This document shows positions 1 through 35,922 of a DNA stretch of 35,922 nucleotides, one piece after another. This DNA is from a virus: the IMG/VR virus record IMGVR_UViG_3300008267_000370, positions 1 to 35,922 of that record; one strand, given 5' to 3'. Each line of letters opens with the position of its first letter. Positions within the stretch are counted from its first letter, which is position 1. Below the pieces are notes generated by a model that had not been told where the DNA came from, ran no database searches, and was given only the letters and a program-made list of their open reading frames with translations. Both the position numbers and the translations under genes were made by a program.

Positions 1-114
1 TTGCACCGGCCTTGCCGCATCACATCTCGCTGAAACCCAGCCCACAGGCGCACCGGTTTCCGCTTTCAACTGATTGACATCCTCCATCAGCAGCCGGTAG
101 CTGGTGGGTGTCAG
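1..114. repeat. Terminal direct repeat, copy 1 (circular join)
   Basis: Bases 1-114 are identical to 35809-35922. The repeat lies inside a glycosyltransferase reading frame that continues without a break from one end to the other. It is therefore best read as the overlap of a circular or circularly permuted assembly, giving a genome of 35,808 bp. A true short terminal repeat of a linear genome is less likely, because such repeats normally sit between genes. Confidence 0.95.
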
Positions 115-363
115 CACAATATCGTCATTGGCGCAGATCACCGACTCAAACCCATCGGCAAAGGCTTTGTCAATGATCTCGTTGTAGTCGTCACCGAAAT
201 TGTGCGCTGCACCAAACACTTTAAGGTCAGCGTCAAAGCCGCCAATAATGGACTCTGCTCCGCGCAAATAGACAGGCACTTCGGGACAATACTCGGCGAT
301 GCTTGTGAGCATCACCCGCAAACCTTTGCCGTGTACTGTCGAGATGCATATGGGGGAGATCAC
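1..363 (-). CDS. Glycosyltransferase (GT-A-like), N-terminal part; continues at 35808
   Basis: Read from 363 down to 1 and then from 35808 down to 35473, this is one 232-aa gene across the circular join. A GTG start at 363-361 overlaps the TGA stop of the upstream gene (GTGA), the coupling style seen throughout this operon. The start of the protein is a predicted Rossmann-like strand (ISPICISTV), and residues 76-86 carry ICANDDIVLTP, resembling the metal/nucleotide-sugar motif of GT-A glycosyltransferases. The C-terminal half has an acidic/His-rich segment (YSDDVHCEDL, YVHHIGSQT) typical of phage GT2-like enzymes. It probably transfers a sugar to a virion or host-surface acceptor; the acceptor is unknown. 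No strong ribosome-binding site precedes the GTG, so coupling is likely. Confidence 0.75.
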   Translation of the reverse strand, partial: MISPICISTVHGKGLRVMLTSIAEYCPEVPVYLRGAESIIGGFDADLKVFGAAHNFGDDYNEIIDKAFADGFESVICANDDIVLTPTSYRLLMEDVNQLKAETGAPVGWVSARCDAARPVQ

Positions 364-518
364 TTCTTCGGCTTCTTGGCGGTCTTGGCCGCCAGCTTGA
401 AGTCGGCAGCAGACGGCGCAGCCTTTGATCCAACCTTGTTCATCTTCTCGCCGCTGCCTGCGGCAATACGTTTTTGTTTGGCGTTGATGTTGGCGTAGAG
501 GCCAGGCTTAGTCTTCAT
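360..518 (-). CDS. Small basic hypothetical phage protein, 52 aa
   Basis: The ORF starts at ATG 518 and ends with TGA at 360-362; it begins MKTKPGLYANINAKQKRIA. It is Lys/Ala-rich, with a KTAKKPKK tail. It overlaps the upstream 162-aa gene by 11 bases and the downstream glycosyltransferase start by GTGA. The KPGLYANI(N/H)AK(Q/R)KRI opening is one I associate with short conserved proteins near phage terminase and portal genes, but no function is established. The basic composition would suit DNA or virion binding, which is only inference. Confidence 0.75.
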   Translation of the reverse strand: MKTKPGLYANINAKQKRIAAGSGEKMNKVGSKAAPSAADFKLAAKTAKKPKK

Positions 519-996
519 TTTTCATTCCAATCTTGATTGTCAGCAATGACTCAGGCATCTCTTCGCCCTCGCTCTCGCCGTCTTCGTCCACCACCCAAGC
601 CGAGCAAGTACGGCTGGACGCGCACTTGAAGTCGAATATCTCGCAGTAACCCAAGTCACCGGCATCAATCACCGCCCATGGGTCGCCCTCTTCGCCAATG
701 CCATTTGCAATGCACTCCAGCATGGAGTCATCTTGGTTGAACGCCGCGCAGTTACCGCAACGGCTCATCTTGGCATCCTCCTCGGACACCTCCCACTCAG
801 CCGCCATCTGCATCCAATACTGCTTATTTGGCAGCTTGGGGTTCTCCGGACCGTAGTTCGCAGAGTCAATTGCCTTGGCGCGATTCTTCAAGTTCAGCGT
901 GATGTCTTGCGTTGCCATGGGACAACTCTCGCCGCCGTCCTCATAGCCTTCGTCCTGATCCATGGCCTGATCCATGGTGCGTTTTAAGGTAGCCAT
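508..996 (-). CDS. Cys-motif hypothetical protein, 162 aa
   Basis: The ATG at 996 overlaps the preceding stop (TAATG), with GGGG about 8 bases upstream. Residues 80-131 hold six cysteines: C80-x2-C83, C95, C118, C125 and C131, in a context RCGNCAAF...GYC..F...C...CSAW. The C-x2-C...C...C spacing resembles small metal-binding or HiPIP-like iron-sulfur modules. Both termini are strongly acidic. It lies between terL and the portal gene in the late operon. Metal or Fe-S binding is inferred from cysteine spacing only; the biological role is unknown. Confidence 0.8.
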   Translation of the reverse strand: MATLKRTMDQAMDQDEGYEDGGESCPMATQDITLNLKNRAKAIDSANYGPENPKLPNKQYWMQMAAEWEVSEEDAKMSRCGNCAAFNQDDSMLECIANGIGEEGDPWAVIDAGDLGYCEIFDFKCASSRTCSAWVVDEDGESEGEEMPESLLTIKIGMKNED

Positions 997-1190
997 TAAC
1001 GCATCCCCTTGGTCTTCATGTTCTTAGCTGTACGCGCACCGCGCATGGGCATCTTGGCTTCGGACATCGCAATGGCGATGGCCTGCTTGGGACTCTTGAC
1101 TACTTTGCCGCCTTTGCCGGAGTGCAATGTGCCAGCCTTGTACTCGCCCATCACCTTGCCAACCTTCTTTGCTGCCTTGGTCATCTTCAT
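996..1190 (-). CDS. DUF6496-like small basic protein, 64 aa
   Basis: Start ATG 1190 follows an excellent AAGGGG ribosome-binding site 6 bases upstream. The pattern KVMGEYKAGTLHSG...KVVKSPKQAIAIAMSEA matches what I know of DUF6496, a short Lys-rich family common in phages and bacteria. The function is unknown; the SPKQAIAIA-SEA segment is the family hallmark. It is the first gene after terL and the structured element at 1215-1290, and its stop shares a base with the next start (TAATG). Confidence 0.85.
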   Translation of the reverse strand: MKMTKAAKKVGKVMGEYKAGTLHSGKGGKVVKSPKQAIAIAMSEAKMPMRGARTAKNMKTKGMR

Positions 1191-1214
1191 AATTTACCCC
1201 TTAAAGAATTAGGT

Positions 1215-1290
1215 GTTGGCGCAGGGAGTTCTGGGTTGAATCCAACCTAGAGCAAACTGCTTTTAGTAGCCCCAGTTACTATGCGCCAAC
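1215..1290 (-). ncRNA. 76-nt structured element closed by a 9-bp stem (tRNA-like)
   Basis: GTTGGCGCA (1215-1223) pairs perfectly with TGCGCCAAC (1282-1290). Inside are an 8-bp hairpin with one wobble (CTGGGTTG...CAACCTAG, about 1231-1250) and, on the minus strand, a D-arm-like TAGTA/TACTA stem whose loop contains GGGG. The span of 76 nt equals a tRNA, and the minus strand continues ACC after the stem. No canonical anticodon loop or T arm can be drawn, so I do not call a tRNA. It sits just after the terL stop and before the next ribosome-binding site. It could be an mRNA processing element, a weak attenuator or a decayed tRNA. Confidence 0.4.
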
Positions 1291-1299
1291 GAATTCGTA

Positions 1300-2772
1300 T
1301 TATGCAACCCTTGAGAGGTTTCTTTTCAACGGTTGCGCCCAGTTGTTGCCAGCCTTACTCCCCATCATGCCGATCACCGCATCAGATGCAAAGGTCAAAC
1401 AAAACGCATCAGCCTTGTCTGGACTCGCTAAACCCCGCTTCTTGATCTCATCTTTGCTCTCAATCTGAATCTTGCCGTTACTCGTAAACATATAACGCAC
1501 GGTCGCCAACTCAGCCACCAGCAGCTCATCCTTTGGCAGCCGACAATCCCGCTGCTCCAGCCACGCCTTGGCCTTGTACCAAAGTTCAGCCTTCAGATTC
1601 CGGTAAGTACCGCCCATGGCCGGTGACTCGGCCACGTTAATCCCTCGCGCCGGTAGTTTCAACTCTCTGAGGCGGTCAACCACGCCAGCGCCAAGTCCAA
1701 TGCTGTCAACCAGTATCTCGCCAGGCCGATCACCTGGCGATAGTGCTTCGTACTCGGCCACCACCGCGCCGGTCAACTGCATCAAGTCCAGATTCTTCCA
1801 AGTCTTAATCGGCTCAGTCACCGCGTTACCCCTGCGCTTGCACAGTGCAGAACGATCCGAGCCAAAGCGTGCAACGTCCAATCCCCACACCAGTGGCGCG
1901 TAAGGCGATGCCACCACATCCCGATTCATCGCCAAGTCCAGCAATTCCATGGGGATGACGGTATCTTCGTCAGACTTCGGAAACTCACCCAACACGCGGA
2001 TGCGGTAGGCATTGCTCTCCTCGCCGTAGCGCGACTTCATCTCCTCAATGTAAGCCTCAGATACGCGGGGCGAGTCGGCGCAGGACACCTTCATCGTCAC
2101 CCAATCTCCCGCCAATCGGTTATGGGTGTCGTAGAAGAATCCGCTGGAACGCACAGGATTACCCAATAACAGCGTGACAGCGTTGTGGCCGGACATCGAG
2201 CCAGATGCCGCCTCAAACACCTTCTCAGGTATGCCGGATGCCTCATCCCCCACCAGCATCACATGATCACTGTGAACCCCTTGGAGCGCCTCTGGCTGCT
2301 CCGCACGCGATGTTCTGGCCGAGATGAACGCCTCTTCGTTAGCGCCAATCACCTCAATACGGTCCTGCTTTACTTCCAACATATCAGCCAGCATCGGCGG
2401 CAGCACCTTCACCCAACGCTTAACCTCGGCAAACAATGCGTCATACAACTGGCTGCTTGTCGGCGCAGTCACCACCACCTTCACCGGAAAGCGCAGCAGC
2501 AAGTACCAAATCATCGCCCAAGCTGATGCCGTACTCTTTCCCACACCGTGACCGCTTCGCACCGATATGCGTCTGTTGCCGGACGCGATGTGATTCAAGA
2601 ATTCCACCTGCCATGGGTCAGGCTCAGTATTCAGCACCTCTCTGACAAACAGCACCGGATTATTCTTGTATAGCTTGACGAATTCGACAAAAGGGTTATT
2701 CGTCAGCAAATCATCAGAATTTTTTTTCGGGACGCTCTTCTTTGCGGCAGTGGGGGTAGGGGGTAGGGTCAT
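1300..2772 (-). CDS. terL: Terminase large subunit
   Basis: 490 aa, a usual TerL length. The N-terminal ATPase has an adenine-motif Q55 (DPWQ), Walker A SGHGVGKS at residues 73-80, Walker B VMLVGDEA with D176-E177, and a coupling-type LLLGNP near 205. The C-terminal RNase H-like nuclease shows GLDVARFGSDRS, ILVDSIGLGAG and SPDKADAF, which supply the metal-binding acidic residues. It translocates DNA into the prohead and cuts concatemers. No clear ribosome-binding site precedes the ATG, and the 295-bp upstream gap holds a possible promoter. The protein belongs to the Terminase_6N/GpA-like large-subunit group; circularly permuted ends would suit headful packaging. Confidence 0.95.
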   Translation of the reverse strand: MTLPPTPTAAKKSVPKKNSDDLLTNNPFVEFVKLYKNNPVLFVREVLNTEPDPWQVEFLNHIASGNRRISVRSGHGVGKSTASAWAMIWYLLLRFPVKVVVTAPTSSQLYDALFAEVKRWVKVLPPMLADMLEVKQDRIEVIGANEEAFISARTSRAEQPEALQGVHSDHVMLVGDEASGIPEKVFEAASGSMSGHNAVTLLLGNPVRSSGFFYDTHNRLAGDWVTMKVSCADSPRVSEAYIEEMKSRYGEESNAYRIRVLGEFPKSDEDTVIPMELLDLAMNRDVVASPYAPLVWGLDVARFGSDRSALCKRRGNAVTEPIKTWKNLDLMQLTGAVVAEYEALSPGDRPGEILVDSIGLGAGVVDRLRELKLPARGINVAESPAMGGTYRNLKAELWYKAKAWLEQRDCRLPKDELLVAELATVRYMFTSNGKIQIESKDEIKKRGLASPDKADAFCLTFASDAVIGMMGSKAGNNWAQPLKRNLSRVA

Positions 2773-3067
2773 GTGGTTATGGGATTCGGTAGGTGTTCGG
2801 TTGCATCATCAGTCGCCCCCGCCGCAAAGCGCAAGGGGGGGGCATCGCGCCGCGCCCCCAGCCAGCGGACGGTCGGCAGCGCCAGTTGACAGCGGAAAAG
2901 TTATCCACACCCCACTATTCATGCAAGTCCTTGATTTATATACATACTTACAGAACGCTGACAATATCCATTTGACACGATGTCCATTATGTTAAGTCAA
3001 TTGTGGATAACTGGCCTGTTTCTGCTTGTTTTGCAGGCACTTCGCAGTTATGCACAGGCCAATGTGA
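2773..3067. other. Intergenic region with three DnaA boxes; candidate origin or promoter region
   Basis: This 295-bp gap has no credible gene. It contains three perfect TTATNCACA matches: TTATCCACA at 2901-2909, its reverse complement at 3002-3010, and TTATGCACA at 3048-3056. An AT-rich stretch (about 2930-2995) lies between boxes 1 and 2, next to a very G/C-rich block (2817-2880). Clustered DnaA boxes beside an AT-rich tract are the classic layout of a host-DnaA-dependent origin. They could also be DnaA-controlled regulation of terL. Confidence 0.5.
2937..2964 (-). promoter_or_regulatory. Possible leftward promoter for the late operon
   Basis: On the minus strand TTGTCA (2964-2959), a 16-base spacer and TATATA (2942-2937) form a sigma70-like promoter pointing at terL. 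It lies between the first two DnaA boxes. The sequence match is fair but not perfect, and there is no experimental support. Confidence 0.35.
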
Positions 3068-3256
3068 TCAATCATTACGCGCAATTATAGTGGGATCGGT
3101 ATCTTCGATCCATTGCTCAAGCGCCCTGCGCCCGATGCCCATTTCGTAGCAAATCTGGGTCTGCGACTTGCCTGCCTCAAACATCGAGACTATCATGTCG
3201 TCTGGCAGATCTTCAAGCAGCGCCATGTCTTCTCTGAATTTTGGTCTTCCTGCCAT
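3068..3256 (-). CDS. Small HTH protein, possible terminase-small-subunit-like recognition module
   Basis: 62 aa, starting MAGRPKFRED. Residues 25-52 (SMFEAGKSQTQICYEMGIGRRALEQWIED) form a clear helix-turn-helix of the kind found at the N-terminus of phage small terminases and transposase-type HTH proteins. It lies upstream of terL in the same orientation, where terS is commonly found, but is far shorter than usual TerS proteins (about 120-200 aa) and has no visible oligomerisation domain. The start follows the preceding stop by two bases. It could instead be a regulator binding the adjacent DnaA-box region. Confidence 0.65.
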   Translation of the reverse strand: MAGRPKFREDMALLEDLPDDMIVSMFEAGKSQTQICYEMGIGRRALEQWIEDTDPTIIARND

Positions 3257-3258
3257 GC

Positions 3259-3348
3259 TTAAACCTGCCCTAGAGCTGTTTTAACGCGCTGGATGACATC
3301 CAGTACCTTTTGCTTGATCAACTCCGCTAATCGCTTAATTTGCTGCAT
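3259..3348 (-). CDS. 29-aa amphipathic helical peptide
   Basis: This short ORF (MQQIKRLAELIKQKVLDVIQ at its start) has a GGGAG ribosome-binding sequence about 9 bases before the ATG. It overlaps the 3' end of the 225-aa gene by 14 bases and ends two bases before the HTH gene start. With it, the operon is gap-free here, as elsewhere in the genome, which is the main reason to believe it. The residue spacing predicts one basic amphipathic helix. Function unknown; it might only serve to couple translation of the neighbour. Confidence 0.4.
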   Translation of the reverse strand: MQQIKRLAELIKQKVLDVIQRVKTALGQV

Positions 3349-4012
3349 TTCTTAGTCTCCCTGCGAGTTTGGTATCGAATTTCTTTTCTACTGCCTCACC
3401 TTGAAAGGCGTGCAGATCACTTTCTAAATCATCAAAGCCTGATTGTCCACCGAATTTATCGTTTGCTTTGAAGTTAACCACCTTGGCCGTTGGATCAAAC
3501 GCCTTGACCTTGATGATCTGTTGCACAAGCGGATCATTGAAGATCACTTCAAGCTCTTCCATTGACCAGATGCACTTGTTGTCCAGTTCCTGTCTTTCGC
3601 GCTGCATAGCCACAGCTTCGTTGACTGTACGCACAATGACCATGACCTGATCGGTTTGCATCTTCCACTCAATCCTTGGAATGCTGTCGCTGGCTGGACT
3701 GATCCCCTGATCGGTTGCCCACTGATCGAGCACTGAGTACGCCCTGATCATTCCCGCCAGACTTGAATCGAATTTGTCTTTGTCCTTTGACCATGCTGCT
3801 TGATGCACTCTGCCGGTCTGAATCCAGAATTTCTCTCTAAGTTGACTGTCTACTAAAGTAATCAGTCGATCTTCTCCCCATTTTCTATCGCTGACTGCTT
3901 TGGCAGCCTCCAATTCCACAAGTTTGGATTGAACGTAAATCGTCCACGCATCTGCTTGTGGACTTGGCTGCTTTGTCTCTGGATGCTTGTTTGCTGTTCT
4001 CTTCGTTGCCAT
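3335..4012 (-). CDS. Hypothetical protein, 225 aa
   Basis: The start at 4012 has a good AAGGA site. The protein is soluble, charged and mostly helical by eye, with a basic Ser/Thr/Pro/Gln-rich N-terminus (residues 1-20) followed by a region WGEDRLITLVDSQLREKFWIQTGRVHQAAW. I do not recognise a catalytic motif. It is encoded immediately downstream of the primase-helicase and the iteron array. An origin- or replisome-associated role is therefore a reasonable guess, but this is based on position alone. Confidence 0.8.
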   Translation of the reverse strand: MATKRTANKHPETKQPSPQADAWTIYVQSKLVELEAAKAVSDRKWGEDRLITLVDSQLREKFWIQTGRVHQAAWSKDKDKFDSSLAGMIRAYSVLDQWATDQGISPASDSIPRIEWKMQTDQVMVIVRTVNEAVAMQRERQELDNKCIWSMEELEVIFNDPLVQQIIKVKAFDPTAKVVNFKANDKFGGQSGFDDLESDLHAFQGEAVEKKFDTKLAGRLRNAAN

Positions 4013-4044
4013 TTCGGTTTCCTTGTTTTATGTTTCCGATACAA

Positions 4045-4141
4045 GGTTACAAGGTTACACCTCTTCGAGTCTTATAGACTCTCGAAGTGTAACTGTAACC
4101 TCTGTGTAACCAACTGTAACCAACTGTAACCAACTGTAACC
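4045..4141. repeat. Iteron array (GTAACC repeats), candidate replication origin
   Basis: The 246-bp gap 4013-4258 holds GGTTAC at 4045 and 4053, then GTAACC at 4095, 4106, 4116, 4126 and 4136. Copies 4111-4140 are three exact tandem 10-mers CAACTGTAAC. Further copies lie at 4221 (GTAACC), 4236 (GGTTAC) and 4291 inside the primase gene. A strongly AT-rich segment (4141-4215) follows, and an imperfect inverted repeat (4063-4087) sits among them. One-helical-turn iterons next to an AT-rich tract and a primase-helicase gene are typical of iteron origins. They could also be operator sites for the gene at 4012. Confidence 0.6.
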
Positions 4142-4258
4142 ACTATATTAATTACATTATCCATAATTGTTATTGCTTTCCAGTAAGATTATGAATTGTT
4201 TTAAGTCTTTAGGTAAAACTGTAACCAATATCTAAGGTTACACCGTTACACTTGACCT

Positions 4259-6322
4259 TTAAAACTCTGATTCATCTGTTTTTGCAAACTGTAACCAGAC
4301 ATATTCCTTGGTCATTCCACCTTGGCCATGTTCAGCTAATCGTTCTTTCATGCGTGACCATGCTGTCTTAAATGCGTTGGCTTCATTGTCAGTGATGCCT
4401 AAAACTGTCTCCATTTCCTGCCGCCACGCCTCCAATTCAACAACCATGCGCTGTGAACCTTTGATTACCTTAAGAGATCCATTCTTCTTAATCAGTGTTT
4501 GAAGTGTTTGGATAGCCAAATACTGTTTTGCGCCGCCAGGGAAAGACTTTTGCCCCTTTGACTTACTGTCAGTTTTTGCGGTATCAAGCGCGGCTATCTC
4601 GCTGGCCTGCACCGCTAGGCTGGTCACTGGATCGCCAATTTGCAGTGATCCGGCTGGCGCTGCCAGTTCGACTGTGACCATCTCAAAGCCGTAGCGCGTG
4701 CCATCTTCGCCGTCCTTCTGCTTGGCAATGCGGATAACTCCTTTCATGGTGTCCTCAAACCTGATCAGTTCCAGTTCACTATCCACCGCCCCTAAGAGCG
4801 CAGACGAACCACGCATCCCGCGACTGTTGTCCTTCCCGCTGTGATGCAGGATCATCAGTCCTGCGTCTTGCACGATCTTCTGTATATGCCCACAGGTGAC
4901 GACAAACTGCATCATGTCGCTGGCCGAGTTCTCATCCCCACCGCCAAAGGCTCGCGCCAGCGTGTCTATGACGATCAACTTAAAGTCGATGCCGGTTTCC
5001 ATGACCAGCGTCTCTACGGCCAGCACCAGCGCGTTGAAGTCTTCTATGCTTGATCTGAGGTTGAGTTGATGGCGTATGACGTAGATCGGTGCGCCGTCCT
5101 CTGTCTGGTGGTGCTGCTTGCACGCCTTAATCCTTGCGCCGACACCGCCAAAGCCCTCGCCACAGATGTACAGGACAGCGCCTTTCTCTGTGACTTCATT
5201 GCCCATCCACGGTGTACCTGTGGCGATGCAGTGAGCAATATGAAGAGCGTGGAAACTTTTGAAACTCCCTGGCGGTCCGTAGAGTGCGCTGAAACTGCCA
5301 ACGGGCAACACCTTATCTATCAGCCACTTCACCGGCTCATCTTGGATGCTGTCCCAATGTTCAATGGCGATCTGCTTGCCGATCTTGGCTTGTTCCTTTG
5401 GTGGCGTTGGTTCTGCCTCAAATTCCTTGGCAATGTCCTCGGCTGCCGGTGTTGCTACTTGCACTGAATTGATGATCGGATTCAACCTTTCGGGCATTGT
5501 TACCTGATCCACCGTTGTGATGATTGACGCTGCCTTGACCAGCGCCACCAGCTTGTCCCTGCCTGCGCCCTCCTCAATAAATTCATAGGCATCATCGCCT
5601 TGGCCTTGCAGACCGAGGTCAACTACCTTGACAGACTTAGCGATGGGCAGTATTGCCTCGGCTGCCTTGTGCGCGTACTGCCAGCCGACTGCATCGTTGT
5701 CCGGCAGGATGATCACTTGAGCACCGGCAAAGTATTCGGTGATGGCAGCAGGCCATGATCCGGCGCCAGTATGCGCGGTGCTGGCGATCATGCCAATTGA
5801 CTTGATTGCGTCTGCTGCCTTCTCGCCCTCCACCAAGAAGATGTTTCTGCCTGCGGTCTTCGCGTCCAAGAGTGCCGGTAAGTTGTAGGGGACGATGCGT
5901 GCATCGCTGAGTGAGCTTTGCTTCCTGCCGTGCTCATCAATCTTGTACAGCCGGTAAGTCTTGCCTGACTCCCCTACGCGCAGCCGCTGCTTGACGAACA
6001 CCGGCTGGCGGTTCTCATCGGTGTAAATCCATTCCTGCTGAAACTCCACTTTGGGTATCGGCTTGATGTTGGCGAGTGGGTCTGGCCGTTCTTCCAGTTC
6101 CGGCAGCAGGTGCATTGACCTGATGGTGTGAAAGACATCCTCTTGGCTGCACCCACCGTGACAGTGGAAGAGAGGCTTGCCCTCGTCATTGATGTCGATG
6201 CTGAGTGATGGATTCTTGTCGCCGTTGCCTTTGCCGTGACTCGGTACAGGGCAAGATGCCACCCACTGACCGTTTGCTTTCTTTGCGTTGCCGAGCTGCT
6301 TGGCTATTTGTTCTGCTTGCAT
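4259..6322 (-). CDS. Bifunctional primase-helicase (Toprim + RepA-like AAA ATPase)
   Basis: 687 aa. I chose the ATG at 6322 (MQAEQIAKQL), which has GAGG six bases upstream. The longer reading frame to 6478 only runs into the methyltransferase gene. N-terminal zinc-binding residues C24, H29, C54 and C58 resemble T7 gp4-type primases. Toprim follows, with VEGEK (E165) and PDND (D208, D210). The C-terminal RecA-fold helicase (RepA/AAA_25 type) has Walker A GPPGSFKS at 349-356, Walker B LIVIDT (D453) and an HHSGKD...RGSSALLGAVD motif near 493-514. It makes primers and unwinds DNA at the fork. With no phage polymerase present it presumably recruits host Pol III. It overlaps the upstream methyltransferase ORF by 19 bases. 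Confidence 0.93.
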   Translation of the reverse strand: MQAEQIAKQLGNAKKANGQWVASCPVPSHGKGNGDKNPSLSIDINDEGKPLFHCHGGCSQEDVFHTIRSMHLLPELEERPDPLANIKPIPKVEFQQEWIYTDENRQPVFVKQRLRVGESGKTYRLYKIDEHGRKQSSLSDARIVPYNLPALLDAKTAGRNIFLVEGEKAADAIKSIGMIASTAHTGAGSWPAAITEYFAGAQVIILPDNDAVGWQYAHKAAEAILPIAKSVKVVDLGLQGQGDDAYEFIEEGAGRDKLVALVKAASIITTVDQVTMPERLNPIINSVQVATPAAEDIAKEFEAEPTPPKEQAKIGKQIAIEHWDSIQDEPVKWLIDKVLPVGSFSALYGPPGSFKSFHALHIAHCIATGTPWMGNEVTEKGAVLYICGEGFGGVGARIKACKQHHQTEDGAPIYVIRHQLNLRSSIEDFNALVLAVETLVMETGIDFKLIVIDTLARAFGGGDENSASDMMQFVVTCGHIQKIVQDAGLMILHHSGKDNSRGMRGSSALLGAVDSELELIRFEDTMKGVIRIAKQKDGEDGTRYGFEMVTVELAAPAGSLQIGDPVTSLAVQASEIAALDTAKTDSKSKGQKSFPGGAKQYLAIQTLQTLIKKNGSLKVIKGSQRMVVELEAWRQEMETVLGITDNEANAFKTAWSRMKERLAEHGQGGMTKEYVWLQFAKTDESEF

Positions 6323-7362
6323 ATTGCCTCTACTTCTTGTATGCGTTGTCCGATCCACGCCATCACAGGCACTGCCATGCTGTTGCCCAAGGCTTTGTAC
6401 CTTGGACCGTCTGGCGTTGGCTTGCCCTTTGGCTTGATGTCGGTGTAGCTGTCGGGGAAGCCTTGGAGTCTCTCGCATTCCTTTGGCGTGAGTCGGCGCA
6501 CGGCCATTGCTTGTTGAATTACTACTGCTTCATTTCCTTGTGTAGGACAATGGCATTGTTGTGTAAGAGCGCCAACGCCATGATCTTCGCGAACCTTACG
6601 GCCAGGAGACATTAAGTTCATTGACCATGCCACCGACATCGGATTCTTGGCTTGCAGGGTTTGCGTCATGTCCACATCTGTTTGCGGGTTTGACATCTGA
6701 CCGCTGAATGCAATGGGTTGCGCCACATTCGTACCAATGCCAGCCTTAGTTAGCGTGCTTGTTACATCTGTCTCGTTGACATACAAACCGCCATCTGGAC
6801 GATCTGCTCGAGTCCCATTGGCATCGCAGAATGTGATGTTGTAGGCAATGGGTTGCAATGTCACTGGCACATTACCGCCGCCTGTGCCATAAGTTGCAGA
6901 CACGGTAGTGCAAACATCTCCAAGGTCACGCACAAGCGCCTCGTGTAAGGCACTTGGCAGGGTCTTCCCTCTTTTCTCTGCTCGGCGCAGGATGCCCTGA
7001 CAGGCTGTGGCGCTCAAAAAGTACCGCTGCGGCAAGTCGCCAGTCTCCAAGGTATCCGACAACGAACACACGGCGGCGGCGCTGTGCCACTCCAAAGTAT
7101 TGAGCGTCAAGAACGCGGTATGCGAACCCATACCCGAGTTCCCCCAACCCTCCGAGGAATGTGCCAAAGTCTTGTCCGGCGTTAGATGACAGAACGCCAG
7201 GGACGTTCTCCCAGACCAGCCAGTTGGGGCGATATCGTTTAGCAATGGCAAGATAGGTAAGCATGAGGTTGCCACGCGGGTCATCCAATCCTTTTCTGAG
7301 TCCTGCGACTGAGAATGATTGGCAGGGAGTTCCTCCGACAAGAAGATCGACATTTGATTCAA
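6304..7362 (-). CDS. Methyltransferase C-terminal half fused to an alternative-frame phage ORF
   Basis: 352 aa. The C-terminus carries the conserved late motifs of phage cytosine-C5 methyltransferases: RRLTPKECERLQGFP (residues 289-303, motif IX region) and RYKALGNSMAVPV (321-333, motif X). Residues 1-146 are not methyltransferase sequence. They are the +1-frame reading of the catalytic half (6926-7387), yet they resemble a common phage hypothetical family with the signatures GRTS.A, NSGM, LTLNT.EW, CSLSD.LETGD and GILRRAEKRGK. I recognise that family from memory, not from a search. The catalytic and target-recognition halves are therefore in different frames. Either a +1 frameshift joins them, or the gene is decaying. 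Confidence 0.7.
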   Translation of the reverse strand: MNQMSIFLSEELPANHSQSQDSEKDWMTRVATSCLPILPLLNDIAPTGWSGRTSLAFCHLTPDKTLAHSSEGWGNSGMGSHTAFLTLNTLEWHSAAAVCSLSDTLETGDLPQRYFLSATACQGILRRAEKRGKTLPSALHEALVRDLGDVCTTVSATYGTGGGNVPVTLQPIAYNITFCDANGTRADRPDGGLYVNETDVTSTLTKAGIGTNVAQPIAFSGQMSNPQTDVDMTQTLQAKNPMSVAWSMNLMSPGRKVREDHGVGALTQQCHCPTQGNEAVVIQQAMAVRRLTPKECERLQGFPDSYTDIKPKGKPTPDGPRYKALGNSMAVPVMAWIGQRIQEVEAICKQNK

Positions 7363-7387
7363 TTGACCACTCCTTAAATTTCGTCAT
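6926..7387 (-). CDS. DNA cytosine-C5 methyltransferase, catalytic half (motifs IV-VIII)
   Basis: 153 aa. It has GGTPCQSFS with catalytic C22 (motif IV), WENVPG at residues 59-64 (motif VI) and AQRRRRVFVVG at 101-111 (motif VIII). It stops at 6926 without motifs IX-X, which continue in the +1 frame (6304-7362). The SAM-binding motif I lies upstream in yet another frame (7384-7443), and the intervening motif II-III region is missing. Related full-length phage Dcm proteins are roughly 350-450 aa in one frame. As written, no complete enzyme can be made without two frame changes, and the deletion makes activity doubtful. The usual role is protection of phage DNA from host restriction. Confidence 0.75.
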   Translation of the reverse strand: MTKFKEWSIESNVDLLVGGTPCQSFSVAGLRKGLDDPRGNLMLTYLAIAKRYRPNWLVWENVPGVLSSNAGQDFGTFLGGLGELGYGFAYRVLDAQYFGVAQRRRRVFVVGYLGDWRLAAAVLFERHSLSGHPAPSREKREDPAKCLTRGACA

Positions 7388-7443
7388 GTCGCCAAGGTTT
7401 GGCGTTTGTGGTCAATTCCACTGCAAAGTGAGAGATATTTCAT
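7384..7443 (-). pseudogene. Methyltransferase motif I remnant
   Basis: The ATG at 7443 opens MKYLSLCSGI, the standard N-terminus of phage Dcm enzymes (FSGxG-type motif I). It then leaves the family sequence and stops with TGA overlapping the ATG at 7387. In another frame the same DNA encodes PNLGDMTKF, the expected sequence just before motif IV. About 30-40 codons normally lie between SGI and PNLGD, so an internal deletion is visible here. Confidence 0.65.
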
Positions 7444-7460
7444 GTTGTATTTTTTTAGAG

Positions 7461-7490
7461 GAAAAAAAACCGCTGGGGTTAGCCAGCGGT
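7461..7490 (-). terminator. Rho-independent terminator after the SSB-like gene
   Basis: A perfect 7-bp stem CCGCTGG (7470-7476)/CCAGCGG (7483-7489) with a 6-base loop is followed, on the minus strand, by eight T residues (7469-7462). It lies 17 bases past the stop of the SSB-like gene and before the methyltransferase. It separates the regulator/recombination segment from the methylase/primase segment. Confidence 0.9.
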
Positions 7491-7506
7491 ACTTAAAGCC
7501 GATCAG

Positions 7507-8094
7507 TTAGAACATTTCATCGTCAGCCACTGCCGCGGCCATCACGCTCTTCGCTGGCGCTGGTGGCGCAACTGGTGCAGGCGTAGGCTTATTGAATGGC
7601 GCTGGCTCTTCCACGCTGTCAGCATCCATACCAGCGGGACGATCAATCCAACTGATGATGTTGAACGCTGGAATGCGAGTCGTGCCTTTGCCGATCTTCT
7701 CCAACTTGCTGCCGGTGTACTCCAGCACAGGCAATTTGCCGGCATTTGCGGCCTGCTGCGCGGCGCAGTCCAAGTAGAGTTTTTCCAACGACATATTAGA
7801 ACCTACACCGTTAGACGACCATTCCACCAAGCCAACTTCTTTGTTGTAAAACTTGATGATGAATCCGCGCCGACTTTCTGGTGATGGTTGCGGTCCTTTC
7901 TTACCGAGTGACGCATCAGGTTGCCAATTGCGTACACCGACTCCAAGTTCAAGCCAGCCGGTTTGCACATCATTGATGTCAAACACTACCTTCTTGAGTT
8001 GGATTTCCTCGCCAAGGTTATTTGTCCAAGCATTAGCCTGGGGAGAAAAGCGGATGTAGTTTCCAGAGCCGCCAGCAGATGAGAGGTTTAGCAT
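7507..8094 (-). CDS. Putative single-stranded DNA-binding protein
   Basis: 195 aa. The body (residues 1-150) has an alternating-strand pattern with aromatic residues (YIRF, WTNN, GWLELG, NWQPD, FIIKFYNKE) consistent with an OB fold. A Pro/Ala-rich linker (about 160-185) leads to an acidic tail ending DDEMF. An acidic tip ending in Phe is the protein-interaction hallmark of SSB (DDIPF) and T7 gp2.5. The neighbours are the nuclease, resolvase and primase-helicase, and a strong terminator follows. The OB fold is inferred; the tail is seen directly. Confidence 0.7.
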   Translation of the reverse strand: MLNLSSAGGSGNYIRFSPQANAWTNNLGEEIQLKKVVFDINDVQTGWLELGVGVRNWQPDASLGKKGPQPSPESRRGFIIKFYNKEVGLVEWSSNGVGSNMSLEKLYLDCAAQQAANAGKLPVLEYTGSKLEKIGKGTTRIPAFNIISWIDRPAGMDADSVEEPAPFNKPTPAPVAPPAPAKSVMAAAVADDEMF

Positions 8095-8127
8095 TTTGAG
8101 TTTAGCTTTCTAAGTTTCGGGGTTGCA

Positions 8128-9246
8128 TTATTGACTTAGGCTGCGATCTTTTGCAAGCGTCAGTCCACTTGATACCTTGACGCATAACTCGTCCAAGATA
8201 ACTCTTTGTTCCTTTGGCAGTAGCTTTTCCGCTGCCGCAGGAGTAATTAGGGTTGTTTCAAATATGTCGGTGTCAGCCAAACCTATTGATGTCAGTTTTT
8301 CTCTGGCCTTGTCACCATCAATCCATTTGCGCGTAGGGCGCTTTGGCGCGAGTTGCCAACCGGCCAGCACCATACCGTCCTTCTCCATGGCGTTTAATGC
8401 GTGCTCTCTGACCGCGTCAATGAATTTTTCCACTTGTGGCGCTTTGTCCAGAATGGCGCTGATCTGGTCTGCTGTGAGCGCCAGCATGACCTGCTTGATG
8501 TCTTCTTTGTCCATGACGGTGATGTCAGTGTTGGCGGCCACGACATCGAATTGCTTTTGCTGTGCCGGACAAATTGTCTTTGCGTCACACCACTGACAGG
8601 CTGAGTCAGAGATATAAAGTGGCGGCTCATCGAGTTGGGTTGCGATCATTGCAGGCCGCAACACTTTGACCTCCCACTCTGCGAGTTCGGCCATAGTCAT
8701 GATGTGTGTGCGAGGCTCACCGGCGTGCGGCTGCACAATCGTCATATGGATTTCTTTAATCCAATCGCGGCTCATGCCTTGTATGTAAGCCAGCGCATAT
8801 ATCTTGAGTTGGGTGTTGTCCTCCTCCACATATCCCTTGCCGGTCTTCAAGTCTGTGACGTAGACAATGCCTGACTTCATCGATAAGCCAACCAGATCGG
8901 CAGTGCCGCCAACCTGTATGAATTCTTGACTTTGGTACATGACTTGGCGCTCAACACTTACATGATCGGTGACATTCTCAACGTGCCAAATCTCCTGCAA
9001 GTAGTCCACCGCCATCTGACAATCATCAGCCGTTAGTGTCACGCCCTCCATCTTCTCGCCAACAAACTTCATGGGATCGGTGTCTAACTGATAGCAAGTC
9101 TCGGCCAAAGCATGAATGGCAGTGCCACGCTGTGCGGCCTCACCTGATGGCCGGTAAGGTACTTGAGCGCAGAGCTTGACCGAGCCAGGACAGGCGATCC
9201 AGCGCGATGCGGATGACGGTCTAAGCCTTAGTTGTTTGGTTGCCAT
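8128..9246 (-). CDS. DUF2800 / Cas4-like PD-(D/E)XK nuclease
   Basis: 372 aa. It opens with RLRPSSASRWIACPGS and has RGTAIHALAE (residues 40-49), GGTADLVGL (D117), a DLKTGKG nuclease motif (D132, K134) and Q146-LKIYA: the full PD-(D/E)XK set of the RecB/Cas4 group. Cysteines C19, C217, C220 and C226 reproduce the split four-cysteine iron-sulfur ligand pattern of Cas4 and AddB. DUF2800 proteins are common in phages; a role in end-processing during recombination or in host DNA degradation is plausible. The start overlaps the upstream gene by 19 bases and has an AGAAAGAG site. Confidence 0.87.
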   Translation of the reverse strand: MATKQLRLRPSSASRWIACPGSVKLCAQVPYRPSGEAAQRGTAIHALAETCYQLDTDPMKFVGEKMEGVTLTADDCQMAVDYLQEIWHVENVTDHVSVERQVMYQSQEFIQVGGTADLVGLSMKSGIVYVTDLKTGKGYVEEDNTQLKIYALAYIQGMSRDWIKEIHMTIVQPHAGEPRTHIMTMAELAEWEVKVLRPAMIATQLDEPPLYISDSACQWCDAKTICPAQQKQFDVVAANTDITVMDKEDIKQVMLALTADQISAILDKAPQVEKFIDAVREHALNAMEKDGMVLAGWQLAPKRPTRKWIDGDKAREKLTSIGLADTDIFETTLITPAAAEKLLPKEQRVILDELCVKVSSGLTLAKDRSLSQ

Positions 9247-9452
9247 GAGTCTCTTTCTAAATGGTGATCATTGATGATCAGTTGATAAGCCAGTTGACGT
9301 ATCTCATGCGATGCCGCATGACCGAGGTCTTCGGGATCGAGCAAGCGTTTGAGTAATACGATCTTGTCTTGGTTTGCTTTGCGTTGCTGCTCTACTTGTG
9401 TGCCAAGCCAGATGATGTGCTGACGCAAAACTTCACGTTCTTTATCCTGCAT
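9228..9452 (-). CDS. Small helical hypothetical protein, 74 aa
   Basis: Starts MQDKEREVLRQH. It is highly charged and helical throughout, with a coiled-coil-like stretch in residues 1-36. It overlaps the upstream RuvC-like gene by 11 bases and the downstream nuclease start by 19, so it is embedded in the recombination operon. No family recognised. A helper of the neighbouring nuclease or resolvase is possible from position alone. Confidence 0.75.
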   Translation of the reverse strand: MQDKEREVLRQHIIWLGTQVEQQRKANQDKIVLLKRLLDPEDLGHAASHEIRQLAYQLIINDHHLERDSWQPNN

Positions 9453-9921
9453 GGCGTGATCCCCAATGCGCGATCAGCGCAGCGTCAGCGCGGCCATCAT
9501 CCTTCACGCGCTTGAATTGATCTTGATCTGATGGGAAGAGTTCCATGGCGCGCGCGCGGCTGGCATCCTTTCCCTGACCGCGGCCAACGCCCTTCACCCA
9601 AATGGCTGGCGGCACGAATGTCACCGGCATCTTGAACGCGGCCAGAATGCCCTCAATCATGCCAAAGCTGCGGCCAAAGCTGAAGACGCTAGTTACGCCT
9701 TGGCCTGCCATTGCGCTCACGCGCTCGCAGTAGACATGGCAGTCTCTGCCGGAGTATAGGTACAGCATCTCTGCCAACTCGGCGGCGCTGACCTGCCGCT
9801 TGGCTTTGCCGTTGCGCTCTACCGTCATGGTGGGCATATCGAATATCTTGAAGCTCTCAGTCGAAATGATGGCGATTGCGCCAGAGAGGCCAGGATCAAT
9901 GCCAATGCTGTATTTACTCAT
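9442..9921 (-). CDS. RuvC-like Holliday junction resolvase
   Basis: 159 aa, matching bacterial RuvC length. The RNase H-fold motif GIDPGLSGA provides D9. VYCERVSAMAGQGVTSVFSFGRSFG provides E66 and the RuvC-like helix. The C-terminal KDDGRADAALIAHW provides the last acidic pair (D141/D142 and D146). Such phage enzymes trim branched replication intermediates before packaging by terminase. The ATG overlaps the stop of the upstream regulator by 4 bases. Confidence 0.9.
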   Translation of the reverse strand: MSKYSIGIDPGLSGAIAIISTESFKIFDMPTMTVERNGKAKRQVSAAELAEMLYLYSGRDCHVYCERVSAMAGQGVTSVFSFGRSFGMIEGILAAFKMPVTFVPPAIWVKGVGRGQGKDASRARAMELFPSDQDQFKRVKDDGRADAALIAHWGSRHAG

Positions 9922-10172
9922 TTGACGGCCTCTTCCATGGCCTTGTTGAGTATGGTCATGCGTGCTGACACCAGCGCATTGGCGGCCTCATCCAAGCGCA
10001 GGACGGTGCTGTAGAGTGGCTCTGTGATGCCGTTCTGCCATCTGCTGACCTGAGCTTGGTTGATTTCAGCGACTCGGCAGAGATCGGACATCTTGAATCC
10101 GGCAGACTCAACCTTGTTTTTTATATCGTGAATTGCTTGCTGTGCGATTTTCATGTCTAGAATGTTAACCAT
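9918..10172 (-). CDS. Cro/XRE-type transcriptional regulator
   Basis: 84 aa. The HTH occupies residues 28-50: MSDLCRVAEINQAQVSRWQNG, with the AxxNxxQVSxWxxG pattern of XRE proteins. It is the first gene of the leftward block and faces the rightward promoter. The likely -10 (10181-10176) lies so close to the ATG at 10172 that the message may be leaderless, or translation may begin at the second Met codon (10154). It is the obvious candidate to bind the inverted repeat at 10290-10315 and act as the early switch. It is shorter than CI and has no dimerisation/cleavage domain, so Cro-like behaviour is more likely. Confidence 0.85.
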   Translation of the reverse strand: MVNILDMKIAQQAIHDIKNKVESAGFKMSDLCRVAEINQAQVSRWQNGITEPLYSTVLRLDEAANALVSARMTILNKAMEEAVK

Positions 10173-10175
10173 ATT

Positions 10176-10203
10176 TTGATAGAAGTGTTAAGTGTACAGA
10201 CAA
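10176..10203 (-). promoter_or_regulatory. Possible leftward early promoter
   Basis: On the minus strand TTGTCT (10203-10198), a 16-base spacer and TATCAA (10181-10176) sit directly before the regulator gene. The predicted start site falls at about 10170, at the ATG itself. The spacer contains ACTTAACACTT, similar to half of the operator repeat on the other side of the gap. Confidence 0.4.
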
Positions 10204-10229
10204 AAAAGGGGATCAGCGAACCGATCCCC
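10202..10229 (-). terminator. Minus-strand terminator in the divergent control region
   Basis: GGGGATC (10208-10214) pairs with GATCCCC (10223-10229) around an 8-base loop. On the minus strand the stem is followed by six T residues (10207-10202). No minus-strand gene lies immediately upstream, so it would stop transcripts arriving from the late block through the rightward operon before they reach the regulator. A second hairpin, CTGCTGG/CCAGCAG (10239-10245/10255-10261), stands beside it without a clear T tract. Confidence 0.75.
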
Positions 10230-10289
10230 AAAAGGCAACTGCTGGAAGCATGAACCAGCAGGGACATTGTAATTGATGGAATACTTGAC

Positions 10290-10332
10290 TAACTTGTAGG
10301 TGATTTGACAAGTTAAGCAAGTGTGATATTAT
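10290..10332 (+). promoter_or_regulatory. Rightward promoter with operator palindrome
   Basis: TTGACA (10305-10310), 16 bases, then TATTAT (10327-10332) make a strong sigma70-like promoter. A perfect 8-bp inverted repeat, TAACTTGT (10290-10297) and ACAAGTTA (10308-10315), with a 10-base centre overlaps the -35 element. A bound repressor would therefore block RNA polymerase. It drives the rightward operon beginning at 10368, whose ribosome-binding site is TAAGGA (10355-10360). Confidence 0.75.
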
Positions 10333-10367
10333 CAATTCCTCAATAACACAACTCTAAGGAAAACGAA

Positions 10368-10748
10368 ATGAACGCAACTTACGAAGCATATGTAGCCTCT
10401 GACCTGTATCAAGCTGGCATCGCTTGTGACGGTCACCCTTTCATCGCTGAGAAATATTATGTTTTGATTGAGAACGCAGCTGGTCGCCGCTTTCGTCACG
10501 AAAAATCTTTTGCCGGTGCAGAAGTTGTAAAGTGCGAAGAAACTGGCGAAACAGGATTTGCAGATATTCGTGAGACTGCCAAGACAATCGTTGAAGATTT
10601 AGCCGCCAAAGTTAATGCAGCCTTGGCATCAGGTAAAGCCTTGACAGCATCATGCTGGTTTGAAGTCGATCCAGCTTACGGCTCTGACGCTTACATCGAT
10701 CAAGGTACAGAGTCAAAGCGCTTTTTTGAAGAGAGAGCCGCAGCTTAA
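10368..10748 (+). CDS. Hypothetical early protein, 126 aa
   Basis: First gene of the rightward operon, with a strong promoter and a TAAGGA site eight bases before the ATG. It is acidic and soluble, with a repeated aromatic pattern (YEAYVASDLYQAG, EKYYVLIENAAGRRFRHEKSF) suggesting an alpha/beta fold. I recognise no motif. Its placement directly behind the switch promoter, together with good translation signals, predicts high early expression. That is typical of host-takeover or anti-defence proteins, but function is not shown by sequence. Confidence 0.85.
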   Translation: MNATYEAYVASDLYQAGIACDGHPFIAEKYYVLIENAAGRRFRHEKSFAGAEVVKCEETGETGFADIRETAKTIVEDLAAKVNAALASGKALTASCWFEVDPAYGSDAYIDQGTESKRFFEERAAA

Positions 10749-10759
10749 TTAACCCAAGG

Positions 10760-10773
10760 GGGGCGCAAGCCCC
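10760..10773 (+). terminator. Short GC hairpin with GCAA tetraloop between genes
   Basis: GGGGC-GCAA-GCCCC (10760-10773) is a stable GNRA-type hairpin in the 43-base gap between the first and second rightward genes. It is followed by ATCTTTA and then the AAGGAG site. The T tract is poor, so it is more likely a partial attenuator or an mRNA-stabilising 3' end for the first gene than a full terminator. Confidence 0.45.
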
Positions 10774-10791
10774 ATCTTTAAGGAGTCCCTC

Positions 10792-10932
10792 ATGAACCAC
10801 ACACAACACGCCATGACTGATGCCAACCACCGCAGGCTTGGCAAACGCGCAGAGGCTGCCTATGACTACTTGCTGTGCCTTGTCATCGGCACTGGCTTGG
10901 CCGCACTGCTTGTCGCATGGTGGTCATCATGA
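10792..10932 (+). CDS. Small single-span membrane protein, 46 aa
   Basis: ATG 10792 is preceded by an excellent AAGGAG site. The protein has a basic, His-rich N-terminus (about 22 residues) and one hydrophobic segment (residues 26-43: YLLCLVIGTGLAALLVAW), consistent with an N-in, C-out inner-membrane peptide. Its TGA overlaps the next ATG (ATGA). Function unknown; small early membrane peptides of phages often affect host envelope or superinfection. Confidence 0.65.
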   Translation: MNHTQHAMTDANHRRLGKRAEAAYDYLLCLVIGTGLAALLVAWWSS

Positions 10933-11216
10933 ACAACCAATCACCATTTTCAACAAAAAAATATCAAGGCATTGACCCCGCATTTCCAGTTTTTCCAGAG
11001 ACAGGCGGCGGTCATGCGGCGGCATTTCAAGGCATGAGTCTGCGGGACTACATGGCGGCAAAAGCTATGCAAGGTATGTTGGCCGCAAAAGGATGGCATC
11101 CTGATTTTATGTTCCCAACAGATTTCAATTTTGATGCTGGACAGCGTGCCGCAGATGCAGTAGCTGTTGCGTCTTACCAGTATGCAGACGCAATGCTGAA
11201 AGCGAGAGAGCAATGA
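10929..11216 (+). CDS. Conserved small phage protein, 95 aa
   Basis: I place the start at ATG 10929 (MNNQSPFSTKKYQ), overlapping the preceding stop. The reading frame is open further upstream but would run through the membrane-peptide gene. The layout PAFPV...GMSLRDYMAAKAMQG...ASYQYADAMLKAREQ is a pattern I know from many small phage hypotheticals, with an LRDYxAAKAxQGxL core and a YxxADAMLxxRE tail. Function is unknown in all cases I know. Confidence 0.85.
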   Translation: MNNQSPFSTKKYQGIDPAFPVFPETGGGHAAAFQGMSLRDYMAAKAMQGMLAAKGWHPDFMFPTDFNFDAGQRAADAVAVASYQYADAMLKAREQ

Positions 11217-11464
11217 CCGAGTTGCAAGACTACTGCCAAGAACCTCGGACCATGGATGAATTGGTGGAGGCCGGATACAAGCAGCACGCGGTCTACAACG
11301 CCGTCAAGCGCAACGAATTGAAGAACACCAATGCCGTAGACGCATGGGGGCGCAAACAGCGCGGCAAAGGCTTATTCCTGTCCACCGTGACACCGATCCC
11401 CTACAACGCAACCCTGTTAGTGCAAGCCTGGAACACACAACCACAAGGAGAAAACCATGTCTGA
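11213..11464 (+). CDS. Putative winged-helix-like small protein, 83 aa
   Basis: The ATG overlaps the upstream stop by four bases. Residues 13-38 (TMDELVEAGYKQHAVYNAVKRNELKN) resemble a compact helix-turn-helix used by phage proteins that toggle a recognition helix (DELxxAGxxxxxVYNxVKRxxLxN). The C-terminal half has short predicted strands (KGLFLST). It may be a small DNA-binding regulator; confidence in the HTH is moderate. Confidence 0.75.
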   Translation: MTELQDYCQEPRTMDELVEAGYKQHAVYNAVKRNELKNTNAVDAWGRKQRGKGLFLSTVTPIPYNATLLVQAWNTQPQGENHV

Positions 11465-11726
11465 GAATATGCAAATTGAGATTGACCGAGCTGTCAATAA
11501 GTTCACGCCACCCATGGAAGTGGGCGGTGGATTCCTCTCACGCGAGGACATCAAAACCTTTGCACGCAAGGCTGTGACTGATGGCACGTTTATCGGTTGG
11601 GCGCACGCTGAGAACATGACCCGCGAGCGTATGCAGCGTAAGGTCACCGAGCTTGAGCATGAAGTCACCATACTGCGCGAGCGCGTCAAGGAAGTTGAGA
11701 TGGAACTACTGGCAAGCCAGAAGTGA
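11457..11726 (+). CDS. Coiled-coil hypothetical protein, 89 aa
   Basis: The start at 11457 is preceded by AAGGAG and overlaps the upstream gene by 8 bases. The N-terminal part contains FLSREDIKTFARKAVTDGTFIGWAHAENMTRERMQ. Residues 60-88 form a regular heptad coiled coil (VTELEHEVTILRERVKEVEMEL), suggesting dimerisation. No family identified. Confidence 0.8.
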   Translation: MSENMQIEIDRAVNKFTPPMEVGGGFLSREDIKTFARKAVTDGTFIGWAHAENMTRERMQRKVTELEHEVTILRERVKEVEMELLASQK

Positions 11727-11878
11727 AAATAATAATACTGGTGTTGGCTGTGCTGGCACTGTTTTACTTTGATTCAGAGGAGTCACATGGAAACCGTAAT
11801 CAATTTTCTTTTGATGGCACTGTTAGGCATGGCAATCACGCTGGTGGTGCTGATTTGCATTGTGAAATTTTTAATTGA
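11723..11878 (+). CDS. Possible GTG-start membrane peptide, 51 aa, overlapping the next gene
   Basis: The GTG at 11723 overlaps the preceding TGA (GTGA). The N-terminus KIIILVLAVLALFYF is a single hydrophobic helix. The second half (after residue 20) is encoded by the same DNA as the 36-aa gene below, in another frame. The ribosome-binding site is weak. The coupling and the hydrophobic start argue for expression; the lack of any recognised family argues against. Confidence 0.35.
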   Translation: MKIIILVLAVLALFYFDSEESHGNRNQFSFDGTVRHGNHAGGADLHCEIFN

Positions 11879-11897
11879 TGCAACTGAGGACAAGTAA
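11787..11897 (+). CDS. Small membrane peptide, 36 aa
   Basis: ATG 11787 with GAGGAG eight bases upstream; the stop TAA is followed directly by the ATG of the next gene. Residues 5-29 are almost entirely hydrophobic (INFLLMALLGMAITLVVLICIV), followed by a charged tail DATEDK. This predicts one transmembrane helix. It is embedded partly inside the preceding GTG ORF. Function unknown. Confidence 0.6.
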   Translation: METVINFLLMALLGMAITLVVLICIVKFLIDATEDK

Positions 11898-12257
11898 ATG
11901 CCTAGACCTAAGAGTGAATTGACCACCACGCAAAAACAAATTGGCGTAAGGCTTACGCAGTGGCAGTATGAGGAATGGAAGAGGCTTGGCGCGTCAAAGT
12001 GGATCAAGCAATTGCTGACAGAGAGTCGCAAAAATTTAAATGAAATCCGCTCAGGTAATGTGCTTGTGGCGGTGTACAGGTATGGGATTGGCACTGATGC
12101 CGTTAAACCGCCACCACTGACACCTATGGAGAGACTGCGCCGATTCAGAGCGCGTGAGACATTGGACGATAAGGCTTTCCGCTTGGCGCGTGAAAGAGGT
12201 AAGAGGTTAAAGCCACGGCGTGATCCGCTGGTGGCTGCACTGTTTGGAGAGAGATGA
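11898..12257 (+). CDS. Putative ribbon-helix-helix-like DNA-binding protein, 119 aa
   Basis: Begins MPRPKSELTTTQKQIGVRLTQWQYEEWKRLG. This fits a short beta strand (IGVRLT) followed by helices, as in Arc/CopG-type ribbon-helix-helix proteins, with a KWIKQLL segment. I have seen similar MPRPKSELT openings in short proteins of betaproteobacterial phages. The C-terminal half is very basic (RRFRARETLDD, RGKRLKPRRD), which favours nucleic-acid binding. Start and stop abut both neighbours. Confidence 0.75.
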   Translation: MPRPKSELTTTQKQIGVRLTQWQYEEWKRLGASKWIKQLLTESRKNLNEIRSGNVLVAVYRYGIGTDAVKPPPLTPMERLRRFRARETLDDKAFRLARERGKRLKPRRDPLVAALFGER

Positions 12258-12466
12258 TGGATAAATATGATGAAGCAATTGAGTTTTTGAAAAGCGTAGA
12301 GCCAGGCAGTTATTTTGACGAATGCGCTGAGTTGATAGAAGAGCTTGTTGCCCAAATTGAGCAGGCAAAGCCAAACAAATTTAGCCCATCAAAGGAGTCA
12401 ACTGCACGCCTCAAGCAAATGCAAGGGGCGGCAATTTATTACGCAAAGTCTCGCGGCCTGCGTTGA
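12254..12466 (+). CDS. Hypothetical protein, 70 aa; last gene of the rightward operon
   Basis: Two tandem ATG codons (12254 and 12257) overlap the upstream stop. The N-terminal half is acidic and helical (YDEAIEFLKSV, ECAELIEELVAQIEQ); the C-terminal half is basic. The stop directly abuts the stop of the convergent late gene at 12467, leaving no room for a bidirectional terminator. Opposing transcripts must therefore collide or overlap here. No family recognised. Confidence 0.75.
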   Translation: MMDKYDEAIEFLKSVEPGSYFDECAELIEELVAQIEQAKPNKFSPSKESTARLKQMQGAAIYYAKSRGLR

Positions 12467-15163
12467 CTATCGTTGATCGCCAGCCATTGAGCTTGCACTG
12501 TACCCAAGTGCAGCAAGCGCCGCGGCTGGTGTCATACCACCGCGAATTAACTCCACAGCTTTCGGCCAATCTGCCTCGCTAAAGAATCGGCGCGTCTCTT
12601 GGATATCACCTCGAGCACCGCCCATCTTTGAATCCCGCAGAGCTTTTGCTCTAATGGCTGAACGCACAGCTTCTGACTCGCTAAGATTTTGAGCTACGCT
12701 TGGTTGCAGGTTAGAGAATGCGCTTAATAGATCGCTTGTTGCCTCACCGCTATATGGCTCTGTAGACAACAGACCATTTTCGCTGCGCTTGCCAACGCCA
12801 GGCACATAACCTGTACTGGCAATTGCGCTTTGCCTCTCTGCGCCTGGGAATGCTTTCTCTAAATCACGGCCAGCGTTTTTCATTATCTGGCTGAGGCCAC
12901 CAGAGCTTGAGCTTGGGTTGTACGGGAAAAGCAACATACCTCGGTTGGTGGCTGTGACACCGTAACCAGCAGCCGCATCATCCAAACCCTCAAGCTTCTT
13001 AAACACCGACTTGGTTGGAGGACCGTATGGAATTTTTTCGCGTAGGGCCTTGGCTTCTTTTTCAGATTTTTTACTGGCCTTACCTAAAATAGTGTTGACT
13101 CGGTTGAGCTGCTCTGAAGATGGAAGCAATCCTGCACTTGGGTCTGCAAGTCGATCAGCAACCATTCCTCTAGTGTCAAGAACCATAGAGTTTTTACCTT
13201 TAACACTAGCCATAGTGTTTGGTAAGTTATATGCGCCAGCTTCCTGAGCATCCATCAATGCACGAAATTGTTCAGCGGCATCCATTACCTTGCTTGATTC
13301 TTCGGCCATCCTACCTCCACCGCCACCAGTCGGAAAGTCCATCAATGGGCGTGCAATTGTCATTGGGTTTGTTTCTACTTGACCTAACTTATTGATATAT
13401 AAACCACTTGCTTCACGCGATGGTAATTGGCGATATCCAAGTGCGCTATAAATTGCATCTCTGTTACCTGCACCAACTTGAGGGAATTCATTCAATGCAG
13501 CCTCCGGCACTAGCATATCAAAACGCCCTTGTTGGCTGTATGCTAATTTTTCTGCTGGAGACAAGTTGAGTGCTTGCGGCACATGACCAAGTGATGCGCC
13601 TGGTATGGCTTCATGCGTAGCAGATGCAGCGTGTTTGTAGAAGTAATCTCTGGCGGTGTTATTAGCATCTTGAATTGATGCCTTAATTCCTTCTAACTGA
13701 TCACCAGCATAACGTCCGCGCATACCTCTACTGTATAAATCTTGTGCTTTACCGTAAACCCATGGCACTTCTTGAATTTGTGGACCGCCCCAATTAGTTC
13801 TTCCACCAACCGAGGCTTTGTTTGCTCTATCTACTTGAAGTGCTGTTTCAGCATCCATGAATGGGTGCATTGTCTCTGATACTCCAGCCTTCCAAGGGTT
13901 ACCCTGCGGGTCTGTATAACCCATGCCTTGAGCGCGTCTGAAATCATTTACGCCAAACAGTCCTGCATTAGGTATGCGCGGGTCATTCTTATTGGCATAT
14001 TCACCAATTTTGAATCCCATATTTGCTGGCCGTCCCTCGGCCACAGCAGTGTCCAAATTTCTCATTGGAGCGCCGCGGTATGCCATCTCAGGTATGCCAG
14101 CCACTCGACTATTCAAATGCTTTAATGCAAATCCAGATTCTGATTCTGGGCTAACACCAGCGGAATAAACGCCATGCTGCTCAAGTGTTCTATTAAGTTG
14201 ATAGGGTTCTGAACTTTCAGCAATGCCTTGTTTGGCTCGGTCATACCATGTACCAAGTCGAGCCTCATCAGCTAGTCGCACAGCTTCAACAGCATCATTA
14301 AAATCAGCATCCATAGATCGGCGCATTGCACCCAATCCTTGTCCGCTTGTTACTGTGCGAGGAGCGCCAACATAGCCGCCTGCTGTCTGTTTTAAGTGCT
14401 GTCCCTCTCTTGCATTCTTTAAGACGGCCTCATCTCCAGATGTCTCGGCCATCTTTCGATAGTAGTCTGCTTCTACTTTTTGTCGCTTACCTTTTGATTT
14501 AAATGTGGAGGCGGCTTGAGCTTCTGGACTCATTGACGCACTCTCTAGTGCCATCTTTTCAACCTTCTTAGCCCTTGCTTTTTCCTGTACTTGCTTCTGT
14601 CCGAATTTATCTATGACGGCCTGCTCTTCTGGTGTTCTAACTATTGGCGGTTCTTCTAGCAAACCTTTTGCCGGCAGTTTTTTGCCTGGTGGAATTGCAA
14701 ATATTGCTGATGCTGGTTCAGCCAGCAAGCTAGGAAGACTTGGCCTACCCATCACAACATTTTCAGCCATGCGCTCGCCAACCATACGCAAACCTGCTTT
14801 GCCGCCCCTCGCCAAAGGTACAACAGCCGCCGCAGGCACTGGTGACATGAATGCACCAATGTCTTCAAGCAATCCAGCTTGTGGCGTTGGCGCTGTCATG
14901 CGTGGCGTGCGTTGTTTTAATTCCTCGCTGCTCGGTAAAAAATATGGGACTTGAGGTATTCCACTTTGTGACGCTAGAAAATCCATATTTCTTTGCATCT
15001 TTTCACTAACCAGCATTTTTCGCAAATCTTCTGGAAGACCAAGCAAACCAGCAACAGAGCCGCGCCCAAGAGACTCCAAATTGCTCAGAGAGAACAAACT
15101 CGGCATACCTTCTGCCGAATAGTCTGGTGCGCCAAATGGGTCTTGGTAGTAATTGGTTGCCAT
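12467..15163 (-). CDS. Very large internal virion / ejection-type protein, 898 aa
   Basis: Largest gene in the genome and last of the late block. No transmembrane anchor or enzyme motif stands out. The N-terminal 150 residues are Pro/Ala/Gly-rich with LPEDLRKMLVSEKMQRNMDFLASQSG. Residues about 185-230 are Lys-rich and helical. The middle part contains a conserved-looking block (ALGYRQLPSREASGLYINKLGQVETNP). It follows three other Ala/Gly-rich virion-type proteins, as do the internal core proteins of podoviruses. It is probably ejected with the DNA; a polyvalent-protein role is possible. Assignment rests on size, order and composition, not on a known domain. Confidence 0.6.
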   Translation of the reverse strand: MATNYYQDPFGAPDYSAEGMPSLFSLSNLESLGRGSVAGLLGLPEDLRKMLVSEKMQRNMDFLASQSGIPQVPYFLPSSEELKQRTPRMTAPTPQAGLLEDIGAFMSPVPAAAVVPLARGGKAGLRMVGERMAENVVMGRPSLPSLLAEPASAIFAIPPGKKLPAKGLLEEPPIVRTPEEQAVIDKFGQKQVQEKARAKKVEKMALESASMSPEAQAASTFKSKGKRQKVEADYYRKMAETSGDEAVLKNAREGQHLKQTAGGYVGAPRTVTSGQGLGAMRRSMDADFNDAVEAVRLADEARLGTWYDRAKQGIAESSEPYQLNRTLEQHGVYSAGVSPESESGFALKHLNSRVAGIPEMAYRGAPMRNLDTAVAEGRPANMGFKIGEYANKNDPRIPNAGLFGVNDFRRAQGMGYTDPQGNPWKAGVSETMHPFMDAETALQVDRANKASVGGRTNWGGPQIQEVPWVYGKAQDLYSRGMRGRYAGDQLEGIKASIQDANNTARDYFYKHAASATHEAIPGASLGHVPQALNLSPAEKLAYSQQGRFDMLVPEAALNEFPQVGAGNRDAIYSALGYRQLPSREASGLYINKLGQVETNPMTIARPLMDFPTGGGGGRMAEESSKVMDAAEQFRALMDAQEAGAYNLPNTMASVKGKNSMVLDTRGMVADRLADPSAGLLPSSEQLNRVNTILGKASKKSEKEAKALREKIPYGPPTKSVFKKLEGLDDAAAGYGVTATNRGMLLFPYNPSSSSGGLSQIMKNAGRDLEKAFPGAERQSAIASTGYVPGVGKRSENGLLSTEPYSGEATSDLLSAFSNLQPSVAQNLSESEAVRSAIRAKALRDSKMGGARGDIQETRRFFSEADWPKAVELIRGGMTPAAALAALGYSASSMAGDQR

Positions 15164-17188
15164 TTATTGTCCTTGCTGGAATGCGCCTGGTATTCTTCCT
15201 GCCGTAATGCCGGTCAAACTGTAAGGCACAGTCTTGCCAGCAAAACGCGAGAAGTCGTTCAGTTTCTTTTGCAGCACTGCCATCGCACTGGTGTCAGTTA
15301 ATGCACGGCGCACAAGATTAGGGTCTTCAGATACAAGTATCTTTGCCACCTGATCACGCTGTGCCTCTGTCATGTTCTTATTCTGCTGTGCGGCAACCTT
15401 CTTGACGATATTCACGGCTGATGAAATCATCGTCACAGGATTGGCTGTCATCACATTGGCGATCTCTTCAGCAGAGATATTCATTCCAGTGCGAGCCGCC
15501 TGCAACAATGTTGGAGCAGTCTGAGAACCGCCAAGAATGTAGTTCTTGGAAGCCTGAGACTGAGCCGCAGTGTTGATGCGTTGCAATATGCCAGCCAACT
15601 CATCACCAGGATAAATCGTCCGCAAAATCAAACCCTCTTTAGAGTTCTCATTAGCCAGATTCGCCATCATTGATGTGCGTGTACCGGTGGTCATTTTGTT
15701 GCGAATGGCATCCATAGTGCCTGCGCGGAATGCGGACAACGCACCAGGCTTTTGCGATAACTCATCAACAAGTATTGAAACCTCGTCAGCAGTCTTACCA
15801 AATACCTTGCGGCCATCATCGAATGCGTCTTTTGCAGATCGTCTTACAGCGGCCTGCAAACGCGCATCACCGAGCTTTTTAGATGATGTGTCTATTGCAT
15901 CGCGCAATGCTAATTCAACCTCTTTAAGAGCGCCTCCAACACCACCACGGCCACTTTGGTATGCCTGATCGACTGATGTCTGAATGCCACGGCGAATGAC
16001 TTCAGCATCCTCCAAGTTCGGTGTTCGGTTGAAATTAATATTGCCATCTTTATCAAATGAGAAGAATGGTTTCTTGCCTGTCTGTGCGACATAAATGTCG
16101 TTAATGTCTTTTACTGCTGACGGTGAACGCTTGAGCGCATCAGTAACGCTTTTCAACAAATCAGCATCAATTACACCGCCAGTTCCAAATGCATCTTTGT
16201 ATGCATCTGACTCAAGCTGTTTCAACTGCTTGTCATTCAATTTGAATTGACGCAACACATTGCCTTCTTGACCGGCCAATGTCTTTTGCATATCTGTCAG
16301 CACTGAGGTGCGTAACTCTTCGGGTCTGCGCGTAAGAGATGACATCAGTGTGGTTGCTGGCTTACCGCCTTGAGCATACAAGCCACGCACAGCAGCAAGC
16401 AATGTGGTATTTTCAGCCATGATCTCACCGCGAGCAATGCGGTCGATGATCTCATCTGTGGTGAGTCCAGTGTCACCCGCCAGACGTTGCAATTCAGTTT
16501 CAACTACCTTTGCACCACGGCCACCAGCAAGTCTTCTAGCAAAGTCTGTGAGCTTGTCAACAAGCATTCCTGTGCCGGTAATGGCTGTCTTTACTACTGG
16601 TGCAACAACAGCGCCTGTCAAAGTACCACCAGGCACTCTTGATAACCGTTCATACACATCGCCCTCACCAGACAAGAATCCGGTTGTGCCTCCATATGCG
16701 CCGCCAATCGCAGATGTTCCAATCAAAGCCCTTATGACATCTGCCGTTGTTTTGGCGGCCATAGGCACTGTTGCTGGCGCGGCTGCACCGCCAGTAGCTA
16801 ATGTCACGGCGGCAGTTGGAAGCACTCCACCCAAAGCCTCATAACCAAGGGACTCAAGTGGTGCTTGTTGTTGGTAAGCCTTGGTCTTTGATCTGATGTC
16901 AGCCAATGCCGACTCATAATTCTCGCCGGTCATAGATCGTAGATAAGCCTCTGCCTCATCAGCACCTGTCAATGTTGCACCCTGCGCCATTGATCTCAAA
17001 CGCTGAGTTGGCGCTGGTGGTGCAACTGTTACAGATATTGGCGCAACTTGAGGCGCAGGCTGCTGCATTGGAAGTCCACCGGCAACCTGTTTCAAAGCCT
17101 CCAGTTTTTCCATTGATAGCTTTGAAAAGTCACCCTTTTGGATAGACTCCAACTCGTCATAACTGAATTGACTCAGGTCATCGCTCAT
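15164..17188 (-). CDS. Internal virion / DNA-ejection protein, 674 aa
   Basis: It opens with two similar segments (FSYDELESIQKGDFSKLSMEKLEALKQ), a pattern I associate with podoviral internal proteins. An Ala/Gly-rich hydrophobic region (about 118-205: LGGVLPTAAVTLATGG, IGTSAIGGAYGGTTGFLSG) could insert into membranes during ejection. The rest is helical, with dense charged repeats. It overlaps its upstream neighbour by 4 bases and abuts the 898-aa gene. Its function in genome delivery is inferred from composition and order. Confidence 0.65.
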   Translation of the reverse strand: MSDDLSQFSYDELESIQKGDFSKLSMEKLEALKQVAGGLPMQQPAPQVAPISVTVAPPAPTQRLRSMAQGATLTGADEAEAYLRSMTGENYESALADIRSKTKAYQQQAPLESLGYEALGGVLPTAAVTLATGGAAAPATVPMAAKTTADVIRALIGTSAIGGAYGGTTGFLSGEGDVYERLSRVPGGTLTGAVVAPVVKTAITGTGMLVDKLTDFARRLAGGRGAKVVETELQRLAGDTGLTTDEIIDRIARGEIMAENTTLLAAVRGLYAQGGKPATTLMSSLTRRPEELRTSVLTDMQKTLAGQEGNVLRQFKLNDKQLKQLESDAYKDAFGTGGVIDADLLKSVTDALKRSPSAVKDINDIYVAQTGKKPFFSFDKDGNINFNRTPNLEDAEVIRRGIQTSVDQAYQSGRGGVGGALKEVELALRDAIDTSSKKLGDARLQAAVRRSAKDAFDDGRKVFGKTADEVSILVDELSQKPGALSAFRAGTMDAIRNKMTTGTRTSMMANLANENSKEGLILRTIYPGDELAGILQRINTAAQSQASKNYILGGSQTAPTLLQAARTGMNISAEEIANVMTANPVTMISSAVNIVKKVAAQQNKNMTEAQRDQVAKILVSEDPNLVRRALTDTSAMAVLQKKLNDFSRFAGKTVPYSLTGITAGRIPGAFQQGQ

Positions 17189-18603
17189 CGTCTTCCTCCG
17201 GCAGCTTTACGTCTGTCAATTTCTTGTTGTACAGCATTTTGGAATGGATTTTGTTGTGGTGCGCCATAGACCGGCACTTCATACATTGGCGCAATCTGTG
17301 CCAACGATGGGATCGTTCTAACCGCCGTGCTTAACAACTGTCCATGTGACTCAGCTCTCAATCTTGCAGTGCGTTGAGCAGCTAGCAAACCAACACGCAA
17401 TTCTCCTGCTGTCAAACTTACATCACCACCAGCAGCGCGGCGCAAAATCGCTCGTTCTGCATCAGTCAATGTACCTTGTCCACGCATTTGAGATGCTGCA
17501 TCAAGTTCTTGCTGTGCAAGCCCTTGCACAACAGTGGAGGTGTTTCTAAGGATTTGATCTGCATCAGCACCAGCAACATTTAATTGTTTGCCAACACGCA
17601 ATAGTGTTGCTCTAAAGTCAGCGGCAGGACCAGTGATTGCCGTATCAAGTGCAGGCAGTATGCGATCAATGTTTGAAAGCGTTGAATTTGCAGACCGCGC
17701 CATATCTCTTGATACGGCAAGGTCTTTGACTCCCTGCTCATACGCCAACTCTAAACCTTTTTTCTCTGCATTTTGAGTAACATTCACATTGCTTGCACCT
17801 GATCTGCGAATCGCCATGATGTTTTCCATGGTGACAGGCATACCTGCCGCTTCCAATAATCTAACTTCAGTTGGCGATGCCTCCGGCTTATCCAACTGAC
17901 GTAAATTATCCAGCGTGATTGGCATATTCAATGATTTCAGAAGTCTTATTTTCTCTGGATCAGCCTCTGGCTTATCAAGCAAACGCAAATTCTCTAAAGT
18001 AGGTTTCATACCCATTTCAGCAAGCAATTGCGTTTTCTCTGATGGCTTTGTCAACTTTAAAAGTTCTGGTATTCCTTCCTTTGCAGGCAAAGTAGACAGC
18101 ATGGCGCGTTGCATTGGATTCAATACATTCATGCCACCTTGTGCTGTTCCATAACTAGGTGCGACTTGTCCAACCATCTCAGCACGCGCAACGGTAGGAC
18201 CGGCTGGCAACTCTGCTGATACTGGCGCTGAAATAGCTTGCTGCGGCGTGATTTCAGCACCGGCAGTAGGTTGACCCATCAATAAGTTTTGATAGGACTC
18301 TTGAGCAGCCACTTGACGTTTGTACTCATCGAGCTTTTGCTTGGTCAGCAATTGCTTGATGGCGCTGTCTTGTGCGCTTTGGTAGCCTTGCTGACCAGCT
18401 TGCACGCCAGAGCCAAGAATCTGCATCAACGATCTTGGCGTTGTGCTCGGTCCACTAGATTGACCGATAGCCATTGCAGCTTGCAGCAAGGCTTGTCTCT
18501 CCATAGCCTGCTGTTGCTGTGGCGTTAAGTAGCCTTCAAGACCACTTGCACTGCCACCGCCAAACAGATCGCCTAACAGTCCCATATCAAATGATGTAGC
18601 CAT
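17185..18603 (-). CDS. Internal virion-type protein with 28-aa repeats, 472 aa
   Basis: I place the start at ATG 18603 (MATSFDMGLLGDLFGGG), which has AAGGAAATAAAC directly before it; the frame is open to 18645 but has no site there. The N-terminal half is Gln-rich and helical (LTPQQQQAMERQALLQAAMAIGQ), as in podoviral ejection proteins. Residues 189-272 are three 28-residue repeats. The C-terminal part is a long helix bundle (residues about 285-440). The order (432-aa, 472-aa, 674-aa, 898-aa) mirrors the internal-protein clusters of T7- and P22-like phages. Confidence 0.65.
   Translation of the reverse strand: MATSFDMGLLGDLFGGGSASGLEGYLTPQQQQAMERQALLQAAMAIGQSSGPSTTPRSLMQILGSGVQAGQQGYQSAQDSAIKQLLTKQKLDEYKRQVAAQESYQNLLMGQPTAGAEITPQQAISAPVSAELPAGPTVARAEMVGQVAPSYGTAQGGMNVLNPMQRAMLSTLPAKEGIPELLKLTKPSEKTQLLAEMGMKPTLENLRLLDKPEADPEKIRLLKSLNMPITLDNLRQLDKPEASPTEVRLLEAAGMPVTMENIMAIRRSGASNVNVTQNAEKKGLELAYEQGVKDLAVSRDMARSANSTLSNIDRILPALDTAITGPAADFRATLLRVGKQLNVAGADADQILRNTSTVVQGLAQQELDAASQMRGQGTLTDAERAILRRAAGGDVSLTAGELRVGLLAAQRTARLRAESHGQLLSTAVRTIPSLAQIAPMYEVPVYGAPQQNPFQNAVQQEIDRRKAAGGRR
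17788..18039 (-). repeat. Three tandem 84-bp (28-aa) coding repeats
   Basis: In-frame repeats of the pattern (E/T)-K/V-x-x-LL-x-x-x-x-M-x-x-T-x-(E/D)-N-(L/I)-R-x-L-(D)-KPEA-x-P. Copies one and two are closely alike (both with LRxLDKPEAxP); the third diverges after MENIMAI. Divergence at the DNA level suggests an old duplication under protein-level selection. Confidence 0.8.
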
Positions 18604-18613
18604 GTTTATTTCC

Positions 18614-19912
18614 TTATGCAGTTCTTGGCTGCAACAGTGAGCCAATATAAGCGCCAGTTAAGCCGCCAGACAATGCACTTCCAAGTCCACTTGTGTACAG
18701 AGGTTGTGATGATGTCTGACCAACATTAGCAGGCTGCAATCCCAACGCGCCGCCAGTGATCTGCAAACGCTCCAAAGCCGCATTGCGTGATGCATCAAGT
18801 CTTGCCTGCGCCAGTGCATCGCGCTGTGAGCCAAGTCCCAGAGATGTCTGCAAACCGGCAATATTCATTGGTCTTGCTGCGAGTCCAAGATTGGCGGCTT
18901 GTGTGTAACCAGATTGGCGCAAACCTGCGGCAGTTGTTGCAGCAGTTCTTAACGCCGCCTCATTTGTCAATGCAGACTGCACGCCTTGGCGTGAACCGCC
19001 AAAGGCTCTAGACGCTGTGGCTTGCTGTGAGTCTCTCAAAGCCTGCATCTGGCGTGAACGCTCAATATCAGCAAGCGTGTTTTGCACCACTTGATCTTCG
19101 TATGGATTCATAAACTGTTGAATATCAGCAGCGCCAAATGGTGTCATGCCAAGGTTGTAGAGTTGGCTTTCTGCTCTGGTGTACATCTCACCAGGATCAG
19201 CGTACTGCCTTGGCGCAAGTCCGGCAGCAGTAGATTTTGCTCTCTCCAAGTTAGCCAAATACTCGGCCTTGATCTGTGGATCAATTGACGTTGTGGCCGT
19301 CTGTGATGTTGGTGCGTTTGCAGCACTCAGACCACCGCCTAAAGCGCCAAGCAATGATCCCGCTAATGATGGATTTGCTTTGGCGAAATCCAAGATGCCT
19401 GATCCATACCCTGCTAATGTGTCGAATACGCTTGCCATGGGAGCTGCTCCTGTTAACGAATAATTTGCCGCTGGCATCGTTGCGCCAACTGCTGTGCCTG
19501 TGTTTGAGAGTGCTGAACCAGCACCGAGTGCGGCAGCGCCAGTGCCAAGCGCAGCCAGACTGCTACCGATTCCTGCGCCAATAGTTGATGCGCCTGCCGA
19601 TGCAGCAGTAAGGCCAAGCCCACCGCCAGCCGTTAATCCAAGACCTCCACCAGCGGTAAGCCCAAGGCCGCCAGCGCCTGCTGCACCAGCAGCACCTGCT
19701 CCAGCCGCCGCACCAGCGCCTGCACCGGCTGCTGCTGTGCCAAGCAAGTATGGCGCTGCCAGATATGCACCGCCAGCAATCAATGCTGCTTTGCCTAAAT
19801 CGCTTTCTACAACATCGCCAACAACATCGCCAACGCCGCCAACGACATCGCCTATCGCGTTGCCAACACCGCCAACGACATTGCCTACAAAATCTCCAAC
19901 CTTACCGCCCAT
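18614..19912 (-). CDS. Gly/Ala-rich internal virion-type protein, 432 aa
   Basis: The N-terminus consists of VGxVVGGVGxxxGDVVG repeats (residues 5-37), then an Ala/Gly-rich hydrophobic stretch (45-170) including three GLGLTAGG units. This is compatible with membrane insertion or a glycine-zipper pore. Residues 200-400 are helical and Gln/Arg-rich (DSQQATASRAFGGSRQGVQSALTNEAALR), typical of phage internal/ejection proteins. It is the first of four consecutive large proteins of this type. A role in forming the ejection conduit is an inference. Confidence 0.65.
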   Translation of the reverse strand: MGGKVGDFVGNVVGGVGNAIGDVVGGVGDVVGDVVESDLGKAALIAGGAYLAAPYLLGTAAAGAGAGAAAGAGAAGAAGAGGLGLTAGGGLGLTAGGGLGLTAASAGASTIGAGIGSSLAALGTGAAALGAGSALSNTGTAVGATMPAANYSLTGAAPMASVFDTLAGYGSGILDFAKANPSLAGSLLGALGGGLSAANAPTSQTATTSIDPQIKAEYLANLERAKSTAAGLAPRQYADPGEMYTRAESQLYNLGMTPFGAADIQQFMNPYEDQVVQNTLADIERSRQMQALRDSQQATASRAFGGSRQGVQSALTNEAALRTAATTAAGLRQSGYTQAANLGLAARPMNIAGLQTSLGLGSQRDALAQARLDASRNAALERLQITGGALGLQPANVGQTSSQPLYTSGLGSALSGGLTGAYIGSLLQPRTA

Positions 19913-19924
19913 AACATCCCCTTG

Positions 19925-20218
19925 CTATACCTTTGAGATATAAATAAAAGCCTTTGATCCGTCCAATAAATTTATTTGACATTTCTCAGACCAGCCAAAT
20001 GACTTGGCAAATCGTGCAAGTTTGATGTCATCCTCTCGTATCAACGCATAGATTGACTTTCCAATCAAACCATCAATACTAGAAAAATCTTTTTGACAAT
20101 TCTTCTTAACCTCTGCTGACCATCTTTTGATGTCAATGTGAAACCAAAGCAAATTGTCGAAAAGTTCCAAGTAGAAGATGTAATCTTCGCGAATACATAC
20201 AGGTACTTTGCCTCCCAT
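19925..20218 (-). CDS. Hypothetical protein, 97 aa
   Basis: 97 aa with alternating hydrophobic and aromatic residues (YIFYLELFDNLLWFHIDIKRW) and two cysteines. It is soluble by composition, with a predicted alpha/beta fold. A GAGAG sequence precedes the ATG. It is located between the nozzle and the ejection genes. The segment YALIREDDIKLARFAKSFGW is one I have seen in short conserved phage proteins at this position. Function unknown. Confidence 0.75.
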   Translation of the reverse strand: MGGKVPVCIREDYIFYLELFDNLLWFHIDIKRWSAEVKKNCQKDFSSIDGLIGKSIYALIREDDIKLARFAKSFGWSEKCQINLLDGSKAFIYISKV

Positions 20219-20235
20219 TTTCTCTCAATTTCAAT

Positions 20236-21717
20236 TCAACGCTTACCTGATGCCACGGCCTCAAGTCTACTCACGCCAACGCGCCAATCTTCCAGCACCG
20301 CGCCTGTGTACTTGATCTTGACTTGGCGGCCAGAGAACCGCGCATCAGTTGGCTGTGACGCTGAGTACGGTCCATGTGTCGTTTCAGTCGATGTCGGATA
20401 CATCCGAGACTTGAAACTCACCGTCACCTCGCCTAGCGTCTGCTCGTCCGGTATCACCTGACGCACCGACATGATGTTGTCGCCATTGCCAATCTCAAAT
20501 GGTCCTGACTCAGCGTAGACCGAACCGCCGTCATAGGCAAAGCCGACTTCGTGCTCGTAGATGTAGCCGTCAGTAGACACCATTAGTGGCTGCAAGAATA
20601 CACCTCGGTCAGTGCCTGCTGTGCGAGACAACAATCCAATATTCCAATGCGATTCCCTGTAGTTGTAACTTACATACGAATCAACTTCGTTGGATTGGCT
20701 TGATGGGTAAAACCACCATATTTCGCCATATTTTGAATTGTGGAAAGCGTACACCTTGCTGGCTTGGTTGTAGTTCATATTCTGAAATACATAATCAGAG
20801 ACATCGCAAGGTAAAGGCTTAACGTAGCCATCAAACAAAAAGAAGCCTGACGTACTCATCCACATGGCGGCATTGTCGATGGCTGCCACGGCCTGCGATG
20901 AAATCAATCCGCAACCTGATCCAGCCTTCTCAAAAGCATAGACGTATGGCAGTCCAACATAGCTGGCGGTATGCACATCAACATCAGTGAACAGCAAATT
21001 GATGCCGCGCACCCTTTTGCCTGCTTTCAATGATCCAACTGTCTGCAACTCAAAATCACCCGCCTGATTGGTGGCCGCAGCCGTCCAAACAGTATTGTTT
21101 TCTTGATCACACCACTTCACCGATCTAGGGTTGTTGGACGCGCCCAAGGCAAAGATAAAACGCTCGGCGGTGGACATTACAGCCTGACATCCTGTCGGCG
21201 CGTTGGTGATGGCGGCGGCCAGCGTTGGCGTTGCAAATCCCAATTGCCACTCATAAATCTTGCCATCGGCACTTGAGCAGGCAATCAGATATTCACCATA
21301 GGTGTCTAGACTCCAAGTTGTTGCTGGAGTTACAGCGCCTGTATCGGGACGCGCCACGCCATAAGCAAAGTTGCCATAGGTAGAGTACCCATAGCCGGTC
21401 TTTATCGCGGCATCAGATACGCCTACTGTAAAACTTGTTGGCGTTATCTCCTTGAGCGTGCCACTCTCATTCATGGCGTAGAGCTTGGAGTGCGTGCCAG
21501 CGGCAATGTATCTATCCCCATCATTGTCACGCCAAGTCAATAAACCTCGACATGATCCTGTCATCTGACTAGCAGATCGCTTGCGCCACCCGCCAATCGG
21601 TCTAAGCGTATTCTCAAACCAACGCACAAGGTTTGCGTCAAACCAGCGTCCCGTTGACTGATATTCAGTGCCGTTGCGATACACGCCTGGTGGGATTTTG
21701 AGTGGAATGAGTGCCAT
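20236..21717 (-). CDS. Tail nozzle / gp12- or gp10-like hub protein, 493 aa
   Basis: Opens MALIPLKIPPGVYRNGTEYQSTGRW, a start I associate with a family of podoviral tail tube/stabilisation proteins. It contains repeated short beta motifs (RDNDGDRYIAAGTHSKLYAMNESG, LIACSSADGKIYEW, FIFALGASNNPRSVKWCDQEN) that suggest a beta-propeller-like fold, as in T7 gp12 and P22 gp10. It would sit below the adaptor and close the DNA channel. The size is slightly smaller than T7 gp12. The family position is inferred from pattern and gene content. Confidence 0.7.
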   Translation of the reverse strand: MALIPLKIPPGVYRNGTEYQSTGRWFDANLVRWFENTLRPIGGWRKRSASQMTGSCRGLLTWRDNDGDRYIAAGTHSKLYAMNESGTLKEITPTSFTVGVSDAAIKTGYGYSTYGNFAYGVARPDTGAVTPATTWSLDTYGEYLIACSSADGKIYEWQLGFATPTLAAAITNAPTGCQAVMSTAERFIFALGASNNPRSVKWCDQENNTVWTAAATNQAGDFELQTVGSLKAGKRVRGINLLFTDVDVHTASYVGLPYVYAFEKAGSGCGLISSQAVAAIDNAAMWMSTSGFFLFDGYVKPLPCDVSDYVFQNMNYNQASKVYAFHNSKYGEIWWFYPSSQSNEVDSYVSYNYRESHWNIGLLSRTAGTDRGVFLQPLMVSTDGYIYEHEVGFAYDGGSVYAESGPFEIGNGDNIMSVRQVIPDEQTLGEVTVSFKSRMYPTSTETTHGPYSASQPTDARFSGRQVKIKYTGAVLEDWRVGVSRLEAVASGKR

Positions 21718-21724
21718 GGCTTAA

Positions 21725-22390
21725 TTATGCGGTTTCTGTAGACAAATTGGACACGAATGTGAGAGTGGTAATGACTGATGGCACTGCCGGTCTGGTTGGT
21801 GAACTACTGGTTGCAAAATGCTCAATGCTGATACCAATATCTGTTGGTCGCCACATAATCTCTACATAGTCATTGGCCGCTAAACTGACAAATAAATTAA
21901 GCGCACCGATTAAGTGAGATGGATCACCGGTTGACTTTCTTGCCACAACATGAAATCTGCTGTTTGAATTGTCGATGTTTGTGCCGTTCTTGCGAAACCA
22001 AACATCCACATCTTGGCCGTCATTGGTAGTGTTCTTGAATTGAATGCTGAATTGGATATCGTAGATGCCAGCCTGCGCCACATTCAGCCTTGACGAATTA
22101 GACAAGGTCACGCCATTACTAAGGTCGCTGGTGTCAAATGTGACGGCATAGGCCGTTGTAGTGTTGGCCGCCGTCTGATCTGTGGTGTCGCTGAACGCGC
22201 CATAGGGACTATTGATCCACTTGCCACCGCGCCTGCCGAACAACGCTGAAAACAGTGCTGTGAGCTTGGCAAAGTAGACATTCATGCCGCCAAAGGATTG
22301 AGACAAAAACCTTTCCTCATAGACAGCGCCAGGCGTGCCAAGGTTTGGCGTTGACGGTGGCGTTATCTGCTGATCAAGGTTTAGTGCCAT
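21725..22390 (-). CDS. Tail fibre-type protein with C1q/TNF-like beta sandwich, 221 aa
   Basis: The N-terminal 60 residues (ITPPSTPNLGTPGAVYEERFLSQSFGGMN) look like a virion-attachment segment. The rest has the strand pattern of C1q/TNF-like trimers (YAVTFDTSDLSNGVTL, LNVAQAGIYDIQFSIQFKN, VDVWFRKNGTNID, DYVEIMWRPT), commonly found at the tips of phage fibres. It probably binds the host surface or decorates the tail. It shares one base with the endolysin gene. Confidence 0.7.
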   Translation of the reverse strand: MALNLDQQITPPSTPNLGTPGAVYEERFLSQSFGGMNVYFAKLTALFSALFGRRGGKWINSPYGAFSDTTDQTAANTTTAYAVTFDTSDLSNGVTLSNSSRLNVAQAGIYDIQFSIQFKNTTNDGQDVDVWFRKNGTNIDNSNSRFHVVARKSTGDPSHLIGALNLFVSLAANDYVEIMWRPTDIGISIEHFATSSSPTRPAVPSVITTLTFVSNLSTETA

Positions 22391-22818
22391 TATGCAAACG
22401 CTCTTGTGCCGGTCTTGTCAATGATCAAAGCCATGGCGCGAGGATCGGCATCCTCAGTGTTTGGAATACTGACATGAGTCCAGCGATCAAACTCACGAAT
22501 GACTTGGTCATATTCAAGATCAGAGCCAATGATTGCTCTGACGACTTCATCTGGTGTCATGCCTGGCACGCGAATATCGGCGGCGCAGCCCCGTCTATGT
22601 TGTGATCGGTCTGAACTTCCCACTGCATCATTTACAGCTTTTGACCTGAACGCACTATTCACGATGATGGGCTTGCCGCCCAAAACCACTTTGACCTGCT
22701 CCAAGAATTCAGCCAGCCGGTACAGGTTGGCCAACTCCTCATCATTCGGCATATTGTCAAACTCGCGGTGATCTGTATGCGTCAACTCTTCAAGGGTAAA
22801 ACTTGGTGATAGATTCAT
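22390..22818 (-). CDS. Endolysin, M15-family peptidase
   Basis: 142 aa, typical of Peptidase_M15_3 phage endolysins. SAFRS (R58), H74 and D81 in SQHRRGCAADI, and H115 in WTHVSI supply the zinc and catalytic residues of D-Ala-D-Ala/L-Ala-D-Glu peptidases. There is no signal peptide, so it needs a holin. The ATG overlaps the spanin stop (ATGA) with GAGG upstream. It cuts peptidoglycan cross-links at the end of infection. Confidence 0.93.
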   Translation of the reverse strand: MNLSPSFTLEELTHTDHREFDNMPNDEELANLYRLAEFLEQVKVVLGGKPIIVNSAFRSKAVNDAVGSSDRSQHRRGCAADIRVPGMTPDEVVRAIIGSDLEYDQVIREFDRWTHVSIPNTEDADPRAMALIIDKTGTRAFA

Positions 22819-23285
22819 TTCATGTTCCTCAAGGTTTCGTAGGTTTGGATGCAGGAATTGAGCTTGCGGATGGCGATGTCTCCATCAGCTGCGATCTGGA
22901 GAAGATCGGCAGCGACAGTAGTCGATCCACTAGATTCGGTTCGTGCCTCTCCGCTGTTATCTCCAGCGGTAATGGAGGCAACTGAGGTGGGACATACGGC
23001 GCTTTGGGTGGGGATTGACAAGCGCAAATTGCCACTGGCAATATCAGCACGCAACTGAGTCTCTTTAGCTTTTGCAGCATTATTCGCCTTTCGTAATGTC
23101 TGTCCATAACTCTGCGCCACTTGCGCCATCGCCTGCTCAGTTTCCCTTGCCTTGGCATTCAGCGCAGCAATCTCAACCTGCTGTCGCGTGTACTCGTCAT
23201 GCTTACCCTTGAAGTATCCACCACCAAATGACGACAGCATTGCCAAGACAAAGCCAAGAATCACCCAAGGGTTGAAGATACTCAT
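22815..23285 (-). CDS. Rz: Inner-membrane spanin subunit (Rz-like)
   Basis: 156 aa. An N-terminal transmembrane helix (residues 6-24: PWVILGFVLAMLSSFGGGY) is followed by a long periplasmic coiled coil (YTRQQVEIAALNAKARETEQAMAQVAQSYGQ), the standard i-spanin plan. An Rz1-like lipoprotein is nested inside it in another frame (22829-23080). It fuses inner and outer membranes in the last step of lysis. The start overlaps the holin stop by 4 bases. Confidence 0.88.
   Translation of the reverse strand: MSIFNPWVILGFVLAMLSSFGGGYFKGKHDEYTRQQVEIAALNAKARETEQAMAQVAQSYGQTLRKANNAAKAKETQLRADIASGNLRLSIPTQSAVCPTSVASITAGDNSGEARTESSGSTTVAADLLQIAADGDIAIRKLNSCIQTYETLRNMK
22829..23080 (-). CDS. Rz1: Outer-membrane spanin lipoprotein (Rz1-like), nested in Rz
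   Basis: 83 aa from ATG 23080, with AAGG upstream; the frame is open to 23158, but this start gives a proper signal sequence. Residues 1-21 (KLKRLSCVLILPVAICAC) form a lipoprotein signal with the likely lipidated cysteine at C21 (C19 is an alternative). A proline-rich segment (SPPKAPYVPPQLPPLPLE) follows, the signature of o-spanins. The gene lies wholly inside Rz, as in lambda and many other phages. Confidence 0.82.
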   Translation of the reverse strand: MLQKLKRLSCVLILPVAICACQSPPKAPYVPPQLPPLPLEITAERHEPNLVDRLLSLPIFSRSQLMETSPSASSIPASKPTKP

Positions 23286-23608
23286 CCTTCAGCCTTGCCT
23301 CTTATGTACGCTTGTGCCGCCATGAAAGCCACCACAATCGTACCCATGGCGGCGCAGTAAGTAGTCGCCAATCCGTTCAATGCGTTGACCTTTTCCAGCG
23401 TCACTAACTCGGATGCCATGTACGCAATGATGACAGGTGGGAACACTAAAGCAGCCCACGCCATGATGCGTTGCTGGTCTGCCATCTTGTCCATGTTCTC
23501 AATGGTGATCATGCGCTCTGATCGTGCCAGTTCAGCATCAGTCACCACGCCGTCACCGTCTGAATCAAATTGGTTGTATGTTGAGTTCTTTTCAAGCTGC
23601 TTAGTCAT
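23282..23608 (-). CDS. Holin with an EF-hand calcium-binding loop
   Basis: 108 aa from ATG 23608 (MTKQLEK), with GGTAAAAG upstream; ATG 23638 is an alternative but overlaps the neighbour more. Residues 15-26 are DSDGDGVVTDAE, a canonical EF-hand loop with D1, D3, D5, G6, V8 and E12 all present. Two transmembrane helices follow (about 49-69 and 77-101). This combination with an adjacent endolysin and spanins identifies a holin. Calcium binding is strongly suggested by the loop; any effect on lysis timing is inference. Confidence 0.82.
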   Translation of the reverse strand: MTKQLEKNSTYNQFDSDGDGVVTDAELARSERMITIENMDKMADQQRIMAWAALVFPPVIIAYMASELVTLEKVNALNGLATTYCAAMGTIVVAFMAAQAYIRGKAEG

Positions 23609-23774
23609 CACTTTTACCTTTCCTTTGTTGCTGTTCAACTTGCCGTCTTAACTTTTCCACCTTTACAAGCTCTTGCTTGACTTCATTCTTTGTTTTCAAG
23701 ATGTCCAGATACAGCATTGCGCCCAAGGGCAATAAGAGCGCTATCAACACACAGCAGGCTATCCAGGCAATCAT
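23601..23774 (-). CDS. Small membrane protein with coiled-coil tail, 57 aa
   Basis: I chose ATG 23774, which overlaps the upstream stop (ATGA) and has a GGGGGAAGAG site. A longer frame from 23894 exists but would overlap the upstream gene by 124 bases. One transmembrane helix (residues 4-24: WIACCVLIALLLPLGAMLYL) is followed by a charged coiled coil (KNEVKQELVKVEKLRRQVEQQQ). It is probably a lysis accessory such as a holin regulator or second holin, judged by its place between other membrane genes. Confidence 0.7.
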   Translation of the reverse strand: MIAWIACCVLIALLLPLGAMLYLDILKTKNEVKQELVKVEKLRRQVEQQQRKGKSDD

Positions 23775-24469
23775 CTCTTCCCCCACTGACTTACGAACCA
23801 CAGCCACAGCCACAGGTATAGGAGGAATATAGAAGTCACCACCACTGCCGCCAGCTTTGCTTGTAGGTTTCTTTCCTCCTCTTTGCGTAGCCATTGCTCT
23901 TGCCTCTTTTTTGCCTCCTGCTTGAGTCTAGCTTTTTCTTGTTCCTCTAATATGACTTCGCGCATCTTAAAGACTTCAGAGTACAGTGCGCCCATCTCTG
24001 GCGGTGACTGATACACCATAGTCTCTCGGATTTGCACCACCAAGCTATCCATCTCTTGCTGCGCCATCACACGCTTTAAGGCAGCCTCCATCAAATTTTG
24101 GTTGGGATCATAGATAGATTGGCTTTTCTCTTCTTCCTCCCTGATATGCGCGGCCAGTTGTTCCTGTAACTTAAAAAACTCGGTTAGGTTTTTGACAATG
24201 TCAATCTTGACCTGAGTCTCGTCAACTGCAACATAGGCTGACTTCTTTTTCGCCAAAGGCTTTGCTTTGGTGGCTGGCTTTGGCTTTGCACCAAAGAACG
24301 ACAGCAATTGATTCCAAAAGCCGTGAACCTCTTTGCCAATTGCGATAACTTCATCAGCAGTGGCTTTGATCTCAACAAAAGATTCTTTGGCCTGCTTGTA
24401 CAACTCGCAGCCAGCTTGGATGTTCTTGACCAATCCAGCCGCAAGAAGACAGATGCTGATCGGATCAAT
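23771..24469 (-). CDS. Coiled-coil protein with C-terminal membrane anchor; probable AUU start
   Basis: The frame opens after the TAA of the upstream gene with ATT GAT CCG ATC AGC (reads M/I-DPISICLLAAGLVKNIQAG). GGGG lies 6 bases before the ATT, and no ATG/GTG is available. The first standard alternative, TTG at 24433, would cut off the hydrophobic start and has no good site. From the ATT it is 232 aa. Residues 70-200 are long charged helices; 208-228 (AVVVTSIFLLYLWLWLWFV) form a Trp-rich transmembrane helix. It lies in the lysis cassette; function unknown. Confidence 0.7.
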   Translation of the reverse strand: MDPISICLLAAGLVKNIQAGCELYKQAKESFVEIKATADEVIAIGKEVHGFWNQLLSFFGAKPKPATKAKPLAKKKSAYVAVDETQVKIDIVKNLTEFFKLQEQLAAHIREEEEKSQSIYDPNQNLMEAALKRVMAQQEMDSLVVQIRETMVYQSPPEMGALYSEVFKMREVILEEQEKARLKQEAKKRQEQWLRKEEERNLQAKLAAVVVTSIFLLYLWLWLWFVSQWGKR

Positions 24470-24661
24470 TTACAGCCCCAAAAACTTTATGACCATTTGA
24501 GAGGCAAAGCCTGGTCCTAGCAACACTGCCGCGATGACAATGTAGATTAGGTACTCAATCCGAGTCATGCGAGCTTTGCCAGACTCCAGCTTCTCTTCGA
24601 TGTTCTTGTATCGTTGATCGCAAGATGCCTGGTGGGCGTAGAAGTCTGTTTCTAAACTCAT
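24470..24661 (-). CDS. Small XhlA-like membrane protein, 63 aa
   Basis: The N-terminal half is a charged helix (THE style of hemolysin XhlA proteins: DFYAHQASCDQRYKNIEEKLE). Residues 38-60 form one transmembrane helix (YLIYIVIAAVLLGPGFASQMV). Size and architecture match XhlA-like or holin-associated proteins that act with a holin. The start overlaps the upstream stop (ATGA), and its stop directly precedes the AUU start of the next gene. Confidence 0.7.
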   Translation of the reverse strand: MSLETDFYAHQASCDQRYKNIEEKLESGKARMTRIEYLIYIVIAAVLLGPGFASQMVIKFLGL

Positions 24662-25020
24662 GATGTGATGGTTTCAATCCATGTCAGTGTGGATTCATTC
24701 CAGTTGTACAGTTTTCCATCTGTGGGATATGCAACAGGAGCAGTCCATTGGCAAGTGCTTTCCACTAATGTCCAACTTGGATATGGCTGTGGAGGGATAA
24801 ACGCATTACGTCCCTCGTCAAAGGTGTAGCCAATCCCAGCGTAGTTCTTCCGCATATTGCCGTTGTAACTGGTTTGCTTCCAATCTCCACCAAATAAACG
24901 CTCGCAAAATGCCGCACCGATATATTCTTTTTCTGTGCCATCAGCAGATGCTGTGTCAGCATTACCCACCACAATAACTTGCGTGACGATGCCGTTTTCA
25001 ATCTTTGCAAAGTGTGCCAT
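24658..25020 (-). CDS. Conserved tail-associated hypothetical protein, 120 aa
   Basis: Starts MAHFAKIENGIVTQVIVVGN. The core FCERLFGGDWKQTSYNG..RKNYAGIGYTFD...AFIPPQPYPSW and the ending YPTDGKLYNWNESTLTW match a family I know from many environmental phages, usually next to tail-fibre genes. It resembles small tail-fibre or fibre-assembly-type proteins. No catalytic motif. It shares a base or four with both neighbours, so it is tightly coupled to the adhesin gene. Confidence 0.8.
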   Translation of the reverse strand: MAHFAKIENGIVTQVIVVGNADTASADGTEKEYIGAAFCERLFGGDWKQTSYNGNMRKNYAGIGYTFDEGRNAFIPPQPYPSWTLVESTCQWTAPVAYPTDGKLYNWNESTLTWIETITS

Positions 25021-25247
25021 TAGTTTTTCCCCGAAAGTTTTTCAATTTGTTCAGTTGTCCAGATGGTTGGGATTGAGTTTTCAAACGCTTTTATTTTTTC
25101 CATCGTTTCGTCAATCTCTTTCCATGTTGGACATGGGCGGTCATCTTCCCATCTTGTAATGGTACGGTTGCTAACTTCCCATTTTGCGTTTGGGCGTAGC
25201 AATTGCATTGCTGTGTCAATTCCGTAGAGTTGATAGATTTTGGTCAT
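25020..25247 (-). CDS. Small conserved tail-region protein, 75 aa
   Basis: It contains RPNAKWEVSNRTITRWEDDRPCPTWKEIDETMEKIKAFENSI, a short Trp-rich motif block that I have seen downstream of phage tail-fibre genes. It is soluble, with no membrane segment. It overlaps the next gene by one base and follows the adhesin by one base. A fibre chaperone or accessory is possible; the function is not established. Confidence 0.75.
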   Translation of the reverse strand: MTKIYQLYGIDTAMQLLRPNAKWEVSNRTITRWEDDRPCPTWKEIDETMEKIKAFENSIPTIWTTEQIEKLSGKN

Positions 25248-25248
25248 A

Positions 25249-26763
25249 TTAATTCAACTTCAAAATTACGATACCAGAACCACCTGCGCCGCCTGTGCCA
25301 GTGGCAGAGCCAGCCCCACCACCGCCACCACCTAAATTAGCAGTTGCGGCACTTGCACTTCCTGTTGTTGTTCCAGCGCCACCACCGCCAACGCCACCAG
25401 AGCCGCCAGGTCTAGTTCCAAAACTATGACCACCACCGCCACCGCCACCAGCGTAATTAGTTGATGTACCAGTAATACTTGATGCCGTACCAGCACCACC
25501 ATTACCACCAGCATTTGAACCAGAATTTAAAGATTGACCAACAGCAGATGCACCACCACCACCACCGCCAAGTCCGTAATTTGAACCATCTGTATATCCT
25601 TGACCACCAGCAAAACCTTGGCCAGAAGTACCCGCTCCACCAGTGCCGTTGTTACCGCCGCCACCGCCAGAACCGCCAGTAGACCCTGTGGTTGTTCCAG
25701 TTGCTGCGCCACCGCCACCACCACCAGTAGAAGTTATGCTAGAAAAAACAGAATTGCTACCACTTGTGCCAACTGTATTTAATGAGTTTTGACCAGCCCC
25801 ACCGCCGCCTACAGTAATGGTGTAAGAAGTTCCAGCCGTAACTGCAAATGATGTTGCTGTTTTAAATCCACCCGCGCCAGCAGCACCAAAACTTCCTCCA
25901 CCACCGCCAGCTACCACAAGGTAGTCAACAGAAGTGATGCCAGTAGGTGCTGTAAATCGTGAACTTGCAGTAAATGAAATGGATGTGCCTTTTTCAACTG
26001 TGTAAGAGATGATGACAATGCCAGAACCGCCAACACCACCAGCACCGCCACCGCCAGCACCGCCGCCGCCGCCGCCGCCACGATTTGCTGTACCAATAGA
26101 ACCAGCACCAGAAGCCGCGCCATTGCCGCCACCTCCCGCACCACCCGCACCCGCAGTCCCGCCACTTGTACCACCGCCACCGCCACCACCGTAAGTGACA
26201 GATGAACCGCTGAGTAATGAGGCTGTACCTGCACCACCCGCACCACCAACATTAGAAACTCCATTAGAGCCTACCGCACTTGCGCCGCCACCACCGCCAC
26301 CGCCAGCCGTTCCAACGGCGGCTGAAGTACCGCCAGCAAACCCTTGTCCAGACGTTCCAGTGCCAGCGCTACCGCCAGCGTTAGCGCCCGCTGCGCCACC
26401 GCCAGAACCGCCAGCACCCCCTGATGCGCCAGCGCCATTGTTACCCCCGCCCTTACCACCACCAGTGGCAGTGATTGAGTTAAATACAGAATTACCGCCT
26501 ATAGTCACAGCCGCACCACCAGCGCCCACTGTTACCGTATATGTTGTGCCAGCAGTAACGGATAGTGCAGTACCAGTTAGAAATCCTCCTGCCCCGCCAC
26601 CACCAGCAAAATCAGTACCGCCACCTCCACCTCCAGCAACAACCAAATAATCTACGCTACTTACACCAGTAGGACAACTCCAAGAACCAGTCGCAAGGAA
26701 CGATTCAATGACGGTGTATCTACCACCACCACCAGCAAGGAAGAAGTTTTTTGCGGCAAACAT
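25249..26763 (-). CDS. Glycine-rich tail fibre/adhesin with duplicated domain, 504 aa
   Basis: Two homologous halves (about residues 16-255 and 262-504) each contain TSVDYLVVAGGGGG, AGGFLTGT or AGGFKTAT, VTAGT.YT(V/I)TVG.GG, GNSVF(N/S)SIT.TGGG, TSGQGFAGG and a final GGSGIVI strand. The glycine runs (up to 8) resemble polyglycine-helix adhesins such as S16 gp38 and the phage glycine-rich domain family. This is the likely main receptor-binding protein. The TAATG overlap with the upstream fibre gene suggests co-assembly. The glycine tracts are made of GGC/GGT/GGA triplet repeats and could recombine easily. Confidence 0.85.
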   Translation of the reverse strand: MFAAKNFFLAGGGGRYTVIESFLATGSWSCPTGVSSVDYLVVAGGGGGGTDFAGGGGAGGFLTGTALSVTAGTTYTVTVGAGGAAVTIGGNSVFNSITATGGGKGGGNNGAGASGGAGGSGGGAAGANAGGSAGTGTSGQGFAGGTSAAVGTAGGGGGGGASAVGSNGVSNVGGAGGAGTASLLSGSSVTYGGGGGGGTSGGTAGAGGAGGGGNGAASGAGSIGTANRGGGGGGGAGGGGAGGVGGSGIVIISYTVEKGTSISFTASSRFTAPTGITSVDYLVVAGGGGGSFGAAGAGGFKTATSFAVTAGTSYTITVGGGGAGQNSLNTVGTSGSNSVFSSITSTGGGGGGAATGTTTGSTGGSGGGGGNNGTGGAGTSGQGFAGGQGYTDGSNYGLGGGGGGASAVGQSLNSGSNAGGNGGAGTASSITGTSTNYAGGGGGGGHSFGTRPGGSGGVGGGGAGTTTGSASAATANLGGGGGGAGSATGTGGAGGSGIVILKLN

Positions 26764-27410
26764 TATGGTGTGTATCCTTGTGCAATAGAACCGTACCAGT
26801 TTGTTCCATCAGCAACAAAAGTCAGAATATCCATCTTGCCAGCGGTTGCCGTGATTGTTGGTGCGCCAGCCGAACCAAACTTCACAGATGTAAATGTTGC
26901 TGTGCCGTTGCCTGTGGCTGCCGCTTGCTTAAGCAAAAGAATAAATGATTTACCAGCAGTAGCTGTTGGCATGGTGAATGTGCAAGCAGTTGATGCTGTT
27001 AAGGTTGCGGTTTGCACAGTGCCGCTGGTCAATGACAATGTACTTGAGCTTGTAACTGTACCAATTGCAACTACGCCCTCGGTGTAGTTGTTTACGCTTG
27101 GATTGGTCAGTGTTTTATTGGTTAATGTCTCTGATCCGGCAAGTGTTGCTAATGTTCCAGTAGTTGGGAATGTGACATTTGTAGTTCCGGTCAATGTTCT
27201 GGTGTATGCAAAATTTCCAGATGAAGTGACGGTAGCAGCATCATTGTTTGCTATGCCACTACCGCCCTTGCTTGACTTTAATGCAGGCCCAGTAGTAAAC
27301 AATGCATCAATTAAATCTAGGTCTGTATTGACCTTAGTTCCCCATGTGTCTGTTGACGCGCCTACCTCTGGCTTTGTGAGCAATAGGTTTGTTGTGGTGG
27401 TATCTGCCAT
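26763..27410 (-). CDS. Tail fibre protein, 215 aa
   Basis: Opens [35 protein letters not shown], a widespread phage fibre N-terminal/attachment segment. It is followed by fibre repeats ([26 protein letters not shown]) and a C-terminal beta domain with [27 protein letters not shown]...[25 protein letters not shown], typical of phage fibre tips. It probably connects the tail to the glycine-rich adhesin that follows it. Confidence 0.85.
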
Positions 27411-27423
27411 TCTTAATCCCCTT

Positions 27424-27993
27424 TTACGCGGCTTCTTGCCAAGTGATTGAATTGTCTGCTAAATCTGTCCAGTTTTCTGAGGTGTCTGAAACTGGTGTCC
27501 AACTTTCGGATGTGTTTGGAATTGCGCCCCAACCGTATCCAACTATTGTTCCAACTGATCCAGCCAGTTCAACGCCAGTTATCCCTATGGATATGACATT
27601 TGATGCAGTGCCTACAGCGCCAGTTCCCTCAATTCCGGTAATTGCTTGGAACGATATAACCTCTGCGCTCACAGTGCCTACAGCACCGGTTGCAGCATTG
27701 CCGGTGATAATTGGAGAGACTAGGACTGAGTTGACTTCGCCAGTGGCTGCATTGCCAGTTACAGCAACAGATACAGTCAATGCGACTGTGCCTACATTGC
27801 CTGTGGCAATGTTGCCATCCTCTTGGATCGAGATGTTCTCTAGTAAGTCACCAACAGCACCAGTGGAAGCATTTCCACTGATTGCAGTATTTGTTTTGCC
27901 GTAAATGCCTAATCCATAACCGCCAGAACCATAAGTTCCAGACAATATTGGATATTTGCCTACACCATACGCGCCAGAACCATAAGCAGCCAT
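27424..27993 (-). CDS. Repeat-containing tail/fibre protein, 189 aa
   Basis: The N-terminus is Gly/Tyr-rich ([24 protein letters not shown]). Residues 38-150 are four to five repeats of about 24-29 residues built on [13 protein letters not shown].... The C-terminus has two similar [17 protein letters not shown] units. Such repeats are common in environmental phage tail or decoration proteins. No enzymatic motif; probably structural. Confidence 0.75.
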
Positions 27994-28008
27994 GCCGCTG
28001 CTCCTCGG

Positions 28009-28464
28009 TTAAGCCAACCGGATTAAACCGGTGCTTGCGTCATTGGTAGGCATGGTCAAGGTGAACGTGCCTGCGGTCACAGTCTGACTGCCAAATGTAT
28101 GCACGCTAACCGCTTTGTTTGATTGAGTTGAGTTATAGATCAAAACACAATCAAAGGCCGTAGACAATGTCACAGCAGAATAACTGATGCTGGCGCTTGG
28201 AGTCACGAACGCTGTAGTGCCGCTGGTGCTTGGCGCAGTGCCAAATGTCACCGTCACGCCGCCTGCGGTGTAGCCTGTGCCTGACACCTCGCCGGTGGCG
28301 CTGTAGGCTGTTGTGGCGGCGCTGACAGTGGCAGAGGCCAAGTACAAGGCAGCCTTAAAAGTATCTGCTGTAGTCGCAGCGCGAATCACGCCAGTGCCAA
28401 AATTGTGATGACCGACAAGCAGTTCACCTTTAAAACTTGTACACATTGCCTGAGTATTTGCCAT
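28009..28464 (-). CDS. Structural protein, 151 aa
   Basis: Thr/Ser/Ala-rich beta protein. The pattern FKGELLVGHHNF...DTFKAALYLASATVSAATTAYSATGEVSGTGYTAGG and a late FDCVLIYNSTQSNKAVSVHTFGSQTVTAGTFTL is a known arrangement in phage virion hypotheticals, next to adaptor and fibre genes. It is possibly a decoration or tail-needle-associated protein. No known domain name is assigned. Confidence 0.8.
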   Translation of the reverse strand: MANTQAMCTSFKGELLVGHHNFGTGVIRAATTADTFKAALYLASATVSAATTAYSATGEVSGTGYTAGGVTVTFGTAPSTSGTTAFVTPSASISYSAVTLSTAFDCVLIYNSTQSNKAVSVHTFGSQTVTAGTFTLTMPTNDASTGLIRLA

Positions 28465-28474
28465 GATCTATTCC

Positions 28475-28666
28475 TTATCCAATTGCCGCTGCAACGCCAT
28501 CGGCTGCGACATTTTGTTTCAACAAAACATGGACTGATCTGTGTACCAGTTCGTCATCCAAACGATATTCAACCCAACTGATGATCTCTTTGTCGCTCTC
28601 AGTCGAGCCTACAGACTTGTGCAACAAGGACTCATCCATGTCGCCTTTGGTGGTGGTGATCATCAT
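28475..28666 (-). CDS. Small hypothetical protein, 63 aa
   Basis: 63 aa, acidic, starting MMITTTKGDMDESLLHKSVG. It contains the segment ESDKEIISWVEYRLDDELVHRSVHVLLK, which predicts a helix followed by a strand. It overlaps the adaptor stop by four bases (ATGA). Similar short genes follow the adaptor in other small podoviruses, but I cannot name a function. Confidence 0.7.
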   Translation of the reverse strand: MMITTTKGDMDESLLHKSVGSTESDKEIISWVEYRLDDELVHRSVHVLLKQNVAADGVAAAIG

Positions 28667-29292
28667 CCGAATGTCCTTGCTCGCGTCAAGATTGCGCCGC
28701 CAGAGGTTGAGCCACGGTCATCAGCAATCTGCAATTGCTCTAAGCCAGCAGCATATAACGATGACCACACGCTGATTCTCGCATCATCCTGTAGGTAAGG
28801 CGCAGCCTGTAAAAGCGCACCGTACAGGTAAACGTCCGGCGCTTGAGTCAACAGAAAATTGGTTGCAACGGTCGATGACAACTTAGTCAACTTGGCGTAG
28901 TAAACCAATTCAGCGGTGTACTCGCCATCAGGTATCGGCAACAGTCTGAATTGATTACCCACCACGCTGAAATACAACGGCTTGCCGCTGGACAAGTAGG
29001 TGGTGTTGGACAGCGCGTCCATGGCATCAATCGTCTGAAACTGCAATGCAGTCACTGGATTGGTGTCGAGCTTGATTGACTTGACTTCCAAGAAGTCATC
29101 AGGCACTGTGCCGTATTCAGCAGCCGCCGCAAATGAGGCAGTGGCACGCACAATCATCTGTCGTGTGCGTAGCTGGCGCTCCATCTGCGCCTCGGCCAGA
29201 CTGATAAAGTCAGGAATAACTGAAGTCAGGTCAGACCGATTAAGCCAATCGGCCAGCGATGTCTTCAGTTCGGTGTAGGTGGTCAATGCCAT
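28663..29292 (-). CDS. Head-tail adaptor (gp11 / tail tubular protein A-like)
   Basis: 209 aa. The helical pattern TYTELKTSLADWLNRSDLTSVIPDFISLAEAQMERQLRTRQM and the later VPDDFLEVKSIKLDTNPVTALQFQTIDAM, PDGEYTAELVYYAKLTKLS and APDVYLYGALLQAAPYLQDDAR match the phage adaptor family that joins the portal to the podoviral tail. It lies between glycosyltransferase and tail genes and shares one base with the former. Confidence 0.88.
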   Translation of the reverse strand: MALTTYTELKTSLADWLNRSDLTSVIPDFISLAEAQMERQLRTRQMIVRATASFAAAAEYGTVPDDFLEVKSIKLDTNPVTALQFQTIDAMDALSNTTYLSSGKPLYFSVVGNQFRLLPIPDGEYTAELVYYAKLTKLSSTVATNFLLTQAPDVYLYGALLQAAPYLQDDARISVWSSLYAAGLEQLQIADDRGSTSGGAILTRARTFG

Positions 29293-29945
29293 TAGACTGC
29301 CTCTTTTTCAAGCTGTTCTTTCATCACCCAAGTGTGCTCATGCCGGAATTCAAATGTGCCAATATGCCCGATCTCTTTCGAGACATCATGGTCAATATAC
29401 ACCTTGAATCCAAGTTCTTGCGCCTTCTTGCAGAAGAACACATCCTCGCCCATGTAGCCGCGAGTGTCGGTCTGCCATGGCATATCAAACCATGGCTCAG
29501 TCATGCCCTCAAACACTTCGCGCTTGATTAGCATCACGCCAGTGCCAACAGAGCCAACCTCTTCTAAGCCGGTGGACTCAGGCATGGTGTAAACCTGTTT
29601 GCGCTTGCCATTCTCATCGTAATTCTGTGCGGTTGGTCCTGTGGGCATACGTCTGCGCGCGCAGTTGGTAGCCACGATATCAACGTCATGCGCCATCAAT
29701 CGCTGGATCATGTCCTGTGGGAATGTCATGTCAGAGTCGATAAACAGAATGTGGCTGCAACCCTCACGCATTGCGTCCAGACACAAGTCAGCACGCTGAT
29801 TCTGGATCAGTGTGCCTTGCAGTATCTTGAGGCTGACAGCGTCAGTGGTGTTGAGCGTGTGGTACGCCACCATGTTGACCATGCAATAGGTGTAATTGGT
29901 GTGAACCATGTCACGCGCTGGCGTGCAGACTGCGATGTATTTCAT
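29292..29945 (-). CDS. Glycosyltransferase (GT-A, DxD) within the head-tail genes
   Basis: 217 aa, a compact GT-A. YIAVCTPARDMVH at the N-terminus, ILFIDSDMTFP with D70-S71-D72 (nucleotide-sugar/metal-binding DxD), GSVGTGVMLIKREVF, then YMGEDVFFCKKAQELGFKVYIDHDVSKEIGHIG supplying the catalytic acidic and His residues. It is inserted between the adaptor and a small head gene and coupled by overlaps to both. It could glycosylate a virion or fibre protein; the substrate is unknown. Confidence 0.88.
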   Translation of the reverse strand: MKYIAVCTPARDMVHTNYTYCMVNMVAYHTLNTTDAVSLKILQGTLIQNQRADLCLDAMREGCSHILFIDSDMTFPQDMIQRLMAHDVDIVATNCARRRMPTGPTAQNYDENGKRKQVYTMPESTGLEEVGSVGTGVMLIKREVFEGMTEPWFDMPWQTDTRGYMGEDVFFCKKAQELGFKVYIDHDVSKEIGHIGTFEFRHEHTWVMKEQLEKEAV

Positions 29946-30256
29946 ACCTGACCTGGCCTCACTCTAAAGAACCTATTATCTGGATCGTTCAACCATTTTT
30001 TCATGTAAACCGGATCATCCAACTTGCCCTCTGCCTTCAACTGAAAGTAGATCGACTCAGGGATACTGGCAACATGATGCCACTCACCTTTCCAATCTGC
30101 TTTATTGTCGATGGCGGCAAAGTCGCGCTTGTTGGCCTCAATGACAGCAGTCAAGTCCTGCGTTGTCTGAATCGTTGCCTCATCAGTGTCCTCGTTGTAG
30201 TGCCAAGTGCGAGTGATCCCCTTGTCAGGGCTTGCATCAAAAAATCGTTTTTCCAT
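29942..30256 (-). CDS. Conserved small head-region protein, 104 aa
   Basis: Acidic protein ending in KLDDPVYMKKWLNDPDNRFFRVRPGQV. The NDPDNRFFR.RPG motif is one I recognise from small proteins encoded just after the major capsid gene in environmental podoviruses. No enzymatic feature. It may be a head completion or decoration factor; this is inferred from location. Confidence 0.8.
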   Translation of the reverse strand: MEKRFFDASPDKGITRTWHYNEDTDEATIQTTQDLTAVIEANKRDFAAIDNKADWKGEWHHVASIPESIYFQLKAEGKLDDPVYMKKWLNDPDNRFFRVRPGQV

Positions 30257-30262
30257 ATAAGT

Positions 30263-30289
30263 AAGGGGAGGATTTCTCCTCCCCTTTTT
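30263..30289. terminator. Long hairpin after the capsid gene
   Basis: AAGGGGAGGA (30263-30272) and TCCTCCCCTT (30277-30286) form a perfect 10-bp stem with a TTTC loop, 12 bases beyond the capsid stop. In the capsid (minus) direction the T tract is short (TTACTTAT), so it would attenuate rather than stop transcription and may protect the capsid mRNA 3' end. On the plus strand it is followed by TTTTT and would stop antisense transcripts. Confidence 0.65.
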
Positions 30290-30301
30290 CCTCTCAGTCG
30301 A

Positions 30302-31264
30302 TTAAGAAGTTGACAAATCAGCGCAAAGGCCGTGAGCGTTTTCAGCCAAGACTTTGTGGCCGAATTCGATCAACAGCATACGCTTCTCAGCGTCACCTGT
30401 TTTCGCCAATTCGAGTTGCTGGTAAGGACGCAACACGGTCATCTTTGCGTACTCAGGATCGATGATCCAACCATCACGCTCACGCTGGAAACGGTTTGCG
30501 ATAACGGCCACGTTGCCAAAGTCGCTGACGTAGATGTCAACTGCACCGATCAACACGGCAGGCTTTTCGCCACCGTTGATGTTGAAACGTGAAGATGCAA
30601 TGCCAGAGAAACCGGAAACGCGCTGCTTGTTGACAGGACCAACCATCAGAATCTTCGGTGTACCGCCAGCCGCCCATACTTTTTGAATCACATTCTTGAG
30701 AATGGTTTCGGTGAAAGTACGCACGTTGCCGTCACTACGCGCATTGTTTGGCAATGTGCTGTAGCTTGGGTCAGCGCCGTTGGTTTGCTTGTCGGTGTTT
30801 GTCTTAACAAACGCGCCCAAAGAGGCCGTAGCGCGTGCTGTGGTGGTGTTACCAGCGGCAGCAACTGCACCATTCAAGAATGTGAATTCTTGGTCACGCT
30901 TCAACTCAGAACCGCGCTTGGCGATCTGGTATGCCAGTTCAGAACGGCGGCCAGCCTTGTTAACCACTTCTTCAGTGTTTGACAAGACGATGGTTTTGCG
31001 TGCGATCTGAGCGTAGTTGGTCAAACGAACAGTTGCAACAACTGCATCGAATGTGCCAACGTCATCACCTTCCAACTGAGCATTGGCGGCTGCATCTGCC
31101 AATGTGTCGGTCTGCCACTCAAACAGAGTGTTGGTGATTGACTCTCTGCCAATGTTGGATTGGTACGGTGTTTCTTCTGGTGCAATATTTGTTATTACAT
31201 TTGAAAGATCTTCCCGAATGCCTTTAGCACTATAGGTTGTAAATGTGTTACTTACGATAGTCAT
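30302..31264 (-). CDS. Major capsid protein (SU10/DUF5309-type HK97 fold)
   Basis: 320 aa, typical length. Opens TTYSAKGIREDLSNVITNIAPEETPYQSNIG and continues TLFEWQTDTLADAAANAQLEGDD, then RLTNYAQIARKTIVLSNTEEVV and late VDIYVSDFGNVAVIANRF..ERDGWIIDPEYAKM.VLRPYQ..ELAKTGDAEKR. This is the standard arrangement of the SU10-like major head protein family. It has the best ribosome-binding site of the head block (AAGGAAAAATC ATG) and an attenuator hairpin follows it, both in keeping with high expression. Confidence 0.95.
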   Translation of the reverse strand: MTIVSNTFTTYSAKGIREDLSNVITNIAPEETPYQSNIGRESITNTLFEWQTDTLADAAANAQLEGDDVGTFDAVVATVRLTNYAQIARKTIVLSNTEEVVNKAGRRSELAYQIAKRGSELKRDQEFTFLNGAVAAAGNTTTARATASLGAFVKTNTDKQTNGADPSYSTLPNNARSDGNVRTFTETILKNVIQKVWAAGGTPKILMVGPVNKQRVSGFSGIASSRFNINGGEKPAVLIGAVDIYVSDFGNVAVIANRFQRERDGWIIDPEYAKMTVLRPYQQLELAKTGDAEKRMLLIEFGHKVLAENAHGLCADLSTS

Positions 31265-31273
31265 GATTTTTCC

Positions 31274-32266
31274 TTATTTCAAGAGTTTGTAGATTGCATC
31301 AGCCGCGTCATCGACACGGCCAGTTTTAGCTAGACGTTGTTGTGCTCGCAATGCTTCAGTATTATTTGATACTCTTCCCGCTGCACCAGGCTTTGCGGGT
31401 CTTGGGCCATTGTTCGTCACCGGCTTGATCTGTCCACGCTTGGACATCATCTGGTCGTATAACGCTGCCTTACGCAACATCACAACCGCCCTATGATCTA
31501 CAACATTCTTCAGTTCATCAGGTGAGAATCCAGCCTTCTGGCCAAATTGAACAAGCATTGCTTTTTCGGCTGCGGCTTTCTTTGAGTCTTTCCACTCAGG
31601 TATAGCCGCCACCAACGCCTCTTGCTCCTGCTGCAACATCTGATTGCGATATTGCATCTGCTCTTGCTGTGACAACTCAGAGAGTCGCTGCTTTTCCGAT
31701 TGGATAGCCGCGTTTCTCTCTTGGTTTTCACGCATCATCTCGCGCTGCGTCACATACTCAATGGGGTCTTCATTTCTGAGACGATCCCAATCAATGTTTG
31801 GCTGCGCCGCCTGCTGAACCTGTGCCTCTAGAGCACCTAATAATTGAGCGTACTGCTCGCGCTCGGCACGCACCGCCTGCAACTCTGCCTCTGCGTGCTT
31901 TCGCACCTCGGCAATTTGCTGCGTTTTTCGCGTGTAATCCTGAGTCCTTGAATATCCCTTTTGGAGTTCCTCCAGCGACACCTCGACTTCTTTACCGTCA
32001 ACCTTGACGGTGAAGACTTGTGGCTGTTCTTCCTCCTCAGAATACTCATCTTCTCCTGATTGTTCGGCATCAGTTTCATCGCCATCCACGTCTGCATCGG
32101 TTAGCAACTCCTCATCTACCGCCGCGCCCTCATCGGGCAACTGCGTCTGGCTGTTCTCCTCTTGTCCCTCATTGGGGAGCATCCCAGCAAGTGCATTGGC
32201 CGCTTCGGCCATGTTCATCGGACCCTGTACAACACTCGCCGCTGGCGTTGGTGCTACTGTTTGCAT
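31274..32266 (-). CDS. Scaffolding protein
   Basis: 330 aa. A strongly acidic N-terminal third (residues 35-85) leads to VFTVKVDGKEVEVSLEELQKGYSRTQDYTRKTQQIAE, the well-known sequence of podoviral scaffolds. A long Gln/Glu-rich coiled coil follows (about 125-225), and a basic Pro/Arg-rich C-terminus that would contact the capsid shell. It lies directly before the capsid gene, as expected, with an AAGGAAA site. Confidence 0.9.
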   Translation of the reverse strand: MQTVAPTPAASVVQGPMNMAEAANALAGMLPNEGQEENSQTQLPDEGAAVDEELLTDADVDGDETDAEQSGEDEYSEEEEQPQVFTVKVDGKEVEVSLEELQKGYSRTQDYTRKTQQIAEVRKHAEAELQAVRAEREQYAQLLGALEAQVQQAAQPNIDWDRLRNEDPIEYVTQREMMRENQERNAAIQSEKQRLSELSQQEQMQYRNQMLQQEQEALVAAIPEWKDSKKAAAEKAMLVQFGQKAGFSPDELKNVVDHRAVVMLRKAALYDQMMSKRGQIKPVTNNGPRPAKPGAAGRVSNNTEALRAQQRLAKTGRVDDAADAIYKLLK

Positions 32267-32282
32267 TGGTCTATTTCCTTAT

Positions 32283-32543
32283 TTAAGCAAGATTTTTAGA
32301 TGCACGCTCAATGGCACGCTGTGCCACCTTGCCGTTGTCGATCATTTTGGTGAGTTCGTTCTTGAAAGTTTCTATGGCACGCAACTGCGCCCAAACAATT
32401 TCACGCTTGCTCGACTCCTCCGGTTTGCTGCTCTCAAACTCCCACAGCAAATCGCCACGCATCTTTTCCATGGCCGCTGCAAATACTTCGTCCTGCATAA
32501 ACTGCTCAGACTTGCGGCCTTTTCTTACCTGTTCTTCGTTCAT
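32283..32543 (-). CDS. Small helical protein between portal and scaffold, 86 aa
   Basis: Charged, all-helical protein (QFMQDEVFAAAMEKMRGDLLWEFESSKPEESSKREIVWAQLRAIETFKNELTKMI). Proteins with this FExSKPED..KRExxWxQLRAxExFxxEL pattern regularly occur between portal and scaffold genes in SU10-type head modules. Its ATG directly follows the portal stop codon. Function unknown; an assembly cofactor is plausible. Confidence 0.85.
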   Translation of the reverse strand: MNEEQVRKGRKSEQFMQDEVFAAAMEKMRGDLLWEFESSKPEESSKREIVWAQLRAIETFKNELTKMIDNGKVAQRAIERASKNLA

Positions 32544-34718
32544 TTAAACCATTCCATTAAGGTTGATGGGTGGAGGCACATTCGCCGCTGTCTGCACAGC
32601 CTGTTGGATGATTGCAGACTCTTGCGCCATCGCCTCCCGATCCATAGACTGCTGCGCTTGAATCTCAGCAGTGCTAATTTGTGTCTGGTACTTTAACTCA
32701 AGTTCGTATTTTTTGAGCATTAAGTCTTGCGCCATTTGATCTCTACGGTAATCGTCATCGCGGATCATCTGCTCACGCTTTAATTCCAACTCGGCAGCCT
32801 TCTTCTGGATGTCGGCTTGGATCGACTGAGCCTGCACCTGCGCCAGCACTTCTTCTGGTGTCGGTTTCGGTGGTTGTGCTTGCGGAAATTGGAAGTCAGC
32901 AGGCAGATTTTGTATATAGCTGGATGCATCCTTAAAGCCAGACAACTCGATGATCTTCTGCATAGTGCGGATGTACATGGCCGGTGTCGCCACCGGATTG
33001 TCCAAACCATACTGCTGAATGATCTGATCTTGTTTGTTGGCGATCATGGTCAGACCCTGTATGCGCTCGTTTGTGTCGCCATTGCCCAGACCAATATTGA
33101 TGGTCACATCCATGTTGGCATTCCAGACGCGAGGATCAATCTGCACCCACTCATTACGCAAGCGCACCATGCGAGGCTTGTCCTGATGCGTTGTCATCAG
33201 ATACAGAATGCCTTTGAAAAGCTTTTTCATGCCCTCAGCCAGAATGCGTGCTTGCAACTCCAAACGGCTTTGGCTGGCGCTGACTGTGGCGGCCACTGCC
33301 GCCTTGGTGGTTGACTGCAATGCGTCAGGATCAAGTCCCATCGCGGCCTTGCTCATGCCGGTGCGGTCTTCGCGCATCTGATCCATGTAGTCCAGCATGG
33401 GAAATGCGGCCTGTCCAACGAATGGCGTGCTAAACGGCTGCACCATGCCTGGCGCACGCATCCGAATAATTGCGCCTGTCTCGTTATTCAGCACATCATC
33501 AATATTGACCTGACCCTCAACCACCGCCGTGCGCGGATGAATAGACTGCGCCAGTGAATCCAAGGTATTTCGCAATATTTCGGATTTGATTTCTTGAATG
33601 TCATGAGTCAAATCAAATATCGACATCGCTTCCAGCGGCGATGTGTGTGGCTCTGGATCGCAAGGGAAGTCAACGAATGGGATGTAGCTGGCCGGAAGAT
33701 TACGCACCACGGTGTAGCCAGACCCCATGCAGCAAACCTTACGCAACTCAGCGATGCCGTCACCGTCATAGTCCACGCGGATATAGGATTCAACGTACAG
33801 CACGCGGCGTTGGCCAGGATTCAAACTGTCGCCCGATCCCATGGTGGTGGATAGTGGCTGCCGCGCTAAATACTCGTCATTGCTGTCTAAGTCGGTGCTG
33901 GAGATGTTCTCCTCGATCTCATCCAACTCATAGCCCATGGCCAGCAAATCGTCCACGGTTGCCATCTGGCGGTGGGCAATGATGCCTGCATCCTCAAATG
34001 ACCGCGCTCTGCGATCAAGTATCAACTCTTCGGGTGGCACGGCCATGATGCGGATGCGGCCATCTTTGATGGTGCGCTTGATCTGTACGTCATGCAACAT
34101 AGGTTGCTGCATAAGTCCAGGCTGACCGGTCATCGGATCAATATTTTGAATGCCTGGTTGCATTGGGTCTGGATAGCTGACCACAATCTTTACTTCTGCG
34201 CCCTCCTCCATCAGCACCTGCACGGTCTGGTCATCGAGGCCGGAATAGTCGTCAATCTTGACTTCTTCTGTTTCATCCCACCAGTATTTTGCGATGCCAC
34301 ACTTACGCACCAGCGAATCTTTGAACAACGCATAGGTGGTCATGAAACCGTTGTTGTCGTTGCTAAAAATATAGTTTGCGTAGTCGGTCGCCTGCTGAGT
34401 GCTGGCAACATCCTCCGGTCCACGCGGTACATACTCAACGACATTCTCGCTGCTGAAAAATACTTTCATCAGACTTGGCAGCATGGCTGAAACAGTGTCG
34501 CGCACCTCCATCGCAACCACCTGAGAGCGCCCATCCTCCTCATTGCCAAAGGGGTCGCCACGGTAATACTCTGTACCCTTTGCGCGAATCGGTGAGACAT
34601 CAGCGTCAATGTAGCTGACGGCATCCTCCAGTTCACCGGCCACAATGCCCTGCAACTCGGTATCGTCCATCGGATTGACTGCCGCGATGTCGGTGGTCAC
34701 TTGCATATCGTTGATCAT
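32544..34718 (-). CDS. Portal protein
   Basis: 724 aa, in the P22/SU10-like portal range. Residues 20-60 (ELQGIVAGELEDAVSYIDADVSPIRAKGTEYYRGDPFGNEEDGRSQVVAMEVRDTV), DSLVRKCGIAKYWWDE and a stem/clip region with HTSPLEAMSIFDLTHDIQEIKSEILRNTLDSLAQS fit this family. The C-terminal 150 residues are a Gln-rich helical barrel-type tail (VLAQVQAQSIQADIQKKAAELELKREQ). Start ATG 34718 has AAGGA upstream; a second Met codon at 34706 is possible. It forms the dodecameric DNA channel. Confidence 0.95.
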   Translation of the reverse strand: MINDMQVTTDIAAVNPMDDTELQGIVAGELEDAVSYIDADVSPIRAKGTEYYRGDPFGNEEDGRSQVVAMEVRDTVSAMLPSLMKVFFSSENVVEYVPRGPEDVASTQQATDYANYIFSNDNNGFMTTYALFKDSLVRKCGIAKYWWDETEEVKIDDYSGLDDQTVQVLMEEGAEVKIVVSYPDPMQPGIQNIDPMTGQPGLMQQPMLHDVQIKRTIKDGRIRIMAVPPEELILDRRARSFEDAGIIAHRQMATVDDLLAMGYELDEIEENISSTDLDSNDEYLARQPLSTTMGSGDSLNPGQRRVLYVESYIRVDYDGDGIAELRKVCCMGSGYTVVRNLPASYIPFVDFPCDPEPHTSPLEAMSIFDLTHDIQEIKSEILRNTLDSLAQSIHPRTAVVEGQVNIDDVLNNETGAIIRMRAPGMVQPFSTPFVGQAAFPMLDYMDQMREDRTGMSKAAMGLDPDALQSTTKAAVAATVSASQSRLELQARILAEGMKKLFKGILYLMTTHQDKPRMVRLRNEWVQIDPRVWNANMDVTINIGLGNGDTNERIQGLTMIANKQDQIIQQYGLDNPVATPAMYIRTMQKIIELSGFKDASSYIQNLPADFQFPQAQPPKPTPEEVLAQVQAQSIQADIQKKAAELELKREQMIRDDDYRRDQMAQDLMLKKYELELKYQTQISTAEIQAQQSMDREAMAQESAIIQQAVQTAANVPPPINLNGMV

Positions 34719-35005
34719 TTCTTGTTCCTTTTGGATATGGCCTTTGCGGTCGCCCTAGCCTGTTCTTTTGAGTTAGCCCCCCAAGCCTTGAGAGACAACG
34801 CTAATCGGGTTGGCTCGCCGTTCTTTTCCATCGGGCCAGGCATATTGCCCATTCTCGCAAGGAATGATGCCCTGCGCGGGTTGTCGCCAGTTTTGACCGG
34901 CGCTTTTAGATTCATGCCCTCGGCCTTTGCGCTGGCGCGTCCCTTGGCGTTCAAGCCGCCACTCGGATTCTTTCCTTCTTTACGTTGCCACGCCGGTGTT
35001 TTCAT
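34715..35005 (-). CDS. DUF6321-like basic protein, 96 aa
   Basis: Opens TPAWQRKEGKNPSGGLNAKGRASAKAEGMNLKAPVKTGDNPRRASFLARMGNMPGPM and ends with a Lys/Arg tail. This matches, from memory, the widespread short phage family DUF6321 (GKNPxGGLNAKGR...LKAPVKxGxNPRR). Strong positive charge suggests contact with DNA or the head. It overlaps the methyltransferase by 26 bases and the portal start by 4. Confidence 0.85.
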   Translation of the reverse strand: MKTPAWQRKEGKNPSGGLNAKGRASAKAEGMNLKAPVKTGDNPRRASFLARMGNMPGPMEKNGEPTRLALSLKAWGANSKEQARATAKAISKRNKK

Positions 35006-35498
35006 AAGGCACTTTCTTCAAAATCACATACATGGAGTCAACTGCTCGCGGCAGTCGCAATATTTCTTCTTGCGGTAATTCTAGGCTCGCACCGTAATTG
35101 CTGAGACTCATTTGCAAATGTTCCATCTCAAACCGACTACCTTTCCAGCCCAAGTACCACGCCCACTCGCAGTAATATACCCATGACTTCTCATTGAATG
35201 CACGCACATGAGTCGGGTCTTGCCATGCTCCATGACTCAAGTCATACGGCACATGGATGTGCATCTCGCCACCCATCTCCAACAAGTCGCGGCAGTTAGT
35301 CATGGCCGCCACCAAGTTCGGTATATGCTCCAACACATCATTGGCAATGATCTTTGAAAACTGTCGGTCGATCTGCATTGGCGCACCAATGTCCACCACC
35401 CAATCAGCGCCAACATCTGCGCGAATATCAGCATTCACGCAATCGGCTTTGTAATCCTTGCCCGATCCAAGATTAAGTGTCAAACCACTGTTTTGCAT
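34980..35498 (-). CDS. Class I SAM-dependent methyltransferase
   Basis: 172 aa. LTLNLGSGKDYKADCVNADIR (residues 6-26) is motif I with the SAM-binding loop and the acidic end of strand 2. IIANDVLEHIPN (about 49-60) and GEMHIHVPYDLSHG are motifs of Methyltransf_11-type enzymes that act on small molecules or glycans. It is not a DNA cytosine or adenine methylase. It overlaps the glycosyltransferase by 26 bases, so the two are translationally linked and may modify the same sugar. Confidence 0.88.
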   Translation of the reverse strand: MQNSGLTLNLGSGKDYKADCVNADIRADVGADWVVDIGAPMQIDRQFSKIIANDVLEHIPNLVAAMTNCRDLLEMGGEMHIHVPYDLSHGAWQDPTHVRAFNEKSWVYYCEWAWYLGWKGSRFEMEHLQMSLSNYGASLELPQEEILRLPRAVDSMYVILKKVPYENTGVAT

Positions 35499-35922
35499 AT
35501 TCCGGTCTGTTTTTTAATAGCCACGGTATCGCGGCCTTGGTCAGTGCGTCACCGTTCATGCCCACAGTTTGGCTGCCAATGTGATGCACATATGACCGGC
35601 TCAGGTAGTGGTGAAAGCCAGCGGCACGCAAGTCCTCGCAATGCACATCATCCGAGTACCAGTTCAACGGTGGAAACTTTGCAGCCTCCCACGCATCACG
35701 CCCAATCCATGCAAAGATAGGGGATGGGCATTCCATAGGCACAATTGCGTCCTCGTATGGGTACTTGAAGTAGTGCAACTGCTGATCAAAGGGATTAGAT
35801 CGAATATTTTGCACCGGCCTTGCCGCATCACATCTCGCTGAAACCCAGCCCACAGGCGCACCGGTTTCCGCTTTCAACTGATTGACATCCTCCATCAGCA
35901 GCCGGTAGCTGGTGGGTGTCAG
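35473..35922 (-). CDS. Glycosyltransferase, C-terminal part (continues from bases 363-1)
   Basis: This is the continuation of the 232-aa gene that starts at GTG 363 and passes the circular join. Bases 35809-35922 duplicate 1-114. The end of the window is therefore inside the gene, and Met at 35895 is an internal residue (position 93). The segment APVGWVSARCD...CPSPIFAWIGRDAWEAAKFPPLNWYSDDVHCEDLRAAGFHHYLSRSYVHHIGSQT contains the acidic DD and HH pairs expected of the acceptor half of GT2-like enzymes. It overlaps the downstream methyltransferase start. Confidence 0.75.
   Translation of the reverse strand: MTPTSYRLLMEDVNQLKAETGAPVGWVSARCDAARPVQNIRSNPFDQQLHYFKYPYEDAIVPMECPSPIFAWIGRDAWEAAKFPPLNWYSDDVHCEDLRAAGFHHYLSRSYVHHIGSQTVGMNGDALTKAAIPWLLKNRPEYAKQWFDT
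35809..35922. repeat. Terminal direct repeat, copy 2
   Basis: Exact 114-base copy of bases 1-114; see that entry. Removing either copy gives the continuous circular sequence and an intact glycosyltransferase frame. Confidence 0.95.

Follow-up and report, generated by a model that had tools for sequence, protein, structure and literature searches.

The gap between a small leftward regulator gene and a short rightward gene group in the freshwater phage studied here is quite probably a three-promoter switch, in which an XRE-type repressor would act at two operators, O1 and O3, and a small RNA would be made from a middle promoter, the whole serving lytic timing. The terminator lying in this gap is most likely, judging from relatives, the 3′ end of a conserved minus-strand small RNA with its own promoter. 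A first-pass annotation had placed promoters on both sides, a palindrome, a minus-strand terminator and related half-sites in this stretch, and all of these elements were found where it described them.

The sequence analysed, referred to as the window, is IMG/VR record IMGVR_UViG_3300008267_000370, one virus record taken whole (35,922 bases), and it is probably a complete genome because it carries a direct terminal repeat of 114 bp. Terminase, portal, head, lysis and replication genes were recognised in it, and the larger genes all point leftward with the exception of the short rightward group at 10368-12466. The closest annotated terminase belongs to an unclassified spring-water phage (67% identity), and no DNA-level match to 9000-12000 was found among annotated phages. 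The regulator of MW202879, the nearest annotated phage, is only distantly related (39% identity across residues 12-67), and no similar terminator-linker block was seen upstream of it when that stretch was inspected by eye. The C5 cytosine methylase domain encoded at 6926-7387 has just 153 aa and covers profile positions 52-168 of 324; it is likely a fragment or a frame-broken gene. The annotation's description of a phage without integrase was borne out in that the Pfam families Phage_integrase and Resolvase matched none of 21 whole records, the window's included. A search of bacterial genomes (84,980 species) with the regulator returned 63 stretches, with no relative and no prophage among them; this absence of prophages rests on the regulator search, and other carrier states are still compatible with it. 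A strictly lytic way of life seems likely for this phage, and the switch would accordingly serve to time its early genes rather than to maintain lysogeny.

Relatives were gathered by IMG/VR searches with the regulator and the 126-aa protein encoded by the first rightward gene, and the regulator start in each was set from the protein alignment only. The 272 loci with at least 200 bases upstream reduced to 155 distinct regions, and to 152 after removal of L042, L043 and L059, which have another regulator type and are without the small RNA. Since the regions share descent, counts among them are not independent trials, and fixed spacing and covariation weigh more than raw counts. Comparison of these sequences brings out the operators, the -10 elements, the fixed spacings and the RNA structure, whose positions are collected in Table 1.

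Table 1. Positions of the features in and around the control region, in window coordinates.
Feature	Positions	Strand	Remarks
Regulator gene, 78 aa from probable ATG 10154	9918-10154	-	listed ORF is 84 aa and begins at 10172
Leftward promoter pL (predicted)	10162-10191	-	-35 TTAACA 10191-10186; -10 TAACAT 10167-10162; expected start 10155 or 10154
Candidate operator O3, TTGAT-AGAAGT-GTTAA	10176-10191		over pL; fixed offset of 21 from ATG
Predicted small RNA, about 59 nt	10202-10260	-	5′ end predicted at about 10259-10261; 3′ end in T run
Terminator	10202-10229	-	hairpin 10229-10208, 9 pairs; T run 10207-10202, six T; predicted 3′ end of small RNA
Conserved CAGUUGCCUU	10232-10241	-	last three hairpin-arm bases and unpaired linker; from relatives
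5′ hairpin of small RNA	10239-10261	-	7 pairs; compensatory changes in relatives
-10 of small-RNA promoter, TACAAT	10266-10271	-	same place in relatives
Conserved block, -40 to -20 of small-RNA promoter; O2 candidate	10279-10300	-	half-site TTGAC 10285-10289
Palindrome of first-pass annotation, TAACTTGT/ACAAGTTA	10290-10315		arms 10290-10297 and 10308-10315; present, not beyond chance
Rightward promoter pR (motif match)	10305-10332	+	-35 TTGACA 10305-10310; extended -10 10327-10332
Candidate operator O1, TTGAC-AAGTTA-AGCAA	10305-10320		over pR -35 and spacer; matrix score 15.0
First rightward gene, 126 aa	10368-10748	+	no family; exchanged among relatives

The two outer promoters stand back to back as first described. 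The rightward one, pR, reads TTGACA-16-TATTAT preceded by TG, with 11 of 12 consensus matches, and the leftward one, pL, reads TTAACA-18-TAACAT, with 9 of 12; rule-based calls recovered a rightward promoter in 147 of the 152 regions, a few of the picks being wrong (L290 and L218, for example). On the leftward side a -10 hexamer ends exactly 7 nt before the regulator ATG in 152 of the 155 distinct regions (TAACAT in 138, TAGAAT in 10, TACAAT in 4), and no Shine-Dalgarno-like sequence precedes that ATG in any of the 152. The fixed -10 distance, together with the stop codon that replaces the upstream ATG at 10172 in L060, L063 and L068, suggests that the regulator probably starts at 10154 and not at 10172. 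With an ATG so close behind its -10 and no Shine-Dalgarno-like sequence, the regulator mRNA is likely leaderless or begins with one extra base, in agreement with the leaderless message first proposed.

The regulator is predicted to be an XRE-type helix-turn-helix protein. Its AlphaFold2 model (pLDDT 92) has four helices and a long C-terminal helix at residues 48-77, and the best fold matches were XRE repressors and antitoxins (DdrO, P22 c2 and HipB), which share the predicted fold; all of these had E above 0.09, none reaching E below 0.001, and the long C-terminal helix sets the regulator apart from them. Pfam HTH_3 matched with E 4.5e-4 and 20.7 bits, below the curated cut-off of 23, a PDB sequence search gave no solved-structure match, and a weak PHROG match named a 'CII-like regulator' (E 8.3e-4). 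The label "Cro-like" thus holds only broadly, for a helix-turn-helix protein of the XRE type as indicated by the fold and the weak HTH_3 match.

The first-pass annotation took a palindrome, one arm of which overlaps the pR -35, as the operator. The window contains 10 perfect 8-bp inverted repeats with a spacer of 3-14 nt where shuffles lead one to expect 9.9, so the palindrome itself is not beyond chance, and its half-site TAACTTGT, with at most one mismatch, occurs 23 times in the genome against 22.15 expected, without enrichment. The 26-bp palindrome was rejected as an operator, for it joins the right half of the block at 10285-10300 to the left half of O1, and in relatives in which pR is shifted by about one helical turn its two parts separate. 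What exceeds chance is a 16-bp operator derived from the relatives, TTGAC-N6-GTCAA, and a conserved RNA block.

Of this operator two candidate copies flank the region, one in each outer promoter, which agrees with the compact divergent switch and the related half-sites in the opposite promoter first described. O3 is the best operator match within 60 bases of the regulator ATG, and its offset is identical in every one of the 152 regions, among which there are 31 distinct O3 sequences; at least 8 of 10 positions match in 133 regions, against 3.5% of shuffles. The score of O1 is the best in the intergenic region and was reached by 5 of 2000 shuffles. With a symmetric matrix trained on O3 only, 151 of the 152 regions, compared with 4.1% of shuffles, have a pR-side site that scores at least as high as the window's O3; in O1 only the second half is informative because the first half-site is the -35 itself. 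That second half, in the spacer, agrees on average with 4.19 of the 5 letters of GTCAA over all regions, against 0.38-1.66 at eight neighbouring offsets, and is exactly GTCAA in 33 of 71 distinct O1 sequences; two symmetrically placed changes in O1 distinguish L053 from L054. A fourth operator-like site over the pR -10, 23 bp downstream of O1, is strong in many relatives and weak in the window (10328-10343, score 5.2). Across the genome, operator-like sites scoring at least 12 number 10 against 1.5 in shuffles, but other arrangements of the half-sites are equally common at several spacings, so that on this moderate enrichment a wider regulon is at most a possibility. Two intragenic operator-like 16-mers, at 2675 and 22090, score above O1.

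Between the outer promoters runs the predicted small RNA, in the order of a 5′ hairpin, a single-stranded linker and the terminator. A -10 for it stands at the same place in 146 of the 152 regions (null 3.9%), as TACAAT in 102, TAGAAT in 17, TAAAAT in 14 and TAAACT in 13, and a half-site [GC][TA]C[AG][AG] lies 12 or 13 bp upstream of that -10 in 146 of 152. The six exceptions are L099 and L245, with TACAAT and a changed half-site, L191-L193, with TAAAAT in another setting, and L100, without the -10. In 119 of 123 distinct RNAs the 5′ hairpin has its first paired base 4-7 nt past the -10, and the 5′ part is stabler than shuffles (z < -1) in 98% of the RNAs. Among the RNAs of the window type, 19 distinct ones only, 99.0% of pair cells are paired and 6 of 16 pairs have changed on both sides; the covariation is 0.321 against 0.165 in shuffles, none of 500 of which reached it, and at most 0.120 when the pairing was slid. 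Pairs changed on both sides were also found in two other structural types, analysed through 10 and 12 chosen representatives of 116 distinct RNAs. In further relatives this place is taken by one or two hairpins of quite another kind, and the terminator stems differ too; the linker CAGUUGCC between hairpin and terminator is nearly invariant while the hairpins are exchanged.

These observations bear on the insulating role that had been given to a terminator facing no gene. The terminator itself is real. Were it solely an insulator, it would stop leftward late antisense transcripts before the regulator gene, with the upstream hairpin and -10 functionless; the late genes do point toward it, a search of the junction between the leftward late operon and the rightward genes (12000-13000) revealed no terminator, and L100 retains the terminator without the rest. 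This account is improbable, as it leaves unexplained the conserved -10 at a fixed distance from a conserved block, the covarying hairpin just past that -10, and the persistence of the linker through exchanges of the two hairpins. Since the 12000-13000 stretch yielded no terminator, an insulating side effect is possible; in the first place the terminator would be where a structured minus-strand RNA, transcribed from a -10 of its own, has its conserved 3′ end. In L100 hairpin, linker and -10 are all absent, so the small RNA would be dispensable there unless an assembly error is involved.

Highly improbable is a scheme of attenuation, in which the minus-strand promoter would drive the regulator operon and a leader of hairpin and terminator would decide read-through. 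The layout would allow it, for promoter, terminator and regulator gene follow one another on the same strand, the terminator in between. Against it, a separate -10 serves the regulator at exactly 7 nt from the ATG, and the terminator is unbroken, with no competing antiterminator in the ten folds inspected; that private -10 and the lack of Shine-Dalgarno-like sequences in all 152 regions suggest, moreover, that a read-through mRNA would be poorly translated.

A separate, small RNA is thus the reading favoured here, and a predicted promoter of its own, a terminator and a conserved structure were all found for it. In a regulator-independent pattern scan of viral sequences, among the matches listed 117 of 119 were readable: 86 lie beside the regulator, 10 were too short and 21 were other, with L407 showing the same arrangement. 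Among the matches listed that had enough downstream sequence, 86 of 107 adjoin the regulator, and L407 makes 87; the regulator-small RNA arrangement was found in none of 23 bacterial pattern matches. Rfam gave no family match for the window, its best hit being 16.6 bits against a gathering threshold of 43.9 (chrB-a, on the other strand), and none at the loci of 9 relatives. No earlier description was found in literature searches and Rfam, the only sources searched, and the small RNA is most likely a previously undescribed RNA family. Elsewhere, a hairpin, GCAGTTGCC and a terminator follow one another in three viral contigs without the regulator (L334, L401 and L430), an arrangement that may be a distant version of the small RNA. 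In three other phages (L342, L368 and L390) AGTTGCC stands directly before a terminator, behind a gene whose DIPF tail we take to be SSB-like.

The small-RNA promoter has no -35 consensus (0-3 of 6 matches to TTGACA) and no extended -10, and carries instead a conserved block of 21 bp from -40 to -20. The operator half-site TTGAC in this block is so situated that it and a partner would lie on either side of the -35 position. Promoters activated by CII of phage lambda have half-sites flanking the -35, as the direct repeat TTGC-N6-TTGC; the geometry here is similar, while repeat and protein fold differ. On this basis the regulator, bound at the conserved block, may activate the small-RNA promoter as CII does, a reading that we hold tentatively. 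The half-site kept 12 or 13 bp from the -10, the want of a -35 consensus and of an extended -10, the 21-bp block and, as a weak pointer, the CII-like PHROG match argue for it. The 16-mer at 10285-10300 scores below 5 with the operator matrix, its right half being unlike the operator, and the data would agree equally well with action of a host factor or with a promoter that is simply weak and constitutive. Because the partner half-site misfits the operator, activation by the regulator is a possibility rather than a result.

Taken together, a model is proposed of a control region with three promoters, pL, pR and a middle minus-strand promoter for the small RNA. A leaderless pL mRNA would give the 78-aa XRE-type protein, which would bind TTGAC-N6-GTCAA operators; at O3 the protein would shut its own promoter, and at O1 it would cover the -35 and spacer of pR and shut the rightward cargo genes. 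The middle promoter, which lacks a -35 but has a good -10, would give a short RNA ending before the regulator gene, with its UUGCC linker single-stranded between the two hairpins, and this RNA would most likely act in trans via the linker. Protein binding, transcription, repression and trans action are what we infer from comparison of the sequences, and the linker is taken as the working part since it is kept while the flanking hairpins are exchanged. Among the predicted start regions of 606 genes in 11 phage genomes no linker target stood out; a target in the host is possible, and GGCAACUG is proposed as the query for host start regions. Pairing of the linker with the pR leader was considered and dropped, for AACGCAAC occurs in many leaders but many others are without it; in the window, AAGGCAACT/AACGCAACT forms a direct repeat.

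Lambdoid immunity regions are built of cI and cro, OR operators and a leaderless cI mRNA from pRM. Shared with them are divergent promoters, several candidate operators of one small helix-turn-helix protein encoded at the locus, present in both promoters and in one case over the -35 and spacer, and a probably leaderless regulator mRNA. The present switch differs in having one regulator, no integrase and no second repressor found, and neither its operator nor its protein can be aligned to theirs at the sequence level; instead of two opposing regulators of the CI and Cro type, one helix-turn-helix protein only was found beside it. With OOP RNA of phage lambda (77 nt; PMC12197685) the present RNA shares its shortness, a promoter and a terminator of its own, predicted here, and a place inside the control region on the strand opposite to the rightward operon. 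OOP is antisense to cII. Unlike OOP, the RNA here lies between the promoters, its conserved part is an unpaired linker and no recognised gene runs antisense to it: it falls upstream of pR within the gap 10155-10367, where no listed gene of at least 50 aa lies opposite, and OOP-like complementarity to a neighbouring mRNA was not found. Short regulator RNAs encoded by phages also include P22 sar RNA (68/69 nt) and others covered in the same review, but those cited here from it belong to temperate phages and have named mRNA targets (PMC12197685).

The gene directly behind pR is exchanged among the relatives, with 33 families of first gene in 139 regions, so that 10368-12466 is, by this comparison, a cargo site behind a constant switch. 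The window's 126-aa protein had no match in Pfam, PHROGs or PADLOC, and a scan of seven predicted proteins, six of them rightward and the seventh the regulator, gave no match to known defence families. A fuller picture, which we regard as speculative, is that one leaderless XRE protein represses the outer promoters and activates the middle one, that the linker tunes host or phage mRNAs, and that the whole is a constant cassette before exchangeable cargo, giving timing without lysogeny. If the three-promoter switch is true, a large group of uncultured phages would carry a new RNA family, and a lambda-like plan of divergent promoters, leaderless repressor mRNA and small RNA would be used without lysogeny. 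The linker kept while the hairpins are exchanged shows which part to mutate, and a constant switch before 33 first-gene families would mark a place for new early anti-host or anti-defence genes.
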